DNA of 64,000 nucleotides from Mucilaginibacter sp. L3T2-6 (GTDB taxonomy: Bacteria; Bacteroidota; Bacteroidia; Sphingobacteriales; Sphingobacteriaceae), in the NCBI RefSeq assembly GCF_030519355.1, contig NZ_JAUMKC010000002.1, positions 310,001 through 374,000 of the forward strand, given 5' to 3'. Shown one piece after another: positions 1 through 64,000 of this stretch (position 1 is the first letter of the stretch; the number at the start of each line of letters is the position of its first letter). The position numbers and the translations under genes were made by a program. The notes under the pieces were generated by a model. That model saw only the letters and a program-made list of their open reading frames with translations, was not told where the DNA came from and searched no databases.

Positions 1-7
1 GGAGGAT

Positions 8-796
8 GTGAACAATCTGCCGCAATTGGATAAAGCTTGCGGTTTGGATATGCACAAAGACAAGATCGTTGGCTTTATTTCCTGCAAGGATGGTAGCCAA
101 CAGGCTCTGAGAGAGTTTGGGACGTTTACGTGTGAACTTAAACAAATCAAAGAGTGGCTGCAAGCCAGCAATGTTGAAGATTGCTTGATGGAAAGCACGG
201 GGATCTACTGGATGAGTTTGTATGCCATACTTATCGAAGCTGGTGTTTAATGTAACAGTGGCTAATCCCGTTCACATCAAACAGATTCCAAAACGGAAGA
301 CAGATCGCAAAGACGCCAGGTGGCTCTGCACTTTACTATTGCATGGATTGGTTCGTGCCAGTTTTATGCCAGACAATGATCAGCGGAAATTGAGGGATTA
401 TTGTCGCGGTCGCTTATTTTATACATGGCAGCAAAGCAAGACGCAAAACAGGGTGCTGAAGATTTTAGAAAGCAATCAAACTGCGGTCAGTAATAAGCAC
501 CATTCATACCAAGACGGCAATGGACATCATTCGTTTGTTGGCGGATGGTGTTACCGACAAGGAAGCCCTACTGAATTGTTCGAGAGGTCAAATCAAACAA
601 AAGAACGGATGAAAGCACAAAAAGCCATTGTAGCTGTAGCGAGAAACTGCTTAAAGTAGTTTATAAAACACTGGAAACATTAACCATTTATAAAGAAAGG
701 GGTATTGCTCACTTTGTCGATTTGCAAGCCAAAGCGGCATTGTATCATAAAAAGCAGCTATCGTGGTCACAAATCAAAGATAATAGAATGCACTAA
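8..796 (+). pseudogene. IS110-family transposase remnant (frameshifted and internally deleted)
   Basis: The frame from 8 to 250 starts like an IS110 (DEDD-type) transposase: GLDMHKDKIVGFI carries the first acidic residue and ESTGIYW the Glu. The reading then jumps frame near 240 into NVTVANPVHIKQIPKRKTDRKDARWL, which holds the paired Asp residues. Near 470-480 it shifts again: the sense continues in another frame as IKLRSVISTIHTKTAMDIIR up to about 610. It then moves into MKAQKAIVAVAR and finally KVVYKTLETLTIYKERGIAHF, ending at a TAA at 794-796. The C-terminal transposase_20 region (HhH-like, with the catalytic Ser) is largely missing, so the copy is shorter than the usual 300-350 residues and cannot be active. 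IS110 elements lack inverted ends, so the element borders cannot be read. A GTG at position 8 is the first possible start, but the true start may lie left of the window. Confidence 0.85.
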
Positions 797-1105
797 AAGG
801 ACGGAAAAGGTAATAGAATAAAAGTCTGAAACCTAAGCTGCCAAATCTGTAGATAGCATCCAGGCTTGTTCCAAGAGAACGCAGAGGAAACTTATTTTTT
901 ATAATGATGAGGCGCAAAACGGTATAGCGCTAATGATAAGTTAGCTTGAATTTTCATACAATTAATCAGTAATTCTATGTCTGAGGATGATTAAAATATG
1001 TATTAACTTCCAATAAGGATGATATTTAACTGTTCGTTTAAAAGTAAGCCGTAAAATGTTTCAGTTGTGATGTAACCTGAAGTTTCTTCATGTCGTCATA
1101 ATTGT
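797..1105. other. intergenic stretch, no gene seen
   Basis: About 310 A+T-rich bases lie between the transposase remnant and the secreted hydrolase. No frame of useful length, tRNA or convincing hairpin is visible. It may contain decayed IS flank and the hydrolase promoter, but no clear TAnnTTTG box was found. Confidence 0.5.
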
Positions 1106-2179
1106 ATGAAACGTTTCCTAACCCTATTGTTTGTCATCTTAGTCTTTAGTCTTTCGTCTTATGCGCAGAAAAATAAGGGCCTCTTATTAAAATTATTGGG
1201 TGACATGCCTAAACCTCCTCCATTAACAGTTGATACTTTAGGAAAGGTAAGCATAGATGGGGGCTGGCGTTACAAAATCAGGTATTTATCAGAAGATAGT
1301 AACACATATTTTCACTCCCCTAAAGATTATATAGACGCTTACTTATTTATACCTCGCCACACAAAAGACACAAAGCTCCCCGCAATAATTGCTATACATC
1401 AAGATGGTGCTCATAATTATATAGGTAAAGATGAACCTGCGGGTATTGCTGGCGATGAAGACCAGCATTATGGTATTGAACTCTTTAAACGAGGATATAT
1501 AGTTATATGCCCTGACAGATTTTGTCATGGCAATAGAAGAAGAATCGCCAATCCTGACACTACGGCTGATCTTTGGAATGAAGGGACAATATTATCAATA
1601 GAACACTGGGGTGGACAGCTTTTGTCTATTGGAAGGACTGCTATGGGTAAAGAAGTCTATGATTTGGAAAGAACAATGGATGTTCTTTATTCAATTCCTG
1701 CAGTTGACAAAAGCCGGATAGGAGCTATTGGGCATTCTGCTGGAGGGAATGCTCTTGCCTACTTCATGTTTGCTGATCCCAGAGTTAAGTTAGGTGTCTC
1801 ATCTTGCGGCGTGTTTGAGATGGCTAATTGGTATGATGAAAAAGCTCCAATGAAACGTTATACATTTACAGTAATACCAAACTTTGTAAATGTTGCCCGT
1901 ACATCAGATTTTGTTGCCCTTATTGCACCCAGGCCCTTCTTAATGACCAGGGGTTTATGGGAATGGGGCCAGGAAACTGATGAGGAAAAAACTAAGAGCA
2001 TTGATCATGTAAAAGCTACCCGACTTCTATATAACGAAGCATTGCCCTACTATGCTACTCTTAAATCGGGTAAGGATTTGAAGGTAATTTATTTCGATGA
2101 AGATGGAGGCAGGCATGCTTTTCCAACCAAGCTTAAACGTCAAGTCTATGAATGGATTGATTCCTACTTGAAGAACTAA
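1106..2179 (+). CDS. secreted alpha/beta hydrolase (dienelactone hydrolase / acetyl xylan esterase-like)
   Basis: The 357-residue protein begins with a classic signal peptide (MKRFLTLLFVILVFSLSSYA, cleavage after SYAQ), so it is exported to the periplasm or beyond. The alpha/beta-hydrolase nucleophile elbow IGHSAGGNA puts the catalytic Ser at about residue 211, and GGRHAFP near residue 337 supplies the catalytic His. The LIAPRPFLM stretch between them is typical of the DLH/AXE1-like group, which hydrolyses esters such as acetylated sugars or lactones. The substrate cannot be told from sequence. The gene stands alone between an IS remnant and a convergent gene, with a bidirectional terminator after it. 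An ATG start fits the signal peptide exactly. Confidence 0.8.
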   Translation: MKRFLTLLFVILVFSLSSYAQKNKGLLLKLLGDMPKPPPLTVDTLGKVSIDGGWRYKIRYLSEDSNTYFHSPKDYIDAYLFIPRHTKDTKLPAIIAIHQDGAHNYIGKDEPAGIAGDEDQHYGIELFKRGYIVICPDRFCHGNRRRIANPDTTADLWNEGTILSIEHWGGQLLSIGRTAMGKEVYDLERTMDVLYSIPAVDKSRIGAIGHSAGGNALAYFMFADPRVKLGVSSCGVFEMANWYDEKAPMKRYTFTVIPNFVNVARTSDFVALIAPRPFLMTRGLWEWGQETDEEKTKSIDHVKATRLLYNEALPYYATLKSGKDLKVIYFDEDGGRHAFPTKLKRQVYEWIDSYLKN

Positions 2180-2227
2180 TTTAGCTTTTTAGCCAGTCAT
2201 TTTTAGAGGAAATCATTTAAAACAAAG

Positions 2228-2260
2228 AAGCCGCCCGTAACAGTAACAGGCGGCTTTTCT
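2228..2260. terminator. bidirectional rho-independent terminator
   Basis: AAGCCGCC at 2228-2235 pairs with GGCGGCTT at 2249-2256 and is followed by TTTCT on the plus strand. It sits between two convergent genes (1106-2179 plus, 2285-2929 minus). Confidence 0.8.
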
Positions 2261-2284
2261 AATTAAATTTATAGAAAAAGCTTA

Positions 2285-2929
2285 TTATTGACCTCCGCCT
2301 TGCATGGCTTTAAGTTCTTCAAGGGTCATTTTGTCAAAATCTTTTGGAATGCCAAATGTGCCGGCAGGCGCAGCTTCGTCGCTAACACCGTTTAAGGTAA
2401 CGCTTGCAGACTGGCCCTGTGCAAATGAGGTGTACTGAACCGGCACGCCGCCGATGGCCGCGTAGTAAACCGGGATGACACCTTTTGGTAAGCTAATGTC
2501 ATTAGTGATCCAAACATCATATTTAGTGCCCTTGGCATCGGTAGCTACAACTTTCTTGCAGTTAAATCCGGAGATCTGCTTAGCCTCGCTGGTTGGGGCA
2601 AAGGTCAATTTAGGATAAGCAGATACCATTTCTTCAACTTCGGCAGGTGTGGCTATGCCTGCTTTTCTTACATTGAATTGCGAAACGTCTACAATAACTG
2701 CGAAGTAAGTATCCTTGTTGTCTTTTAACACCTTGATTTTGGCCGGACCCGCCTCAAAGGTGATAGCAGCTGAGTCTGGCGTAAAATAAGTTTTAGCCTC
2801 AATCGGACCCTGAGGGCCGGTTGTACTCATGTTGAGGGTTCCGTTTGTATAACTTTTTTGCGCGCTGGCACTTAAGGTAGTTGTTGTAAGCGCAATGCCC
2901 AGCGCAACGTTGAAAAATTTAATATTCAT
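2285..2929 (-). CDS. secreted protein of unknown function (DUF4412/GLPGLI-like)
   Basis: The protein is 214 residues with a clear signal peptide (MNIKFFNVALGIALTTTTLSASAQ). The mature part reads as a beta-rich periplasmic protein: a short TYFTPDSAAITFEAG segment, a central SGFNCKKVVATDAKGTKYDVWIT segment with one Cys, and a Gly-rich tail MQGGGQ. The pattern of an Ile-Ser-Gly-Phe/Tyr turn followed by KKV and a WIT strand resembles DUF4412 and GLPGLI proteins of Bacteroidota, whose function is unknown. It is transcribed in the same direction as comEC, 68 bp downstream of it, so read-through is possible. I cannot assign a function. Confidence 0.7.
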   Translation of the reverse strand: MNIKFFNVALGIALTTTTLSASAQKSYTNGTLNMSTTGPQGPIEAKTYFTPDSAAITFEAGPAKIKVLKDNKDTYFAVIVDVSQFNVRKAGIATPAEVEEMVSAYPKLTFAPTSEAKQISGFNCKKVVATDAKGTKYDVWITNDISLPKGVIPVYYAAIGGVPVQYTSFAQGQSASVTLNGVSDEAAPAGTFGIPKDFDKMTLEELKAMQGGGQ

Positions 2930-2997
2930 GTTTTTAGTGTTATTTATTACAATTTAGAGTTTAGTTAACGTATATGCAAATATTATTGATTATTGTA

Positions 2998-5100
2998 TTA
3001 ATTAGATACGCTGATCAGGGAAATGTTACGTTTTAATATCTTATAATTTGTCTTGCTGCTGTCTGCGGCCAGCGCCAATCTTTCAACATAAGCATTACTA
3101 TTGGTACCATCAGCTATCAGCATACCGAAATCAAAATTCCTGTTTATGACTTCTAATTTTGCCTTTGGATTAGTAGTGATGTAAATAAAATTTGCCTTTA
3201 GCTTTTCGGATGAATCACTTCTTGCAGGGGGCGTATTTAATATAAAAGCCCTTTTATCCATAAACTGTATCAGTCCCCCGTTTTTTGCCATCCAGGGCAG
3301 TGCAGTATTTTCAGTGAAGGTGAGTTGGCGCAAATGTTTTACCTGGCAGCTATCCAGGTAAGGTTGTACAGAATACTTATACGCTTTGTCGGTATCCTTT
3401 AGATCCGTTAACAAAACCGCTGACCTGCCATGTTTAAATACGATTGCTTTATGTCTGCTGATGTTCAGCCAGGCTATGTGGTTGCTTTGCTGCGCGTGGA
3501 TGCTTTTCAGGCTGATGCTTATACAGAAAAACAGCATAAGCATCAGGCTTAATCTTAAAAGTGCAGTCCTTTTGTTATACAGAAAATAGAAAAAACCGAT
3601 AATAACGCCATACAACAGCAGGTATTCGGCGGTTGTAAGCCATATCCTGCTGATTGATGCAAAGGGCAGGTGTTCAATCCAGGCCAAAAACTTATTCACT
3701 ATCAGGATGGATTGTTCAAGCACGTAAGCCAACCCTGCTGACACAAGGGGTATTTTTGGTAAAAGCAGGTAAGCAATTCCCGACAGCATGATTATTTCTG
3801 TTGGAATGACGATAAACAGGTTGGTTATTAAAAAATAAACCGGAAACTGGTGGAAATAAAAGGCGCTTAACGGGAAGGTGATCACCTGGGCTGCAATGGA
3901 AACGGAAACGGGTGTCCACAGCCATTTATCCACCCACTTATTTTTAACCTTAAGCCAATTGTGTACAAGGGGTTGCAAGATGATCAACCCGAATACCGCA
4001 AGATAAGAAAGCTGAAAGCCTACGTCAACGATAAACAGCGGATTGTACAACAGCAATCCGAATGCCGATATGGCCACGATATTGACCATGTTGATATACC
4101 GGTTGTATGCCTTGCCAATAACCACCATGCTGATCATTACCGCTGCCCGGCATACCGCCGGCGAAAAACCGGTAAGCATGGCGTAATACCAGATAAGCGC
4201 AATAATAACAATGGCTTTGAGCAGTTTCCCGAACCTGAACCGGTTAAAAAAGCTGAGCACAAAATTAAGCAGCAAATAAATAACAGCCACATGCGCTCCC
4301 GAAACCGACAGCACATGTATGGTGCCCGTTTTGGAGTACGCCTGCAAAATGTCGTTGCTTAAATCGGCTTTATATCCAAGTATCAGTGTCGACGCAACCG
4401 CGATGGCGTTGGTATCGCGCATATTTAATCTCAGCTTTTCAATATACCGCTGCCTCAACTGAAGTGCATAACTGACGAGCGGATTGCCTTTATTAAAATC
4501 CAGTTTTTGATACTGACCGGGATATAAAAATTGCTGAAAATAAATATTTTGATTGGCGAGATAGCGTTTGTAGTTAAATTCAGCCGGATTGAACGGTGGG
4601 TTTACTGAAGTATATTTTGCAGGGATGAGCAGCTCGTCGCCGTACATCAGATCGGGTGTAACATCTTTTAGCGTTATCAGCAAAGTGCCCGTCGCGGCCG
4701 ATCTTCTGCCTTGGTTCACGGTCGCTTCTACATTAACGGTAAATCGGTAAAATCCGTTCTTCAGCACCGGTTCGCTAACTATTTTAACCGCAAGCAACTG
4801 TGCATGTTGCTTTGAAAAATGGTGTTTGTTATTGAGCTCGTTATTGTTGAATGTAGTAACGTATCCGGCAATAACAAGTATAATCGTTATAAGTGCGCCG
4901 CCAGCCCATTGCGATTGGTAAATCTTTAGCCTGGTATAACCTATATTCAGGAAGATAAAAATTGCGGTCAGCGCAGAAAAAGCTATAGTTAGCCAATGGA
5001 TATCCGCGACAGGGGGTAAGTTAATGGCCAAACCAATACCCAGTATAAATGGAAGCAAGAGGATAAGGAAAGGCACTTCGCCTTTGTGGTTGGCTATCAT
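2998..5100 (-). CDS. comEC: ComEC/Rec2-family DNA-uptake channel protein
   Basis: The 700-residue polytopic membrane protein has the ComEC layout. An N-terminal hydrophobic block is followed by a soluble DUF4131-like beta domain (about residues 30-180). The Competence domain starts at GTIHVLSVSGAHVAVIY and runs through LTGFSPAVCRAAVMIS and DVGFQLSYLAVFGL, the family's most conserved segments. ComEC forms the inner-membrane channel for single-stranded DNA in natural transformation. The C-terminal part (about residues 540-700) has no HxHxDH metallo-beta-lactamase motif, so this is the shorter, nuclease-less type. A MerR-type gene lies upstream in the same orientation, 145 bp away. Start ATG at 5100 puts the first membrane helix near residue 10. 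Confidence 0.9.
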   Translation of the reverse strand: MIANHKGEVPFLILLLPFILGIGLAINLPPVADIHWLTIAFSALTAIFIFLNIGYTRLKIYQSQWAGGALITIILVIAGYVTTFNNNELNNKHHFSKQHAQLLAVKIVSEPVLKNGFYRFTVNVEATVNQGRRSAATGTLLITLKDVTPDLMYGDELLIPAKYTSVNPPFNPAEFNYKRYLANQNIYFQQFLYPGQYQKLDFNKGNPLVSYALQLRQRYIEKLRLNMRDTNAIAVASTLILGYKADLSNDILQAYSKTGTIHVLSVSGAHVAVIYLLLNFVLSFFNRFRFGKLLKAIVIIALIWYYAMLTGFSPAVCRAAVMISMVVIGKAYNRYINMVNIVAISAFGLLLYNPLFIVDVGFQLSYLAVFGLIILQPLVHNWLKVKNKWVDKWLWTPVSVSIAAQVITFPLSAFYFHQFPVYFLITNLFIVIPTEIIMLSGIAYLLLPKIPLVSAGLAYVLEQSILIVNKFLAWIEHLPFASISRIWLTTAEYLLLYGVIIGFFYFLYNKRTALLRLSLMLMLFFCISISLKSIHAQQSNHIAWLNISRHKAIVFKHGRSAVLLTDLKDTDKAYKYSVQPYLDSCQVKHLRQLTFTENTALPWMAKNGGLIQFMDKRAFILNTPPARSDSSEKLKANFIYITTNPKAKLEVINRNFDFGMLIADGTNSNAYVERLALAADSSKTNYKILKRNISLISVSN

Positions 5101-5245
5101 AATATCTTTTTGAATTGCGGGAAGAGAGCACGGCTATCTCGTTATCTTCGTTAGCATCATGCGCAACAAACTTACCGGCGAGGTTGCTTCGTTCCCCGCA
5201 ATCACAATATTTTTAATTTTAGTAAATATATGATTTCACAGGGAA

Positions 5246-5581
5246 TCAGAGCTGGTCTCTTACCTCAATCAGAAATTTCTTCAGGCTTTCCAGGGACGCT
5301 ATGACGCGCTGGCTGTCGCGGGTGTCGGCCATGTTGTTTTTGAGGTATTCTTTGGCGCCATTAAGCGTATAGCCCTTGTCGCGTATCAGGTGAAAGATGA
5401 TTTTGAGGTTCTCAATATCCTCGGGTGTAAAGTAGCGGTTGCCTTTTTTGTTTTTTTTGGGCTGAAGGATATCAAACTCCTTTTCGTAAAACCTTATCAG
5501 CGACTGGTTTACATCAAACAGGATAGCCACCTCACCCATCGTGTAGTACATCTTGCTGATTTCCCGTTCTTTATATGGCAT
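5246..5581 (-). CDS. MerR-family transcriptional regulator
   Basis: The 111-residue protein has a MerR winged helix: YYTMGEVAILFDVNQSLIRFYEKEF, then the NRYFTPEDIENLKIIFHLI wing and a helix ending in ESLKKFLIEVRDQL. It is short and has no effector domain or metal-binding Cys, like the small Bacteroidota MerR proteins often seen near recA/alaS-type housekeeping genes. A longer frame begins with TTG at 5587, but that TTG is part of the TACATTTG promoter box. The ATG at 5581 (MPYKEREISKM) is the better start, leaving only 3 nt between box and start codon. It is divergent from alaS across a repeat element. Confidence 0.85.
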   Translation of the reverse strand: MPYKEREISKMYYTMGEVAILFDVNQSLIRFYEKEFDILQPKKNKKGNRYFTPEDIENLKIIFHLIRDKGYTLNGAKEYLKNNMADTRDSQRVIASLESLKKFLIEVRDQL

Positions 5582-5584
5582 ATG

Positions 5585-5592
5585 CAAATGTA
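5585..5592 (-). promoter_or_regulatory. -7 box TACATTTG of the MerR gene
   Basis: Read on the minus strand this is TACATTTG, matching the Bacteroidota TAnnTTTG consensus. Only CAT separates it from the ATG at 5581, so the transcript is predicted to be leaderless or nearly so. Confidence 0.6.
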
Positions 5593-5603
5593 ATTGTTTA
5601 GAT

Positions 5604-5762
5604 CGAAGTCCGGAAGTCCGGAAGACGGAAAAGTCAGGAAGATTTAATTTAAGTCGGATTTTATTTGCAAAGCAGTATTTTTTTGCTGCTGAAATCCTGT
5701 TAAAATCTGCGAAATCTCAAAAATAATCTTTCGGGCCTGGGGACTTCCCGACTTTCGGACTT
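5604..5762. repeat. octad-repeat inverted element between merR and alaS
   Basis: The left arm (5604-5643) is built of 8-nt words: AAGTCCGG twice, then AAGACGGA and AAAGTCAGG. The right arm (about 5739-5762) carries the same word inverted: GGACTTCCCGACTTTCGGAC. A 95-bp A+T-rich core lies between. The element fills the space between the -7 boxes of the two divergent genes. A second copy with the same word lies upstream of argS (25963-26074). Confidence 0.75.
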
Positions 5763-5767
5763 ATGCT

Positions 5768-5775
5768 TACCTTTG
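5768..5775 (+). promoter_or_regulatory. -7 box TACCTTTG of alaS
   Basis: TACCTTTG matches TAnnTTTG and ends 4 nt before the alaS ATG at 5780. With transcription normally starting about 4-6 nt after this box, the alaS mRNA would begin at or beside its start codon. Confidence 0.6.
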
Positions 5776-5779
5776 CCTC

Positions 5780-8497
5780 ATGACTGCTACCGAAATTCGT
5801 AAGGCTTTTCTCGACTTTTTTGCTTCTAAGGGACATACCATTGTGCCTTCTGCACCTATTGTAATAAAAAACGACCCGACGCTGATGTTTACCAACGCGG
5901 GGATGAACCAGTTTAAAGCACTATTTTTAGGCGAAGAAACGCCTAAGTTTAAACGTGTGGCAGACACGCAGCGCTGTTTGCGGGTTTCTGGAAAGCATAA
6001 CGACCTGGAAGAGGTAGGGATTGATACCTACCACCACACTATGTTCGAGATGCTGGGCAACTGGAGCTTTGGAGATTACTTTAAGAAAGAAGCGATAGAA
6101 TGGAGCTGGGAACTGCTGACCGAAGTTTATGGTATTGAAAAAGACCGCTTGTATGTAACCGTTTTTGGAGGCGATGAAAGGGAAGGGTTGCCGATGGACC
6201 AGGAAGCCTACGATTTTTGGAAACAATATGTACCGGAAGACCACATCCTGATGGGCAGCAAGAAGGATAATTTCTGGGAAATGGGGGAGACCGGTCCTTG
6301 CGGCCCTTGCTCCGAAGTTCATTATGATAACCGTAGTGAAGGTGAAAGGTTAAAGGTGAAAGGCGAAAGCTTGGTGAATGCCGACGACCCGCAGGTGATT
6401 GAGATATGGAATAACGTATTTATGCAGTTTAACCGTCTGAAAGACGGCAGCTTGCAGCCGTTGCCGGCCAAGCATGTGGATACGGGCATGGGCTTTGAAC
6501 GTTTGGTGCGTGTGCTGCAAGGGAAAACATCAAATTATGATACCGATGTATTTACCCCACTGATTGATTTTATTGCACAAAAAAGCGGTATAGCTTATAA
6601 CAGCGCTGCCAAACCCGGCGATGCCGATTGGAACACGGCCGTAGCCATGCGTGTGCTGGCCGATCATATCCGTGCTATTAGCTTTGCTATTGCTGACGGA
6701 CAACTGCCGTCGAATAACAAAGCCGGTTATGTTATCCGCCGAATTTTACGCCGTGCCGTCAGATATTCGTATCAGTATTTGGGATTCAAGAATCCGTTTT
6801 TAAACCAATTGGTGCCGTTACTGGCCGACCAGTTTAAAGGCGTGTTTGATAATTTAGTTGAGCAAAAGGATTTTGTGCAGAAGGTGGTATTGGAAGAGGA
6901 GGTTAGTTTTTTGAGGACATTGTCTGTTGGCATTGGGCGCTTTGAAAATTACTTTAAAAAGGACGGGGAGCTATCTGTCGCTAATACGCAGGACGACTCG
7001 ACACAATTCCTTTCAGACAGATGGGACTATGCTAGTGAAATTGCTAATAATAGAGTCGCAGGTAAATTCGCATTTGAGCTCTCGGATACGTTCGGTTTTC
7101 CAATAGATTTAACTGAATTGATGGCTCGTGAAAAAGGCTTTACCGTAGACATAGAAGGTTTTGAAAACGCTCTCCAACAGCAAAAAGACCGCTCCCGCGC
7201 TGCTACCGCCATTGATACAGGTGACTGGGTAGTTTTAAAAGACGATGAAAATGTTGAGTTTACCGGTTATGATGAGCTGGAAACCATAGCGCATGTTGTA
7301 AAATACCGTAAGGTAAAAGCTAAAGGAAAGGAGCAATACCAGATTGTGCTGGATAAAACCCCTTTCTACGCCGAAAGTGGCGGCCAGGTAGGCGACAGGG
7401 GCGAGCTGGTTTTTCCTGATGGTGAAATAGTTTATGTAACTGATACCAAAAAAGAGAACGGCCTGATCGTACATTTCACCGATACGCTGCCAAAGGATAT
7501 TGATGATGCATTGACGGCGATGGTAGACCCGGGCCTGCGGGGGCGCACCAATAACAACCACAGCGCCACGCACCTGCTGCATGCGGCTATGAAGCAGATT
7601 TTGGGGTCGCATGTAAATCAGAAGGGTTCGCTGGTAAATGCTGATTACCTTCGTTTCGACTTTTCGCATTTTGCCAAAGTAACGGACGAGGAGATTGCGC
7701 AGATTGAGGCCCTGGTAAACCAAAAAGTACGCGAAAATATCCCGTTGAAGGAAGAACGCAGCGTGTTGTACGCGGAGGCCATTTCAAGCGGCGTAACCGC
7801 GCTGTTTGGGGAAAAATATGGCGACTATGTGCGCGTAATTACTTTTGATGATGATTTTAGCAAGGAGCTTTGCGGCGGTACGCATGTTAAGGCTACCGGG
7901 CAGATCGGCTACTTTAAAATAATCAGCGAAAGCGCAGTAGCGGCGGGCGTGCGCCGTATTGAAGCGATAACCGGCATAGCTGCTGAGACTTTTATTAATG
8001 AGCAGAATAAACTGGTGCACCAGCTGCGCGAATTGCTGAAAAATCCAAAAGATATTACTAAAAGCGTTGAGGGCCTCATCGAAGAAAACAACAAGCTGAA
8101 AAAAGAAATTGAAAAATCTGTTCTGGAAAAATCAGCCGGGTTAAAAAATGAGCTGGCCCAAAAAGCAGAACAGATTAATGGCATCAATTTCATCGCCCAA
8201 AAAGTACAACTACCCAATGCAGACGCTATAAAGAACCTGGCTTATCAGTTAAAGGACATCGTTAGCAACTTGTTCCTGGTGCTGGCTGCAGACATAGATG
8301 GCAAGCCATCGTTGACCGTAATGATTGCCGAAAACCTGGTAAAGGAGAAAAATCTGAATGCCGGCATTATTGTTCGTGAGCTTGCCAAAGAAATTAAAGG
8401 CGGCGGCGGCGGTCAGCCGTTCTTTGCCACTGCGGGCGGCAGCGATGTAAGCGGCTTAGATAATGCCTTGCACAAAGCGAAAAGCTTTATAGCGTAA
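5780..8497 (+). CDS. alaS: alanyl-tRNA synthetase
   Basis: Charges tRNA-Ala with alanine and edits mischarged Ser/Gly. The 905-residue protein has the class II catalytic core at the N-terminus (DPTLMFTNAGMNQFK, HHTMFEMLGNWSFGDYF, GPCGPCSEVHYD, HVDTGMGFERLVRV). It continues with the tRNA-recognition helices, the editing domain with its zinc ligands (NHSATHLLHA and CGGTH), and the C-terminal oligomerisation/DHHA1 domain ending in KGGGGGQPFFATAGG. It is about 30 residues longer than usual for the phylum. The extra length is around residues 395-428, just before the conserved FAFELSDTFGFPIDLT, and reads as a polar, Asp/Asn-rich insertion. Around residues 188-196 the codons are a run of four GGnnAAA heptads (6341-6368). 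The start ATG at 5780 matches the usual N-terminus (TATEIRKAFLDFF). Confidence 0.97.
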   Translation: MTATEIRKAFLDFFASKGHTIVPSAPIVIKNDPTLMFTNAGMNQFKALFLGEETPKFKRVADTQRCLRVSGKHNDLEEVGIDTYHHTMFEMLGNWSFGDYFKKEAIEWSWELLTEVYGIEKDRLYVTVFGGDEREGLPMDQEAYDFWKQYVPEDHILMGSKKDNFWEMGETGPCGPCSEVHYDNRSEGERLKVKGESLVNADDPQVIEIWNNVFMQFNRLKDGSLQPLPAKHVDTGMGFERLVRVLQGKTSNYDTDVFTPLIDFIAQKSGIAYNSAAKPGDADWNTAVAMRVLADHIRAISFAIADGQLPSNNKAGYVIRRILRRAVRYSYQYLGFKNPFLNQLVPLLADQFKGVFDNLVEQKDFVQKVVLEEEVSFLRTLSVGIGRFENYFKKDGELSVANTQDDSTQFLSDRWDYASEIANNRVAGKFAFELSDTFGFPIDLTELMAREKGFTVDIEGFENALQQQKDRSRAATAIDTGDWVVLKDDENVEFTGYDELETIAHVVKYRKVKAKGKEQYQIVLDKTPFYAESGGQVGDRGELVFPDGEIVYVTDTKKENGLIVHFTDTLPKDIDDALTAMVDPGLRGRTNNNHSATHLLHAAMKQILGSHVNQKGSLVNADYLRFDFSHFAKVTDEEIAQIEALVNQKVRENIPLKEERSVLYAEAISSGVTALFGEKYGDYVRVITFDDDFSKELCGGTHVKATGQIGYFKIISESAVAAGVRRIEAITGIAAETFINEQNKLVHQLRELLKNPKDITKSVEGLIEENNKLKKEIEKSVLEKSAGLKNELAQKAEQINGINFIAQKVQLPNADAIKNLAYQLKDIVSNLFLVLAADIDGKPSLTVMIAENLVKEKNLNAGIIVRELAKEIKGGGGGQPFFATAGGSDVSGLDNALHKAKSFIA
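6341..6368 (+). repeat. four GGnnAAA heptads inside alaS
   Basis: The coding sequence here is GGTGAAA, GGTTAAA, GGTGAAA, GGCGAAA in exact 7-nt register. It encodes the variable loop GERLKVKGE after the CGPCSEVHYD motif. The same heptads (GGTTAAA, GGCGAAA) build the intergenic element at 63862 onwards. Confidence 0.7.
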
Positions 8498-8527
8498 ACG
8501 AATCCCATATACGTTAATCTAAAACAA

Positions 8528-8567
8528 GCAAAAAGGGGGACTCCGAATCCGGAATCCCCCTTTTTGC
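8528..8567. terminator. bidirectional terminator after alaS
   Basis: GCAAAAAGGGGGA at 8528-8540 pairs with TCCCCCTTTTTGC at 8555-8567. The A/T tracts at the stem base serve both strands: alaS from the left and the secreted protein gene from the right. Confidence 0.85.
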
Positions 8568-8575
8568 CTGGGATA

Positions 8576-9154
8576 TTAGTGGTGCCCATGTGGGCCATGT
8601 CCACCTGGTCCGTGGCCACCGCCATGCGGTCCTCCATGAAATCCGCCAGGGCCTCCGTGTGGTCCGCCGTGCGGGCGTTGTATATTATGGTAGACAGGTC
8701 CGGGGCGTCCGTGTCCAAAACCATGCGGTCCGCCGGCGTAATACGGCCTGCCGGCATGGTAAGGCCTGCCAACATAGCGGGTGCGGTAATGGTCGCGTAC
8801 GATCACGCCTCCTGGTCTGCCGCGATAATGGGCGTACATGCGCCGGTCATGATAAAAATAACGGTAAGGGCGGGGCCGGTCTACTGCTACTTTATAACCT
8901 GTTGCAATGCTGTATGAAGCATAGCGTGGTGGCAAATATGACCGCCAAACCCAGTTTCCCCCATCTAAATAAATATACCGGTGAGTGGGTACATAATAAT
9001 AAGCCTCTACATCAGGAAGGTAATAATAATCAACTGATGCATATTCAGGAGGCGGTGTCCAGATCCCAACGCTAATGCTCACCTGGGCATTAGCTCTCGG
9101 AGTGCTTACGGCAAGTAATAAACAAACAGGTAAGCTAAAAAGTATTTTTTTCAT
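8576..9154 (-). CDS. secreted Tyr-rich protein with Gly/His/Pro-rich tail
   Basis: A signal peptide (MKKILFSLPVCLLLAVSTPRANA) leads a 192-residue protein. Residues 30-95 are rich in Tyr, Pro and Trp (WTPPPEYASVDYYYLPDVEAY, then GGNWVWRSYLPPRY), resembling the YXWXGGXW-type secreted proteins of Bacteroidota. The last 60 residues are almost only Gly, His, Pro and Arg and end in GGHGPHGHH; such tails commonly bind Ni, Cu or Zn, though that is inference. The function is unknown. The gene has its own signal peptide and terminator, and looks monocistronic. A long open frame on the opposite strand is a by-product of the repetitive composition. Confidence 0.75.
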   Translation of the reverse strand: MKKILFSLPVCLLLAVSTPRANAQVSISVGIWTPPPEYASVDYYYLPDVEAYYYVPTHRYIYLDGGNWVWRSYLPPRYASYSIATGYKVAVDRPRPYRYFYHDRRMYAHYRGRPGGVIVRDHYRTRYVGRPYHAGRPYYAGGPHGFGHGRPGPVYHNIQRPHGGPHGGPGGFHGGPHGGGHGPGGHGPHGHH

Positions 9155-9352
9155 AGTTTGTTGTTGTTCGTCCCGGTATATTCAAATTACATGCCGGAAG
9201 CGTGAATGTATACAAATTCGACTGATTTAATTACTGTTGGTTTAAAGCGAACTTCAGTTCGCTGTTTAGTGAAATGACAAACACACCTATGTCTGACAGT
9301 CCGGTCGCCGTTAAATGGCAGTAAAATGTTACCGCATTAACAGTAATAACTT

Positions 9353-9360
9353 TATATTTG
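9353..9360 (+). promoter_or_regulatory. -7 box TATATTTG of gatB
   Basis: TATATTTG matches TAnnTTTG exactly and lies 39 nt before the gatB ATG. Its TTG could be mistaken for a start codon extending gatB by 14 residues. Confidence 0.6.
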
Positions 9361-9399
9361 GGTTTTATTACGATTCAGGCATCGCCGCATTTACTTTTT

Positions 9400-10869
9400 A
9401 TGACAAGTTTTAAAGCCGGTATTGGCGACAAGTACGAGTTGGTAGTAGGGTTAGAAGTTCACGCACAATTATCCACTTTAAGTAAAGTATTTTCTTCCGA
9501 CTCAGCAGCGTTTGGGGCGGCCCCAAATGAGCACATCAGCCCTGTTTCTTTAGGTCATCCGGGAACTCTGCCCAAGCTAAACAAAAAGGCTGTAGAGTAC
9601 GCGGTGAAAACAGGATTGGCCTGTAATTGTACCATCAACCTGAACAATACTTTTGCCCGTAAAAATTATTTCTATGCTGATCTGCCTAAGGGCTACCAGA
9701 TAACCCAGGACCAGCAACCGATTTGCCTCGGTGGTTTTATACCGGTACGATTGGCCGACGGATCTACAAAAAATATTGCTATCCACCATATCCACATGGA
9801 AGAGGATGCCGGCAAAAGCATGCACGACCAGCACCATGCCGACTCCCTGATTGACCTGAACAGGGCAGGGGTACCATTGCTGGAGATTGTGACGGAACCT
9901 GATATACGCAGCGCTGAGGAGGCTGGCCAGTTTTTAACAGAGATCCGAAAGCTGGTGCGTTATATAGAGGTATGCGACGGCAACATGGAGGAAGGCAGCC
10001 TGCGTTGCGATGCCAATATATCTGTAAGGCTAAAAGGGCAAACAACTTACGGTAACCGCTGCGAAGTGAAAAACCTCAACTCCATACGTAATGTACAGCG
10101 GGCCATTGCACACGAGTTTGAGCGCCAGGTAAACATTATTGAAAACGGCGGTTTTATCGAACAAAATACGTTGAACTTTAATGCTGATACCGGCGAAACG
10201 TCGGTGCTGCGCTCTAAAGAAATGGCGAATGACTACCGCTATTTCCCCGAACCGGATTTAACGCCGCTGGCATTGACAAAGGAGTATATAGCCAAAATAC
10301 AAAAAGATATGCCCGCACTGCCCGGCGTACTATATAACAGATACATAACGGAGCTTGGTCTTTCAGAATACGATGCCGGTGTAATAACTGCAGAGCGCGA
10401 CATGGCGCAATATTTTGAAGCTGTGATCGCCGGTACGAATAATTACAAAGCTGCGGCAAACTGGCTGATGGGACAGGTAAAATCGTATTTGAATGATAGC
10501 GGAACCGGTATTTCTGAATTTCAGCTAAGCCCTGAAACGCTGGCGGGACTGATTGCTTTAGTAGATTCCGGAAAAGTAAATAATTCTGTGGCGGCTCAGA
10601 AAGTGTTTCCCGAACTGATTAAAAACCCGGGGAAAACAGCCGAAGCCATTGCCATGCAAATGAACTTACTGATAAGTGCCGGCGATAATGATGTTGACCG
10701 TTTTATACAGGCTGCACTTGCCAAGTATCCGGATAAGGTAGCAGAATACAAAAAGGGAAAAAAAGGCGTGCTTGGGCTATTTATGGGCGAGATTATGAAG
10801 AGTTCGAAAGGTAAAATCGACCCGCAAAAGACCAATCAGTTGCTTATAAAGGAATTGGAAGGGAAATAA
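9400..10869 (+). CDS. gatB: Asp-tRNA(Asn)/Glu-tRNA(Gln) amidotransferase subunit B
   Basis: GatB is the kinase/transamidation-partner subunit of GatCAB, which converts Glu-tRNA(Gln) or Asp-tRNA(Asn) to the amide. The 489-residue protein starts with KYELVVGLEVHAQLSTLSK, followed by LGHPGTLPKLN, ARKNYFYADLPKGYQITQ, HMEEDAGKS and DLNRAGVPLLEIVTEPD, which are the GatB signature blocks. MEEGSLRCDANIS and EMANDYRYFPEPDL come next, then the tRNA-binding YqeY-like C-terminal domain. The ATG at 9400 (MTSFKAGIGDKYE) is preferred over a TTG at 9358, which is part of a promoter box. gatA and gatC are not adjacent, which is common in Bacteroidota. The next gene starts 143 bp downstream. Confidence 0.95.
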   Translation: MTSFKAGIGDKYELVVGLEVHAQLSTLSKVFSSDSAAFGAAPNEHISPVSLGHPGTLPKLNKKAVEYAVKTGLACNCTINLNNTFARKNYFYADLPKGYQITQDQQPICLGGFIPVRLADGSTKNIAIHHIHMEEDAGKSMHDQHHADSLIDLNRAGVPLLEIVTEPDIRSAEEAGQFLTEIRKLVRYIEVCDGNMEEGSLRCDANISVRLKGQTTYGNRCEVKNLNSIRNVQRAIAHEFERQVNIIENGGFIEQNTLNFNADTGETSVLRSKEMANDYRYFPEPDLTPLALTKEYIAKIQKDMPALPGVLYNRYITELGLSEYDAGVITAERDMAQYFEAVIAGTNNYKAAANWLMGQVKSYLNDSGTGISEFQLSPETLAGLIALVDSGKVNNSVAAQKVFPELIKNPGKTAEAIAMQMNLLISAGDNDVDRFIQAALAKYPDKVAEYKKGKKGVLGLFMGEIMKSSKGKIDPQKTNQLLIKELEGK

Positions 10870-11012
10870 TCAGGCAATACCCTGTCGGTATTATGTCATA
10901 TCTCGAGTTTAAAAGAAATAAATTCAACCGATGTGTGAAATTGCGCGTATGTTTTTGAAACAGACAAATTGCATTCAAGACGCATTGCGCATGTTGGAAA
11001 CCTAAATAAAAG

Positions 11013-12161
11013 ATGAAAAAAAACTTCGCATTATTCAATGTCATCGCAGCGGCTGTAATCATGTTCAGCTCATGTAAGGACAAATCAGCTTTGGTTATCA
11101 ATGGTACCATACTTCACCCGGGCAGTCAGAAAAAGGTAGTGTTAATGGCGGTTGACAGCAGCCAGGTTGCGGTAGTAGATTCTGCAAACCTTAATGAACA
11201 GAATAAATTTGTTTTTAAACATTCGGCGCCCTACGCCAGCTTGTTTATGCTGCGCATTGGCAATTCCATTTATGATGTGATCGGGAAAAATGGCGATGAG
11301 ATAGATTTTACCGCCGACCTGTCAGATAAGCAGGGCAATTATGACGTTAAAGGTTCGCCGGAAACAGAGAAGATCAAAGAATTTGATAAAATAAGAAACG
11401 CCTTTATTATCCAGCGCACGAAACTTGCTGAGGAATACGACAGCGTTGCGCAGTCATACGGAAAGTCGACTGATTCATTAGTAAATATTTACAGGCCGAA
11501 ATACCAAAAAAATATGACTGATTTAGCACAGGCCAGTATAAAGTTCGCCAATGATAATGCCAGCTCAATAGCGGGTTTTTATGCTATCGCAATGCTGGAA
11601 GATCCCACTCAGTACGAGCAGCAGGTTATTGCGTATGTTAATAAGATAAGAGGAAGCTTTCCTGATAATGCTGCTGTACAGGGCTATATCAGGCAGGTGG
11701 ATAAATTAATACCGGTATCTATAGGCCACAAGGCGCCTGATTTCACGATTACAGGCATAGACGGCAAACCGATAAAGCTATCGGATTACAAAGGTAAATA
11801 TGTGATGCTCGATTTTTGGGCATCGTGGTGCGTACCCTGCCGGCAGGAAAACCCTAACGTGGTTAAGCAATATGCCAAGTTCCACCCGATGGGTTTGAAT
11901 ATACTGGGCATCTCGCTTGACCAGGATAAGGCGAAATGGCGGCAGGCAATTAATGCAGATAGGCTGGTGTGGAACCATGCATCTGATTTAAAGAACTTTG
12001 AAGGCGCAACAGAAAGGCTATACCATGTAGAGGGCATTCCGTCAAACTTTATCATCAACCCGGATGGTATAATAGTGGCAAAGAACGTCCGGGGTACCGA
12101 CCTTGAAGATTTTTTGAATAAAACATTTAATAAATCTCAACAAAACGTTAAAATAAAGTAA
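11013..12161 (+). CDS. TlpA-like thioredoxin-fold lipoprotein with N-terminal DUF4369-like domain
   Basis: The 382-residue protein has a lipobox (VIMFSSC, Cys21), so it is probably membrane-anchored facing the periplasm. Residues 25-130 form a beta-rich DUF4369-like domain and residues 130-235 are mostly helical. From about residue 240 an AhpC/TSA-thioredoxin domain follows: GHKAPDFTITGIDGKPIKL, then DFWASWCVPCRQENP with the redox pair Cys273/Cys276, and the cis-Pro region VEGIPSNFIINPDG. Such proteins act in periplasmic thiol-disulfide exchange or cytochrome maturation in Bacteroidota; the partner is unknown. It lies between gatB and a response regulator. The spacing to the regulator (76 bp) contains a separate promoter. 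Confidence 0.88.
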   Translation: MKKNFALFNVIAAAVIMFSSCKDKSALVINGTILHPGSQKKVVLMAVDSSQVAVVDSANLNEQNKFVFKHSAPYASLFMLRIGNSIYDVIGKNGDEIDFTADLSDKQGNYDVKGSPETEKIKEFDKIRNAFIIQRTKLAEEYDSVAQSYGKSTDSLVNIYRPKYQKNMTDLAQASIKFANDNASSIAGFYAIAMLEDPTQYEQQVIAYVNKIRGSFPDNAAVQGYIRQVDKLIPVSIGHKAPDFTITGIDGKPIKLSDYKGKYVMLDFWASWCVPCRQENPNVVKQYAKFHPMGLNILGISLDQDKAKWRQAINADRLVWNHASDLKNFEGATERLYHVEGIPSNFIINPDGIIVAKNVRGTDLEDFLNKTFNKSQQNVKIK

Positions 12162-12164
12162 CAT

Positions 12165-12220
12165 TTAACAATTTCTTAATGTAACTTTAACCAAAATCTT
12201 CAATTGTCCGCCTACTTTTA
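12165..12220 (+). promoter_or_regulatory. promoter with three 11-bp-spaced TTAACA-like direct repeats
   Basis: TTAACA (12165-12170), TTAATG (12176-12181) and TTAACC (12187-12192) are spaced exactly 11 bp apart, as in the PhoP/PhoB-type boxes bound by OmpR-family regulators. A -7-like TACTTTTA follows at 12213-12220. The box would sit at about -60 to -34 relative to the start, an activator position. It directly precedes an OmpR-family gene, suggesting autoregulation (inference). Confidence 0.55.
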
Positions 12221-12237
12221 CGCAAAAATTGACCTGC

Positions 12238-12927
12238 ATGAGTAGTTCTGCCAAACAAAAAATTTTGATAGTTGACGATGAACCGGATATTCTTGAGCTC
12301 ATCGAATATAATCTGAAAAAAGAGGGCTACCAGGTTTTCCTGGCCCGTAACGGACAAGAGGCAGTAGCCGAAGCCAAACGCTCATTACCCGACCTGATAG
12401 TGCTCGACATTATGATGCCAAAAATGGACGGCATAGAAGCCTGCCGGATTATGCGCACCATGCCTGAGTTTAAAAACACCTTTATGGTTTTTTTAACAGC
12501 CCGCAGCGAGGAGTATTCTGAGATTGCCGGGTTTAACGTTGGGGCAGATGATTATATCGCCAAACCAATAAAGCCCCGTGCATTGGTAAGCCGTATAAAT
12601 GCCATACTACGCCGTAATGCCCCTGCCGAAGACGTAGCGGATAATAAGTTGGAAATAGGTGATCTGGTAATTGACCGTGAAGCTTACCTTGTTTACAAGG
12701 CCGGTCAAAAAGTCGTTCTGGCAAAAAAGGAATTTGAATTACTTTACCTGCTTGCCTCAAAACCCGGCAAGGTATACACCCGGGAGGTCATTCTGAAAAA
12801 TATCTGGGAAGATTCCGTAGTGGTAACGAACCGAACGATAGATGTGCATATCCGCAAACTTCGCGAAAAACTGGGCGACGATTGCGTTGCTACGGTAAAA
12901 GGTGTTGGCTACAAATTTGAAGCGTAG
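12238..12927 (+). CDS. OmpR/PhoB-family response regulator
   Basis: The 229-residue protein has an N-terminal receiver domain (KILIVDDEPDILELIEYNL, phosphorylation site in LIVLDIMMPKMDG at about Asp57, VFLTARSEE, and the conserved Lys in DDYIAKPIKP). A C-terminal winged helix follows (LAKKEFELLYLLASKPGKV, then RTIDVHIRKLREKLG and VKGVGYKFEA). It is a DNA-binding regulator of the PhoB type; no histidine kinase gene is adjacent, so the partner is elsewhere. A TTG three codons upstream is possible, but the ATG at 12238 (MSSSAKQKILIVDDE) fits the family better. It is probably autoregulated through the repeats at 12165-12192. A strong terminator follows. Confidence 0.92.
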   Translation: MSSSAKQKILIVDDEPDILELIEYNLKKEGYQVFLARNGQEAVAEAKRSLPDLIVLDIMMPKMDGIEACRIMRTMPEFKNTFMVFLTARSEEYSEIAGFNVGADDYIAKPIKPRALVSRINAILRRNAPAEDVADNKLEIGDLVIDREAYLVYKAGQKVVLAKKEFELLYLLASKPGKVYTREVILKNIWEDSVVVTNRTIDVHIRKLREKLGDDCVATVKGVGYKFEA

Positions 12928-12960
12928 TCAATCAATTTAATGTCCACAAGATTATGGAAC

Positions 12961-12990
12961 AGGCCCCGCAAAATGCGGGGCCTGTTTTTC
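12961..12990 (+). terminator. rho-independent terminator after the response regulator
   Basis: AGGCCCCGCA at 12961-12970 pairs with TGCGGGGCCT at 12974-12983, followed by GTTTTTC. Confidence 0.9.
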
Positions 12991-13060
12991 CGTTATAAAA
13001 TTATGGCCGTTGGACTAACCGATATAGTTGCCTTGATGGCCATTCTCAGATGGTTATTGT

Positions 13061-13654
13061 CTACATCGTTTCAAGCCAGCTTTTTACCTCTGCCTGGGCT
13101 GCTTCTATAACAGGTCTGCCGGCCCTGTAGTACATTTTCCATTGGCTGCTTTCAGCTTCGTATTGCACATCTGCGAATAGCCGTCCATTTAGTTTGGCGT
13201 CAAAATTAACTGTGGCAGATACCTTTAAAAATTCTTCCAGGCGCTTTTTTATTATCTCCTTTGGATTGGTCGGTAGTAAGTCTGCAGATGCGTCGCCGTT
13301 TAATAATTTATTCTTTGCTTGACCCAATAGTTCAGATGGTTTTGGTATATGAAAACCATGTGATTTTCGTGGCAAATGCTCAACACGATATTTTTTATAG
13401 GCCTTTGCAAAGGCATCGCTTTCAGTATAAGCTTTAAACAGCCGTACTAAGATTCTGGCGCAATCTGCCTGCATATCGGTGTTCAGACTACGCGCTTTAT
13501 TAACCAATACTCTGCTAAACTGAACATTGCTTGACAATAGTTCATTAAACATATAGTTATTCGCAGTTTCTGGTTCCACCCCGAGTTGTTGAAGCACGTC
13601 TGGGGCGCGAAAAGCCAAAAGTATGCAGGCTAAAACAAGAATTTTAATTTTCAT
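13061..13654 (-). CDS. exported protein of unknown function
   Basis: The 197-residue protein starts with a weak export signal (MKIKILVLACILLAFRAP). The rest is helical: EPETANNYMFNELLSS, a Lys-rich middle, and a C-terminal part RLFADVQYEAESSQWKMYYRAGRPVIE ending in VKSWLETM. I do not recognise a family. It stands between a terminated regulator gene and a lipoprotein gene on the same strand, with about 155 bp on the upstream side, so it is likely its own transcription unit. Confidence 0.6.
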   Translation of the reverse strand: MKIKILVLACILLAFRAPDVLQQLGVEPETANNYMFNELLSSNVQFSRVLVNKARSLNTDMQADCARILVRLFKAYTESDAFAKAYKKYRVEHLPRKSHGFHIPKPSELLGQAKNKLLNGDASADLLPTNPKEIIKKRLEEFLKVSATVNFDAKLNGRLFADVQYEAESSQWKMYYRAGRPVIEAAQAEVKSWLETM

Positions 13655-13809
13655 AAATTGGAACTGAAAAGGTTATAATTTCTGTTGATCGGCCATCCCA
13701 TTTGCACCATGCTGATTTCGAACAAAAACGAGCTAATCGGTGCTTAAAGTTTGACTGATTGTCATTGCGGGAAAAATGGTTTCCCGCAATGTGGTTTGAA
13801 GTTGTGTGT

Positions 13810-14616
13810 TTAGTTGTTGTAACTGTAAGTTGAGCTTTTTACAACCACAGGATCGCCGGTTTTTGCTACAGTTTCGGTCTGTGTAGCCGGATAACCATTG
13901 CTGTCGTAGGTATAGCTATAAGTGTCTGTTTCAATGATGGCATTTTGGGCATTGTACACGGTTTCTTTTACCGGGTTATGTGCGGAAATCATCTGAAATA
14001 ACGCTTGTGCAAGTTCCGGCGCAGCTACAATCGGATTAGTTTTGTTATCATATTCAAACTTTCGTGTTTCACTAACTTTAAACTGATTGGTTACCACCGA
14101 CCATTGATAGGTGGTTTGCGTCTCTACGTCGTCGCCGTTGTAACTGTAAGTCACTTTGGTAAAAGGGATGTTATCGTTTAAGTACTTTACATATTGGGTG
14201 TACTCGCTTAGTTTATTATTCAGATAGGTAAATTGAGTATAAGCCACGACTGCATTATTGGTTTGGTCGAGGTATTCCATGCCGGACAGCGTAGTCCCTG
14301 TGTAAATAAAATTTATAGCGCCATCTGTAGTAACAGCTGTATTTATTTTCTTTTGGGCGTTATAGGTTAAAGCGATATTCGATGCTTCGCCATTATTTTT
14401 GCCTTCAATTCTGTCTATCAAACCGCTGGCATTATAATTGAATGACGTGTAGTTATCAGCATCCTGCTGAATCCTTGTAATTAAGTGCGTCCCGGTGGGT
14501 ACGGGTGTCGGTGTTGGGCCGCCGCCGGTAGTTTTATCGTCTTTTTTACAAGCTGACAGGAATAGGACGCCCGCTATAATCAATAGAGGAGCGTATTTTT
14601 TGGTTTGTTTTTTCAT
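13810..14616 (-). CDS. lipoprotein with YD/Rhs-like beta repeats (DUF4595-like)
   Basis: The 268-residue protein has a lipobox (VLFLSACKKDD) followed by a Thr/Pro/Gly linker (GGGPTPTPVPTG). The rest is a chain of short beta units such as NYTSFNYNASGLIDRIEGKN, SNIALTYNAQKKIN, TYSYNGDDVETQT and TYSYTYDSNGYP. These resemble YD/Rhs-type repeats and the DUF4595-like surface lipoproteins of Bacteroidota, which are thought to be exposed on the outer membrane; the role is unknown. It has a monocistronic layout with long flanking spacers. Confidence 0.72.
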   Translation of the reverse strand: MKKQTKKYAPLLIIAGVLFLSACKKDDKTTGGGPTPTPVPTGTHLITRIQQDADNYTSFNYNASGLIDRIEGKNNGEASNIALTYNAQKKINTAVTTDGAINFIYTGTTLSGMEYLDQTNNAVVAYTQFTYLNNKLSEYTQYVKYLNDNIPFTKVTYSYNGDDVETQTTYQWSVVTNQFKVSETRKFEYDNKTNPIVAAPELAQALFQMISAHNPVKETVYNAQNAIIETDTYSYTYDSNGYPATQTETVAKTGDPVVVKSSTYSYNN

Positions 14617-14972
14617 TGTTTTACTTTTAATTGTGAATTTTATTGTTTGATTTTTTAATTATTTAATTAGAGTTTTACAGGTAGAATCTACCGGCACCCC
14701 GATCTTTAAAGGTTGCAAAAGGTGGGTGTTTGTGCGTTGCGGCAATAGCCAGGATCAGTCCGTGGTAAGATTAATTATAGCTTACCAAAGTAATCTCCGG
14801 CAAGGCTAAATGTGGTTGCTTAAATTCTAAAGAAGCTTCGATTTTTAACAGAGTGGCGCGAACGCAGGTATTATTTGCCGCGCTTTTTACTTTTTGGAAA
14901 AGTAGTACCGGGCACCCTCCAAAATGCACGGCATGGGCCATGGAATAAACAGTTGCCTGCCAAACCTGCCGA
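14617..14972. other. intergenic stretch with small palindromes
   Basis: No gene is visible in about 356 bp between the lipoprotein and the Crp-like regulator. It holds a 13-bp palindrome GGTAGAATCTACC (14680-14692) about 65 bp upstream of the lipoprotein gene. It also holds ACTTTTTGGAAAAGT near 14888-14902, a small inverted repeat. Confidence 0.4.
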
Positions 14973-15539
14973 TTATGATCTTATTTTACTGCGGTACCTG
15001 CTCAGGGTCTCACGGGTGATGCCTAAATAGCTGGCGATGTATGTTAGAGGCACACGTTTAAATATTTTGGGGTGTTCCTCTATTAATGAACGGAACCTCA
15101 CTTCCGGCGGGTCTTTTAGCAAGGCTGCCTCCCGTTTTTCGGCCTTTACAAATTGCTCCTGCGCAATTATCTGTGCTAATTGTCGCCAGGATGGATACTC
15201 AGAAAGTAAGTGCATCACATCATTATAGCAAAGTTCCAGAATAGTTGCTTCCTCCATCGCTTTAATATTCAGTGGCGAGGCACCGCGCGAAAAAAAGCTT
15301 GCAAGAGAGCCGATAAGGCCGTTTTCAAAAACAAAATCCTTACAGCATTCGCGGTCTTCCAACTGATAGTAATAACGCACGCTGCCCTTTTCAATAAAAG
15401 CCAGGCTTTTACAGACTTCGCCCTCCCTTAGAAAAAAATCATTTTTTTTAAGGACCCGGGCTTGCAGTAATTGCTCTAATGCGGCTTTTTCATTTAGCGT
15501 GGGGTTGATGAGCCTGTCGATGTTAAATAACACCCGCAT
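14973..15539 (-). CDS. Crp/Fnr-family transcriptional regulator
   Basis: The 188-residue protein has a cyclic-nucleotide-binding-like beta barrel: KKNDFFLREGEVCKSLAFIEKGSVRYYY, then ENGLIGSLASFFSRG and MEEATILELCYNDV. A short C-terminal helix-turn-helix follows: VPLTYIASYLGITRETLSRYRSKI. This is the usual small Bacteroidota Crp-like regulator; its ligand and targets are not evident. A TTG at 15563 could extend the frame, but it lies inside a TATATTTG promoter box, so the ATG at 15539 (MRVLFNIDRLI) is chosen. The neighbouring amidohydrolase gene is upstream on the same strand, and the two could be linked in regulation (inference). Confidence 0.88.
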   Translation of the reverse strand: MRVLFNIDRLINPTLNEKAALEQLLQARVLKKNDFFLREGEVCKSLAFIEKGSVRYYYQLEDRECCKDFVFENGLIGSLASFFSRGASPLNIKAMEEATILELCYNDVMHLLSEYPSWRQLAQIIAQEQFVKAEKREAALLKDPPEVRFRSLIEEHPKIFKRVPLTYIASYLGITRETLSRYRSKIRS

Positions 15540-15560
15540 AATTAGTTTCCGATTTACTGC

Positions 15561-15568
15561 CAAATATA
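15561..15568 (-). promoter_or_regulatory. -7 box TATATTTG of the Crp-like gene
   Basis: On the minus strand the sequence is TATATTTG, an exact TAnnTTTG match. It gives a predicted leader of roughly 17 nt before the ATG at 15539. Confidence 0.6.
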
Positions 15569-15607
15569 AAAATCGGGAATTAAAAAACAGCGTCCGCAGG
15601 CAAGGAA

Positions 15608-16957
15608 TCAGATTACCAGTGCCTGTTCCAGTAAATGCGCCGCCGAATTTTCCAAGCGGTGTTTTACCCCATCAAAGCCCTGATATAATAATTTATGGTT
15701 AGCTTTTACAATTTTGCCTGCTACTATGACAGTATCAATATTTGAAATATTGGCCTGCGACACTACCGTTGCAACCGGGTCATTAACAGGCGACAGATTA
15801 AGCATTCCGGCATCAAGCATAATAATATCTGCTTGTTTACCAGGTTCAAGCGAACCAGTCGTTTCTGCTAAGTTCAGTGCCCTGGCGCCGTTAATAGTCG
15901 CCATTTTTAGTACATCTATTGTGGTGAGTGACACATTTTGCGGCATTTCGCCTGCGTTTAGTATTTCAGCGTTAGCAAATGCTCTTTGCGTTTGCAGGGC
16001 TATGCGCATTTGCGTAAACATATCACCGCTCGTAGCAGTTATCACATCAATTCCGAGTGCAGGAGCAATGCCGGCCGCCAAGGCTTTGCCCGTAGCTGGG
16101 AAACCTATCCCCATTTGCATTTCAACTTCAGGCGTAATAGATATAGAACACCCATTAGCAGCCAGTTTTTCGAAATCATGGCTGTCTAAGTAATTACAAT
16201 GAGCAAAATTCATGTCCGGCCCCAATAAACCGGCGCTGTCCAATCGCTCAATTGCCTTATATTTTGAAGCGAAAGCACCGCAGCCGACATGCATGGATAC
16301 AGGCAGACATAAACTACGGGCAAGGTTAATGTCATCGCGGCTAACATTAAATAGTGAATACTCGGGCCCGCGTATTGCCATGGCTGGCGTAATTAATTGC
16401 CGTTGGCTGCTAAAATATTCTTTGCAGATGCGTTCAATATCGCCTGGATGTTTTAGGCGGCTTTCGTAAAACCAATCCCAAACGGCGGTCCCCGGCGTAC
16501 CATAACCAAAAACAGCACGACCGCCGGCAGCCATAAGTCCTGTTATGGCTGCATCTGCGTGCGCGGGAGTATTCATGATGTGCGACCAGTCAAATATAGT
16601 GGTTATGCCTGCGTCTAATGCCTCAAGCGCCCCGTAAAGGTTAGCCACAAAAACATCTTCAGGCCTGTAGGACGCAGCAAGCGGCCCAAGGATATGCTGT
16701 AAATATTGCATCAGGCTATATTCAGCCGCGATGCCTTTTAAAGGACTTTCCCAAACATGCCTATGGCTATCGACGAACCCGGGCATAACTATCTTTCCGG
16801 CAGCCGGAATAATCTGACAGTCTTCAATGTTTAGTTCTGGCGCTATGGCACTTATCTTGTCGTTCTCAATCAAAATATCGGTATGCCTTAAAACCTGTAA
16901 TGTTTGGTTCATTGTAATTATGCATCCCTCTTTTAGTAATAGCTTATTTTTTTTCAT
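15608..16957 (-). CDS. amidohydrolase / cytosine- or guanine-deaminase-like hydrolase
   Basis: The 449-residue protein belongs to the metal-dependent amidohydrolase superfamily (TIM barrel with a small beta sandwich). Visible metal ligands are HRH in MPGFVDSHRHVWE, His in PVSMHVGCG, His in MNFAHCNYLD, and Asp in ALGIDVITATSGD. The closing ATINGARALNLAETTGSLEPGKQADIIML stretch is typical of the ATZ/TRZ, guanine-deaminase and SAH-deaminase branch. The exact substrate is not readable. The frame also allows an ATG at 16984 (9 residues longer); MKKNKLLLKEGCIITMNQ at 16957 looks like the natural start of the beta sandwich. It is transcribed toward the Crp-like regulator. Confidence 0.85.
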   Translation of the reverse strand: MKKNKLLLKEGCIITMNQTLQVLRHTDILIENDKISAIAPELNIEDCQIIPAAGKIVMPGFVDSHRHVWESPLKGIAAEYSLMQYLQHILGPLAASYRPEDVFVANLYGALEALDAGITTIFDWSHIMNTPAHADAAITGLMAAGGRAVFGYGTPGTAVWDWFYESRLKHPGDIERICKEYFSSQRQLITPAMAIRGPEYSLFNVSRDDINLARSLCLPVSMHVGCGAFASKYKAIERLDSAGLLGPDMNFAHCNYLDSHDFEKLAANGCSISITPEVEMQMGIGFPATGKALAAGIAPALGIDVITATSGDMFTQMRIALQTQRAFANAEILNAGEMPQNVSLTTIDVLKMATINGARALNLAETTGSLEPGKQADIIMLDAGMLNLSPVNDPVATVVSQANISNIDTVIVAGKIVKANHKLLYQGFDGVKHRLENSAAHLLEQALVI

Positions 16958-16984
16958 TTGAATTTTATTTAGCGTACTCTGCAT

Positions 16985-17285
16985 TTTACAGGCTTGTAAC
17001 TGTCATTTTAAAACTTTAAAAGGATGGCTGCATTACACTTTACAGGTAATACAATACCGGACGCATCAAGCATGCCGTACTCTTGTATATCTGTCAATCA
17101 ATCCCGCTATTTGCGTTCATCGTGGTACAGCTTTGCCACGTGCCTGCAGTTTATGGTTTACTGCACAACCATTTCGTTAATAATTTATTCTATGGCTTTC
17201 CGTGAGATCAGGCCTGGAAAAACAGGCATAGCATTCCCTCTTTGATCTTTTGGAATCAAAAAAATCAAGCACTGCTGAATAAAAT
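16985..17285. other. intergenic stretch, no gene seen
   Basis: About 300 bp lie upstream of the amidohydrolase gene and downstream of the STAS-like gene. No convincing frame, RNA gene or strong hairpin was seen; the amidohydrolase promoter should be here. Confidence 0.4.
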
Positions 17286-17798
17286 TTACAAGGACTTGTA
17301 TTTATCGGCGAGCCATTTCTCCGCTTGCGATAACGTTTCAAACAATACCGTTGGCACCTGCCTCGACATTTGTTGGTGAAGGGCTATCGAAGACATTTTT
17401 GAAAATAAATCAGGGGACAAAATGCTAAGATTATACCGAAGGCCCGCCTGATAGCTCAATGGGAATAATTCATTATTTATCCAGTCGACGAGTCCTATCC
17501 ACGCACCTTCTATTTCTTTTGTATCATGAACATGAAACCTGCAATTTTTAATACTACCTTCTTTGCGTTGCCAATCAAGCATCCGTAACGAGGCATGCTT
17601 CACCTCATCTTCTGAAGAATAACCAATCCATTTCATTAGCAGATAATTTTTGTTCGGTTCATAACTAATGACCGCATACAATTCGCCCGCGTCATTTTTT
17701 ATTCTTTCGATGGTAATCACTGTTCTTTTATCTGCTTGCTTAAAATTAGCAAAAATCAAGTTGTTGACAGTTCTGCTTTTAGTGTGTTCGCAATGCAT
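17286..17798 (-). CDS. STAS/SpoIIAA-like protein of unknown function
   Basis: The 170-residue soluble protein has the pattern ISYEPNKNYLLMKWIGYSSEDEVKHA, then MLDWQRKEGSIKNCRFHVHDTKEI and WIGLVDWINNELFP, with a C-terminal TLSQAEKWLADKYKSL. The strand-helix-strand with a conserved Trp-Gly and the ending helix beginning SQAEKWL resemble the STAS/SEC14-like (SpoIIAA) domain proteins common in Bacteroidota. Their role is unclear. A TTG at 17807 gives 3 more residues; the ATG at 17798 is chosen. The cupin gene lies 46 bp upstream on the same strand, so the two may be cotranscribed. Confidence 0.65.
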   Translation of the reverse strand: MHCEHTKSRTVNNLIFANFKQADKRTVITIERIKNDAGELYAVISYEPNKNYLLMKWIGYSSEDEVKHASLRMLDWQRKEGSIKNCRFHVHDTKEIEGAWIGLVDWINNELFPLSYQAGLRYNLSILSPDLFSKMSSIALHQQMSRQVPTVLFETLSQAEKWLADKYKSL

Positions 17799-17844
17799 GA
17801 TATACAATTAGTTAGCGTTATATGTCCCCCGCATTCAAGTTGCT

Positions 17845-18342
17845 TTATCTTACCATTTCAGGCAAATAGAATTTAATGTTATGCATCGGAGCCAGTTCAA
17901 ACGCATGCCCGATATCCATTTTTAAAATGTTGACGGGGATGCTTAAATCAGGTATGTCAGTTGCAGAGTTGACGGATTTGCCAATCAGCCTGAAGTATTC
18001 TTCCAGTTTCCCCGGCTTAACAATAGTAAGCAACTTACCCGTTGTGCCGCCTACATTTTTATAAGTGTGCAATGCGCCGGCCGGAATTTTTACCACATCG
18101 CCGGGCTGAGTGCGAATGGGTTTGGTAATATCGTCAATCACAAATTCAAAAGTACCAGTGATAATATAGAATACCTCTTCGTCGGGATGTGTGTGCGGAG
18201 GGGGGCCTGCAAGCGGAGGCGCCGTATCTTCATAGGCGAAATACTTGTTACAGGTATCAGACCCGGTGGCCAGAAAGGTCATCAGGTGGCCAAATACTAT
18301 TACTTGTTCACGCGCCGGTTTAAATTCATTGTGGTGTGTCAT
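17845..18342 (-). CDS. cupin-domain protein
   Basis: The 165-residue single-domain cupin shows the metal-site motifs: PPPHTHPDEEVFYIITGTFEF (two His and a Glu) and, after the usual spacing, QPGDVVKIPAGALHTYKNVG (the third His). Such small cupins can be dioxygenases, isomerases or sugar-binding proteins; no substrate is evident. The C-terminal 50 residues are helical with a conserved-looking MDIGHAFELAP. It is followed by the STAS-like gene on the same strand. Confidence 0.85.
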   Translation of the reverse strand: MTHHNEFKPAREQVIVFGHLMTFLATGSDTCNKYFAYEDTAPPLAGPPPHTHPDEEVFYIITGTFEFVIDDITKPIRTQPGDVVKIPAGALHTYKNVGGTTGKLLTIVKPGKLEEYFRLIGKSVNSATDIPDLSIPVNILKMDIGHAFELAPMHNIKFYLPEMVR

Positions 18343-18515
18343 GGTTATTTATTTACCACAAAATAACGGCGGTTCTTCAATTGTTACACTTGATTTGAAT
18401 CACATAATGAAAATCCTAAAAGTAAGTTGTGAATGGCTCTTACTCTATACATCGGTGCACTTGTAGCCATGGCGGCAGGGCTCAGTCAGGCTTACAATTA
18501 ATTATTCCTGTAACA

Positions 18516-18548
18516 AAACGAGGCCCTGCGAAATTCAGGGCCTCGTTT
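18516..18548. terminator. rho-independent terminator, bidirectional
   Basis: AAACGAGGCCCTG at 18516-18528 pairs with CAGGGCCTCGTTT at 18536-18548. On the minus strand it ends the Lys/Ala-rich gene. Confidence 0.85.
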
Positions 18549-18583
18549 GATAATATGTAAAAGTTTCTAATGTTAATAGATAC

Positions 18584-19066
18584 TTAATGTGCCGCTGCCG
18601 TTTTTTTTCCGGCAGTGGTAGTCTTGTTTTTTGTTGTTTTAGCGGCAGCTTTCTTTGCAGCAGCGGTTTCGGCTCGCGCCTTTGCTGTTACAGTTTTAAC
18701 CTTTTTATCAGCTTTCGCTTTTACATCTTCAGCGGCCTTCTTTGCTTTCTCTGTTTCTTCTTTCGCTTTTGTTTTGGCAGCTTTAACCTTCTTATCAGCA
18801 GCCTCTTTAACCTTAACCGCAGTAGCCTTGGCTTGTGTGGTGGCATCTGCCGCTTTGTTGGAGACAGTCCGCTTTGCCGCGGTAACTTTGCGTTTAACTG
18901 CCGGTTTTTTTGCAGTTACCGCTTCCTTTACATCATCGAACTTGTCTTCAGCGGCTTCTTTTATATCTTCGGCTTTGTCTTTGGTACCTTCCCAAAGGCT
19001 TTCAATTGCGTCTGCAACCTTCTCGAAAAATCCCTTTTCTTCAGGCCTGGTTGAATTTGTGCTCAT
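18584..19066 (-). CDS. Lys/Ala-rich histone H1-like protein
   Basis: The 160-residue, very basic protein starts with a short acidic helix (EKGFFEKVADAIESLWEGTKDKAEDIKEA). It then becomes a long run of Lys/Ala/Thr/Val-rich helix-forming sequence such as KVKEAADKKVKAAKTKAKEE and AAAKKAAAKTTKNKTT. The composition resembles histone H1-like or LEA-like bacterial proteins that bind nucleic acid or protect the cell under stress; this is inferred from composition only. No membrane segment is present. Long open frames on the opposite strand are composition artefacts. Its terminator lies immediately after the stop codon. Confidence 0.7.
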   Translation of the reverse strand: MSTNSTRPEEKGFFEKVADAIESLWEGTKDKAEDIKEAAEDKFDDVKEAVTAKKPAVKRKVTAAKRTVSNKAADATTQAKATAVKVKEAADKKVKAAKTKAKEETEKAKKAAEDVKAKADKKVKTVTAKARAETAAAKKAAAKTTKNKTTTAGKKTAAAH

Positions 19067-19230
19067 ATTGTTTTTTCTGGTTAGATGTGTTTTGCTTTTT
19101 ACAAGACAAATATTATTCCAAGGGTCTTTTAAACGTTATTTGACGATAATTGGAAGGATTGAAGGCTGTTACCTTGATTTTTGTATACTATAATGGTCAA
19201 TAGTACCGTCATAAACTTAAAATATAACCG

Positions 19231-19238
19231 TATTTTTG
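19231..19238 (+). promoter_or_regulatory. -7 box TATTTTTG of the pseudouridine synthase gene
   Basis: TATTTTTG matches TAnnTTTG and ends 6 nt before the ATG at 19245, predicting an almost leaderless mRNA. Confidence 0.55.
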
Positions 19239-19244
19239 CCGGCT

Positions 19245-19964
19245 ATGAAAGTGCCGAAATTTGCCGACCTGATATTGTTTGAGGATGATGATATAATAGT
19301 GGTTAACAAACCGCCGTTTGTGAGCTCACTGGATGAACGTGAAGGTGGCGAAGTCAATATGCTGCGTTTAGCCAAACAATATTCAGAGGATGCGCAAATA
19401 TGTCACCGCCTTGATAAGGAAACATCAGGCGCGTTGATTATAGCCAAAAACCCGGAAGCCTACCGCTCCATATCCATGCAATTTGAAAGGCGGCAGGTAA
19501 AAAAAATATATCACGCTATTATTGATGGCACGCACGTATTTGAAAACCTGTTTATAGACTTGCCGATACTTAACGTCGGAAAGGGTAATGTAACTATCAG
19601 TCGCCAGGAAGGTAAGCGTGCTGAAACATGGTTTCAATCATTAAAATATTTTAAGCATTATACCTTAGTCGAGTGCCGCCCTGTTACCGGGCGTATGCAC
19701 CAGATACGTATACACCTGGCTACCCAGAGGGCATCCATAGCAGGCGATGAAATGTATAAAGGGCAGCCTGTTTTTCTATCAAAAATAAAGCGCAAATATC
19801 ATCTTGGTAAAGACCAGGAAGAACAGCCTATTATGAAGCGCTTCGCGCTTCATGCGTATGAGGTAACTTTTAAGTTGATGGATGGCAAAGAGATCACCAT
19901 ACATGCCCCTTATCCTAAAGACTTTGAGACCCTTTTAAAGCAACTGGAAAAGTTTGACTCGTAG
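19245..19964 (+). CDS. RluA-family RNA pseudouridine synthase
   Basis: The 239-residue protein carries the RluA signature: DDDIIVVNKPPFV near the start, then QICHRLDKETSGALIIAKN, whose Asp is the catalytic residue. RPVTGRMHQIRIHLATQRASIAGDEMY is the conserved substrate-binding block. It converts uridine to pseudouridine in rRNA or tRNA; the exact position is unknown. No S4 domain is seen at the N-terminus, unlike RluC/RluD. The ATG at 19245 is preferred to a TTG at 19236 that lies in the promoter box. Confidence 0.92.
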   Translation: MKVPKFADLILFEDDDIIVVNKPPFVSSLDEREGGEVNMLRLAKQYSEDAQICHRLDKETSGALIIAKNPEAYRSISMQFERRQVKKIYHAIIDGTHVFENLFIDLPILNVGKGNVTISRQEGKRAETWFQSLKYFKHYTLVECRPVTGRMHQIRIHLATQRASIAGDEMYKGQPVFLSKIKRKYHLGKDQEEQPIMKRFALHAYEVTFKLMDGKEITIHAPYPKDFETLLKQLEKFDS

Positions 19965-20183
19965 AGTTACGCTGATTGCCTCAGCAACTTTACCGGATTT
20001 TCGGCAGTGATATATTTCCGCCCAAAAACAAGCAACCCTGTGTAACATTTTTGTCGTTATACCAGTATAAAGCCTATTGTTTTGCTGCTAAAGCTATCTG
20101 TCGGCTATCTTGAATAGTATTCGGTAGCTTGCGCCGGAAAAATCGGCGGTTGGAGATTTGCGCAGAAAATGAACCAAGACCGG

Positions 20184-21749
20184 GCAATGTTGAAGAAGCT
20201 TTTATACGCCACGTTAATTTTTGCATGCTTTATTCCAAAGCCAAGCGCTGCCGCTACCGTTAAGCCCGGTGATCTGCAAACTATACTAAAGACCGTTAAC
20301 CGGATTGACCGCGAAAAGAAAATAGTAAATTATATAAAGGCCTGCCTGCAAGATTCGCCCGAAGCTGATTTGCCGGCCGTTAAACAGGCGCTTGATAATT
20401 TATTTGTACAATTGCATGTAGAAAACCGGGATGCCTTTGATTACTTTGCTGAAAGTATTTATCATCGCCGGCTGATGCATATGGATGATGCTGAAGCTGC
20501 CATGATAAAGGCCATAAAGCATGCCGGCGATATTGGCGACCATTTCCTGTTGTATTCGTTTTTAAGCCACCTGGCTTTTATTCAAACAGATAAGGGTAAT
20601 GCGATTGATGCAGTGACAAGCTACGGGCTTGCAAAAAAAGAAGCGATAAAACTGAATGACCCACATCTGCAGTCGCAACTGGATGTAAATCTGTCTGATG
20701 TTTACTACAAGAACAACTTCTATAACCAGTCGTTGTTTTACCTGGATCAAGCAGAAGAACTGGCAAGCAGGTACGAACCGGGTGCTGATGATCTTAAAAA
20801 GATCATTTATTATAATAAAGCGGAAAACTTCTTCAGGATGAATAAACCTGACTCGTTAAAGCTTTATCATGATAAGCTGATGGGGATCAAGGGAAACCTG
20901 TATAAGCTTTATACCTATCAAAAGCGCACGGGGTATTACCTGGAAATACTAAAATACAATTTTAAACATGCTGTTACGCTTATTAAGAGCGTACAACGGG
21001 ACAGTTTATATAAATATACCGACCAGGACCAGCAAAACCTCGCAGATGCTTATTTTAACGGTGGCAAGACTGATTCGGCCGTGGTTATTATCAAGGGATT
21101 GCTTGAGCAACCCTTAGAGGTGAATCATCCGGAAGTAAAGTATCACCTTTATAAGGTACTTGGACAAATTGCAGATGGCAGGGGAGACCATAACCTGGCG
21201 CAGGTAAACTTTAAGCTTGCGCTGGAGCAGGCAGAGGATATGATCAGCAGGCTTACCCAGGTTGGTAATATCTCGTCGCAAATTAAGATAGATGAGATAG
21301 AAGGCGATTATATTCAGAAGGACGAAGCTTATAAGCGGGAAAGGATCTGGCTGACGTTTGCAGTAGTGATAGCGTTGTTCGTGATCATATTGATAGCGAT
21401 GTTTTACCGCAGCGCCAGGCAGAAACGACATTACGAAAAATTGCTGTATACCGAGCAAAAGCAGGAACTGGCGTTTATCAACTCACACGAAGTGCGCAAA
21501 CACCTTTCTAATATCATGGGCATTATTGACGTGATAAAAAATAGCGATGACCGGGCAAAAGAATACAAGCTTTTTGAAGAACATCTGCTTTCCTCTGTGC
21601 AATCTATGGATGACGCCATAAAGAATATTTCGGCCAAGCTTGATGAGCACATAATTAGTGGTGAAGATTTTCGTGCATCGCCACCACCTGCTGTTGAACA
21701 GCCAAAGGTTACCCGGAATGAAATGCTTAATGAGCTTAAGGCTGGCTAA
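20184..21749 (+). CDS. TPR membrane protein with orphan histidine-kinase-like dimerisation helix
   Basis: The 521-residue protein starts with a signal peptide (MLKKLLYATLIFACFIPKPSAAA). A helical TPR-like sensor of about 350 residues follows, with repeats such as FLLYSFLSHLAFIQTDKGNAI, HLQSQLDVNLSDVYYKNN and VKYHLYKVLGQIADGRGDHN. A single membrane helix (WLTFAVVIALFVIILIAMFY) leads into a coiled coil and a DHp-like segment INSHEVRKHLSNIMGIIDVI, whose His is near residue 435. The protein ends about 85 residues later with no ATP-binding (HATPase_c) domain. An upstream ATG at 20169 would add five residues but spoil the signal peptide. It may act as a phosphotransfer or scaffold partner, or be a degraded kinase; no response regulator is adjacent. 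Confidence 0.75.
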   Translation, partial: AMLKKLLYATLIFACFIPKPSAAATVKPGDLQTILKTVNRIDREKKIVNYIKACLQDSPEADLPAVKQALDNLFVQLHVENRDAFDYFAESIYHRRLMHMDDAEAAMIKAIKHAGDIGDHFLLYSFLSHLAFIQTDKGNAIDAVTSYGLAKKEAIKLNDPHLQSQLDVNLSDVYYKNNFYNQSLFYLDQAEELASRYEPGADDLKKIIYYNKAENFFRMNKPDSLKLYHDKLMGIKGNLYKLYTYQKRTGYYLEILKYNFKHAVTLIKSVQRDSLYKYTDQDQQNLADAYFNGGKTDSAVVIIKGLLEQPLEVNHPEVKYHLYKVLGQIADGRGDHNLAQVNFKLALEQAEDMISRLTQVGNISSQIKIDEIEGDYIQKDEAYKRERIWLTFAVVIALFVIILIAMFYRSARQKRHYEKLLYTEQKQELAFINSHEVRKHLSNIMGIIDVIKNSDDRAKEYKLFEEHLLSSVQSMDDAIKNISAKLDEHIISGEDFRASPPPAVEQPKVTRNEMLNELKAG

Positions 21750-21825
21750 AGGCCTGGTTAGCTGCGAAAGACCCAACAGTCTGAGCTGATTAAAATTAAC
21801 AGAATCAAGGCGTTATAGCTTAGGA

Positions 21826-23220
21826 CTAAGTAGTATATCCTAAAATCTTCAGCACCTGCTTGCTGTTCTGTTCTTCACCAAACACCTCGAAGTTGAATGT
21901 TTCATCACGATTTCGACGGATAATGACATGTTTGGGCGACGGCAGTAAACAATGGTGAATACCACCGTAGCCGCTCAGTACTTCCTGGTAAGCACCCGTA
22001 TTAAAAAAGCCCAGGTATTGTACTTTACGGGTTTTTGGCATAAATACACTGTTCATGTGCGCTTCCTGATTGTAATAATCCTGCCCATCACAGGTAATCC
22101 CGCCAAGGTTCACGCGCTCGTATTCACTGTCCCAGTTGTTGATCGGCAGCAATATATATTTCTGGTTAAGCGCCCACACGTCGGGAAGATTGGTTATGAA
22201 TGAGCCATCCAGCATCAGCCAGCGCTCCCGGTCGTTTTGTTGCTTGCGGCCTAACACTTTATATAAAATGCCTGAAGCTTCGGCAACAGTGTATTTGCCA
22301 AATTCGGTAATGATATCGGGCTCAACAGTATCGTGTTCGGCGCAAATCTCTTTGATACGGCTTACGATTTCGTTGATCATGTACTCATAATCGAAGTCAA
22401 ATACCAGCGAATCCTTAAAAGGCATACCCCCGCCAATATCAAGCGTATCCAAATGCGGGTTTATCTTTTTAAACTTACAGTACAGGGTGACATATTTCTC
22501 CAGCTCGTTCCAATAGTATGGCGTATCTGATATACCTGAGTTGATAAAGAAATGCAGCAACTTTACCCTGAAGTTAGGGTTACCTTCTATTTTATTATGA
22601 TAGAAATCGATAATATCTTCCATGCGAACGCCCAGGCGCGAAGTATAAAACTGCGAGTCAGGTTGTTCTTCAGCGGCTATACGTATACCGAGGTTGCATG
22701 GCGTATCCATTTCTATCTCATCATCGTAGATATTGAATTCTTCCTTATTATCTAATACAGGTATGATGTTTTTAAAGCCATCATGCAGCATATCGATCAG
22801 GTAAGTTTTATACTGGAATGTTTTAAAGCCGTTGCAGATAACGGTAATATCCTTAGTAACCGCGCCTTTTTTCTCCAGCGCGTCAATCATCGGCATATCA
22901 AAGGCCGACGAGGTTTCCAGGTGGATGTCGTTTTTAAGCGCTTCCTCAACTATATGCTTAAAGTGTGAGCTTTTGGTGCAATAACAGTATTTGTATGAGC
23001 CGCGGTAATTGTTTTTAATAATTGCCTGCTGAAACAGGAGCTTAGCCTGCTGAATTTTTTTGGTTATCATAGGAAGATAAGTGAAGCGCAACGGCGTACC
23101 GTAGGTTTCAATCATCTCCATTAAATTGAGGTCGTGAAAGTAAAGTTCATCCTCAATTATCTCAAAACCATCCTGTGGAAAGCCTACGCTCAGGTCAAGA
23201 AATTCCTCGTAACTCTGCAT
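21826..23220 (-). CDS. PLP-dependent arginine decarboxylase-like enzyme (SpeA type, short form)
   Basis: The 464-residue enzyme of the alanine-racemase-fold decarboxylases has its PLP lysine in SYKYCYCTKSSHF (Lys83), followed by NDIHLETSSAFDMPMIDAL. The middle has LDTLDIGGGMPF (phosphate loop) and the C-terminus LGGITCDGQDYYNQ and YLGFFNTGAYQEVLSGYGG. These blocks match biosynthetic arginine decarboxylase, but the protein is about 170 residues shorter than E. coli SpeA. The expected reaction is arginine to agmatine and CO2, the first step of polyamine synthesis; ornithine or diaminopimelate cannot be fully excluded. It lies in an arginine-centred cluster with two guanidine-modifying enzymes and argS. 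Confidence 0.82.
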   Translation of the reverse strand: MQSYEEFLDLSVGFPQDGFEIIEDELYFHDLNLMEMIETYGTPLRFTYLPMITKKIQQAKLLFQQAIIKNNYRGSYKYCYCTKSSHFKHIVEEALKNDIHLETSSAFDMPMIDALEKKGAVTKDITVICNGFKTFQYKTYLIDMLHDGFKNIIPVLDNKEEFNIYDDEIEMDTPCNLGIRIAAEEQPDSQFYTSRLGVRMEDIIDFYHNKIEGNPNFRVKLLHFFINSGISDTPYYWNELEKYVTLYCKFKKINPHLDTLDIGGGMPFKDSLVFDFDYEYMINEIVSRIKEICAEHDTVEPDIITEFGKYTVAEASGILYKVLGRKQQNDRERWLMLDGSFITNLPDVWALNQKYILLPINNWDSEYERVNLGGITCDGQDYYNQEAHMNSVFMPKTRKVQYLGFFNTGAYQEVLSGYGGIHHCLLPSPKHVIIRRNRDETFNFEVFGEEQNSKQVLKILGYTT

Positions 23221-23236
23221 GCTATAAAAATTTTGG

Positions 23237-23244
23237 CAAATGTA
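23237..23244 (-). promoter_or_regulatory. -7 box TACATTTG of the decarboxylase gene
   Basis: The minus-strand sequence is TACATTTG, an exact consensus match, 16 nt before the ATG at 23220. Confidence 0.55.
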
Positions 23245-23423
23245 TATTTTAAACGGAATAATGCGCTATTTGTTAGCAGAATTTTTATAGCAGAAATGTA
23301 AAATAGACAATTAAGTTTTTGTTAAGAAATACATTATTTCGGATTAACGAGAGCCACCGGGAAGGCAAGAAGCATCGGCTCTTTAAGGCTGTTATGGGCG
23401 TTGTTATGATAATGTTAAATTCT

Positions 23424-24353
23424 TCAGCTATGTGCCTCCGGCAAATGTACCTCTGCCATCATGCACCTGGTACTACCGCCGCCGTTGGCTTCAATAGTAT
23501 TAATGTCTGAATAAACCAGCTTTCCGTATTTTTTAAGCGTGGCTTTTTGTTCTTCATCTAATGCACTAAAAGCGTTTTTCGACATCACAATCAATGCTTC
23601 GCCTTTGTTATTGTTCACCTCCAGCATATTCCCTGCAAAGCTGTTCATTTGCTCAAATGAGATATCAATGATTTCTTTTTGGGTTGATTGCAGGGATTCT
23701 TTAACCAAGATCTTTTCATGCGGATTAGGGATGCTATCCAAACAAATCACCGCGAAACCGCTACCTATACACATTAGCACATTGGTATGATAGATGGCTT
23801 GTCCCTTTTCATCAACGGCATCAAAGCTTACAGGCGTATAACCGGCCTGTTCGCAAAATAAATTCAGTACCTCTCTGTCTGTACGGGGGGACAGGCAGGC
23901 GTAGACGATCTTATTTACCCTGTCGAGCACCATGCTCCCGGTGCCTTCCAAAAATTTATCCTCTGTCTCAAAGCGGCTTAGGTCGATAATGTGTTTTACT
24001 GCAAAGTCATCCTCCAGCTTAGCTATAACATCCTCGCGGCGCTCCAGGCGACGGTTTTCAGCCTGCATCGGATAGAGGAATACGTTGCCATCGGCATGAA
24101 ACGATACCCAGTTGTTTGGGAAAATCGAATCAGGTGTGTAAGGCTCCGGCGTATCGTCAACAACGGTAACATCTACACCTTCCCCCCGCAGCGTGTTTAC
24201 CATACGATCGAATTCTTGCTGCGCTTTTTCGTTTACGCCGTCTTTCGCAGCATTCCTGTTTTGAAAAGCGTTGCTGCCAGCGGTTTCCTCGTTAAATCCG
24301 AAGTTCACCGGGCGGATCATTAATATGTGGGAGGTTGATTGGTTGTTAGTCAT
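23424..24353 (-). CDS. ctlX: CtlX-type citrulline utilisation hydrolase (guanidine-group modifying superfamily)
   Basis: The 309-residue protein of the arginine deiminase/amidinotransferase (pentein) superfamily has family blocks in order. These are ILMIRPVNFGFNEETAGSNAF, TPDSIFPNNWVSFHADG, FLEGTGSMVLDR, the His in AIYHTNVLMCIG and the nucleophilic Cys in EANGGGSTRCMMAE (Cys297). CtlX enzymes are reported to hydrolyse citrulline in arginine catabolism. The gene lies directly downstream of the arginine-deiminase-like gene on the same strand. That order suits arginine to citrulline and then citrulline hydrolysis, although the pairing is inference. The ATG at 24353 lies inside a TTAGTCA heptad array; an internal ATG 11 residues later is possible but would cut conserved sequence. 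Confidence 0.85.
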   Translation of the reverse strand: MTNNQSTSHILMIRPVNFGFNEETAGSNAFQNRNAAKDGVNEKAQQEFDRMVNTLRGEGVDVTVVDDTPEPYTPDSIFPNNWVSFHADGNVFLYPMQAENRRLERREDVIAKLEDDFAVKHIIDLSRFETEDKFLEGTGSMVLDRVNKIVYACLSPRTDREVLNLFCEQAGYTPVSFDAVDEKGQAIYHTNVLMCIGSGFAVICLDSIPNPHEKILVKESLQSTQKEIIDISFEQMNSFAGNMLEVNNNKGEALIVMSKNAFSALDEEQKATLKKYGKLVYSDINTIEANGGGSTRCMMAEVHLPEAHS

Positions 24354-24497
24354 TAGTCATTAGTCATTAGTCATTGGTCATTAGTCACTGGTCATTGGTC
24401 AATAGTTATTATAGGCTGGTAGGCGTAGCTATGTAGTCAGTTAGCCATCATACATAACCAATGACTAATGACCAGTGACCAGTGACTAATGACTACA
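24345..24497. repeat. TTAGTCA heptad element filling the ADI-CtlX gap
   Basis: The left arm (24345-24407) is nine 7-nt units in strict register: GTTAGTC, ATTAGTC three times, ATTGGTC, ATTAGTC, ACTGGTC, ATTGGTC, AATAGTT. The right arm (24456-24497) has the reverse complements: ACCAAT, GACTAAT, GACCAGT twice, GACTAAT, GACTACA. The core (24408-24455) is about 48 bp. The ctlX start codon is inside the left arm and the stop codon of the upstream gene inside the right arm, so the element is the whole intergenic region. Confidence 0.9.
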
Positions 24498-25938
24498 ATT
24501 TGTCCCTTTGCAGCGGCATGCTCATGCAATGAAATCCGCCGCGGGCGCGCGAAAGCTCTGCAGACGGCATCAGGATCAGCGTATCTTTCATACTTTCAGG
24601 ATTACGCTCACCACTCTCAAATTGTTTGAGCAGGTCGGCAACTTTTATTATTTCGAAGCCTTTTTGCCTGAATGCGTCTACAGTGTGATCGTTGCGGTCG
24701 TAACCTAACACTACACCCTCCTTAAGTGCTAATAAGTTGCAGGAGTCCGTCCATTGTTCGCGCGAGTTGTAAGGAAAAATATCTCCGCCGGAATAAATAA
24801 ATTCAGTGCTGCCTTCTTCGCACTCCAGGTCTTTTTCGCTGATGTTGCGCAGCAGGTCTTCGATAGTCTGGAACGTTTTCGGCTTCTTATCCTTTCTGAA
24901 TTGCACAATCTCCACCTTATCCTTCGATTTTTTACCGCTAAACCAGGTAAGCGGGTCATCCAGGTCATCAGGAGTATCAGTTATCGAAAGCGTTTTCAGC
25001 AGCACCCACATATTGCGCTTTACCTGCGTAAAAATGGTATCAATATGCATGTAATCCCGTTTATGCGGAATTTTAACGATTGTTACCTTCTTTACCACAT
25101 CATGCTTAAACAGTAATTTTATCGCCTCGTTGGCTCCGCTGGCCGAGGTGCGCTCGCTGCAGCCTATCAGCAAATGCTGCGGGCTTACCATCATTACATC
25201 GCCACCTTCGAGGGTTGTTTTTTGCTCATTGTCCTCGCCCGGCCGTAAAAAGTAATGCACCGTTTCTGGTATCTCGAGGATGTTATTGCGGTAGCCGGCG
25301 AATAGCGCGTGGTTAAAGAAAATGTACCGTGCCAGCAAGGTTTCGCGTGCGCGTGCTTTTTTAGCAGGCTTGTTCAGCAGCATGTAGTTGTTTACAGCCA
25401 CCCCGATATCCCGGCTGAAGATCAGGTTCGGAATAGGTGCAAATATCATCTCATCTTTATTCAGTGAGCCTGATATAATGATTTTTGCCAACTCTGAAGG
25501 TTCGGTATCTGTCAACTGGGTTTGCAACTTGTAGCTGCAGCCTTCAATGGCGCATACGGCGGCTATTAATTTTTTCCGGATATCGGGTTCGTTTAAAATA
25601 TCCTCCAGCAGGGTTTGTATCTCTATTACTTTGCCCGAAGAGTGAAAATTTTTATTGTCCGGCTTATAAAATGAGCGGTTATTTTCTTCTGCATCTACCT
25701 CGGCAAGCCGGCCTTTTATCTTGTCCGGGTCAAGGAAATACATCAGCAGCTTGACGTAGTAATCGTATTCATTTTTGCGCATGGTGTCCAGGTGCACAAT
25801 GTCTTCAAAAAGCCAGTCCTGTGCTTTTGAAGGTACTACTTTGCCCAGCCCGTTATCCGGACTATGGATTAACAAGGCACGCAGGTTTCCAATTTCGGAC
25901 GTTACATCTAATTTAAAATTACTATTACTGAGGGTCAT
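24493..25938 (-). CDS. arginine deiminase-like amidinohydrolase
   Basis: The 481-residue member of the guanidine-modifying (pentein) superfamily starts with FKLDVTSEIGNLRALLIHSP and ends with ARGGFHCMSMPLQRDKL, whose Cys (about residue 471) is the expected nucleophile. Other conserved parts are LIFSRDIGVAVNNYMLLN, EGGDVMMVSPQHLLIGCSERTS, and KRDYMHIDTIFTQV with the catalytic His. The arrangement fits arginine deiminase (arginine to citrulline and ammonia), though it is longer than the usual 410 residues, with an extra helical part near residues 90-150. The frame reaches a TTG-type extension at 25959; the ATG at 25938 (MTLSNSNFKLDV) is chosen. The stop codon lies in the heptad element. No carbamate kinase or ornithine carbamoyltransferase is nearby. 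Confidence 0.83.
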   Translation of the reverse strand: MTLSNSNFKLDVTSEIGNLRALLIHSPDNGLGKVVPSKAQDWLFEDIVHLDTMRKNEYDYYVKLLMYFLDPDKIKGRLAEVDAEENNRSFYKPDNKNFHSSGKVIEIQTLLEDILNEPDIRKKLIAAVCAIEGCSYKLQTQLTDTEPSELAKIIISGSLNKDEMIFAPIPNLIFSRDIGVAVNNYMLLNKPAKKARARETLLARYIFFNHALFAGYRNNILEIPETVHYFLRPGEDNEQKTTLEGGDVMMVSPQHLLIGCSERTSASGANEAIKLLFKHDVVKKVTIVKIPHKRDYMHIDTIFTQVKRNMWVLLKTLSITDTPDDLDDPLTWFSGKKSKDKVEIVQFRKDKKPKTFQTIEDLLRNISEKDLECEEGSTEFIYSGGDIFPYNSREQWTDSCNLLALKEGVVLGYDRNDHTVDAFRQKGFEIIKVADLLKQFESGERNPESMKDTLILMPSAELSRARGGFHCMSMPLQRDKL

Positions 25939-25956
25939 AAATGGTTGATGGAATGA

Positions 25957-25964
25957 CAAAGTTA
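25957..25964 (-). promoter_or_regulatory. -7 box TAACTTTG of the arginine-deiminase-like gene
   Basis: The minus strand reads TAACTTTG (TAnnTTTG), 18 nt before the ATG at 25938. It abuts the left arm of the repeat element. Confidence 0.5.
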
Positions 25965-26074
25965 GTCCGAAAGTCCGAAAGTCCGAAAAGTCAGGAAGAT
26001 ATTTATCTGAACCGGCGTTATTTTCGTTCGCAGTCTATTGTTCCCGACTTTGGGACCTTCCCGACTTTCGGTCT
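25963..26074. repeat. octad-repeat inverted element between the arginine-deiminase-like gene and argS
   Basis: The left arm has three perfect octads (AGTCCGAA) followed by AAGTCAGGAAGAT (25964-26000). The right arm (26041-26074) carries the same word inverted: TTCCCGACTTTGGGACC and then TTCCCGACTTTCGGTCT. It shares word and layout with the element upstream of alaS (5604-5762) but has a shorter core. Confidence 0.8.
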
Positions 26075-26082
26075 AAAATGCC

Positions 26083-26090
26083 TATTTTTG
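26083..26090 (+). promoter_or_regulatory. -7 box TATTTTTG of argS
   Basis: TATTTTTG matches TAnnTTTG and ends 4 nt before the argS ATG, the same spacing as at alaS. Confidence 0.6.
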
Positions 26091-26094
26091 CGCG

Positions 26095-27864
26095 ATGAAT
26101 TTTATTACCGAAGCTACCGTTAAAGCTGTTAAGCATTTATATAATACCGACATTGCCGCCGCCGACATCAACCTGCAGGAAACGCGCAAGGAATTTGAGG
26201 GGCAATTAACCATAATTACATTTCCGTTTACCAGGTTTTCTAAAAAATCGCCGGAACAAACCGGTACTGATATCGGCGCTTTTTTGCAAAACGAGCTGGC
26301 TGAGGTTTCAGGTTTTAATGTGATAAAAGGTTTTTTGAATATCTCCTTAGCGGACAGTTACTGGGTTAATCAGCTATACACCGAGATTTCGTCTGATAAA
26401 TTTGCTGTTAGCGAACCAAACGGTAAAAAAGTGATGGTAGAGTATTCATCTCCCAATACCAATAAACCGCTGCATTTAGGCCATGTACGTAACAACCTCC
26501 TCGGTTTTTCAGTTGCGGAGATTTTGGGCGCTGCCGGTTATGAGGTAATAAAAGCTAATTTGGTTAATGACAGGGGCATTCATATCTGTAAATCTATGCT
26601 GGCCTGGCAGAAGTTTGGCAATGGCGAAACGCCGGAGTCGTCGGGCATGAAGGGGGATCACCTGGTAGGGAAGTACTACGTTATTTTTGACCAGGAGTAT
26701 AAAAAGCAAATTGAGGAACTGAGGACTGCCGGACAAACCGAAGACGATGCCAAAAAGAACGCGCCTGTGATAAAAGAAGCCCAGGATATGCTGCTGAAAT
26801 GGGAGGCAGGAGATGAGGCGGTAATTGGCCTATGGAAAACCATGAATAAATGGGTTTATACAGGCTTCGCTGAGACGTACCGGAAAATGGGCGTTACTTT
26901 CGATAAGTTCTATTACGAATCTGATACTTACCTGCTGGGTAAGGATATTATAGAAGAAGGACTGGAAAAAGGAGTTTTCTTTAAGAAAGATGACGGTTCA
27001 GTATGGATTGACCTTACGGCCGATGGCCTGGATGAAAAGCTGGTGCTTCGCTCTGATGGTACTTCTGTGTACATTACCCAGGATATGGGTACGGCCCAGT
27101 TAAAATATAACGATTTTCACATGGATAAATCCATCTATGTGGTGGGTAACGAGCAGGATTATCATTTTAAAGTGTTGTTCCTTATCCTGCAAAAGCTGGG
27201 CAAAGCAGGCGCAGACGGCCTGTTCCATCTTTCGTACGGGATGGTGGATCTGCCATCGGGTAAAATGAAATCGCGTGAAGGAACCGTTGTAGATGCCGAC
27301 GATTTAATGGCAGGTATGGAGGACGCGGCTAAACAGCAAGCGCTCGATATCGGTAAGATGGAGGGCTTTAGCGAAACAGAAAAAGAGCACTTGTACCATA
27401 CCATCGGTATGGGTGCGTTAAAGTATTTCCTGCTAAAGGTCGATCCAAAAAAGCGTATACTGTTTAATCCGCAGGAATCTATAGAGCTGCAGGGGCATAC
27501 CGGACCGTTTATACAATATACCCATGCCCGCATTAAATCTGTTTTAAATAAGGCCGGATTTAAAGGTAAAGGCGCCGAGGGTAATTATACCGCGCTTGAG
27601 CCTGCAGAACGCGATATTATAGTATTGCTAACACAGTTTCCGGAAATTATTAAGAATGCCGCTGAAAGCTACAGCCCGGCGATTGTAGCCAATTATGTTT
27701 ATGAACTGGCTAAAGCTTATAATAAATTTTACCAGGACACGCCAATATTAAAGGTTGATGATGAGAATGTGAAGCAATTCAGGCTGCAGTTATCGGCAGC
27801 CACTGCAAAGGTCATCAATAAAGCTATGAAATTGCTGGGCATTGAAGTGCCGGAGAGAATGTAG
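26095..27864 (+). CDS. argS: arginyl-tRNA synthetase
   Basis: A 589-residue class I synthetase that charges tRNA-Arg. It has the N-terminal ArgRS add-on domain (LTIITFPFTRFSKKSPEQTG, GFNVIKGFLNISL). The HIGH motif appears as SSPNTNKPLHLGHVRNN and the KMSKS region as LPSGKMKSREGTVVDADDLM. The DALR anticodon-binding domain forms the C-terminus, ending in KAMKLLGIEVPERM. Length and order are normal. It is divergent from an arginine-deiminase-like gene, so the arginine-charging enzyme and arginine-consuming enzymes share one intergenic region. The ATG at 26095 fits the family N-terminus. Confidence 0.97.
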   Translation: MNFITEATVKAVKHLYNTDIAAADINLQETRKEFEGQLTIITFPFTRFSKKSPEQTGTDIGAFLQNELAEVSGFNVIKGFLNISLADSYWVNQLYTEISSDKFAVSEPNGKKVMVEYSSPNTNKPLHLGHVRNNLLGFSVAEILGAAGYEVIKANLVNDRGIHICKSMLAWQKFGNGETPESSGMKGDHLVGKYYVIFDQEYKKQIEELRTAGQTEDDAKKNAPVIKEAQDMLLKWEAGDEAVIGLWKTMNKWVYTGFAETYRKMGVTFDKFYYESDTYLLGKDIIEEGLEKGVFFKKDDGSVWIDLTADGLDEKLVLRSDGTSVYITQDMGTAQLKYNDFHMDKSIYVVGNEQDYHFKVLFLILQKLGKAGADGLFHLSYGMVDLPSGKMKSREGTVVDADDLMAGMEDAAKQQALDIGKMEGFSETEKEHLYHTIGMGALKYFLLKVDPKKRILFNPQESIELQGHTGPFIQYTHARIKSVLNKAGFKGKGAEGNYTALEPAERDIIVLLTQFPEIIKNAAESYSPAIVANYVYELAKAYNKFYQDTPILKVDDENVKQFRLQLSAATAKVINKAMKLLGIEVPERM

Positions 27865-27932
27865 CTACAATTGTAAACGGGCAGTTGACAGCGGCAATAA
27901 CTGCCTACTGCTAACCGCCCGCTGCAACCCTG

Positions 27933-28229
27933 CTACTTGTGCCAGTGTCCTCTGTGCCATGTATATCCACGGCCGGTATGTGTCCAGTTTCCGCGTATAT
28001 AGGTGCGGCCGGGCCTTGGCCTAGCCCAATATCCTCTGCGGTAAACGTATCTTCCGCCGCTGTAACCCCAGTCGCCATCAATCCAAACGGCTCCGGCATA
28101 GGGGGCTACCGGTCTTTCGTAAACGGGCTCGACGGGTTGGTCGGCCACATAGTACTCTCCTGAACATGAGGCCAGGAACAACGAGCCTGCTAAAGACGTC
28201 ATTATTCCTATTTTCGATAATGTATTCAT
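27933..28229 (-). CDS. YXWXGGXW-repeat lipoprotein
   Basis: The 98-residue protein has a lipobox (GSLFLASCSGEYYVA). The mature part is rich in Tyr, Trp, Arg and Gly: GAVWIDGDWGYSGGRYVYRRGYW, then IRGNWTHTGRGYTWHRGHWHK. This is the YXWXGGXW-type repeat found in small surface or periplasmic proteins of several phyla; the function is unknown. A frame starting 15 residues upstream exists, but the ATG at 28229 (MNTLSKIGIMTSL) puts the signal peptide at the N-terminus. It is convergent with argS, 68 bp away. Confidence 0.75.
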   Translation of the reverse strand: MNTLSKIGIMTSLAGSLFLASCSGEYYVADQPVEPVYERPVAPYAGAVWIDGDWGYSGGRYVYRRGYWARPRPGRTYIRGNWTHTGRGYTWHRGHWHK

Positions 28230-28296
28230 TGGTAAATTATTTATTAAAAAATAGATAGCTACCAGGTAGGACAATTATCGTTCCGAAAGGTTTAGT

Positions 28297-28336
28297 GAAG
28301 TCCCAAAGTCAGAAAGGTGCGGAAGTTCGAAAGAAG
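28297..28336. repeat. degenerate AAGTCCGA-word array
   Basis: GAAGTCCCAAAGTCAGAAAG followed by GTGCGGAAGTTCGAAAGAAG looks like a decayed copy of the octad word found at 5604 and 25963. No clear inverted arm was found. Confidence 0.45.
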
Positions 28337-28421
28337 TTACACTGAATGCTGAAATTCTTAAACGGAGTATTTGGTTGAATTGCAGAGACGCGAACCGTCA
28401 CGTCTCTGGGAAAATGATATT

Positions 28422-29312
28422 TTACCGCGCAAATTTTTCCGACAGGACTAAATCCTTGCTACCCGGGGTATATTTGTAAAAGCCTCTGGCAGACTTTACG
28501 CCCGTGTGTCCGGCAGTTACCATGTTAACCAATAGCGGGCAGGGCGCGTATTTCTGGTTACCGAAGCCGTTATACAATACGTTTAATATAGCCAGGCAGA
28601 CATCCAGCCCAATAAAATCAGCCAGTTGCAGCGGACCCATAGGATGGGCCATGCCTAATTTCATCACCGTGTCGATTTCTTCCACTCCGGCAACACCTTC
28701 ATATAAGGTATAAACAGCCTCATTTATCATCGGCATTAAAATGCGGTTAGCCACAAAACCGGGATAATCGTTCACCTCAACAGGCGATTTTTCAAGGTTG
28801 ACCGACAGTTCCATAATGGTTTTGGTTACCGAATCAGTTGTGGCGTAACCCCTGATAACCTCCACCAGCTTCATTACGGGCACCGGGTTCATAAAGTGCA
28901 TGCCGATTACATTGCCGGGGGTTTTAGTTACCGAAGCGATCTGCGTAATGGAGATGGACGACGTGTTTGAAGCCAGGATGGTATTTTCGCCGCAATACTC
29001 ACTTAATTGCCTAAACAGGCTCAGCTTTACTTCCCGGTTTTCGGTCGCAGCTTCAACAACAAGGTCTGCGTTCGTAACAGCCGTTTTTAAGTCGGTGTAA
29101 GTTGTAATGTTATTTAAGGCAGATGTTTTAACGGCCTCGTCGATAGCACCTTTTTTTATCTGGCGGTCCAAATTACCCGTTATTGTTTGTATCGCGCGAG
29201 CCAGGGCATCTTCTTTAACATCCACCAAATTTACCTTATAACCATGCTGGGCAAAGGTGTGTGCGATTCCGTTACCCATCGTTCCGGAACCTATTACTGT
29301 AATATTGTTCAT
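28422..29312 (-). CDS. 3-hydroxybutyryl-CoA / 3-hydroxyacyl-CoA dehydrogenase
   Basis: The 296-residue NAD-dependent dehydrogenase has a Rossmann N-terminus (ITVIGSGTMGNGIAHTFAQHGY) and ADLVVEAATENREVK. Then come ILASNTSSISITQIA, the catalytic-His region GMHFMNPVPVMKLVEVIRG, PVEVNDYPGFVANRILMPMI and the C-terminal helical domain with HPMGPLQLADFIGLD. It oxidises (S)-3-hydroxyacyl-CoA to the 3-ketoacyl-CoA in fatty-acid or butyrate-type metabolism. The length is typical for Hbd/PaaH single-domain enzymes. It is monocistronic-looking, with a hairpin (29363-29389) upstream. Confidence 0.92.
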   Translation of the reverse strand: MNNITVIGSGTMGNGIAHTFAQHGYKVNLVDVKEDALARAIQTITGNLDRQIKKGAIDEAVKTSALNNITTYTDLKTAVTNADLVVEAATENREVKLSLFRQLSEYCGENTILASNTSSISITQIASVTKTPGNVIGMHFMNPVPVMKLVEVIRGYATTDSVTKTIMELSVNLEKSPVEVNDYPGFVANRILMPMINEAVYTLYEGVAGVEEIDTVMKLGMAHPMGPLQLADFIGLDVCLAILNVLYNGFGNQKYAPCPLLVNMVTAGHTGVKSARGFYKYTPGSKDLVLSEKFAR

Positions 29313-29362
29313 AATTGGAGTAGTTGATTAAGTTAGATTAAGAGAGAGGTTGATATATTCTT

Positions 29363-29389
29363 AATCCCGGCACAAAGGTAGCCGGGATT
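29363..29389 (-). terminator. hairpin downstream of bioD
   Basis: AATCCCGGC at 29363-29371 pairs with GCCGGGATT at 29381-29389, a perfect 9-bp stem. There is no strong T tract on the minus strand, so terminator function is uncertain. Confidence 0.45.
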
Positions 29390-29466
29390 GCTAGATTTTA
29401 GAGATTTTCGCAGATATTTTTGACGATGGATCTACTCAATCGAACCAGTCAGTTCAATCCAATCAG

Positions 29467-30081
29467 CTACAGATCAATGTACCTTCCTGCATCAACAACA
29501 GCCTTTTTATCAACGGCGGGGTATTCGGGGATGTGGCCGAGTAATTTAACACCTGTATATTCTAGTATATAATCTTTTGAATAGATGTCTTTAGCGCCAT
29601 TGAAAATGATGCCCATGATAGGTATATCCCGCTGCTTCAAAGCATCAACCGATAAAAGCGTGTGGTTGATGCTGCCGAGATAGTTTTGGGTAACCAGTAT
29701 CACCGGTGTTTTTAGCTGTTTTATAAGGTCGATGATCAGAAAGTGATCATTAAGCGGTACCATAAGTCCGCCGGCGCCTTCTATAATAAGCTTGTTGTTG
29801 GTTTCGGGGATAACAAATTTATTTTCGTGGATAGTAATCTTGTCGATTGCGGCAGATTTATGCGGCGAGAAAGGTTGGGTCAAACCGTATGTTTCCGGAT
29901 GGAAGACGGAAATTTGATTGCTTATTAAACTTTTTACTGTTTTGGTGTCACTGGTTTCCAGGTCGCCAGACTGTACGGGTTTCCAGTAATCGGCCTTTAA
30001 CTTTTCAACCAGTGCTGCGGATACAATAGTTTTACCTATACCGGTCCCTATCCCTGTTACGAATATTGTTTCATTTTGCAT
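29467..30081 (-). CDS. bioD: dethiobiotin synthetase
   Basis: The 204-residue BioD closes the ureido ring of dethiobiotin from diaminopelargonic acid, CO2 and ATP. It has the P-loop FVTGIGTGIGKTIVSA (Lys17), DYWKPVQSGD, LIIEGAGGLMVPLN and PVILVTQNYLGSINHTLLS, which are family hallmarks. It is on the short side of the family. A TTG two codons upstream lies in a TACATTTG word, so the ATG at 30081 is chosen. The gene overlaps the end of bioF by 11 bp, so the two are translationally coupled in a bioF-bioD operon. bioA and bioB are not in this window. Confidence 0.92.
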   Translation of the reverse strand: MQNETIFVTGIGTGIGKTIVSAALVEKLKADYWKPVQSGDLETSDTKTVKSLISNQISVFHPETYGLTQPFSPHKSAAIDKITIHENKFVIPETNNKLIIEGAGGLMVPLNDHFLIIDLIKQLKTPVILVTQNYLGSINHTLLSVDALKQRDIPIMGIIFNGAKDIYSKDYILEYTGVKLLGHIPEYPAVDKKAVVDAGRYIDL

Positions 30082-31192
30082 CTGCAAATGTATTTAAAGT
30101 ATCGGCTAAGAAGGTTATTTCTTCGGATGTATTGAATGAATGAAGGCAAATTCTTATTCTTTCGCTTCCCTTGGGGACCGTAGGACTAAGAATAGGGCGT
30201 ACGTCAAGGCCCTTCTTTTGCAGGTTTTGAGCAATTGCTATCGCTTTATCGTTACTGTTTACAACCACACATTGTATGGCGCTCTCGCTAGCGATCAACA
30301 GATTTTTTTTGTCTACGGTTTGTTTAAATAGCCGGATGTTGTTTTTTAATTTTTCTATTGCGCTTGCCGAGTGCTGTAACCGCCGGTAGGCCATTTTAAC
30401 CGACACGATTTGATGCAGCGGCGCAGCGGTAGTATAAATAAAAGATCTGGCAAAGTTTATCAGATACTCGCGCAGCGAATAACTGCCTATAACAATAGCG
30501 CCATGACTACCGAGCGCCTTGCCAAAAGTTACTACTCTTGCAAAAACTTTCTTTTTCAGGGTGTTGTCCACCAGGCCGAATCCGTATAAGCCAACAGCGT
30601 GGGCTTCATCTACTATTAACGCAGCATTGTAAAGCCCCGCAAGCGCTGCTATTGCAGCCAATGGCGGTGAATCCCCATCCATTGAATACACGCTTTCAAT
30701 ACCAATATAACAATTGCCTTTGGCGAGCTTCAGCTTTTCCTCAAGGCTATGCAGGTCATTGTGCTTAAAGGTGTACCTGTTGGCGAAGCTTAACCGGGCG
30801 CCATCAATTATTGATGCATGAGCCAGCTCGTCCAGTATTACCGTATCGCCGCGCTGCGGCAGTGATGAAAACAAACCGAGGTTAGCATCATAACCGGAAT
30901 TGAATATTAATCCGGCCTCGCATCCATGCATACCGGCTATATAGCTTTCCGTTTCTTCGGTGTAATTTGAATTGCCCGATAATAGCCTTGAACCGGTTGA
31001 GCCATTCTTAACGGGTTGCAACCGAGCTATTTCCTTATCGATGAGATTTCCTAATTCCGCTGACCGGGCGAAACCCAGGTAGTCGTTTGAACAAAAATCG
31101 ACCAGCGTATTATCCTGCTTCAATGTTCGGTATGTGCCGGACGCCTGCCTTTCCTGCAGCTTTTTACTGATAAAATGTTCTGTATTTACCAA
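30071..31192 (-). CDS. bioF: 8-amino-7-oxononanoate synthase
   Basis: The 373-residue PLP enzyme makes 8-amino-7-oxononanoate from pimeloyl-ACP/CoA and alanine. The sequence shows VDFCSNDYLGFARSAEL, GSTGSRLLSGNSNYTEE, LIFNSGYDANLGLF, LIVDEAHAVGLYGFG and the PLP lysine in VTFGKALGSHGAIVIGS. The only start that keeps the N-terminus is a TTG at 31192 (VNTEHFISKKLQER); no ATG is available nearby. bioD follows with an 11-bp overlap. Confidence 0.92.
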   Translation of the reverse strand: MVNTEHFISKKLQERQASGTYRTLKQDNTLVDFCSNDYLGFARSAELGNLIDKEIARLQPVKNGSTGSRLLSGNSNYTEETESYIAGMHGCEAGLIFNSGYDANLGLFSSLPQRGDTVILDELAHASIIDGARLSFANRYTFKHNDLHSLEEKLKLAKGNCYIGIESVYSMDGDSPPLAAIAALAGLYNAALIVDEAHAVGLYGFGLVDNTLKKKVFARVVTFGKALGSHGAIVIGSYSLREYLINFARSFIYTTAAPLHQIVSVKMAYRRLQHSASAIEKLKNNIRLFKQTVDKKNLLIASESAIQCVVVNSNDKAIAIAQNLQKKGLDVRPILSPTVPKGSERIRICLHSFNTSEEITFLADTLNTFADAK

Positions 31193-31215
31193 CGGATGAA
31201 ATTTTGGTAAAAATA

Positions 31216-31247
31216 ATAAAGCGCCCCGGTTTAATGAGACGCTTTAT
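31216..31247 (-). terminator. terminator of the Spy-like gene
   Basis: ATAAAGCG at 31216-31223 pairs with CGCTTTAT at 31240-31247. On the minus strand it is followed by TATTTTTACC, a T-rich tail. Confidence 0.65.
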
Positions 31248-31269
31248 GGTTAAACTTTAAGCAGGGTCA

Positions 31270-31620
31270 TTATTTACCGCCGCCGCCGCCGCCTTGCATC
31301 CTGGCGCGTCGCTCATCCATCATTTTTTGCCAGGCCGTTGCCTGATCAGGAGTTAAGAGTGCTTTAATCTTATCATTTGCAGCCTGCATAATGGGGCGGA
31401 AAGCCGACCTGTCGCCACCTGCATTGCGTAAACTGTCTATGCTTTTCGCCTGGGTCTCATAGATAGCTGTAATTTTAGCTGTTTGGTCGTCAGTTAGTTT
31501 CAGCTGTGTTTGCAGCATCTTGGCCCTTTCTTCAGGAGATCTTCTTTGGCCACCACCTTGTGCATGGCTCACTGCTGTAAGTCCTAAGAGTACACAGCAT
31601 ACTAATAAAATCTTTCTCAT
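31270..31620 (-). CDS. Spy/CpxP-like periplasmic protein
   Basis: The 116-residue protein has a signal peptide (MRKILLVCCVLLGLTAVSHAQ) and a helical mature part. Two LTxxQ-type motifs are visible: TQLKLTDDQTAKITAIYE and ALLTPDQATAWQKMM. The tail is Gly-rich (QGGGGGGK). These are hallmarks of the Spy/CpxP family of small periplasmic chaperone-like or stress proteins; the client is unknown. It is upstream of bioF on the same strand, but a terminator lies between. Confidence 0.8.
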   Translation of the reverse strand: MRKILLVCCVLLGLTAVSHAQGGGQRRSPEERAKMLQTQLKLTDDQTAKITAIYETQAKSIDSLRNAGGDRSAFRPIMQAANDKIKALLTPDQATAWQKMMDERRARMQGGGGGGK

Positions 31621-31710
31621 TGTCTTTCAGAGTTTTTTAATCTATAGATAAAGATAAATGCAATAAGGTTTAAGTGTTAGGATGTAACTTAATTGTTGCG
31701 GGGCGGTAAT

Positions 31711-31830
31711 GTTGCAAAGTTGAAAAGTTTTAAGGTTGGAATGTTGATTTGCAGTCTAATAATGCGGTTGGGTGCCGCTCAGACAATGAGAGTTGAAATA
31801 TTGTAATCATATTGATACAATATTTCAACT
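31711..31830. repeat. GTTGnAAA octad array plus 15-bp inverted repeat
   Basis: Five 8-nt units in register run from 31711 to 31750: GTTGCAAA, GTTGAAAA, GTTTTAAG, GTTGGAAT, GTTGATTT. A perfect 15-bp inverted repeat follows: AGTTGAAATATTGTA at 31791-31805 with TACAATATTTCAACT at 31816-31830. The word GTTGAAA recurs in both parts. The hairpin lies just after the XRE-S24 gene and may also end its transcript. Confidence 0.7.
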
Positions 31831-31844
31831 TTATTTGGGTGAAA

Positions 31845-32624
31845 TTAGTTATTGCTCTTTAGGTTTGATATAGACCGCTGCATCTGTGCCATCATACTTG
31901 TAAGGCTTTCGAGGGTTGGCTCTGGTGTTGGAGTTGGCAGGGTGGTAGATATATAGGCTTTTGCTTTCCATAACTCCAGGATGTCTTCGCCGCTTACCTC
32001 GTATGGTTCATAAACGGGATTGTCTGATACAAGCTTCAGCTTTTTGTTGTCTTTAAATTTATTGCCAATGCGCTTATAAACAACGCCTTCAGTTTTTGAG
32101 ACTACTACATAGGTTTCAGAGTGCTTAACATCGCTCCAATTTTCTACATATTCACCTATAATTATCGAGCCGGATTCCAACGGAAGCATCGAATCACCCT
32201 TAATTTCGAAAGCGCGGTAGGTACCTTGTTTAAAGGCAGGCATAGGCAGGTAAAATTTGGGGAGCGCTGCTACATATTCGCGGTCGGCATAACCATTTAA
32301 ATAACCCGCCGCTGCTTTAGTGGGCACCAATTCAATGTTTTCATTGTCGTCTTTATCAACAGAAATCGTCAGGATGCGCAGGTTCGCCGGGTTGCCTTTG
32401 GGTTTCGGCACCCACTTTTCATCGATTTCATCATTAATGAAATCATCTATCGAGATTTCAAAGTAGGTTGCTATTTTTTTTAGTAAATCATACTTTGGGT
32501 CTGCCCGGTCTTCTTCGTAAGCGCCTACTAACGAACGTTTTATGCCTAATTCATCAGCAAATTGCTGTTGTGTAAGGCCTTTCTTTTTGCGAAGAAATTT
32601 AATATTTGAAGGAATATTTGACAT
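31845..32624 (-). CDS. LexA-like repressor (XRE helix-turn-helix plus S24 peptidase domain)
   Basis: The 259-residue protein has an N-terminal XRE HTH (IKFLRKKKGLTQQQFADELG, then SLVGAYEEDRADPKYDLL). The C-terminal S24 domain has a cleavage-type site AAAGYLNGY (Ala106-Gly107), the catalytic Ser in FEIKGDSMLPLESG (Ser145) and Lys in EGVVYKRI (about Lys184). This is the architecture of phage CI / LexA-like repressors that self-cleave with RecA in DNA damage. A low-complexity tail (TTLPTPTPEPTLESL) is unusual. It is divergent from a GIY-YIG-like gene across an 87-bp region containing a palindrome, suggesting it represses both genes (inference). Confidence 0.87.
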   Translation of the reverse strand: MSNIPSNIKFLRKKKGLTQQQFADELGIKRSLVGAYEEDRADPKYDLLKKIATYFEISIDDFINDEIDEKWVPKPKGNPANLRILTISVDKDDNENIELVPTKAAAGYLNGYADREYVAALPKFYLPMPAFKQGTYRAFEIKGDSMLPLESGSIIIGEYVENWSDVKHSETYVVVSKTEGVVYKRIGNKFKDNKKLKLVSDNPVYEPYEVSGEDILELWKAKAYISTTLPTPTPEPTLESLTSMMAQMQRSISNLKSNN

Positions 32625-32655
32625 AAAAATTTGGAATTGCTAAAATAGTTAGTAT

Positions 32656-32671
32656 TTTTATGCTCATAAAA
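32656..32671. promoter_or_regulatory. candidate operator, perfect 16-bp palindrome
   Basis: TTTTATGCTCATAAAA is a TTTTATG/CATAAAA inverted repeat with a 2-bp centre. It is flanked by TTAGTA words at 32649-32654 and 32672-32677. It lies midway in the divergent region of the LexA-like and GIY-YIG-like genes. Confidence 0.5.
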
Positions 32672-32711
32672 TTAGTAATTATTTTTCAAACAGCAAATTT
32701 TATTTATCAAT

Positions 32712-33068
32712 ATGAAACGCTTTATCTATATCATTACCGACAGAAATCGTAATAATCTGCATGTTGGCCTATGTTCTGACCTGTTGAAAACCCTGGAATT
32801 TTACCGCCAGATGCCTACGTTATTTTTTGATAACTCCAAACAGCTAAACCGTTTGGTATATTTTGAAGAGATAAATAACGAGGAGCAGGCCATGGAACGC
32901 TTTAAGACAGTCAGCACTTATACAAGGCCGCAGAAGGAAAAAATGATCAGGCCTGTTAATCCGGATTGGATAGACCTGACCATTGGCTTAAATTACGAAA
33001 GCGGGGTAAGGGTAAGGCCGCAAATGCGCCCGTCAATCAGCTCAAGCCGTGCGGCTGTTACTTTTTAA
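32712..33068 (+). CDS. GIY-YIG-like protein with altered motif
   Basis: The 118-residue protein begins like a YhbQ-type GIY-YIG nuclease: KRFIYIITDRNRNNLHVGLCSDLLKTLEFY, continuing to LNRLVYFEEINNEEQAMERF and MIRPVNPDWIDLTIGL. The GIY and YIG residues are only partly kept (IYI and VGL), and the catalytic Arg usually found in the RRxxEH segment reads KTLEFY. Catalytic activity is therefore doubtful. The tail (RPSISSSRAAVTF) is not part of the family. It is divergent from a LexA-like repressor, which suggests damage-inducible expression (inference). Its end overlaps the convergent msrB end by 11 bp. Confidence 0.7.
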   Translation: MKRFIYIITDRNRNNLHVGLCSDLLKTLEFYRQMPTLFFDNSKQLNRLVYFEEINNEEQAMERFKTVSTYTRPQKEKMIRPVNPDWIDLTIGLNYESGVRVRPQMRPSISSSRAAVTF

Positions 33069-33546
33069 TGAATTTTAAGGCAGCGGAGTTCATGCAATAT
33101 CTTTTACCGCCGCGGCTTGGCGGGCCATCATCAAATACGTGGCCGAGATGCAACCCTGTACTGCGCTCAATAACTTCATCACGAACCATGCCGTCGCTGT
33201 TGTCGGTTATTATTTCAATTTTTTTAGGGTCAACCGGTTTTACAAAACTTGGCCAGCCGGTGCCGCTGTCAAATTTGTCTTCAGATGAAAATAAAACCTC
33301 GCCGGTTGCAGCACTAACGTAAACACCTTTCTCTTTATTCTCGTCGTATGCATTATGAAAAGGTGGCTCGGTGCCGCTTTCAACCATAATATGATAAGCT
33401 TCGGGGTTAAGCACTTTTTTCCACTCTGCGGGCGTCCTGCTCATTTTGCGTTTGGGATCGTATTTTTTAATTTGCCCGCTGCTTGGCTGGCAGCCGAATG
33501 CTGTAAGTACAGCCAGCAGGGTGACTGCAAAAATCGATTTCTTCAT
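33058..33546 (-). CDS. msrB: peptide-methionine (R)-S-oxide reductase, lipoprotein form
   Basis: The 162-residue MsrB has a lipobox (LLAVLTAFGCQPS), so it is probably anchored outside the inner membrane and repairs oxidised periplasmic or surface proteins. The catalytic domain shows TEPPFHNAYDENKEKGVYV, LFSSEDKFDSGTGWPSF, ERSTGLHLGHVFDDGP and the catalytic Cys in KRYCMNSAALKF. The zinc CxxC pairs of many MsrB proteins are absent. The frame extends 31 residues upstream, but the ATG at 33546 gives a proper lipoprotein signal. It is convergent with the GIY-YIG-like gene. Confidence 0.9.
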   Translation of the reverse strand: MKKSIFAVTLLAVLTAFGCQPSSGQIKKYDPKRKMSRTPAEWKKVLNPEAYHIMVESGTEPPFHNAYDENKEKGVYVSAATGEVLFSSEDKFDSGTGWPSFVKPVDPKKIEIITDNSDGMVRDEVIERSTGLHLGHVFDDGPPSRGGKRYCMNSAALKFIKK

Positions 33547-33736
33547 GTTAATAAGTTTTTGATTTGGTCGGACCAATTCCTTAATCCTTACAGTACAAGT
33601 TACGAAAAATGTTAACGTCAGGTTTGCTGGCTGGCGCAATTCAATTTGTAATTGTCCGGCTGCAATATGTGGTATAGAAAGGTTCCGGTCTGCAGAACCG
33701 TGTAATCGGGGCCCTCAACGGTCATTTTAAATAAAA

Positions 33737-33766
33737 AAATCCTGTTGATGGTCGTCAACAGGATTT
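33737..33766 (-). terminator. terminator of the 58-residue protein gene
   Basis: AAATCCTGTTGA at 33737-33748 pairs perfectly with TCAACAGGATTT at 33755-33766 (12 bp, 6-nt loop). On the minus strand it is followed by TTTTTATTT. Confidence 0.85.
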
Positions 33767-33821
33767 AATATCCTTGTGCAAGGCATAACGATTATGCTCT
33801 GCATCTTATTTTAGTCTTTAA

Positions 33822-33998
33822 TTACTTCGCGGCAGCTGCTTTAGCCAGTGCTTCGTTATTTTTAGCTATCTGGTTGCCCTTTTTTTCTGCACTGCGGCTT
33901 CCAGGCTCAATGTTGGTAGCCAATTTTAAAAATTGTACTTCTAAGCGCGAAGTAGTTTTATTTCTCCTGTCTTTTCTTTTTAAACGAGTAACGCCCAT
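33822..33998 (-). CDS. small basic conserved protein, possibly ribosome-associated
   Basis: A short frame of 58 codons begins MGVTRLKRKDRRNKTTSRLE and ends LAKAAAAK, with its own strong terminator. The N-terminal MGVTRLKRK-R-N pattern is the one I know from very small basic Bacteroidota proteins annotated inconsistently as hypothetical or spore proteins. A newly found Bacteroidota ribosomal protein of this size exists, but I cannot say this is it. The composition (about a quarter Lys/Arg, short, no signal) suits a nucleic-acid- or ribosome-binding protein. It lies next to tRNA-Cys on the same strand. Confidence 0.7.
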   Translation of the reverse strand: MGVTRLKRKDRRNKTTSRLEVQFLKLATNIEPGSRSAEKKGNQIAKNNEALAKAAAAK

Positions 33999-34028
33999 GG
34001 CTTTTAATTTTAATGTTCTTTAATCCCG

Positions 34029-34099
34029 AGGTCGAAAGCGGATTCGAACCGCTGTAGGAGGTTTTGCAGACCTCTGCCTAGCCACTCGGCCATTCGACC
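34029..34099 (-). tRNA. tRNA-Cys (GCA)
   Basis: Read on the minus strand, GGTCGAA pairs with TTCGACC (7-bp acceptor, U73). The D stem is GCC/GGC, the anticodon stem GAGGT/ACCTC with loop CTGCAAA (anticodon GCA), and the T arm AGCGG-TTCGAAT-CCGCT. It is 71 nt and CCA is not encoded. Confidence 0.95.
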
Positions 34100-34115
34100 T
34101 TTTTTTACAAGGCTG

Positions 34116-34123
34116 CAAAAATA
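34116..34123 (-). promoter_or_regulatory. -7 box TATTTTTG of tRNA-Cys
   Basis: The minus strand reads TATTTTTG (TAnnTTTG), 16 nt before the mature 5' end of the tRNA. It lies just after the stop codon of the upstream methyltransferase. Confidence 0.55.
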
Positions 34124-34131
34124 ACAATTAT

Positions 34132-34887
34132 TTATTGCTTGCCAAGTTTATTTCTGCTTATTTCTGCACAAAATAATGCGGTAGCTATGCCCACGTTCAA
34201 CGATTCTGCTTTTCCGAGCCGCGGGATGGTTACCGGCTTATCTATTAAGCGCTCAATACCAGGCCGAACCCCGTTACCTTCATTGCCCATAACCAACAGG
34301 CCTTCGTTACCAAATTGAGTGCTGTAAATATTTTCGCCCTGCAGCATTGCCCCATATATTGGTAAGCCGAGTTGAGGTAAAACATTTTCAATATCAACAT
34401 AATGTACGTTTATTCGCGACAGCGAGCCCATGCTGGCCTGTACTACTTTTGGGTTATAGGCGTCAACAGTGTCTTCGGAGCATATCACATCTGTAATGCC
34501 AAACCAATCGGCGGTGCGGATAATAGTGCCCATGTTGCCGGGGTCCTGCACGCCATCTAAAACTAATGAGAACTTTTGTTTGAGCTTTTGGTTATTAAGC
34601 ATCGGGTGCTGCGGAATTTGCACCAGGGCAATTACATCCTGCGGGGTTTTCAGGCTGCTTACTTTCTGAACGTCTGTAACGGAAATGTTATATAAATTTA
34701 TTTTTCGGGATAAATTAAGCAATTTTGGGTCGAACGAAGCAGTGTGGTAGACGGCCTCGACCGGATAGCGGGAATTTAGAAATTCTATAACCGATTTATA
34801 CCCTTCCACCAAAAACAGGCCGCTCTGTTTGCGCTCTTTTTTGTGTTGAAGGGATTTTAGAAAACTGACTTGAGATTTTGAAAGCAT
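34132..34887 (-). CDS. SpoU/TrmH-family RNA methyltransferase
   Basis: The 251-residue SPOUT enzyme 2'-O-methylates ribose in rRNA or tRNA. It has an N-terminal L30e-like substrate-binding part (FLVEGYKSVIEFLNSR) and the knotted catalytic domain. The three SpoU motifs are seen: LDGVQDPGNMGTIIRTADWFG, LLVMGNEGNGVRPG and IPRLGKAESLNVGIATALFC. The target site cannot be told. The start codon at 34887 overlaps by 10 bp with the start of the divergent Omp85-like gene. tRNA-Cys follows it. Confidence 0.93.
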   Translation of the reverse strand: MLSKSQVSFLKSLQHKKERKQSGLFLVEGYKSVIEFLNSRYPVEAVYHTASFDPKLLNLSRKINLYNISVTDVQKVSSLKTPQDVIALVQIPQHPMLNNQKLKQKFSLVLDGVQDPGNMGTIIRTADWFGITDVICSEDTVDAYNPKVVQASMGSLSRINVHYVDIENVLPQLGLPIYGAMLQGENIYSTQFGNEGLLVMGNEGNGVRPGIERLIDKPVTIPRLGKAESLNVGIATALFCAEISRNKLGKQ

Positions 34888-37277
34888 ATATACAACCTAT
34901 TAGTTCCCGCCTTGCAATATTAAGTATTTTGCTGTTGTTTATAGGCAGCGGCTGTAGCTTAACCCGCCGCCTTAAGGACAATGAGGCATTGGTGCGTAAA
35001 ATTGAGATAAAGGGAGTTGATAAAGAGTTTGCCGAAGCCGCAGTTTTATATGTAGATAAGGGGCAGCAACCTAATAACGTCATCAACCTTCAGTTTTACT
35101 ACCTGTTCAGCAAGAACGGCAAGCGCGACATAGGCGAACCGCCCGCCATACTGGACAGCGGCCTGGTAGAATTTTCGCGCCTTCAGATCGAACGCTTTTT
35201 ACAGAACAAGGGTTATCTAAAGGCTAAAGTCGCCGATTCAATACTCGTAAAAAAGAAAAAAGCGACGCTGATATTTTCGGCTACTGAAGGGCCTTTGTTC
35301 CGTATCCGAAAACTGGAAGACAGCATAGCTGACCCATTGGTAAGAGACTTATACCGGGTAAACCGTCCCCGGTTTTCGCATGTGCAGCCGGGCGGCAGGT
35401 TTGATACCGACAGCCTGGCTTATGACCGTGACGAATTTTACCTGGTAATGAAACGAAACGGGTATTATGATTTTTATCGTCAGTACATCAATTATCAATA
35501 CGACTCAACCTTCCGCAGCAGCGTGGTAGATATCAAAATGATCATAGATAACCCGCCGGGCCGGTCTGCGCACCCTATTTATACCATTAACAACACACTG
35601 GTAACCGTAACGAAAAGTAACGGCCGCACTACTGGCAAGGCTGATACCCTGCAGGTTGACTCACAGTTCAGATATGTTGATTACTCCGGGAGGTTTAAGC
35701 CTCATGCGGTCATCAATTATGTGTTCCAGAAAAAAGGCGACAGGTACGACATCGACAAACAAACACTCACCACGTCGCGATTATCCGAACTGAACGTGTT
35801 CCGAAATGTGCCCAACCCCACCTATACTAAACTGGCCGATAGTACCAACCGCCTTAATACACGCATAGATATAACGCCTCTCAAACAATTCAGCGACCGT
35901 GTTGAAGGAGAATTCCTGTTTAACGGCGGACGTTTCGGCTATAACCTGGGGAATACATTCACAAACAGAAATGTTTTTAAGAACGCCGCTATCCTTCAGA
36001 TCAAAACAAACTGGAGTGTATTGTTCGATAATAACAGCAGCACAATAAATCACGCGGCTATCCAAAACCAGGACCTGCGGCTTGGCGCCAGCATTATTTA
36101 CCCGAGATTGATAGTCCCGGGCGTAACGCTGCCGATTTTTGGAAAATACAGTGTGCCACATACTACCTTGTCCAGCAACTATCAATTATTTTATCAAAAA
36201 GGCCTGGTTTCCCGCGAGAGCTTTACCAATTCCATCACCTACGATTTTTACGAAACCTCTCATAAGCTGCATATTTTTACGCCAATAAGCTTTGAATATT
36301 CGCGGGGCCGTATAGATACCGCGGCACAGCGGGAGCTGATAGAAAAGAACCTTTATGCCTACAGTTATCTTATCGGGCGCACTATATTTTCAATAGGCAG
36401 CCAGTACACTTATCAGCTGAATACCGACAGACTAAACACCTTCGGCAACTTTACTTATTTCAGGGGAAGTATCGATATCGGCGGCAACTCGCTTAGCCTT
36501 GTCAGCAATATTTTAAAAACCAAGCGCGATACTGCCGGCAACCGCACTATTTTTGGCTATCCCTTTGCCCAGTATGCCAAAGTGGAGACCGACCTGCGTA
36601 TTTACCGGAGTTTGGGCGGCGAGCGGCAGTTTATCTTCCGTATTAATCCAGGGATAGGTGTGCCATACGGAAACAGCGACGACCAGCACTGGATATTTGA
36701 AAAGGAATTTTATGCAGGCGGGGCGAATGATATGCGCGCATGGCTTCCCCGTACTTTGGGGCCGGGGCAGTTTAACCGTGCTAAGTTTTACGGTCCGTCA
36801 AGCGGCGACCCCTTACACCCGTCAAGCGGCGACCTGCTCAGGGCCAAGCTGAAATACCTGGATGAATATGGCGAAATAAAAATTATCACCAACGCTGAAT
36901 ATCGCTATAAACTTGCCGACAACTTTTTTGGGGCAAAATTAAAGGGCGCTGTATTTGTGGATGCCGGCAACGTATGGCGTCTGCACAAACAGCCTGATCA
37001 GCCAAACTCAGAATTCAGACTGAATAATATTCTGCAATCTACCGCAATGGATATCGGCACCGGCCTCCGGTTCGACCTTTCTTTCTTTGTGTTTCGCCTG
37101 GATGCTGCGTTTAAATTTAAAGACCCTCAATTTACCGGCGCTGATTCGTGGGTGCTTGTCCATCACTTCAGCGAGCTGTTTACGCCCGGGGAATTTAAGG
37201 CGCGATACAAAGCCGCCAACACCGGTGATAGCTATAACTTTATGCAGTTGAACTTTGGCGTGGGGATGCCTTTTTAG
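34878..37277 (+). CDS. Omp85/BamA-like outer-membrane lipoprotein
   Basis: The 799-residue protein has a lipoprotein signal (ILSILLLFIGSGCSLTRRLKD), a POTRA-type N-terminal region (for example EIKGVDKEFAEAAVLYVDKG, and later LSELNVFRNVPNPTYT). A long C-terminal beta-barrel (Bac_surface_Ag) ends in GDSYNFMQLNFGVGMPF with a terminal Phe. It contains RGSIDIGGNSLSL and FYAGGANDMRAWLPRTLGPGQF, typical of the surface-antigen barrel. It is likely a BamA/TamA-related assembly factor for outer-membrane proteins, of the lipoprotein subtype common in Bacteroidota. The start is TTG at 34878 because an in-frame stop lies 10 nt upstream and no ATG precedes the signal peptide; its 10 bp overlap the divergent SpoU gene. 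Confidence 0.9.
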   Translation: MKAYIQPISSRLAILSILLLFIGSGCSLTRRLKDNEALVRKIEIKGVDKEFAEAAVLYVDKGQQPNNVINLQFYYLFSKNGKRDIGEPPAILDSGLVEFSRLQIERFLQNKGYLKAKVADSILVKKKKATLIFSATEGPLFRIRKLEDSIADPLVRDLYRVNRPRFSHVQPGGRFDTDSLAYDRDEFYLVMKRNGYYDFYRQYINYQYDSTFRSSVVDIKMIIDNPPGRSAHPIYTINNTLVTVTKSNGRTTGKADTLQVDSQFRYVDYSGRFKPHAVINYVFQKKGDRYDIDKQTLTTSRLSELNVFRNVPNPTYTKLADSTNRLNTRIDITPLKQFSDRVEGEFLFNGGRFGYNLGNTFTNRNVFKNAAILQIKTNWSVLFDNNSSTINHAAIQNQDLRLGASIIYPRLIVPGVTLPIFGKYSVPHTTLSSNYQLFYQKGLVSRESFTNSITYDFYETSHKLHIFTPISFEYSRGRIDTAAQRELIEKNLYAYSYLIGRTIFSIGSQYTYQLNTDRLNTFGNFTYFRGSIDIGGNSLSLVSNILKTKRDTAGNRTIFGYPFAQYAKVETDLRIYRSLGGERQFIFRINPGIGVPYGNSDDQHWIFEKEFYAGGANDMRAWLPRTLGPGQFNRAKFYGPSSGDPLHPSSGDLLRAKLKYLDEYGEIKIITNAEYRYKLADNFFGAKLKGAVFVDAGNVWRLHKQPDQPNSEFRLNNILQSTAMDIGTGLRFDLSFFVFRLDAAFKFKDPQFTGADSWVLVHHFSELFTPGEFKARYKAANTGDSYNFMQLNFGVGMPF

Positions 37278-37397
37278 TTCAATGTAATAGTTCATTGTTC
37301 ATAGCAGGATAATATTTTTGTTATATAGCAAACACTTGAAGGGTTAGATACTACTTCCTGCAGCGGCTATGAACTGTTAACCATCAATTAAGAACTC
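37277..37397. repeat. GTTCATTG-word element with inverted arm
   Basis: AGTTCAAT, TAGTTCAT and TGTTCATAGC (37276-37305) recur inverted as GCTATGAACTG and AAGAACT (37366-37395). The perfect part is GTTCATAGC (37297-37305) against GCTATGAAC (37366-37374). It starts at the stop codon of the Omp85-like gene. Confidence 0.5.
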
Positions 37398-37511
37398 TCC
37401 AAGTACTTTTATGTATCGTATCTATCTATAAATGCGCATCGTAATCGCGTACAACCAAAGGGAATATTGCGTGTTGGCAACCTTGCCTTATAGTTTAATA
37501 TCTATGAAAAT

Positions 37512-37541
37512 AAAGGCGCCATGGGAAACTGCGGCGCCTTT
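37512..37541 (-). terminator. terminator of the kinase-like gene
   Basis: AAAGGCGCC at 37512-37520 pairs with GGCGCCTTT at 37533-37541; the minus strand continues with ATTTTCATAG. Confidence 0.7.
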
Positions 37542-37580
37542 AAACTTTTGTGTCGTCAATCAACCAGTTATGAGGAAACC

Positions 37581-38567
37581 CTAATAATTCCCTCGCCCGA
37601 CAATTTCAACCGCCTCATCAAACCTTGGGAGCTTTGCATTTTGTTTGAATTGCTCCATGTGTACTAATGCGTAACGCATGCGGGATTCCTTGCCGGCAAA
37701 GGTGATATCGCCATTCCAAATGCCATTATGATACTCAAAGAATGGAGGTATTGGTTTTTTAAGATCGCCCTCCTCCGGCTTTTTGCCAAACAGTAGAAAG
37801 GTGACGAAATAAAATAAATGGAGCAGCTGCCGCATCAGGAAGAAACGTGCACTCCGGTAGTCTGTTACTTCACCGTTAAAATAATTTTCCAGGTATTGTC
37901 GCTCATCCTGCTCTGTCTTTACTAAGAAATTCGCTGGCACGGCGAGGTCCAGGTAGCGATCATTCAGGAAGGCAGCCTCCCAGTCGACCAGCCAAAGCCG
38001 TTTACCGTCAAATAACATATTTTCCGGTTTAAGGTCGTTATGGCAGGCAACCATATCGTTGCCATGGCGCGGGTAAACATTTTTTATACGGTTATATATA
38101 CGGAATAGCTCATCAGTTATGTTTAACGGCATAGTCTTAGCGGCCTGGAACTTTTGAATCAAGGCTTCCATTGAGTCGAGATAATTGATACGGAAAGGGA
38201 ATGGCGGCAAGCCGTGCAGCCGTTTCAGCAATTCCGGCATTACTTTTTTTGCCTCGTCAATCGGGAAGGGCCTGGCATCTATAAAATCTGTCACCGCAAT
38301 TCTTTCCTCTGCGTTAGCATACCAAACTTTCGGCGCTATGCGGGCTTCGGCTGCCGCCTGCATACAGGCATATTCTAATGAAGGGGCGCTTATGGCGTCG
38401 GTACGGGTAATAATGCGCAGCAGGTAGGGCTTTCCGCGTACAACAATCTTCAGCACTACTGCTGATGAAAGTCCGGCGGTAAGCTGGCGCATGTTATCGA
38501 TTTTGCTTGTGCCAAAGGTTGTTTGAAGTGCATTCAGGACAGCTTCTTTCTTGTTTTCCGGGATCAT
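37581..38567 (-). CDS. choline-kinase / aminoglycoside-phosphotransferase fold protein
   Basis: The 328-residue protein has the kinase-like fold of the APH/choline kinase group. It contains QLTAGLSSAVVLKIVVRGKPYLLRI (the ATP-binding lobe with Lys), then the catalytic loop MVACHNDLKPENMLFDG and the metal-binding LWLVDWEAAFLNDRYLDLAV. The CHNDLxPxN and DWE motifs fit choline/ethanolamine kinases better than drug-modifying enzymes. The substrate (choline, ethanolamine, a sugar or nothing known) is not evident from context. It has its own terminator and a long upstream spacer. Confidence 0.85.
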   Translation of the reverse strand: MIPENKKEAVLNALQTTFGTSKIDNMRQLTAGLSSAVVLKIVVRGKPYLLRIITRTDAISAPSLEYACMQAAAEARIAPKVWYANAEERIAVTDFIDARPFPIDEAKKVMPELLKRLHGLPPFPFRINYLDSMEALIQKFQAAKTMPLNITDELFRIYNRIKNVYPRHGNDMVACHNDLKPENMLFDGKRLWLVDWEAAFLNDRYLDLAVPANFLVKTEQDERQYLENYFNGEVTDYRSARFFLMRQLLHLFYFVTFLLFGKKPEEGDLKKPIPPFFEYHNGIWNGDITFAGKESRMRYALVHMEQFKQNAKLPRFDEAVEIVGRGNY

Positions 38568-39193
38568 AAATCAGGCTTTTAAATGAGGTTGACGGTCAAA
38601 TTTATAGCCGGACCTTGACTTTTTTTCGCATTTTAAACTATATTTTTTCAAGCATACTGTACGTTATGTTTTTGCGTTTACCTTTCAGATAACCTTTAAA
38701 ATCAGGGCTGAAATCGGGTGAATTGAGTGCAGTATCCGATAGGAATTTTGTATCTTTGCATATACTCCGGGACACAGCCACCCTTCCCGTATCCAACTTA
38801 AAAATATCAATATATATTGATCCTTAGCACAACCGTTAATAGCTGATTTGCTAATTAATCTAAAGTTTGTTCTTTGATGGTCTTTGTTTTTCCGGGGCAT
38901 AAAAACCCTCAAATTTGCCTTGGAAACCTGTTGTTATCCCGTTTGGACAGAGTTAAGGTGGTTTTCAGACCGAACGAGCATAATGGTTCTGGCCCGTTCA
39001 GCAGACATATTTGTAGATGGGCAAAACGGATTTAGCCCGTTTTTGATGGTCTTTTTGTTATGGGCAAAACGTGTTATGCCCATTTTCCTGAGGTTTTTGT
39101 AGATACGCTAAGAGCATTATGCCCATCTACATTTAGACAACTTTGCCCGAACGGGCCGGAAAATCTATTTACATATGCTTACATTTATACCCG
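38568..39193 (+). other. 625-bp gene-free region with nested hairpins
   Basis: No plausible coding frame is seen. TATCTTTG at 38751-38758 matches the -7 consensus and could start a transcript. From 39012 there are nested structures: a perfect 12-bp inverted pair TGTAGATGGGCA (39012-39023) with TGCCCATCTACA (39120-39131), and ATGGGCA (39060-39066) with TGCCCAT (39077-39083) followed by TTTT. There is also GGGC (39019-39022) with GCCC (39035-39038) followed by GTTTTT, plus CCCGTTC and GCCCGAACGGGCC further out. This could be a noncoding RNA, tandem terminators or another word-repeat element. Confidence 0.45.
39012..39131. repeat. inverted repeat with internal terminator-like hairpins
   Basis: The outer arms TGTAGATGGGCA and TGCCCATCTACA match perfectly over 12 bp. 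The word ATGGGCA is present twice forward and twice inverted between the arms, and GGGCAAAACG twice. Confidence 0.6.
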
Positions 39194-40375
39194 ATGAAAC
39201 GCCAATCCCGCAGATCTCCTTTCCTCTTCTTTTTACTATTGCTAACGGCGTGTTTTTTTTCGGCGTGCCAGAAGGAATTGATACCAGGACAGCATGGGAC
39301 CGTGCCGATTGATACAACAGGCACAGGAACGGGGCCGGGGCCAACCGTTCCGGATACACTGCCATCTTTTTACAGCCCGGCTGCGGTAGCCATTGATGCA
39401 TCCGGAAATATCTTTGTGGCGGATTATGGCAATAACCTCATCCGGCGGATCAGCCCATTGGGCATGGTAGGCACACTGGCCGGAAACGGGCAACAGGGTA
39501 GGGTAGACAATACCGGTATGTCGGCCTCGTTCAACCAGCCGGCCGGTATAGCAGTGGACGCCGAAGGGAATGTTTACGTGGGCGACGCGGGCAATAATCG
39601 GATTCGCAAAATCTCGTCAGCAGGTGTTGTAACCACGCTGGCCGGCAGCGACAGCACGGGCTACGCTGATGGTGCAGGCATTACGGCTGCATTTTTTCAC
39701 CCTGAGGGACTTACCCTTGACCATGCGGGGAATGTGTATGTAGCCGACGCAGGTAATAATGTAATAAGAAAGATTGCGCCAGATGGTACCGTCAGTACTT
39801 TTGCCGGCAATAGTTCTGCCATAGGCGAGGCGGCTATTTTCAGCGACCCAACGGGCGTTACGGCGGATGGCGCCGGAAATTTATATGTAGCTAACGCACT
39901 TAAGAATAATATATTAAAGGTAACGCCGGCGGGGACAGCCGCTACATTTGCCGGCGCCGGTGATTTTGGTTCGGCAAACGGACCCGGCACCGTGGCGACC
40001 TTCTATTTCCCCAACAGCGTTGCGGCAGATGCTTCGGGCAATGTGTATGTTTCAGATGGTGTAAATAACCTTATCCGAAAAATAAGCCCCGATGGTACGG
40101 TAAACACCTTAGCCGGGAGTGGTAAAGCAGGCGCGGCTGATGGAGAGGGTACCGCAGCATCGTTCGACGGGCCGGCAGGTTTGGCGGTTGATGCGACCGG
40201 TAACGTGTATGTGGCAGACTCGAACAATAACCTTATCCGAAAAATTACACCTGCCGGCGTCGTAATTACAGTTGCCGGGAGCGGTTATTCAGGGTCAAGA
40301 AACGGGCAGGCAACAACAAGGAATAATCCGAAGGCGATAGGCAGGGCAAGGGCGCCAAAGTTTAAGATATTCTAA
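39194..40375 (+). CDS. NHL-repeat lipoprotein
   Basis: The 393-residue protein has a lipobox (LLTACFFSACQKE) and a Thr/Gly/Pro linker (TTGTGTGPGPTVPD), then six NHL beta-propeller repeats. Each shows the pattern GNVYVADxxNNxIRKI, for example GNIFVADYGNNLIRRI, GNVYVGDAGNNRIRKI and GNVYVADSNNNLIRKI, with a TLAG / FAG turn between blades. This makes a surface or periplasmic six-bladed propeller; binding partner unknown. The frame continues upstream to a TTG at 39143, but only the ATG at 39194 gives a proper lipoprotein signal. Confidence 0.88.
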   Translation: MKRQSRRSPFLFFLLLLTACFFSACQKELIPGQHGTVPIDTTGTGTGPGPTVPDTLPSFYSPAAVAIDASGNIFVADYGNNLIRRISPLGMVGTLAGNGQQGRVDNTGMSASFNQPAGIAVDAEGNVYVGDAGNNRIRKISSAGVVTTLAGSDSTGYADGAGITAAFFHPEGLTLDHAGNVYVADAGNNVIRKIAPDGTVSTFAGNSSAIGEAAIFSDPTGVTADGAGNLYVANALKNNILKVTPAGTAATFAGAGDFGSANGPGTVATFYFPNSVAADASGNVYVSDGVNNLIRKISPDGTVNTLAGSGKAGAADGEGTAASFDGPAGLAVDATGNVYVADSNNNLIRKITPAGVVITVAGSGYSGSRNGQATTRNNPKAIGRARAPKFKIF

Positions 40376-40378
40376 TCC

Positions 40379-40434
40379 GCTGATTTGCTGCTTATTTTAA
40401 GTTTAAATTTGAAAAAATAAGCCGGTAAATCAGC
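40379..40434. terminator. long bidirectional hairpin between convergent genes
   Basis: GCTGATTT (40379-40386) pairs with AAATCAGC (40427-40434). Inside them GCTTATTTT and AAAATAAGC pair as well, forming an almost continuous stem. It separates the NHL gene and the 107-residue gene. Confidence 0.8.
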
Positions 40435-40448
40435 AATTCTTTAACTGA

Positions 40449-40772
40449 TCAATATTTCATTATATAATTTGCCACTTGCTTTTGCTCGTCAACGGTAAGC
40501 AGATCGCCGCGGTAGGCCCAATGGGAGAGGCCATCGAAAACTACTTCGCCGAGGTAGTCGGGGTTAAGATAATCCGGCAGGTCGTTATTCGGCGCGGTAG
40601 TTTCTAAAGGCTCCGTAAATAAGGCCGATTCATCACCGAAAGCATCTTTAAAAATTTTGTAAGTACCTGTTGGATGCAGGCCTTTTTTATCTTTTTCTAA
40701 AACGGGTTCGATAATAATATCGCGTTTGCCCCCGTCACCGGTAGTCAGGCTAAGTTGTAATGGGTTGATCAT
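40449..40772 (-). CDS. small protein of unknown function
   Basis: The 107-residue protein has no signal or membrane segment and an acidic composition (MINPLQLSLTTGDGGKRD, then DAFGDESALFTEPLETT and LPDYLNPDYLGEVVFDG). I do not recognise a family. The regular spacing of Asp/Pro turns suggests a compact soluble domain. It is convergent with the NHL lipoprotein and shares a terminator hairpin with it. Confidence 0.6.
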   Translation of the reverse strand: MINPLQLSLTTGDGGKRDIIIEPVLEKDKKGLHPTGTYKIFKDAFGDESALFTEPLETTAPNNDLPDYLNPDYLGEVVFDGLSHWAYRGDLLTVDEQKQVANYIMKY

Positions 40773-41080
40773 TTGTAATTACACTATGAACATAAATACA
40801 GGCAGGCAGGATGTTTGTTTTGCGGTGTGATTTAAAAGCCTGTAAATTATCTATCCTGAAAAACGGACAGGTGCATATGCCCGTTTAAAACATGCTTAGC
40901 ACTCTTCGGAATAGTTAAAAAAAACGACTATAACCCATGTTTCCAGTTAAATAGCTAATTAAGAGGTTAGTAGCTAAATTTATTGTAGGGGGATAATAAA
41001 TTAATTAGAACAATAAATTAAACCAGGGTATAATGGCATGGTATTTAGACGGGTAGGTGAATAAACATAATACAAATACC
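40773..41080. other. intergenic region between divergent genes
   Basis: About 308 A+T-rich bases lie between the 107-residue gene and the PA2169-type gene. I see no gene or clear hairpin; TAATTAAGAGG-like words are present but do not form a convincing box. Confidence 0.4.
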
Positions 41081-41539
41081 ATGGAAACTACAGAAAAATC
41101 AATCGACGTACTAAATGATTTGATAGAGATCAACAACGACCGCGTTGCAGGCTTCGAAAAAGCAGCGAAGGACCTCGGCGAGGGCGATTTTGACTTGAAA
41201 GGAATATTTGCGCAGTATGCGCAGGAAAGCCGCATTTATTCGACAGAGTTGTCTTCAGCTGTTGTCGCGCTGGGTGGCGAAGCTGAACGCGGAACGGGTA
41301 TGGGCGGCGATATACACCGCGCCTGGATTGACGTAAAGGCTACATTTACCGGCCATGACCGCAAGAGCGTTTTAGCTGAATGTGAGCGCGGCGAAGATGC
41401 GATTAAAAAAGCATACCAGTCGGCACTTGATCCTGAAAATGAGCTGTCATTTGATGTAACCGACATGATCCGCCGGCAGCAGCAAGGCATACAGGCCGCT
41501 CACGATCGAATCAAGGCATTAAGGGACAGTGCTGCGTAA
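41081..41539 (+). CDS. PA2169-family four-helix-bundle protein (DUF2383)
   Basis: The 152-residue soluble helical protein has the ferritin-like PA2169/DUF2383 pattern: DVLNDLIEINNDRVAGFEKAA, GIFAQYAQESRIYSTELSSAV, IHRAWIDVKATFTGHDRKSVL and CERGEDAIKKAYQSAL. It ends with IRRQQQGIQAAHDRIKAL. It is typical of stress-associated small proteins in Bacteroidota; the function is unknown. A GTG at 41057 would add eight residues, but the ATG at 41081 (METTEKSIDVLN) matches the family N-terminus. Confidence 0.82.
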   Translation: METTEKSIDVLNDLIEINNDRVAGFEKAAKDLGEGDFDLKGIFAQYAQESRIYSTELSSAVVALGGEAERGTGMGGDIHRAWIDVKATFTGHDRKSVLAECERGEDAIKKAYQSALDPENELSFDVTDMIRRQQQGIQAAHDRIKALRDSAA

Positions 41540-41562
41540 CGATTATTAGAATAGGGTAGGCA

Positions 41563-41628
41563 GAATTAACAGATTTAAGCATTGTTACCAGGTTTCAAAT
41601 CCTGTGCGATCTTAAAATCTGTTAATTC
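41563..41628. repeat. long hairpin between convergent genes
   Basis: GAATTAACAGATTTAAG (41563-41579) pairs with CTTAAAATCTGTTAATTC (41611-41628), 17 bp with one extra A. The word AAATCTGTTAATTC resembles the AAATCTGCGAAA words at 5700 and 29400, so it may belong to a dispersed family. It probably also acts as a bidirectional terminator. Confidence 0.6.
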
Positions 41629-41632
41629 CAAT

Positions 41633-42166
41633 TTAGAATATACTTTTCAACCCATCAATAATACTCTGAAAAAATGTTGACAGGTTTAAATTGTTATGAT
41701 AATTGAAGTAAAGGAATATACAGAATATAATTATGGCAATAATGATAAATCTGCGGAACATATAGGCCAACAACACCAAACCGCACGGAATAGCGAGTAA
41801 CAGTATCCAGCTGATGTGTATCGGGCTTAATTTGTCGTCGTGCTTATAGATGTAATATAATATACCACTTGATCCCTTATCATTTTGATGGCGGGCATAC
41901 AGGAATGTAGATCTGTCGATTTTGTGCCGGTAGAATGCTGTGCCCTTATCAAAAGTGAGCTGCTCTTCAAAGCCATTCATCGTAAAAGTAAACACACCAT
42001 TTACGTTTTCCTGGATAATACCGGCGGTATCGGTAGCAACAACGGCTACTTCGCTCCGGGCAAACGGATTTTCTTTTATTACAAAATGTTCAATTGCGAT
42101 GGTATCGGCAAATGAAATAGTTGCTGATACGGTAAGCACACAAAGAAGCAGTAGTAGTTTCTTCAT
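41633..42166 (-). CDS. exported membrane protein of unknown function
   Basis: The 177-residue protein has a signal peptide (MKKLLLLLCVLTVSATISFA), a periplasmic part of about 95 residues and two close membrane helices (ISWILLLAIPCGLVLLAYMF, then FIIIAIIIFCIFLYF). The soluble part includes ARSEVAVVATDTAGIIQEN and FTMNGFEEQLTFDKGTAFY. I do not recognise a family. A frame start seven residues upstream is possible; the ATG at 42166 gives the better signal. Confidence 0.65.
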   Translation of the reverse strand: MKKLLLLLCVLTVSATISFADTIAIEHFVIKENPFARSEVAVVATDTAGIIQENVNGVFTFTMNGFEEQLTFDKGTAFYRHKIDRSTFLYARHQNDKGSSGILYYIYKHDDKLSPIHISWILLLAIPCGLVLLAYMFRRFIIIAIIIFCIFLYFNYHNNLNLSTFFQSIIDGLKSIF

Positions 42167-42208
42167 TTTTGAGCAGAATAGATGCAATAAAAATACAGTT
42201 TTAAGCTA

Positions 42209-42703
42209 TCAGTTCAGCAAATAAATGCTCAAATTAAGCGCGGTGGCAAAGCTTACCCAAAGCAGATAAGGAACCAGCAGCCATGCGGCGGTAGTACTGA
42301 ACTTGTTGAACCAACGGATGTTGAGAATTATGCTGACCCAAAGCAGCAGCACTACAATAAGCGCCGGCAAAATAGCATGTGCCCCAAAAAATATCAGCGA
42401 CCAGGAAAAGTTCAGCGCCAGCTGCACCACATAGATAATAACCGTGATGACATACACGCGGGATTTATCGCGCCGTTCCCAAACAAGGTAAGCAGCAATG
42501 GCGATCATGACATAAAGTGAAGTCCATACAGGTGCAAATAACCAGTTTGGCGGGTTGAACGATGGCTTATTAAGCATGCTGTACCAACCGGCAATCTGAG
42601 GGCGGGTAAATAAGGATGCTGTAAAGCCAATCGTCAGTGTGATCAGTATGCTGATGAAAAATGGCAAAAATTTGAATTTTTTGGCAGGCGCGGTGATATT
42701 CAT
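42209..42703 (-). CDS. TspO/MBR-family membrane protein
   Basis: The 164-residue protein has five membrane helices and the TspO signature WYSMLNKPSFNPPNWLFAPVWTSLY. NFSWSLIFFGAHAILPA and YLLWVSFATALNLSIY follow. TspO proteins bind porphyrins, cholesterol-like or stress ligands; the exact ligand here is unknown. The ATG at 42703 (MNITAPAKKFKFLP) seems more natural than the ATG nine residues upstream (42730). It is divergent from the SAM riboswitch, so it is not controlled by it. Confidence 0.92.
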   Translation of the reverse strand: MNITAPAKKFKFLPFFISILITLTIGFTASLFTRPQIAGWYSMLNKPSFNPPNWLFAPVWTSLYVMIAIAAYLVWERRDKSRVYVITVIIYVVQLALNFSWSLIFFGAHAILPALIVVLLLWVSIILNIRWFNKFSTTAAWLLVPYLLWVSFATALNLSIYLLN

Positions 42704-42864
42704 ATCTTCATCAACAGCAATGGTGAGCATTGTGTTTGATTGCGATCCGGTTAAATCTTATCATTTTGAATTTTGTTTGAAAATTATTTGCTTGATTAAT
42801 AGTCAATTACGAAAATTGACAACTATAATTATATAATGTCTATAGGAATTATAGATTTTATATG

Positions 42865-42872
42865 TATGTTTG
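42865..42872 (+). promoter_or_regulatory. -7 box TATGTTTG ahead of the SAM riboswitch
   Basis: TATGTTTG matches TAnnTTTG, 27 nt before the first riboswitch base. Transcription would begin near 42878. Confidence 0.6.
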
Positions 42873-42899
42873 CATCAACAAAATCGTTCTTTTATTTCG

Positions 42900-43078
42900 C
42901 TTATCCAGAAAGACCGAGGGAAAAGGCCCTGTGACGTCTTGGCAACCTGTAGTGAAAGTATATACATTCAAAAGCCGAAACTAAGAAGGTGAAATCTCTT
43001 AGGTAGGGCTGTTGAATGAAACTTAACACACAACACAAGGTGCTAATTCCTGCTCCGTTTAACGCGGAGAAAGATAGG
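42900..43078 (+). promoter_or_regulatory. SAM-I (S-box) riboswitch, apparently orphan
   Basis: P1 is CTTATC (42900-42905) pairing with GATAGG (43073-43078). The conserved core follows: GAGGGAAAAGGCCC, TGTGACGTC, TTGGCAACCTG, and on the 3' side GGTGCTAATTCCTGC with a small hairpin CTCCGTTTAACGCGGAG. Between them a long P3-type extension pairs CATTCAA (42965-42971) with TTGAATG (43012-43018), AGCC with GGCT, and CTAAGA with TCTTAG. These are the hallmarks of the SAM-I family, which senses S-adenosylmethionine and normally controls Met/Cys genes. No open reading frame follows on this strand; the next element is a tRNA-Cys-like sequence at 43135. The 3' expression platform is not obvious. Confidence 0.92.
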
Positions 43079-43134
43079 TATTCAACCGTTTCCCCGGTCT
43101 CCCTGGTAAGTGATTAAATAGTTTTTTTCTATAA

Positions 43135-43205
43135 TGTCGCGTGACCGAGAGGATAGGCTGGGGCCTGCAAAACCCTACACGGCAGTTCGAATCTGCCCGC
43201 GACGT
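43135..43205 (+). tRNA. tRNA-Cys (GCA)-like gene, possibly degenerate
   Basis: A 71-nt cloverleaf can be drawn: acceptor TGTCGCG/CGCGACG with U73, D arm ACC-GAGAGGATA-GGC, anticodon arm GGGGC-CTGCAAA-ACCCT (anticodon GCA), T arm GGCAG-TTCGAAT-CTGCC. Compared with the canonical tRNA-Cys at 34029-34099 it has an A-C mismatch in the D stem, a C-A mismatch closing the anticodon loop and U1-G72 at the acceptor end. It lies 57 nt after the riboswitch, behind a TTTTTTTCT tract. It may be a second functional tRNA-Cys, a pseudogene or a tRNA-like element. Confidence 0.72.
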
Positions 43206-43214
43206 CTGGTTGGG

Positions 43215-43236
43215 TCTTTAGTCCGGAGGCTAAAGT
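43215..43236 (+). terminator. hairpin after the tRNA-Cys-like gene
   Basis: TCTTTAG pairs with CTAAAGT-like sequence (43216-43221 with 43230-43235). There is no strong T tract, so it may be only a processing or attenuating hairpin. Confidence 0.4.
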
Positions 43237-43251
43237 CTAAGTTATAAATCA

Positions 43252-43968
43252 CTACAACTCCTCAAACACATCATCCATCCACCTTTCGGCGATATTTTCG
43301 AGGGCGGTTTTTAATTCTTCAGCCCATTGGGCCGATATGTATTCCAGGTCTTTTTTTTCGTAACGTTTTTCAACCATACGAAAGCTATCTTTTTTATACA
43401 ACGCTACATCGATGGGGAAGTCGACGTTATTTGAGCTTACCCTGGTTGAATCGAAAGATAAGAAGCCTGTTTTAAGACCTAACCGCAAGCTCGAATTTTC
43501 ATCGATAATGCGGTTCAGAATAGGTTTACCGTGACCTGCATTCCCGATAATAATGTAAGGCGCACCGTGGCCAAGTTCAACCCAGTTGCCTTCGGGGTAC
43601 AATAAAAACAGCTTATGTTCCTCGTCGCCGGCAAGTTGTCCGCCTATAATCGTGTTCAGGTCGAATTTAAAACCCGCCCTTTCCAGCGTGGCGCGGTCTT
43701 CCTCTGCTACACGCTTAACCTGTGCGCCGAAGGCGTTTACCGCCTGGTAGAGTTTATTATAATGCTCCTTTTCAAGCTGTTCATTAAAATAAATAATCGC
43801 CTTGTCTCTTATGGAGCGCAGACCACTGGTCATGATAAAGAGCGAGCCGCCGTCTTTTTGTGCCACCGTGATCTTCTTTTTTACGGTGGTATCGATACCT
43901 GACGTTATACGTGTATCAGCAAGCGCAACCAGCCCTTCTTTAACTTTTATCCCTAAACAATAAGTCAT
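43252..43968 (-). CDS. Anbu-type proteasome-related peptidase
   Basis: The 238-residue protein begins MTYCLGIKVKEGLVALADTRITSG, the N-terminus of Anbu (bacterial proteasome homologue), with Thr2 as the expected catalytic nucleophile after Met removal. ISSDTRVSS-like FLSFDSTRVSSNNVDFPIDV and KKKITV follow the same fold. Anbu forms helical or ring-like self-compartmentalised peptidases of unclear function. Its usual partners (transglutaminase, alpha-E, and an ATP-grasp protein) are not beside it. The YdcF gene ends only 3 bp upstream, so the two form an operon. Confidence 0.85.
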   Translation of the reverse strand: MTYCLGIKVKEGLVALADTRITSGIDTTVKKKITVAQKDGGSLFIMTSGLRSIRDKAIIYFNEQLEKEHYNKLYQAVNAFGAQVKRVAEEDRATLERAGFKFDLNTIIGGQLAGDEEHKLFLLYPEGNWVELGHGAPYIIIGNAGHGKPILNRIIDENSSLRLGLKTGFLSFDSTRVSSNNVDFPIDVALYKKDSFRMVEKRYEKKDLEYISAQWAEELKTALENIAERWMDDVFEEL

Positions 43969-43971
43969 CCT

Positions 43972-44715
43972 TTATTTAAAATGATAAGCAATAGAGCCGA
44001 ACACCTCCTTCATGTACAAATTCCAGTCGCTAAGCGGATCTGCACTGGGTATGAGGTCTGCAAACGAAAAATTTCCCCGGCCCTGGATAAAATCACAAGG
44101 ATAGGGGACAACATCTAATCCCTGTTTTTTAAAAATGGCCATCGAACGGCGCATATGCCAGGCCGATGTAACCAGCAGGTACGGCGGTTGCAGATGTTTT
44201 TCGGCTAACAGCTTTTTAGAAAACGCTGCATTTTCAAAAGTGTTTCGGCTATTGTTTTCGATAATAATCAGGCTGTCAGGTATATTAAAATCCCGCAATT
44301 GTGATTTAACCCAGGTTCCCTCCCTGAAATCGCCGGCGAATAACAGCCCGTTGCCTCCAGACATTAGTATATGCGAAGCTTTGCCCGTGTTGAGAAGTTT
44401 CACAGCTTGAATGAATCTTTCGGAGCGCTCGTTAAAAAGGCCGTCGCCGTTGGCATCAACACCGTCAAAACCGCCTAAAAGTATTACACAGCTATATTGC
44501 TTATTCGGTAATGTTGCTGGCGGTATATCCCAAAACCTTGCAAATTGGTTAATTAAAAAAGGGCTTGAAAAAATAATCAGCAATACAAAAGTGGTGATAA
44601 AAAAACGGCGTTTCCGTTTTGGATTCCGGGTTACCAGGGCTGTAATAAAAAAGCCTAATATCCAGGTAAATGGCAATATGAATATCAGCAGTACCTTTGA
44701 GAGTACAAAAAACAT
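43972..44715 (-). CDS. YdcF/ElyC-family (DUF218) membrane protein
   Basis: The 247-residue protein has two N-terminal membrane helices (LLIFILPFTWILGFFITAL, FITTFVLLIIFSSPFL). A DUF218 domain follows: YSCVILLGGFDGVDANGDG, RFIQAVKLLNTGKASHILMSGG, IENNSRNTFENAAFSKKLL and LLVTSAWHMRRSMAIFKKQGL. In other bacteria this domain acts in envelope or peptidoglycan-precursor homeostasis (ElyC/SanA group); the role here is inferred. It is translated just ahead of the Anbu gene (3-bp gap). Confidence 0.87.
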   Translation of the reverse strand: MFFVLSKVLLIFILPFTWILGFFITALVTRNPKRKRRFFITTFVLLIIFSSPFLINQFARFWDIPPATLPNKQYSCVILLGGFDGVDANGDGLFNERSERFIQAVKLLNTGKASHILMSGGNGLLFAGDFREGTWVKSQLRDFNIPDSLIIIENNSRNTFENAAFSKKLLAEKHLQPPYLLVTSAWHMRRSMAIFKKQGLDVVPYPCDFIQGRGNFSFADLIPSADPLSDWNLYMKEVFGSIAYHFK

Positions 44716-44784
44716 CTGGTCTTAAATTTTAGCTAAAATAATCTTTTTACGGTTATTAAGCGGACAGGTTACCTTAAAACAAAA

Positions 44785-44812
44785 AAGCAAGCGGGGGACA
44801 CCCTGCTTGCTT
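44785..44812 (-). terminator. terminator of the 29-residue-repeat gene pair
   Basis: AAGCAAGC (44785-44792) pairs with GCTTGCTT (44805-44812). On the minus strand TTTTTGTTTT follows. Confidence 0.8.
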
Positions 44813-44840
44813 CTTATCTATAAAAACAAACTTAATAATT

Positions 44841-46031
44841 TTAAAATCCTGTATCCCTCAACCTGATGTAATCGTCAAGGGTGGTGATATTTGCGAGATT
44901 TTTGCCTTTCACCCGTTGGATGTAGGCAACACTAACACCGTGGTCGCGCAGTTCCTGGGCTTTTTCGAGCGATAAGTCTTTGAAGCCAAGCGCCTGCACG
45001 CCCTTGATAAAATCAGGACTAACGCCATGGTCCTTCAACTCCCGCGCTTTTTCAAGTGACAGCTTATAGCCTAATTCATGCATGCGGCTAAGGAAGTCGG
45101 CGCTAACGCCGTGGTCTCTTAGTTCCTGTGCGCGGTCAAGGGTTATATCTCTGTAGCCAAGGCTTTGGAGCGAGGCCAGGTATTTGCTGCTAACGCCATG
45201 GTCGCGCAAATCCTGTGCTTTATCCAAAGTCATATCCGGGTAGCCCATTTTCTTAAGCTTGGTAACGTAGGCAGGGGTTACACCATGGTCGCGCAGTTCA
45301 AGAGCCTGGTCGAGACTGATTTTTTTATAGCCCATTTGCTGGAAGCTTCTGATAAAATCTGGTTTCACGCCATGCTCGCGAAGCTCAACCAATTTTTCGA
45401 GCGACTGATGGCCATAACCTTCGGTTTTAATCAGTTCGAAATAATCAGCCAATAATTTTTGGTTCATATTCTGCTCCGCTAAATCCTTAAACTGCCCGTT
45501 AGAAATGCTGGAATAACCATTGTTTTTCAGGAAATCGAAGTAGCTTTTATTGATGTCAGTAAAAAATACATTCATCATAAACTCATTGTCGAGGCCGGTA
45601 TAGCCTTTTTGCGCAAGGTATGCCTTGAACTGGGCGTTTTCTTCAAAAGTATAGCTGCCATGGCCAAAACGGCCTTCGAATACGCCTTTAAAAGTTACCT
45701 TGCCCGATTCACGGGTAAGGCTGAACTCACCGATATTACCGGTAGGCAGTTTGCCAAATTCAGCAATCGGAAAGTTACGGCCATTGCTCCAGTGCTTTCC
45801 GTAAAATTGGATGTTAATCTGATTGTTTTCTATTGATGCGTCCCAGGTACCCGGTCCGCGGTTATTCCCCCACGACCAGTCATCATCGTCATCTTTTTCA
45901 GCCCTGGCATCGGCTTTGACATTAGCTTTAACGTCTGCTTTGACCTTGACTTTCTGTTGAGCGAATGAATTGCCGGTAAATGCTGCCGCCAGCGCCAAAA
46001 CCGGCAATGCTATAATTGATATTTTTATCAT
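44841..46031 (-). CDS. secreted protein with six 29-residue LRDHGV repeats
   Basis: The 396-residue protein has a signal peptide (MIKISIIALPVLALAAAFTGNSFAQ), a Lys/Ala/Asp-rich segment (KVKVKADVKANVKADARAEKD), and a domain with WDASIENNQINIQFYGKHW and SLTRESGKVTFKGVFEG. A tandem array of about 29-residue helical repeats follows; each begins L(R/K)(D/E)HGV: LREHGVKPDF, LRDHGVTPAY, LRDHGVSSKY, LRDHGVSADF, LKDHGVSPDF, LRDHGVSVAY. The same kind of repeat is found in the C-terminal parts of Bacteroidota BlaR1/M56-type proteins, but here there is no peptidase or membrane helix. The function is unknown. It lies 12 bp downstream of a paralogue in the same direction, so the two form an operon. Confidence 0.8.
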   Translation of the reverse strand: MIKISIIALPVLALAAAFTGNSFAQQKVKVKADVKANVKADARAEKDDDDDWSWGNNRGPGTWDASIENNQINIQFYGKHWSNGRNFPIAEFGKLPTGNIGEFSLTRESGKVTFKGVFEGRFGHGSYTFEENAQFKAYLAQKGYTGLDNEFMMNVFFTDINKSYFDFLKNNGYSSISNGQFKDLAEQNMNQKLLADYFELIKTEGYGHQSLEKLVELREHGVKPDFIRSFQQMGYKKISLDQALELRDHGVTPAYVTKLKKMGYPDMTLDKAQDLRDHGVSSKYLASLQSLGYRDITLDRAQELRDHGVSADFLSRMHELGYKLSLEKARELKDHGVSPDFIKGVQALGFKDLSLEKAQELRDHGVSVAYIQRVKGKNLANITTLDDYIRLRDTGF

Positions 46032-46043
46032 GATAAATTGATT

Positions 46044-47294
46044 TTATTTCTGGTTGTCAAAAGAAGTTTTTAACTGCATGTATTTACGCAGGTTATCGGA
46101 CTTGAAGCCTTTTTGCTGCATGGAAGCCACGTATTCAGGTGTTACACCTGTAGATTTTAATCCGGCAAGTTCGTTTAAAGGGATATCAGCGAAACCTAAT
46201 TTTTTAAAACCGCCTACGTAATCAGGCGTAATTTCTAATGATTTGAGACTTACCGCCGTATGAGCCGGTATGTCTTTGTAGCCAATATCCATAAACCCTT
46301 TGATAAAGCCTGGTGTGATGTTCATCGATTTAAAGGCAACAATTTGATTAGCCGGAATATCTTTATAACCGATATCATCAAAACCTTTAACATAAGCTCC
46401 GTCTATATCCATCGATTTCATGGCAATAAGGTTATGCACCGGAATGTTTTTATAACCAATCTGTGCAAGTCCTTTGATATAATCAGGCGTGATGCCCATC
46501 GATTTCATGGCGATAATGTTGTGGCAAGGAATATTGCTGTAACCCACAGATTTAAAGCTATTGATGTAAGCTTCATCAATACCCAGAGACGACATGGCAA
46601 TTACGTTATTCGAAGAAATGTCGATGTATCCAACGCGCTGAAGCATTGCAATGTATTCTTTCTTTACATCAGTGATAAAAAAAGAAAATGCATGATAGTC
46701 TTTTACGTTTTTGATGCCGTGGCCTTTTACATATTCCATAAACGATGCATCAGGTGTAAATTTATAATGGCCGAAGCCCATATCTCCGTCAAATTTGCCG
46801 TTGAAGGCCATCGTGTCGGCTTCTCTTTTTAAGGTAAAGTTGCCCTTTTCGCCTTGTTTAGGCAGATTTGGGAAGTCGCTCAGTTTAAAGGTTTCATTGC
46901 TGTTCCAATTGTGTTCCCCGTCGTCACCGCTACGAAACTCGATACGGATCTTATCGCCTTTTATAGTAGCGAACCAACTGCCTTCGTTACGATCGGCTTT
47001 AATGCCGATGTCGGCATCAATGTCCGGATCTACGTTTATGTCAGGACTAACATCGAAATTGAAATCGGGATTAGTGTTGATAACCGGGTTTACATTGGGG
47101 TTAACGTTTATCTTCGGATCAACATTCGCACTGACGTTAAAATTTGAATTCACCTTAACCTGCGGATCAACGGGTACCACAGGATTGGTCGCTACAACCA
47201 CCTGGGCGATAGCGGCAGGATTGTAAATGAAGCATACAATGCCGCTCAATAGCGCAAACAGGTATGCAGACTTAAATATTTTAAAAAGGTTCAT
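46044..47294 (-). CDS. secreted protein with 29-residue repeats, paralogue of the next gene
   Basis: The 416-residue protein has a signal peptide (LFALLSGIVCFIYNPAAIAQ). A low-complexity Val/Asn/Pro/Asp segment of about 65 residues follows (such as NVNPVINTNPDFNFDVSPD). Next comes the same beta domain as its neighbour (GSWFATIKGDKIRIEFRSGD and GHYKFTPDASFMEYV). Six or seven repeats of 29 residues then follow, reading x(M/L)KSMGITPDYIKGLAQIGYKNIP, with a Met/Leu-Lys-Ser start instead of LRDHG. Divergent repeats but identical order point to tandem duplication of an ancestral gene. It is the first gene of the pair; the next starts 12 bp after its stop. Confidence 0.8.
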   Translation of the reverse strand: MNLFKIFKSAYLFALLSGIVCFIYNPAAIAQVVVATNPVVPVDPQVKVNSNFNVSANVDPKINVNPNVNPVINTNPDFNFDVSPDINVDPDIDADIGIKADRNEGSWFATIKGDKIRIEFRSGDDGEHNWNSNETFKLSDFPNLPKQGEKGNFTLKREADTMAFNGKFDGDMGFGHYKFTPDASFMEYVKGHGIKNVKDYHAFSFFITDVKKEYIAMLQRVGYIDISSNNVIAMSSLGIDEAYINSFKSVGYSNIPCHNIIAMKSMGITPDYIKGLAQIGYKNIPVHNLIAMKSMDIDGAYVKGFDDIGYKDIPANQIVAFKSMNITPGFIKGFMDIGYKDIPAHTAVSLKSLEITPDYVGGFKKLGFADIPLNELAGLKSTGVTPEYVASMQQKGFKSDNLRKYMQLKTSFDNQK

Positions 47295-47793
47295 AAAATT
47301 GGTTTGAATGTTAATTATTGCCTGATTTAATTAGTGACCTCAATTTGAGATTAAATACTTCCCTTGAAACAAAAGGTTACAGACTATTTGAGTTTTTTAA
47401 TTAGCCTCTGCTCTCTCTATGTAAACGGCCTCTTCGGTCTTACATATGCATTCACCAAGTCTTATTTAAATCCTGGATATACTTAATATACTTATGGGGC
47501 GCACTGACATGCAAGGGCCTTGCATGAAGTCAGTCCGGTTACGCTGATGTATTCAGAGCAGAATTGTACAGCGTTTTACATACGATCAGGTTCTCGAAAC
47601 TGGCGTTCTCAACCTGTTAATATTACCAGATATAAAAACCAAAACTGTTACAAAGAGAAGGCTGTCATGGCAAGTCGATAAGGTCATATCGATCGCTACA
47701 ATCACCCGGTGCAGAAGATTAAAAAGACTGGTAAGAAGTTAATAAGTTGCTAAGAAGATCTGCTGGTATTCATCAAAAACAGGTTTTATAAGG
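47295..47793. other. gene-free region with a strong palindrome
   Basis: About 500 bp separate the Fsr-type exporter gene from the repeat-protein pair. No frame is convincing. CATGCAAGG-G-CCTTGCATG (47508-47526) is a nearly perfect palindrome, and ACTGA (47503-47507) with TCAGT (47530-47534) extends it with an AA bulge. It could be a regulator site or hairpin; no T tract follows. Confidence 0.55.
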
Positions 47794-48999
47794 CTATCGC
47801 TTCCTTTCAATATTCGGTAAAAACGCCGTTAGTACACCTATCAGCGGCAAAAATGCACATACTTCAAAAACAAAGGTAATGCTGGTATGATCGGCTAATT
47901 TGCCTAATAACGCCGAGCCAAGGCCGCCCATACCGAATGCCAGTCCGAAGAATAAGCCCGATACCATGCCTACTTTACCGGGCATCAGTTCATGTGCATA
48001 AACTACAATTGCAGAGAATGCCGATGCAATGATAACGCCGATAATAATTGCTAAAACTATTGTCCAGCCAAGCGGCACGTAAGGTAGCAAGAGCGTAAAC
48101 GGGGCCGCGCCTAATATGGAGAACCAGATGACCGTTTTACGGCCGAACTTATCGCCCATAAAGCCGCCTATCAACGTGCCTGCCGCCACAGCTGCCAAAA
48201 ACGCGAACAGGTAAAGCTGCGACTGCTGGATGGAAACATTGAATTTATGAATTAGGAAAAAGGTTAGGTAGTTGGTCATGCTGGCCAGGTAGAAAAACTT
48301 GGAAAATATAAGCATCATCAGCACCGCGAGAGAGAGCCGTAGCTTTCCGCCTGTTACCGGGGCTACAACCTGTCTGGCGGAAGTATTTTTAGTATGGCTT
48401 ACAAGGTAATTGCGATACCAGGCACCTACAAAAGAGAGGATTATTATGCCAATTGCAGCGGCAATGGTGAACCAGATAATATTCTGCTGCCCGTAAGGCG
48501 CAACAATAATAGCTACCAGCAGCGGCCCGATCGCGCTGCCGGCATTGCCGCCCAATTGGAATATAGATTGAGCCACACCTTTTTTACCGCCGGCAGCAAC
48601 ATGCGCCAGCCGCGACGATTCCGGGTGAAAAATAGATGAACCAATCCCCATCATGGCCACTGCTCCGAGCAGTTCTAAAAAACCGGGCGCCTTTGCGAGC
48701 ATGATGACGCCTGTCATGGTAACTGCCATGCCAATAGCCAATGAAAACGGCCTCGCCTTACGGTCGGTAATAAAACCTACTATAGGCTGCAGCAGGGATG
48801 CCGTTACCTGGAAAGTGAATGTGATCAGACCGATCTGCGAAAAGCTCAACTGATAATGCTGTTTAAGCAGAGGGTAAACCGAAGTGATAATAGACTGTAT
48901 CATGTCATTTAAAAAATGACCGATACTGATTGCGAATAGTACACCGAAAAGTGTTTTTTGAACGAGTTGTTTCGGGTCCTGGGTTGCGGTTGCTTGCAT
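47794..48999 (-). CDS. MFS exporter of the fosmidomycin-resistance (Fsr) type
   Basis: The 401-residue transporter has about 12 membrane helices. It starts MQATATQDPKQLVQ, then ISIGHFLNDMIQSIITSVYPLL, FQVTASLLQPIVGFITDRKARP and MMGIGSSIFHPESSRLAHVAAGG, the signature of the Fsr family. It continues with GQSIFQLGGNAGSAIGPLL-like sequence and GFMGDKFGRKTVIWFS. Members export fosmidomycin-like or other small compounds by proton antiport; the true substrate is not known. The frame reaches a TTG at 49047, but this TTG is in a CATTTTTG promoter-like word; the ATG at 48999 is chosen. Confidence 0.88.
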   Translation of the reverse strand: MQATATQDPKQLVQKTLFGVLFAISIGHFLNDMIQSIITSVYPLLKQHYQLSFSQIGLITFTFQVTASLLQPIVGFITDRKARPFSLAIGMAVTMTGVIMLAKAPGFLELLGAVAMMGIGSSIFHPESSRLAHVAAGGKKGVAQSIFQLGGNAGSAIGPLLVAIIVAPYGQQNIIWFTIAAAIGIIILSFVGAWYRNYLVSHTKNTSARQVVAPVTGGKLRLSLAVLMMLIFSKFFYLASMTNYLTFFLIHKFNVSIQQSQLYLFAFLAAVAAGTLIGGFMGDKFGRKTVIWFSILGAAPFTLLLPYVPLGWTIVLAIIIGVIIASAFSAIVVYAHELMPGKVGMVSGLFFGLAFGMGGLGSALLGKLADHTSITFVFEVCAFLPLIGVLTAFLPNIERKR

Positions 49000-49242
49000 T
49001 TTATAATTTGTGATTGAGGGAAATTCCCGGCTATACTGGCCCTGCAAAAATGCGATTTATAACAAATACAAGCCATGTAATTAATAAATATTACGGTAAT
49101 ATTAAATTTGCTGCGCCCCGGAACCAGGCCCTGTAAAAAATGTTATAGCTTTTATAGCGGAATGATTACTTTCGGAGTCAATTATAAACCGTAAAATAAT
49201 TAATAAACAGGGAGCTTCAGTTCCCCTTGTAAGCAGGGTTGC

Positions 49243-50517
49243 ATGAGGATTTTTCTATCGATAAAAGTATTTTTTGTTCTTACCATCGTTACAGTGCCGC
49301 TATTTGCCCAGCAAAACCCTGTTCCCATCAAGAGGATACCGGTAAAACGCCACGGCGTTGTAAAGGATACTGTACGTATAGATACCCTGGCAAGGCAACC
49401 TAAGGTGCCGCTTTCGGAGCAGGAAGATATTGGGGACGTGCTTTCAAAGCTTTTTCACGCCAGGCAGACGCCTGCCGTCGACAGCATTACTTCCAAACCA
49501 GAAATTTCGATAGCTCCGGCCATAGGTTATACATTGCTTTCGCGGTTTGCGCTCGTACTATCAGGCAATGCTATCTTTAAAACGGCGCCTCAATCACGAA
49601 TTTCTACGGTTATTGCCAGTGCCTCTTATACGCAAAACAAACAGTTTATCCTGCCTATCCAAACCAATATATGGAGCAAGGATAATACCTACAATTTTAT
49701 AGGCGAATACCAATACTATAAATATCCGCAAAACAGTTACGGCCTTGGCAGTAACTCAAATATCAACAATGAAGACCCGATGGATTATTCGTACCTGAAG
49801 TTTTACCAAACAGTGCTCAGGCGGGTCACCGGTAATCTTTACATGGGCCTTGGCTATATTTTCGATTCCCATTGGAATATATCCGATAAAGGGAATATTA
49901 ATGGCACTCCCGACGATTATACCACCTATGGCAAACGCTCGCATACAGTAGCCTCGGGGCTTACATTAAATGCAGTGATAGATTTAAGGGATAATGCGAT
50001 CAATCCTGGCAAAGGCGGATATGCGGCCCTGCAATATCGCGATAATTATCAATTTTTAGGAAGCACCACCCCGTGGCGTTCGCTGATAATAGACCTTCGT
50101 AAATATTTCAGGTTTCCTGCAAACTCCGATAATGTTTTGGCACTATGGAGTTATAACTGGCTGGTGTTAAGCGGACGGCCGGAATACCTGGATTTACCGA
50201 GCACACAATGGGACGGCAATTCAGCAACGGGACGCGGGTATATACAAGGCCGTTTTCGCGGAGCTCAGATGGTATATGCAGAAGCTGAATACAGGTTTAA
50301 GATAACCCATAACGGCTTGCTTGGTGGTGTGGTATTCCTGAATGGCGAATCATTTTCTGCGGCCCCCGGTACCGGCCTGCAGCGCATACAGCCCGGTTAT
50401 GGCCCCGGTTTGCGTTTAAAACTTAATAAAACTTCAAACACCAATATTACCATCGATTATGGTTTTGGCAGACAAGGCTCAAACGGTCTGTTTATTGATA
50501 TCGGGGAGGCGTTCTAA
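49243..50517 (+). CDS. outer-membrane beta-barrel protein (BamA/TamA C-terminal-like)
   Basis: The 424-residue protein has a signal peptide (MRIFLSIKVFFVLTIVTVPLFAQQ) and a short Lys/Arg/Pro-rich linker. A single barrel of the Bac_surface_Ag type follows: SIAPAIGYTLLSRFALVLSGN, then FIGEYQYYKYPQNSYGLGS, RGYIQGRFRGAQMVYAEAEYRF and the C-terminal IDYGFGRQGSNGLFIDIGEAF ending in Phe. There are no POTRA domains, so it is probably a passive barrel or a lipid/protein export partner rather than full BamA. It is monocistronic. Confidence 0.85.
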   Translation: MRIFLSIKVFFVLTIVTVPLFAQQNPVPIKRIPVKRHGVVKDTVRIDTLARQPKVPLSEQEDIGDVLSKLFHARQTPAVDSITSKPEISIAPAIGYTLLSRFALVLSGNAIFKTAPQSRISTVIASASYTQNKQFILPIQTNIWSKDNTYNFIGEYQYYKYPQNSYGLGSNSNINNEDPMDYSYLKFYQTVLRRVTGNLYMGLGYIFDSHWNISDKGNINGTPDDYTTYGKRSHTVASGLTLNAVIDLRDNAINPGKGGYAALQYRDNYQFLGSTTPWRSLIIDLRKYFRFPANSDNVLALWSYNWLVLSGRPEYLDLPSTQWDGNSATGRGYIQGRFRGAQMVYAEAEYRFKITHNGLLGGVVFLNGESFSAAPGTGLQRIQPGYGPGLRLKLNKTSNTNITIDYGFGRQGSNGLFIDIGEAF

Positions 50518-50703
50518 AGTTGATTGATTGAGTTGACTACGCAGAAATTATCGGTTTTTTAAATTGAGCGCATAATCCTGAGGTCTAGCCTCTGACCAAT
50601 AACTATCCTGTTAAATTTTGTTAAATAACTGTTAATCAATGTTAAGGCTATTTTTTTCATGAAATCGTAAGGCTAGGTTTGTTGCACCAAATCAACCTGC
50701 TTC

Positions 50704-53073
50704 ATGATAAAGAGCTATTTAAAAATCGCCTGGCGCAATCTTATCCGCCATAAAATTTTTTCGCTTATAAATATTGGCGGACTATCAACCGGTATCGCTG
50801 CCTGTCTGCTCATCTCGCTATATGTGCATTACCAGTTAAGCTTCGATGCTGCTAATAGCAAAAAAGACAGGATACTGCGTATTACCAACCTGATGCATAC
50901 GCCAGAAAAAGATAACATTAATATGGCGTTGTCGCCGGAGTTGCTTGCGACAACTTTAAGACAAAACTACCCGGAAGTTCAAACAGCAGTACGGTTTGCG
51001 CCTACTAAAGGAGTGATAAAGCTAAACGGACAGGTTTTTAAACAAGATGATGTTTATACCGCAGATGCCAACGTATTTGATGTTTTTGATTATAAGTTTG
51101 CAGAGGGTAGTGCGGCGGATGCGCTGACGGATTTACATGGACTTACGCTTACAAAAAGCACGGCGATAAAATACTTTGGCAACGGCAGCGCGCTTAATAA
51201 AACCATGGTATGCAACGGTAAACCTTACCGGGTAGCAGCAGTGCTGGAGGATCTTCCGGAAAACTGCGACCTTGAGTTTACTATACTGCTGCCCGTAGAG
51301 TTTTATAAAACAACCAGCTGGCTCGAAGATGATTTTTCGGTATACACTTATGTGCTTTTTAAACAGAAGCCTGATATAGCGGCCTTTAAGCGTAAACTGG
51401 CGGGATTTTCGAGTAAGACCATTCAGCTTGAACTGAATAAAATCGGCGCAACTAAGTATTCTATGGAGTTTAATGCAGAACCATTAAGCGATGTGCATTT
51501 CAGCTCTGGCAAACTCGGCGATACTCCGAAAGGGGATAAGCAATTGGTTTATATTTTTTCAATTTTGGCAGTGGTTATCCTGGTTGTAGCGCTGTTAAAT
51601 TATATCAACCTGTCTACCGCACGCGCGGCAGAGCGGGCTAAGGAGGTGGGAGTGCGTAAGGTTAATGGCGCATTACGGGGAAGTCTTATCAGCCAATCTT
51701 TGTTCGAATCTTTTTGTGTTACGCTTATCGCTTTGGTAATAGCCATTGGCCTTAGCCTGGCGTTATTGCCGCTTTTAAATAATTTATTGCAGATAAAACT
51801 ATCTTTTTTTGCCTCGGGGCGTACCATCATATTTATTTGCGGGCTGGTTTTGACATCGTCGCTGCTTACAGGCTTGTACCCAGCCTTCGTGCTTTCAGCT
51901 TTCAAGCCCGTTACTGCATTAAAGGCCAATTTTAATTATATGGCTAAGGGCTTAACCCTGCGTAAGATTATTACAGTGACACAGTTTGTGGTAGCAACAG
52001 TAATGATTGCCGGCGCCTTTATCATGAACGAACAAATAAATTTTGTGCAGCACCGTTCTATCGGCTATGACAAAGATCAATTGCTCACTGTTTCTTTGCC
52101 GGATGATTCGGTAGCGCTGTTGCATGTACCAGCATTTAATAATGCCCTGAACCAAATGAGCCAGGTAAAAGGAACTTCGGTACAAAACGGATTGGCAGTT
52201 GATAACGGAGGGCAGGCAAAATCAACCACGCTCACTATAGCTGACGGTCGTAAGCGGGAGCTGATGTCGAATTATTTCTCAATCGACGAAAAGTTTATTC
52301 CCCTGCTTAAAATGCGGCTACTGGCAGGGCGTAATTTTTCGGAGCAGATGATCACCGATAAGCAGGAAGGGTTTATAGTGAATGAAGCTTTTGTGAAACA
52401 ACTGGGCTGGAAACATGCGATCGGCCAGCCAATGGAAGGCATGAACCATAAAGGACGCGTGGTAGGTGTAGTGAAAAATTTCCACTACGAATCAATGCAT
52501 AACCCTGTGGCCCCGTTAGTGATGATTTACACCGGCAGAGGATTCAGGCCGGGGGCGGTACTGGTGAAAGTCAGCCCTAAAGATTTAACTCTTATCAAAA
52601 CCGCCTGGCAAAGCTATTTCCCTGATTATCCTTTCAATTACGAATTTATGGATGCGGCGTTCAATGCCGTATATCAAAAGGATGTGACCACTATACGCTT
52701 GTTCAATTATTTTACCGTGTTATCAATTGCTTTGGCATGCCTGGGTCTGTATGGATTGGCGCATCTGATTGCGATACAGCGCACAAAAGAGATAGGAATA
52801 CGCAAAGTGCTGGGTGCCGCTTTGAGCCAGCTGATGGTGCTATTGGCAAAAGATTTTATAAAGCTCGTAGCCATCGCTGCCATGATTGCTATTCCTGTCA
52901 CACTTATCATTATGAACAAGTGGCTCACCAGCTATGCCTATCATATCAGCGTTAACTGGTGGCTGCTTGCATCGCCGGTGTTTGCTATCCTGCTGATAGC
53001 CCTGTTGGTAATAAGCTATCAAACTATAAAAGTCGCGGCGACCAATCCTGTAAAAAGTTTAAAAAGTGAATAA
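50704..53073 (+). CDS. MacB/FtsX-type ABC transporter permease
   Basis: The 789-residue permease has two FtsX modules, each a periplasmic MacB-like core domain flanked by membrane helices. Features are KSYLKIAWRNLIRHKIFSLINIGGL at the start, NYINLSTARAAERAKEVGVRKVNG in the first FtsX domain, and LIAIQRTKEIGIRKVLGAALS in the second. It ends with AATNPVKSLKSE. It fits an efflux or lipoprotein-export-like transporter powered by a separate ATPase, which is not in this window. A heptad array of GATCAGA-type words follows the stop codon. Confidence 0.92.
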   Translation: MIKSYLKIAWRNLIRHKIFSLINIGGLSTGIAACLLISLYVHYQLSFDAANSKKDRILRITNLMHTPEKDNINMALSPELLATTLRQNYPEVQTAVRFAPTKGVIKLNGQVFKQDDVYTADANVFDVFDYKFAEGSAADALTDLHGLTLTKSTAIKYFGNGSALNKTMVCNGKPYRVAAVLEDLPENCDLEFTILLPVEFYKTTSWLEDDFSVYTYVLFKQKPDIAAFKRKLAGFSSKTIQLELNKIGATKYSMEFNAEPLSDVHFSSGKLGDTPKGDKQLVYIFSILAVVILVVALLNYINLSTARAAERAKEVGVRKVNGALRGSLISQSLFESFCVTLIALVIAIGLSLALLPLLNNLLQIKLSFFASGRTIIFICGLVLTSSLLTGLYPAFVLSAFKPVTALKANFNYMAKGLTLRKIITVTQFVVATVMIAGAFIMNEQINFVQHRSIGYDKDQLLTVSLPDDSVALLHVPAFNNALNQMSQVKGTSVQNGLAVDNGGQAKSTTLTIADGRKRELMSNYFSIDEKFIPLLKMRLLAGRNFSEQMITDKQEGFIVNEAFVKQLGWKHAIGQPMEGMNHKGRVVGVVKNFHYESMHNPVAPLVMIYTGRGFRPGAVLVKVSPKDLTLIKTAWQSYFPDYPFNYEFMDAAFNAVYQKDVTTIRLFNYFTVLSIALACLGLYGLAHLIAIQRTKEIGIRKVLGAALSQLMVLLAKDFIKLVAIAAMIAIPVTLIIMNKWLTSYAYHISVNWWLLASPVFAILLIALLVISYQTIKVAATNPVKSLKSE

Positions 53074-53074
53074 C

Positions 53075-53102
53075 AGAGATCAGAGATCAACGATCAGGGT
53101 TC
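53075..53102 (+). repeat. AGAGATC heptad array
   Basis: Four 7-nt units in register start at the stop codon of the permease gene: AGAGATC twice, AACGATC and AGGGTTC. No inverted arm is seen. Confidence 0.6.
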
Positions 53103-53179
53103 AGAAAAGACGGGCAGCACCAGTTAGGCTGTAACCACAAAATAATAACACTCAAACCATATCCTTTTCCAAAAACTCA

Positions 53180-53209
53180 CGAAGTTTTCAAAACTTCGCG
53201 GGTTTTTTT
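53180..53209 (+). terminator. rho-independent terminator of the permease gene
   Basis: CGAAGTTTT (53180-53188) pairs with AAAACTTCG (53190-53198), followed by CGGGTTTTTTT. Confidence 0.9.
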
Positions 53210-53219
53210 GTTATTGTTC

Positions 53220-53227
53220 TATATTTG
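53220..53227 (+). promoter_or_regulatory. -7 box TATATTTG of tRNA-Arg
   Basis: TATATTTG matches TAnnTTTG; the tRNA 5' end is 7 nt after the box. Confidence 0.6.
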
Positions 53228-53234
53228 CACTATT

Positions 53235-53306
53235 GCTTCTGTAGTTCAATGGATAGAATTATGGTTTCCGGTACCATCGATATGAGTTCGAATCTCGTCA
53301 GAAGCA
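53235..53306 (+). tRNA. tRNA-Arg (CCG)
   Basis: The 72-nt cloverleaf has acceptor GCTTCTG/CAGAAGC with A73, a D arm around GTTC/GAAT, anticodon stem ATGGT/ACCAT with loop TTCCGGT (anticodon CCG), and T arm ATGAG-TTCGAAT-CTCGT. CCA is not encoded. It reads CGG codons. Confidence 0.93.
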
Positions 53307-53309
53307 CGC

Positions 53310-53350
53310 AAAACGGGCAGCGATAAAAATTTCGCTCGCCCGTTTTATTT
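53310..53350 (+). terminator. terminator after tRNA-Arg
   Basis: AAAACGGGC (53310-53318) pairs with GCCCGTTTT (53338-53346), with an inner AGCGA/TCGCT stem. ATTT follows. Confidence 0.8.
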
Positions 53351-53483
53351 GATAAGAGGAAAAGTATTTTCCATCCGTCTCCTCAAAATAGCAAAGACAC
53401 ACAGATGTCATTTTTAAAGGCAGGCTTTTACAATTCATAACTACAGTATACTTTTATGTGTTTGAACACTAAATTTATCCTGA

Positions 53484-54569
53484 ATGAAAACTCTTAAACT
53501 ATTTGAGCCTTTCCAGGTTGGGTCTATCTCGGTAAAAAACCGCATCGTTATGTCGCCGATGACCCGCTGCCGGGCTATAGGCAATGTACCAAATGACCTG
53601 ATGGCAAAATATTATGCGCAGCGTGCAGACGCAGGCCTTATTATAACGGAAGGGACATCACCATCACCCAATGGCCTCGGGTACGCACGCATTCCAGGCA
53701 TTTTTAGCCAGGAACAGGTAGAAGGCTGGAAAAAAATAACGTCTGCCGTGCATGCAAAAGGCGGAAAGATTGTTATACAATTGATGCATACCGGTCGTAT
53801 CAGTCACCCTGCAAATATGCCGGAAGGCGCCAAAATCCTCGCCCCGTCAGCAGTTAAGCCCGCAGGCCAAATGTGGACAGACTCGCTGCAAATGCAGGAT
53901 TTTCCTGTACCTGACGCTATGACTGCCGAAGAATTGTTGCTTACTAAAGCCGAATTTGTAAGCGCGGCAAAAAACGCTGTTCTTGCAAATTTTGACGGCG
54001 TAGAGCTGCATGCCGCGAACGGCTACCTGCTTGAGCAATTTTTATCGCCCATAAGCAATATACGTACCGATGAATATGGCGGCAGTATCGAGAACCGTGC
54101 TCGCTTCGTGATTGAGGTAGCAGCCGAAGTGGCCGCAGCTATTGGAAAAGATAAAACAGGGATCCGTCTGTCACCTTATGGAGTGGCGAGTGATATGCCG
54201 CATTATCCGGAGATTGACGCCACATATAAATATCTTGCGGGTGAGTTGAATAAACTGGGGATAGCTTATGTACATGTGGTTGATCATTCTGCAATAGGCG
54301 CCCCTGCGGTTCCGCTGGAAATCAAACAAGCCATACGGGATATTTTTAAACAGACGGTTATTATGGCCGGTGGCCACACGCTGGAGTCAGCCGAAGCCCA
54401 GCTGCAAAGCGGATTAGCCGACCTGGAAGCTTTTGGCCGTCCGTTCATTTCTAATCCTGATTTGGTTCAGCGTTTTGCAAAGGGACAGGAATTATCCGGC
54501 ATCCTCGATATGAACACTTTTTATACGGCTGACGAAAAAGGCTATACTGACTATCCGGTGTGCCAATAG
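53484..54569 (+). CDS. Old Yellow Enzyme-type NADH:flavin oxidoreductase / alkene reductase
   Basis: The 361-residue FMN enzyme has LFEPFQVGSISVKNRIVMSPMTRCRA at the start, IQLMHTGRISHP, then NFDGVELHAANGYLLEQFLSP and SIENRARFVIEV. The C-terminal phosphate site contains MAGGHTLESAEAQLQSGLADLEAFGRPFISNPDLV. The usual H-N/H-H active-site pair appears in ELHAANGYL, where the second residue is Asn, as in the NemA-like group. Members reduce activated C=C bonds and nitro compounds; the natural substrate is unknown. It stands alone with its own terminator. Confidence 0.92.
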   Translation: MKTLKLFEPFQVGSISVKNRIVMSPMTRCRAIGNVPNDLMAKYYAQRADAGLIITEGTSPSPNGLGYARIPGIFSQEQVEGWKKITSAVHAKGGKIVIQLMHTGRISHPANMPEGAKILAPSAVKPAGQMWTDSLQMQDFPVPDAMTAEELLLTKAEFVSAAKNAVLANFDGVELHAANGYLLEQFLSPISNIRTDEYGGSIENRARFVIEVAAEVAAAIGKDKTGIRLSPYGVASDMPHYPEIDATYKYLAGELNKLGIAYVHVVDHSAIGAPAVPLEIKQAIRDIFKQTVIMAGGHTLESAEAQLQSGLADLEAFGRPFISNPDLVQRFAKGQELSGILDMNTFYTADEKGYTDYPVCQ

Positions 54570-54600
54570 CCGGAACCCAGGTTTAGGAAGGGCAATAAAA

Positions 54601-54643
54601 AAAGAGGCCGTCTCATAATCGCATATAAGACGGCCTTTTTTTT
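54601..54643. terminator. bidirectional terminator
   Basis: AAAGAGGCCGTCT (54601-54613) pairs with AGACGGCCTTTTTTTT (54628-54643). The A and T tracts serve both convergent genes. Confidence 0.9.
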
Positions 54644-54658
54644 AATGAAGATATCAGA

Positions 54659-54976
54659 TCATGATGCCTTCGCTAATTCTTCTTTATAAACCGGCTCAAC
54701 TTTCAATGCTATTTGAACGGCGTCATTTGCTTTATTATCATACTTTTCTTTCAACTTTTTAAATATTTCAAAACTGAATGCGTCGTTCATTGGCAAATGG
54801 TGTTTTTCAACGGTTTTGGGGTGCACAGTCAATACATCGGCCGGCACCTTTAGATTCTCATGGTTAATGTGCGTAAGACCGGTTATAGGATCAGTGTCAT
54901 AAATCACAAAGGTATCGATAAACCGACCTGTGGCGTCCTTGTAAATTACTGTGTCATGTTCATTAAATGTTTTCAT
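54659..54976 (-). CDS. small cytosolic protein of unknown function
   Basis: The 105-residue protein has no signal or membrane segment. It begins MKTFNEHDTVIYKDATGRFID, with VIYDTDPITGLTHINHENLKV and VPADVLTVHPKTVEKHHLP in the middle, and a C-terminal helix with FKKLKEKYDNKANDAV. The first part resembles a small SH3-like beta barrel, but I recognise no named family. It is monocistronic, convergent with the oxidoreductase gene. Confidence 0.6.
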   Translation of the reverse strand: MKTFNEHDTVIYKDATGRFIDTFVIYDTDPITGLTHINHENLKVPADVLTVHPKTVEKHHLPMNDAFSFEIFKKLKEKYDNKANDAVQIALKVEPVYKEELAKAS

Positions 54977-55223
54977 TTGCGCGTTTTGTGTTAATAATAA
55001 ACACGGCAGGATATACTAATGTTTTACACAGAAGTTAAAAAACTTATTTAATTCTAAATAGATAAGTAAGATTACTATCATTTGACAAACCAGTCTATAA
55101 GTAACAATGGTCTCTAACGCCAGCAGCCATGTGCCTGTAAGAGGCCATGGCTGCTTAGAATCATTGTTTGCGCGATATAAGTCACGCACTCCTTTTTATC
55201 ACTTCAAATTGTTAATCCGGATA

Positions 55224-57578
55224 TCAGAAATTGGCTCTTAGTGTTACCCCATACATTTTCGGGTTGCCTAAATGCGATGCGCCAAAGTCATAAGCGTAAT
55301 CAATATATTTTTTGTTCGCAAGATTTTGCCCCCAAACATATACATCAAACCTCCTGGTAGCTACGCCCAGACGTGCGTTAAACAAACTATAGGCTTTTTG
55401 CTCAATATGGTTTGCCAGATCGAAATATTCATTGCCAATATATTTCCATTCGCCACGGGCAATTAAATGGGTATTTTGCGCAAGCTGGTAAGCATATTGC
55501 AATGCCAGCATCGATGTTACGTCCGGTGTATAAACCTGGTGATTGCCTTTAAGGTTCACTACACTGCCATTGCCTGGCACGGCAAGGTCGGTGTAACGTG
55601 CGTGGGTATATCCGAAATTGTAATCAACATCTAAACCTTTAAGTAATGTTGCTGCCAGCTCAGCCTCAATACCTTTGCTGTGCATTTTGCCCGCATTTTT
55701 GGTTACGGTGATTGCATCGGGCAAAATTAGTGTTGGCACCTGTGCGTTGTTAACAAGTGTATAGAATGCGGCAATATTTAAACGAACGCGTTTGTCGAAG
55801 AAGGTATTTTTCGAGCCAATTTCGAAATTATCACTGTACTCAGGCTTGTAAGCGTAAAGCGGTGGCTGTGACGGGTCAGCACCCAATTGACTGATACCTC
55901 CGGCGCGGAAGCCCCTGCTGTACGATGCAAACAGGTTGTTATTCTGCGATGCATGGAAATCTACGGTAAGTTTCGGCGTGAATGCTTTAAAGTTCGCTTT
56001 CGAAGATGTATCGGTCTGGGTTACCATTATGTCCCCGCCGTCGGGCTGGAATTCGCCTTTAATTTCTTCTTTTTTATGCTCCAGGTCATAACGCAGTCCT
56101 GCGGTAACATCCCATTGCGGGTTAATGGTGTAAGTTGCCTGTCCAAATGCAGCAAAACCGTAATTGTGTTCAATGTTGGTATTAATGGTAGTAAAGTCAG
56201 GAAATGGCGCACCCACTGCGGCGGCATCATCGCCAAAATGTGTTCCGGTTTTCGTCGGTGCGCTGCGGTAAAAGCCGTACAATCCTCCTGTCCATTTAAT
56301 TGGCGATTGCGACGAAGCCGGCGAACTGAACCTGAATTCCTGGGTGGCTACTTTTACATTGTTCCAATCGCTGCCGTAATTATTTATTAATGATACGCCA
56401 TCGATGGGAGAGAAGTCGCCATCTATCGGGGTGGTATAATACCGGTAGTTTTTCTGGTACGATGTGGCAGAGGTAAAGTTAAAATTGCTGCCCGCATAGT
56501 TCGCTGCTAATGAAGCATTGAAAATGTTGTCGATGATTTTGGTCGTAGCGTTCTGGTTTACTTTGAACGGATTGTTGATTGCTTCATCCGGGCTGCCCGC
56601 CAACGTAAACGGTCCGTTGTTTCTGTTCTCGTAATTCTTTACATTCAGGGTAAATGTCAGCTTTTGGGTGGCTAAAAACTTAAGGTAATAACTGCCTAAA
56701 AAGAAATGCTGTTTATCAAATTTGGTGTTGTTGTATTCGTTTGTATAAAAGCCGTTAAAACCCGAATAAACGCCTGCAACACCTAAAAACAATTTGTCTT
56801 TTATCAGCGGCGTCCGGAGGCCAAGGCTGTAACGCTGCTCGTTATAGCTTCCAAATTCAAGCTCGGCAAAACCGCTGGTTTGATTAGAAGGCTGTTTAGT
56901 TATAACATTGATAACACCCCCAAGCGCGTTGCGGCCGTATAAAGTTCCCTGCGGGCCGCGCAGTACTTCAATGCGCTCCACATCAAACAACTGCGGAATA
57001 TAAGTATCAAGGCTGAACTGGTTTACGCCATCGATGTATGTAGCTACAGCCGGATCGTACGATGTTGTTGCAATACCCCTCAACCCGGTAACATTACGAT
57101 TATCGCCCGGACCGGCGGAATATAAATTCGGTACAATACCCGTGATGTCTTTCAGGTTTTGTAAATGATAAGCATTTACATCCTTTGCCGAAAATGTAGA
57201 AATGCTTACGGGCACGTCCTGCAGTTCTTCTTCACGTTTTTGCGCGGTTACTACTACTTCATCCAGCTGATTGCTGGCATCGTTCAGTTTTAAATTGAAT
57301 ACCAACGCTTTGCTGTTAACGGTTACTGGCTGACTACGCTCTGCGTAGCCCACGCCGGTAACATGAATAATATAATTTCCTTGAGGGACACCGTTAAGGC
57401 TGAATTCACCTTTACCATTGGTAATTGTGCTGTAGTTGGTATTCAGGAGATTAACAGTAGCGCCGTTTACCGGCTGGTCGTTGCCGTTGGTAATGGTGCC
57501 AGAGATTGAAGATAGATTTTGCGAAAAAGCTGAACAGAAAGTGCCCAGCAGGATTAAAAGAGCGTAGAATTTTTTCAT
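55224..57578 (-). CDS. TonB-dependent outer-membrane receptor
   Basis: The 784-residue protein has a signal peptide (MKKFYALLILLGTFCSAFSQ) and an N-terminal carboxypeptidase-regulatory-like domain (ISGTITNGNDQPVNGATVNLL). A plug follows (EVVVTAQKREEELQDVPVSIS, GIVPNLYSAGPGDN, RGPQGTLYGRNALGGVINVI), then a 22-strand barrel ending in LGNPKMYGVTLRANF. The plug is of the iron-siderophore/vitamin type rather than SusC (no long SusC linker). The ligand is unknown. The gene lies downstream of the ThuA/sorbosone-dehydrogenase gene on the same strand with a terminator between, so the functional link is only suggested. Confidence 0.92.
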   Translation of the reverse strand: MKKFYALLILLGTFCSAFSQNLSSISGTITNGNDQPVNGATVNLLNTNYSTITNGKGEFSLNGVPQGNYIIHVTGVGYAERSQPVTVNSKALVFNLKLNDASNQLDEVVVTAQKREEELQDVPVSISTFSAKDVNAYHLQNLKDITGIVPNLYSAGPGDNRNVTGLRGIATTSYDPAVATYIDGVNQFSLDTYIPQLFDVERIEVLRGPQGTLYGRNALGGVINVITKQPSNQTSGFAELEFGSYNEQRYSLGLRTPLIKDKLFLGVAGVYSGFNGFYTNEYNNTKFDKQHFFLGSYYLKFLATQKLTFTLNVKNYENRNNGPFTLAGSPDEAINNPFKVNQNATTKIIDNIFNASLAANYAGSNFNFTSATSYQKNYRYYTTPIDGDFSPIDGVSLINNYGSDWNNVKVATQEFRFSSPASSQSPIKWTGGLYGFYRSAPTKTGTHFGDDAAAVGAPFPDFTTINTNIEHNYGFAAFGQATYTINPQWDVTAGLRYDLEHKKEEIKGEFQPDGGDIMVTQTDTSSKANFKAFTPKLTVDFHASQNNNLFASYSRGFRAGGISQLGADPSQPPLYAYKPEYSDNFEIGSKNTFFDKRVRLNIAAFYTLVNNAQVPTLILPDAITVTKNAGKMHSKGIEAELAATLLKGLDVDYNFGYTHARYTDLAVPGNGSVVNLKGNHQVYTPDVTSMLALQYAYQLAQNTHLIARGEWKYIGNEYFDLANHIEQKAYSLFNARLGVATRRFDVYVWGQNLANKKYIDYAYDFGASHLGNPKMYGVTLRANF

Positions 57579-57646
57579 TGAAGTTAATATAAGTGCACAA
57601 ATGCGCCGCCAAAGTTAACAATGCTATTTGTTGATAAAATAAAAAA

Positions 57647-57674
57647 GCAGGATAATTATCACTAACTATCCTGC
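57647..57674 (-). terminator. terminator of the ThuA-fusion gene
   Basis: GCAGGATA (57647-57654) pairs with TATCCTGC (57667-57674). On the minus strand TTTTTTATTTT follows. Confidence 0.85.
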
Positions 57675-57691
57675 CAAAAGGTTTTAAGTGC

Positions 57692-60364
57692 TTATTGTTT
57701 CAGCGACAATATCCAGCTGATAATCTGTTTAGCTTCTGCTGTTTTCAGCGCAGGGTGGGCCGGCATCGAAACATCGCCCCAAACGCCATTACCGCCTTCT
57801 TTTACTTTATTTATCAGGTGGTCCATAGATGCTTTGTTGTTCGGGTATTTCTTAGCCACGTCTGTAAACGCCGGGCCAATGGATTTCTCTGCGATTTTGT
57901 GGCAGGTTTTGCAATCCAGGCTTAGCATTAAGGCTTTACCAGGTGCATTAGCATTCAGGTTAGACGCAACTGAAGCAGCGGCGGTTCCCGGCAAAATGCT
58001 TAACGGTTTGCTTTTTGTTGTCGCTTCATGGTCGTCGGTTACATCTACCGTAACATTGTAGTTTCCTTTTTTAGCGTAGGTATAAACAAGTCTCGGTACT
58101 ATAGTCTTTTTTGTAACGCCATTGCCTAAATCCCAGGTATACGTCATTTTATCTCCTTCAGGGTCTTTTGCGGCAACCCTAAGGATAACTGTTAGCGGCA
58201 CTGCACCGGCAGTTTTGTTTGCGGTAACTTTCGCAATATCAGGAGCACGGTTTCCGCGATTATAGTCTATCCTTGCCAATCCGGCGTCAGGGTTTTTCTG
58301 GAACCAGCCGCTGCCATATTCAAGTACATAAAATCTGCCATCCGGGCCAAGCTCCATATCAATAGGCGAATTAAACTTAAGATTAGGAACAAATGGCTCC
58401 ATCTTGTCAAATTGCCCGTTTGGCTGCAGGGTTATTGCTTTTATCCAGCCGCGGATCCAGTCATAGAAAATTACCTTTTTATTGTAATAATCAGGAAAAC
58501 GGGTGGCTTTAGGGTACATATCGGTATAATAGGTTGGTCCCGCCATAGTGGTACGACCGCCTGAGCCTACCTCAGGGAAGTCTGCCGACGGGCCGTATGG
58601 ATACCAGATAAATGCAGGCTGCGCCGGAGGCAGTTCCCTTAAACCGGTATTATTCCTGGAGTCGTTGATAGGTTTTGCCGGGTCGAATGCAGGGCCGGAA
58701 ACACCTGTTTCATAGTTGTAAGAGTGATAAGGGATATTCGGACCGATAAATAAGGGCCAGCCAAAGAAACCGGCTTTTTGCGCCTGGTTAAGCTCATCAT
58801 ATCCGCGAGGCCCGCGTGTTTCCAGGCTATCTTTCTGAGCATCCGGACCAACTTCGCCCCAGTACAGCCAGCTATTCTTTTGATCAACAGCTATACGGTA
58901 AGGGTTCCTGTCACCCATAACAAAAATTTCGGGGCGGGTGTTTGGTGTACCTGGTTTAAATAAGTTACCTTCCGGGATGTCATAAGTACCATCCTGCTTC
59001 ATCTTAATTCTCAGTATTTTACCGCGCAGGTCATTGGTATTTCCTGCCGAACGCCTTGAGTCGTATTGCTGGTGATCCGGACGGTCATCAAGCGGTGCAA
59101 ATGAGTGCGTATTGTATTTAGGCCGCCCGCTTTCGTCGAACGGAGTTGAGTTATCTCCAGTCGATAGGAAAAGCATACGGTCAGGTCCAAAAGCTATTGA
59201 ACCGCCGGTATGGCAGCAAATTTCGCGCTGCGAGTAAAGCTGCAATACGATTTTTTCGCTCTTGTTGTCGATCGTATCATGATCATAAACAAAGCGTGAG
59301 AGACGATTCACACTGGTATCTGCGGGGCTGTAGTATATGTAAACGTAATGATTGTTTTTGAAATCAGGGTCAGCCTGTATGCCAAGCACACCTTCTTCGG
59401 CATTAACACCTTTTACATGAGCTTTAAAATAGGCGTTTAAAAATCCTACCTGCTTCATCGTTTTGGTTTGTTCGCTGTAGCGCATTATTTCGCCGCGGCG
59501 TTGAGCAACCAATATATCCAGGTTTGGCAATACGGTCAGCTCGGTCGGCTCATAAAATGTACCTGTTACCAATTGTGTCTTTACAAACCGGTTATCTTCC
59601 GGCACACGCTCGGTTGTTGCTTTCGCATAATTTAAAGCGGGATGTGCCATCGCCCATTGTATACCGCCGAGTATATGCTTTAAATAAAGCGGGTCGCTCC
59701 AGGTATCGTCCATGTGGCCAAGCTCGGTGTACCATGCTCTGCCGCCATCGTATATGTGGTACCATGCCATCGGATGATTAGCGCCGTTAAGCCCTCCCTG
59801 GTAGGTGCTTTCGTCGATGGTCATCAATACATGCACGTCCTTATTCAATTCTTTGTAGTTATACCACTCGTCTTTCCTTTTCCACTCATCAGGAAGATGC
59901 TTTGTAGATATATGAGTTTTATCAACCACGTGTAAGGTAGCCATCTGCTGAACGGCAGGGTGACTCAAAAAATATCCCCCCACAAGACGGCCGTACCAAT
60001 GCCAGTCGTATTCCGCATCGGCTGCGGCATGGATACCCACATAACCGCCACCGGCTTGTATATACCGCTCAAAATCGTTACGCTCGCGTGCGGTAAACAG
60101 AGGGCCGGTAGTGCTTAAAAACACAACAGCACTGTATTTTTTCAGGTTGCTTTCGTTGAATTTTGTATCGTCAGAAGTAGTATCGACAATGAAGTTGTGT
60201 AGTTTGCCAAGCTTTAAAATAGCGTCTACGCCCAAAGGAATAGAGGCATGATGAAAGCCAGCTGTTTTGGTAAATACCAATATTCTGTGCTTTGCAGGTG
60301 GGGCAAAGCCAAAAAACAACAGTGAGATAAGAACAATTACGGGTAAGGTAAATTTCAGGCGCAT
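57692..60364 (-). CDS. ThuA / sorbosone-dehydrogenase-like / PKD / cytochrome c fusion protein
   Basis: The 890-residue exported protein starts with a signal peptide (VIVLISLLFFGFAPP). Domains in order are a ThuA-like domain (residues about 28-245: RILVFTKTAGFHHASIPLGV, GGGYVGIHAAADAEYDWHWYG) and a quinoprotein glucose/sorbosone dehydrogenase-like propeller (about 250-670: GVLGIQADPDFKNNHYVYIYY, EICCHTGGSIAFGPDRMLFL). Then come a PKD domain (about 685-780: DPEGDKMTYTWDLGNG) and a C-terminal cytochrome c with haem motif CKTCH and MPAHPAL as the axial Met region (about 800-890). The combination suggests a periplasmic sugar/polyol oxidase that passes electrons to its own cytochrome. Substrate and PQQ requirement are inferred. 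Confidence 0.88.
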   Translation of the reverse strand: MRLKFTLPVIVLISLLFFGFAPPAKHRILVFTKTAGFHHASIPLGVDAILKLGKLHNFIVDTTSDDTKFNESNLKKYSAVVFLSTTGPLFTARERNDFERYIQAGGGYVGIHAAADAEYDWHWYGRLVGGYFLSHPAVQQMATLHVVDKTHISTKHLPDEWKRKDEWYNYKELNKDVHVLMTIDESTYQGGLNGANHPMAWYHIYDGGRAWYTELGHMDDTWSDPLYLKHILGGIQWAMAHPALNYAKATTERVPEDNRFVKTQLVTGTFYEPTELTVLPNLDILVAQRRGEIMRYSEQTKTMKQVGFLNAYFKAHVKGVNAEEGVLGIQADPDFKNNHYVYIYYSPADTSVNRLSRFVYDHDTIDNKSEKIVLQLYSQREICCHTGGSIAFGPDRMLFLSTGDNSTPFDESGRPKYNTHSFAPLDDRPDHQQYDSRRSAGNTNDLRGKILRIKMKQDGTYDIPEGNLFKPGTPNTRPEIFVMGDRNPYRIAVDQKNSWLYWGEVGPDAQKDSLETRGPRGYDELNQAQKAGFFGWPLFIGPNIPYHSYNYETGVSGPAFDPAKPINDSRNNTGLRELPPAQPAFIWYPYGPSADFPEVGSGGRTTMAGPTYYTDMYPKATRFPDYYNKKVIFYDWIRGWIKAITLQPNGQFDKMEPFVPNLKFNSPIDMELGPDGRFYVLEYGSGWFQKNPDAGLARIDYNRGNRAPDIAKVTANKTAGAVPLTVILRVAAKDPEGDKMTYTWDLGNGVTKKTIVPRLVYTYAKKGNYNVTVDVTDDHEATTKSKPLSILPGTAAASVASNLNANAPGKALMLSLDCKTCHKIAEKSIGPAFTDVAKKYPNNKASMDHLINKVKEGGNGVWGDVSMPAHPALKTAEAKQIISWILSLKQ

Positions 60365-60497
60365 TGATTTATTTTTTAATGATGAAATTACGGGTGTTAA
60401 TAATTGGGTTAACGGGGGTGTAATTTAGATAAAAACCATCAAAAAAAGGCAGAAAACTATGGATTTGAAACTTAATTGTTACTAATACACTTGTTTT

Positions 60498-60516
60498 TTG
60501 TGTCCTTACGACACAA
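60498..60516. promoter_or_regulatory. candidate regulator site, 7-bp inverted repeat with 5-bp spacer
   Basis: TTGTGTC (60498-60504) and GACACAA (60510-60516) form a perfect inverted repeat. It lies about 134 bp upstream of the ThuA-fusion start and 78 bp downstream of a MarR gene, so it may be a MarR operator (inference). Confidence 0.45.
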
Positions 60517-60593
60517 TGAATTGGATGTGTAATAATAAACAGTTGTATATCAATATATTATCGTATCCGGTAAAAGTGGGATTTTACACTTAG

Positions 60594-61043
60594 TTATCCG
60601 CGCAATTTATCTAATAAATCACTTAGCAGGCCTGCTTCTTCTTCGGTGAGGTTGTTTTGGAGAAGGTCTTTTATCTTAAATTCCTCATCCATTTTTGCCA
60701 ATACTTTCAGCCCTTCATCGCTGATGCGTATGTCAACGGCGCGGCGGTCGCGGGTATTGGTGCAGCGTGATACCAGGCCTTTCTGTACCAGCCTGTCTAC
60801 TATGCGGGATGCGTCCGACATTTTATCCACCATGCGTTCCTTTAATAAATTTACAGTAGCCGGGTTTGGATACTGGCCCCTTAAGATCCGCAGAATGTTA
60901 AATTGTTGTATAGTAATGTTCTGTTTTTCGAACAGGGAACGGGTTTGATTATTTAGCCAGCTATAGGTGTATGAAATATTAATAACAGCCTTTTGGTAAT
61001 TGTTCTCGAATTTGCTGCTTTGTATTTCTTCGTCTATCCGCAT
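60594..61043 (-). CDS. MarR-family transcriptional regulator
   Basis: The 149-residue protein has the MarR winged-helix pattern: FEKQNITIQQFNILRILRGQ, PATVNLLKERMVDKMSDASRIVDRL, and the wing KGLVSRCTNTRDRRAVDIRISDEG, with flanking dimerisation helices. The DRR motif in the wing is typical. The effector and target are unknown; the position upstream of the ThuA-fusion gene and the inverted repeat at 60498 make that gene a candidate target. Confidence 0.9.
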   Translation of the reverse strand: MRIDEEIQSSKFENNYQKAVINISYTYSWLNNQTRSLFEKQNITIQQFNILRILRGQYPNPATVNLLKERMVDKMSDASRIVDRLVQKGLVSRCTNTRDRRAVDIRISDEGLKVLAKMDEEFKIKDLLQNNLTEEEAGLLSDLLDKLRG

Positions 61044-61075
61044 GGTTAATAATTATGTTACACAAATATCCTTAA

Positions 61076-61234
61076 TTATTTTTTAATATCATCTGCCTGT
61101 TTGGGTTTTCCATAATTCCAGGGACAGTTAAGACACTTATTTTTACAGCAATATCCGCGCTTTAAATGATATTCTTTGGTGAATACCAATAACCCATCTG
61201 CATTTATATAATAATCTATGCCTTCTTTTAGCAT
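61076..61234 (-). CDS. DUF5522-type small Cys-rich protein
   Basis: The 52-residue frame MLKEGIDYYINADG, then LVFTKEYHLKRGYCCKNKCL, NCPWNYGKPKQ, ending KK. The DYY-N-DG, FT-(E/K)YHL-RGYCC-N-C--CPW pattern is that of the very small DUF5522 proteins of Bacteroidota, with four Cys positioned to bind a metal ion. The function is unknown. It is 32 bp upstream of the MarR gene on the same strand, so the two may be cotranscribed. Confidence 0.8.
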   Translation of the reverse strand: MLKEGIDYYINADGLLVFTKEYHLKRGYCCKNKCLNCPWNYGKPKQADDIKK

Positions 61235-61316
61235 TGGTTTGTGATTAATTGAACTGGATTGATTAGGTTATCCTTGGTGATAGTGTCGTTTCCAAAACTT
61301 AATCAACTAAAAATCA

Positions 61317-62264
61317 TTAATTTAAGATCTTCACAGCAATTTTATCGCCGAAATGTTTTTTTAAATGCAGGCCGTTGCCATGCAGCGTCCATATTTGTTT
61401 GGGTTTTACTTGCTCAACAGCCATCAGGATGTCGTTCCAATCTACGTGATCCGAGATAAATAGCGTGTCCTGTTTATTTACTTGCAGGTTTTCCCAGCCA
61501 GAGGCAAAAAAACGCTTTACATCTTTCGCCCTTATGTAGCTGTCGAAAGTGAAGGGGGGGACGATGTAGACGAACTCTTCCTGCTTTTTCATTAGTTTCC
61601 GGCCGTATATTTCGTGCCGGCCAACCGGATAACCCATTTTCGCATAAATGGCGTTAATGGGCATGATGCGATGATGCACCAGTATGCGTTTTTGCGGTGC
61701 ATATTCATTTATCAGGCTGATCAGCCGCTGGCTTTTACCCAAGCCGTAGGCTCCCAGCAGAATATTCATTTTTACATCATTCAGCTTTTTTATCTCGGCA
61801 ACAGGATCTGGATGAAGTACTGAAGGATCAGCAAAGGTGCTTTCAGTTATCAGCACGTCAGCTTCTACCCATTCAATCGGCTCACAGGTGGCGTCCGGCT
61901 GAACTTTGTAATCGCCGGTATACAGATAGCGCACCCCGTTGTATTCCATCAGCACCTGCGCAGAGCCCAGCATGTGACCAGCAGAAATAAATGTTATTTT
62001 TACCCCTCCGACTGCAAAAGCAGAATGATAGCCAGCTAAATTGAAACATTTACCGACATTCCTACCGTAGCGAAGCGCCATAAAAGCATGCGTCGCTTCA
62101 GTACAGTAAACCGTGTTGTTGCCACTGACGGCATGATCAGCATGGGCGTGCGATATCACGGCTGTGGTAACGGGTTGTACCGGGTCTAAATAAAAATCAC
62201 CGTATTTGCAATAAAGGCCGTTAGGGTTTATTATCAGAAAGTCGTCCAGGATAGTATCGGTCAT
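61317..62264 (-). CDS. MBL-fold exonuclease-like protein (CPSF/DNA-ligase-associated type)
   Basis: The 315-residue metallo-beta-lactamase-fold protein has the metal motif ISHAHADHAVSGN (His39, His41, Asp43, His44), the second His in FISAGHMLGSAQVLM and Asp in YLYTGDYKV. The C-terminal ending WTLHGNGLHLKKHFG replaces the beta-CASP cap of CPSF-type nucleases. The closest known group is the DNA-ligase-associated exonuclease-like family, which acts in DNA repair next to an ATP-dependent ligase. No ligase gene lies here. It is monocistronic or the first gene after coaE-ybbR on the same strand. Confidence 0.85.
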   Translation of the reverse strand: MTDTILDDFLIINPNGLYCKYGDFYLDPVQPVTTAVISHAHADHAVSGNNTVYCTEATHAFMALRYGRNVGKCFNLAGYHSAFAVGGVKITFISAGHMLGSAQVLMEYNGVRYLYTGDYKVQPDATCEPIEWVEADVLITESTFADPSVLHPDPVAEIKKLNDVKMNILLGAYGLGKSQRLISLINEYAPQKRILVHHRIMPINAIYAKMGYPVGRHEIYGRKLMKKQEEFVYIVPPFTFDSYIRAKDVKRFFASGWENLQVNKQDTLFISDHVDWNDILMAVEQVKPKQIWTLHGNGLHLKKHFGDKIAVKILN

Positions 62265-62307
62265 TAAACGGTTTTTATTTGGCGGATTAACGATTAAGCA
62301 AGCAAGG

Positions 62308-62907
62308 TTAATGAATGCCGGCCAACGATAAGATTTTATTATGCAAACTCAGGACCTGCGGTATCACCAGTTGCACATCATCATTCACAATAATATAATC
62401 GGCCAGCGCGGCCTTTTTTGCTTCGGTAAACTGTTTGTTTTCGCGGCTTTCAATTTCAGCCCTGGTAAGGTTATCACGCTGCATCACGCGTTTAATGCGT
62501 GTTTCAGCCGGAGCTGTTACAGTGATGGAATAATCGCACATTTTGTACGAATCACTCTCAAATAGCAGTGCTGCCTCTTTCAAAACATAGGGTGCGTTAC
62601 CGTTTGTTTTTACCCACTCATCAAAAGCCCTGAAAGTTGCCGGGTGTACTAATGCGTTTAACTTGGCAAGCTGTTGGCTATCATTAAAAACAATACTTGC
62701 TATATATTTGCGGTTAAGCGTCCCGTCGTTAAAATAGGCCGTATCACCGAAAGCAGTTTTTATACCGTCAATAAGTACCGGATCGGTAACCATTGCTATT
62801 TTTGCGGCATCGTCAGCATAAAATACTGGTACACCCAATACTTCAAATACCTTGCAAACGGTAGTTTTGCCGCTGCCAATGCTACCGGTTAAACCTATTT
62901 TAAGCAT
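62308..62907 (-). CDS. coaE: dephospho-CoA kinase
   Basis: The 199-residue CoaE adds the 3'-phosphate to dephospho-CoA, the last step of CoA synthesis. It has the P-loop IGLTGSIGSGKTTVCKVF, VPVFYADDAAK, LVHPATFRAFDEWV, and RIKRVMQRDNLTRAEIESR with the lid Arg residues. Its start codon shares one base with the stop of the upstream ybbR-like gene (TAATG), so the two are translationally coupled. This ybbR-coaE order is usual in Bacteroidota. Confidence 0.95.
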   Translation of the reverse strand: MLKIGLTGSIGSGKTTVCKVFEVLGVPVFYADDAAKIAMVTDPVLIDGIKTAFGDTAYFNDGTLNRKYIASIVFNDSQQLAKLNALVHPATFRAFDEWVKTNGNAPYVLKEAALLFESDSYKMCDYSITVTAPAETRIKRVMQRDNLTRAEIESRENKQFTEAKKAALADYIIVNDDVQLVIPQVLSLHNKILSLAGIH

Positions 62908-63854
62908 TATTTCCTGATGATAAAATCAATATTCTGTGGCTCCACCTTTACTATTTTAGTAAACGCAGGCGATTTGAAAATTACTACAGGCAAGGCTTTA
63001 TAGCCGCGCTTTTTCCAAAGATCCAGGTCGGCGTTCGCTTCAAAAAAATCTTCAGTGGTTTGTGCATACCGGGTTAGCGACGTTGTAAACGTTACTTTTA
63101 CCTTCTGTGGAAAGATCTTAACGTCATCATAATTATGGTTGTTAATCAGCTTTACCGGTATCTCCAATGTTTTTTCGGTAAACTCATCAACCGGGATAGT
63201 TACATCAGTGCTCTTGGGGTAAACGCTCACATTGCCTTCTTTTACCGGCTGCAGGGCCAGATGCTTATTAACAGTTTCGCTTACGCTGTCCAGCTTCAGC
63301 GTATCTGTATTCCAGCTGGTCATTTTATCAATAACATTGGCAGGGCCGTTAACTATAACATAGCCCGGCTTAAGAACAACGTTACCCGACTGTGAAAACT
63401 GGTGCTTGTATTGTATGGCCGTGATCAGTTGAATCGGCAGCCTTTTAACTTTTCTGTTCGAAAAATCAAAATACAGCGTATCAGAAACAAAGCTGGTGAT
63501 TTGCTGGCTTGGGTCGCGTTTTGAGTTTATTTGCGGTAACTGTGAACTTAACACTATATAACTCTTTGTTTCAAGCGTATGCAAGTCTACCGCGACGCTT
63601 GTATTGTCCGGATGCATTTTTGAGAAGAGCATTTGCCAGCCGCTTCCGTTAATGACTGCGCTGACGGTATCGGATTGAAGAGAGTGAAAGGCACGCTTCT
63701 GCGGCGCATTCCTAAAGCTCAAAACTTCTTTAACGGTGTAGCTGTAAGTGTTTGACAATACCGTAAATACCCACGCCACAATAGCGAGCACCAGGCATGT
63801 AAAAAACGCCGATACCCTTCTCCGTTCTGTCGCTGATAATTTGATTATTGCCAT
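62907..63854 (-). CDS. YbbR/CdaR-like membrane-anchored protein
   Basis: The 315-residue protein has one N-terminal membrane helix (RRVSAFFTCLVLAIVAWVFTVLS). A chain of YbbR-like beta domains follows, with the regular ending of each domain visible as VIVNGPANVIDKM, VTIPVDEFTEKTLEIPVKL and KVTFTTSLTRYAQT. YbbR (CdaR) proteins in other phyla regulate c-di-AMP cyclases; here the role is unknown. The gene is 5' of coaE with a one-base overlap. A short partial frame at the window end may be YajC, which commonly precedes it. Confidence 0.85.
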   Translation of the reverse strand: MAIIKLSATERRRVSAFFTCLVLAIVAWVFTVLSNTYSYTVKEVLSFRNAPQKRAFHSLQSDTVSAVINGSGWQMLFSKMHPDNTSVAVDLHTLETKSYIVLSSQLPQINSKRDPSQQITSFVSDTLYFDFSNRKVKRLPIQLITAIQYKHQFSQSGNVVLKPGYVIVNGPANVIDKMTSWNTDTLKLDSVSETVNKHLALQPVKEGNVSVYPKSTDVTIPVDEFTEKTLEIPVKLINNHNYDDVKIFPQKVKVTFTTSLTRYAQTTEDFFEANADLDLWKKRGYKALPVVIFKSPAFTKIVKVEPQNIDFIIRK

Positions 63855-63861
63855 ATTTTGA

Positions 63862-63985
63862 GGTTAAAGGTTAAAGGCGAAAGGAAAAGGGTGAGATAAT
63901 CTCGCCATTTACCTTTCGCCCTCATTCTTTCTGTGCCGATAAGAGCTACTCTAATTTTTCGCTCTTTACCTTCCTTTTACCTTAC
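63862..63985. repeat. GGTTAAA heptad element upstream of ybbR
   Basis: The left arm reads GGTTAAA, GGTTAAA, GGCGAAA, GGAAAAGG (63863-63890). The right arm contains inverted forms: TTTACCTTTCGCCC (63909-63922) and TTTACCTTCCTTTTACC (63965-63981). The same heptads occur in the alaS coding sequence at 6341-6368. Confidence 0.7.
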
Positions 63986-64000
63986 TTAGTTGCTGCCGGC
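63982..64000 (-). CDS. possible C-terminal end of a gene upstream of ybbR (YajC?)
   Basis: On the minus strand the window edge ends with five codons, Pro-Ala-Ala-Thr-Lys, and TAA at 63982-63984. An Ala/Pro/Thr/Lys-rich tail is typical of YajC, which often precedes ybbR in Bacteroidota, but five codons are not proof. Confidence 0.2.

Follow-up and report, generated by a model that had tools for sequence, protein, structure and literature searches.

SAM-I (S-box) riboswitches usually control protein genes of methionine or cysteine metabolism, and the strand that changes its pairing partner is usually the 3' strand of helix P1. The locus described here resembles these elements in that it comprises a complete RF00162 aptamer above the gathering score, its own promoter and a predicted alternative pairing of a P1 strand, but it differs in that its probable target is a tRNA gene and in that the 5' strand of P1 is predicted to swap. 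The antisense SAM riboswitch of the ubiG operon in Clostridium acetobutylicum likewise has no protein gene directly downstream on its own strand, whereas the present S-box is followed by a conserved tRNA, without conservation of the gene beyond it (PMC9943018, available in part). The tRNA in question shares cloverleaf, GCA anticodon and U73 with bacterial tRNA-Cys(GCA), but represents a variant with A.G or A.A at position 1-72 in 121 of 126 distinct sequences (U.G in the present copy), which exists as a second copy beside the canonical gene and either has a riboswitch leader or is placed inside runs of genes. Initiator tRNA-fMet carries C.A at 1-72 and three G-C pairs at 29-41, 30-40 and 31-39. 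The variant does not fulfil the latter criterion, as 31-39 is U-A in 117 of the 126 sequences, and it is further set apart by its cysteine anticodon and discriminator and by A.G at 1-72. What both have in common is the conserved unpaired 1-72, which marks the initiator and serves formylation there (PMC9976931 and PMC11004401, as far as the accessible portions state). The non-proteinogenic tRNA-Gly of Staphylococcus aureus provides a precedent for escape from EF-Tu and, like it, the variant is a tRNA paralog that possibly avoids this factor; however, tRNA-Gly is altered at 49-65 and 51-63, whereas the variant tRNA-Cys is standard at these positions (49-65 is G-C in 122/126 and 51-63 is paired in 98%) and altered at 1-72, and no consuming enzyme is known for it (PMC9976931, from the portion at hand). 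A pairing of a SAM riboswitch with tRNA-Cys was not found described in the open-licence papers searched, subscription papers being outside the search, and neither was any riboswitch with a tRNA gene as target, including the available parts of PMC3766115, PMC2211319, PMC2494555 and PMC8632094.

The window, i.e. the whole stretch of 64,000 nucleotides of Mucilaginibacter DNA that was analysed, contains the following elements:

42865-42872, plus strand: -7 promoter element TATGTTTG (TAnnTTTG), recognised by sequence.
42890-42924, plus strand: 5' flank of the S-box with the 5' strand of P1 and the 5' side of P2, for which pairing with 43088-43119 is possible.
42898-43080, plus strand: aptamer of the SAM-I (S-box) riboswitch (RF00162), one arm of which carries a long insertion.
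43088-43119, plus strand: leader segment complementary to the 5' half of the S-box, including a mimic of the P1 3' strand, GGTAAGTG, at 43105-43112 (by folding).
43122-43128, plus strand: run of seven T just upstream of the tRNA (by sequence).
43135-43206, plus strand: second tRNA-Cys(GCA), a member of the A1.G72 mismatch family, here with U1.G72 (cmscan, ARAGORN and family tRNA model R1).
34028-34099, minus strand: canonical tRNA-Cys(GCA) with G1-C72, the comparison copy outside the unit (cmscan, ARAGORN).

A first-pass annotation of this DNA had read the region as an S-box with its own promoter, followed by a tRNA-Cys(GCA)-like gene and no protein gene, and had proposed to check the S-box against Rfam. 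Indeed, cmscan detected RF00162 at 42898-43080 on the plus strand with 70.4 bits (E 2e-14; gathering score 44.4 bits) over the full model (1-108), which satisfies the aptamer criterion of this riboswitch class. Three S-boxes were matched in the whole genome (E <= 0.001), and the remaining two stand ahead of methionine genes, which by their protein families we take to be metY (after a metB-like gene) and metH. The tRNA gene was detected by cmscan at 43135-43205 on the plus strand (RF00005, 35.3 bits; gathering score 29) as well as by ARAGORN at 43135-43206, and reached 93.0 bits with model R1; possessing a cloverleaf above the cut-off, the GCA anticodon and also U73, it meets the criterion for tRNA-Cys. 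No open reading frame of at least 60 aa was present on the plus strand between the S-box and the Anbu gene on the opposite strand, as the annotation had held. The Anbu-like protein encoded at 43252-43968 matches the Pfam family Proteasome (PF00227) with 21.9 bits, just under the cut-off of 22.4. Between the tRNA and this convergent gene, at 43216-43235, there is a hairpin, CTTTAGTCCGGAGGCTAAAG, without a T-run on the plus strand, which is possibly a shared terminator of both genes; it was absent from the output of the terminator scan. Two features had escaped the first-pass annotation, namely the mismatch at 1-72 and the existence of a separate, canonical tRNA-Cys at 34028-34099 on the minus strand.

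The same neighbourhood was sought in relatives. BLAST with 42860-43260 produced matches in 44 of 60 relatives, some comprising S-box and tRNA and many the S-box core alone. A search pattern for the variant (the A1 pattern) matched at 110 places in 94 of 149 Mucilaginibacter genomes, and the reversed control pattern gave 0 matches. Counts refer to 100 copies from 94 genomes, namely 98 of these places (12 were left out), the window's own copy, which has U1 and is not among the A1-pattern matches, and one further R1 match. An S-box core on the same strand, detected by regular expression, was present upstream of 74 of the 100 copies; one or more copies of this kind occur in 72 of the 94 genomes. 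The direct form, with the S-box immediately upstream of the tRNA, accounts for 44 copies. The S-box lies ~830-970 nt upstream in 22 copies, all of which have a member of the 1-Cys peroxiredoxin cluster just before the tRNA, and ~1250-1310 nt upstream in five, where a desulfurase-like class-V aminotransferase gene precedes the tRNA in each case; three copies have it at ~290-300 nt and a DsbD_N protein after the tRNA (3/3). By the regular expression no S-box was found upstream of the other 26, including L078, which has a peroxiredoxin gene and is located at a contig end. SAM control is not essential to the variant tRNA, because of these 26 copies without a detected S-box. Results of cmscan agreed with the regular expression in 20 loci (17 with an S-box; L012, L015 and L025 without) and in a second set of 20, in which only L120 gave a SAM match.

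Among the 41 unique direct loci (40 from Mucilaginibacter and one from Hufsiella), the GGTGC core starts 82-97 nt ahead of the tRNA, and TAnnTTTG, the -7 consensus of Bacteroidota, precedes the aptamer in 41/41, at 21-37 nt before the TTATC of P1; in random 70-nt stretches from the same loci the motif occurs in 3.1%. As judged by sequence comparison, the pairing of S-box and tRNA-Cys is above chance, because it recurs in dozens of genomes at a nearly fixed spacing and with this promoter element throughout. The A1 pattern matched six of 395 genomes from the class, all of them Mucilaginibacter. Among 301 genomes of the family, R1 reached >=91 bits in at least six from outside this genus (G172, G196, G211, G220, G223 and G351). 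A scan of named genomes yielded at least 120 tRNA stretches, with any S-box upstream in 36 of the 120 matches listed. The 80 titled matches listed derive from Mucilaginibacter, Pedobacter, Sediminibacterium, other Chitinophagaceae, Hufsiella, Desertivirga, Cnuella and a few others, some being metagenome bins whose titles may be wrong; among them, a non-Mucilaginibacter S-box upstream was seen only in L167 (Hufsiella, 96 nt), L189 (Pedobacter, 2452 nt) and L190 ('Bacteroidetes bacterium'). In L137, L140, L155, L189, L205 and L236, of which the four titled ones are Pedobacter, an S-box core is located 137-158 nt downstream of the tRNA on the same strand. When stretches of 9-20 kb were searched for distant S-boxes, L264 had one 8.5 kb upstream with opposite-strand genes in between, and none was among the matches listed on the tRNA's strand for L265-L273, L275 and L276. 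When the adjacent transglutaminase was placed in a tree (31 rows, four without S-box), two changes resulted, which does not exclude a single origin and, at the level of these sequences, leaves gain versus loss of the S-box undecided.

Four loci without an S-box match (L012, L072, L089 and L110) carry TAnnTTTG 26-27 nt before the tRNA, and their leaders contain TAGTTTT as in the direct form. Since these relatives retain the promoter directly before the tRNA, the tRNA appears to be the product of the S-box promoter; and since the element is present in them and in all direct loci, the promoter goes with the tRNA whether or not a riboswitch is present. The own promoter that had been proposed for the S-box (TATGTTTG at 42865-42872) is backed by comparison, and the coupling of SAM sensing to a cysteine tRNA, the leading idea of the first-pass annotation, gains support from the conserved neighbourhood and from the promoter in S-box-less relatives. 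In L015 a short hairpin, GCTTAGCCGG...CCGGTAAGTGG, takes the place of the S-box upstream of the tRNA, which would fit excision of the aptamer with part of the competing helix left behind. A separate promoter within the T-run was considered and rejected, as the G of TAnnTTTG is absent from the direct leaders, judged by eye. Taken together, we regard it as probable that S-box and tRNA-Cys form one transcription unit, in which the riboswitch acts on transcription and thereby sets the amount of a second, dedicated tRNA-Cys, albeit no data on expression, ligand binding or charging are at hand. The order of this putative unit would be promoter, SAM-I aptamer, switching leader and tRNA.

The segment preceding the tRNA matches, imperfectly, the reverse complement of the S-box 5' half. 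The duplex of 42890-42924 with 43088-43119 was calculated at -34.4 kcal/mol versus -13.5 +/- 3.4 when the spacer was replaced by 200 single-base shuffled versions (z -6.2), and the ligand-free minimum free energy (MFE) structure of 42876-43134 contains this alternative helix (-78.5 kcal/mol; -58.0 with P1 forced). For the 41 direct leaders, ligand-free MFE folding returned the alternative fold in 31, another fold in 10 and the P1 fold in none. By duplex z these loci divide into 14 at <= -3, 13 between -3 and -1, and 14 at > -1, the last group including L008, L011, L014, L036, L037, L039, L041, L052, L066, L069 and L120 and also loci within L060-L063 where tested. Support for the competing helix is therefore uneven: in these models it is strong in the window and weak in a third of the relatives. 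Complements are also found after other S-boxes (median z -1.5 for 44 others, including three direct-type duplicates, versus -1.0 for the 41 direct loci; 150-nt windows, 40 shuffles), and because similar complements follow S-boxes of protein genes, the helix is not specific to tRNA control. The longest T-run within the 16 nt before the tRNA measures 4-9 nt across the 41 direct loci, compared to <=3 nt in 84 of 102 loci without an S-box and 0-4 nt in the peroxiredoxin type. Between GATA and AAGTG the leader contains 35% C and 12% G; Rho-loading sites are C-rich and G-poor. The metH leader of the same genome reads GATAAGCATTAATTTTTT, i.e. it combines a P1-strand mimic with a T-run. A metH-like leader in L003 displays S-box, second GATAAGC copy, T-run and start codon, in the layout seen before the tRNA.

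According to the folding predictions, in the absence of SAM the P1 5' strand would leave the aptamer and pair instead with the element shortly ahead of the tRNA that mimics the P1 3' strand. Since there is no start codon to be masked in a tRNA, we infer that control would be exerted by termination or by 5' processing. We lean slightly towards SAM turning the tRNA off, perhaps via Rho, because mimic and T-run recur at the metH S-box of this genome; this assignment rests on analogy and does not exclude the opposite polarity. In the latter case, the SAM-free S-box 5' half and the leader would constitute a long intrinsic terminator at the T-run, and SAM would permit transcription of the tRNA when sulfur is plentiful. 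This polarity would agree with the 20.5 kcal/mol advantage of the alternative fold over the P1-forced fold in the window, with the lack of a strong hairpin before the T-run once P1 is forced there, with T-runs of 4-9 nt as a hallmark of the direct type and with a predicted helix that abuts the T-run in L005, L048, L071, L075, L079 and L084. However, we consider it the less likely of the two: in many direct loci, including the window's MFE structure, the helix does not abut the T-run, some direct loci have TTTT only, leaders without an S-box retain a T-run of 4-5 nt, and metH, which is preceded by the same mimic and T-run, should be silenced when SAM is abundant. Two further explanations, both raised in the first-pass annotation, dispense with control of the tRNA altogether. 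If the S-box were a relic that has lost its protein target, with the tRNA as an unrelated neighbour, one could point to the 27 of 100 copies in which a protein gene does lie between S-box and tRNA (22 peroxiredoxin, five desulfurase-like). Yet the direct form recurs in 44 copies at nearly constant spacing, promoter, leader and tRNA also occur together without the S-box, and a Met/Cys gene after the S-box in relatives that is disrupted here, which would have refuted the coupling, was not encountered, the tRNA still being present in the 27 copies with an intervening gene; such conservation makes a relic scarcely credible. An antisense riboswitch directed against the convergent Anbu/transglutaminase operon has a counterpart in described antisense-acting SAM riboswitches (PMC9943018, accessible portion), and the next open reading frame is indeed on the opposite strand in 35 of the 44 direct loci, 19 next genes encoding a transglutaminase and two an Anbu protease. 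But the next gene belongs to other families in 23 of the 44 and is on the same strand in nine, so that a conserved convergent target is lacking, and the conserved parts are the tRNA and its leader; we deem this explanation very improbable.

In favour of a dedicated tRNA regulated by the S-box, the tRNA itself has features of a separate family. It is identical to the canonical copy at 52 of 72 positions; the two lie ~9 kb apart in the window and ~10-11 kb apart in several direct-form relatives (G023:C1, G033:C3 and G171:C1). In 9 of 20 loci from relatives the variant scored below the Rfam gathering score, yet was called by ARAGORN, and the comparison indicates that the low score is a trait of a conserved variant family. 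Position 1-72 is A.G in 105, A.A in 16, A-U in three and U.G in two of the 126 distinct sequences, i.e. unpaired in 121, so the Watson-Crick pair of an elongator is missing in these as in the U1.G72 copy of the window. The housekeeping tRNA-Cys of the genus, by comparison, has G1-C72 and U73 in 20/20 copies, which were hand-picked from R1 matches near 85 bits. With regard to selection of the sequences, the search pattern for L124-L243 fixed A1 and left position 72 free, and R1 was trained mostly on A1 sequences without a pair assigned at 1-72. Of the 126 sequences, >=94% form the acceptor pairs 2-71 to 7-66 and >=98% the T stem, U73 is kept in 125, and two-sided changes with pairing retained above shuffles were observed at 3-70, 5-68, 6-67, 50-64, 51-63 and 52-62. 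Pair 28-42 is formed in 86%, and 27-43 in 70% versus 65% in shuffles; 13-22 is G.A in all 126 and also in the window's canonical copy. Apart from the U1.G72 wobble, the window copy has mismatches A10.C25 and C31.A39, which recur in 6 and 7 of the 126, respectively. In a smaller set (22 sequences, 19 distinct rows) covariation exceeded 500 shuffles (0/500) and slid controls, and for further pair types 4/500 shuffles were obtained. These comparisons show the variant to be under selection as a tRNA and to be a distinct paralog family separate from housekeeping tRNA-Cys. Decay was rejected, given the retained stem pairs, U73 and GCA anticodon and the two-sided pair changes. L018 contains tandem A1 tRNA-Cys copies (1501-1572 and 1622-1693) behind one S-box and a peroxiredoxin gene.

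Each of 12 genomes has one cysteinyl-tRNA synthetase (CysRS) over the cut-off; a second CysRS as partner of the variant was not found in them, the two weak matches in G016 and G172 lying below the cut-off. In initiator tRNA the 1-72 mismatch also weakens binding of EF-Tu. For cysteine identity in E. coli and yeast, U73 and the GCA anticodon are the major determinants (PMC9976931, in the part available), and because both are kept and there is one CysRS per genome, we infer that the variant is charged with cysteine by this single enzyme. Other copies of the variant adjoin sulfur or thiol genes (1-Cys peroxiredoxin, DsbD_N, class-V aminotransferase, siroheme/TauE, FeS assembly, Cys/Met metabolism), which applies to several copies outside the direct type, but many lack such neighbours. 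At 11 loci without a detected S-box (L026, L058 with PF00578, L061, L081, L082, L087, L093, L098 and L106-L108) the tRNA is located 56-167 nt after an AhpC-TSA-like gene. L264-L266 and L268-L273 have an A1.G72 tRNA-Cys 11-55 nt after the preceding gene and no near S-box, in gene runs that presumably comprise SusC, SusD (and a cyanophycinase-like gene), the tRNA and a membrane protein.

From the precedent for EF-Tu escape, the 1-72 mismatch and the thiol/sulfur neighbours of several copies we infer, without having shown it, a Cys-tRNA that is tied to the sulfur economy and in part kept out of elongation. That the mismatch weakens use by EF-Tu, and that a Cys-tRNA pool tied to sulfur status has a role outside elongation, is inferred from the mismatch and is a plausible proposal that falls somewhat short of an even chance. 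An ordinary supplementary elongator, held in reserve and supplied according to sulfur status, with a mismatch that is tolerated or tunes charging or decoding, remains possible, although we rate the prospects of this view as modest. Its anticodon, U73, most stem pairs and the single CysRS in 12/12 genomes would suit such a role; on the other hand, the mismatch is kept in 121 of 126 sequences while 3-70, 5-68 and 6-67 vary on both sides and stay paired, all 20 housekeeping copies have G-C at 1-72, and mere tolerance should allow some reversion to a standard pair, of which only 3/126 (A-U) were seen. Carried further, the idea of a non-elongating Cys-tRNA would mean that Sphingobacteriaceae and some Chitinophagaceae possess a translation-excluded Cys-tRNA (A1.G72) for sulfur metabolism, e.g. 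as cysteine donor or sensor, which in Mucilaginibacter is set by a SAM riboswitch whose sole target is a non-ribosomal tRNA; this wider picture is more tentative still. The conserved 1-72 mismatch defines a subfamily of tRNA-Cys whose users, if not the ribosome, are still to be identified. If the proposed transcription unit is right, its untranslated target would offer a clean system for isolating the transcriptional action of Bacteroidota S-boxes, and a metabolite riboswitch would directly control a tRNA gene, linking methionine/SAM status to the supply of Cys-tRNA.
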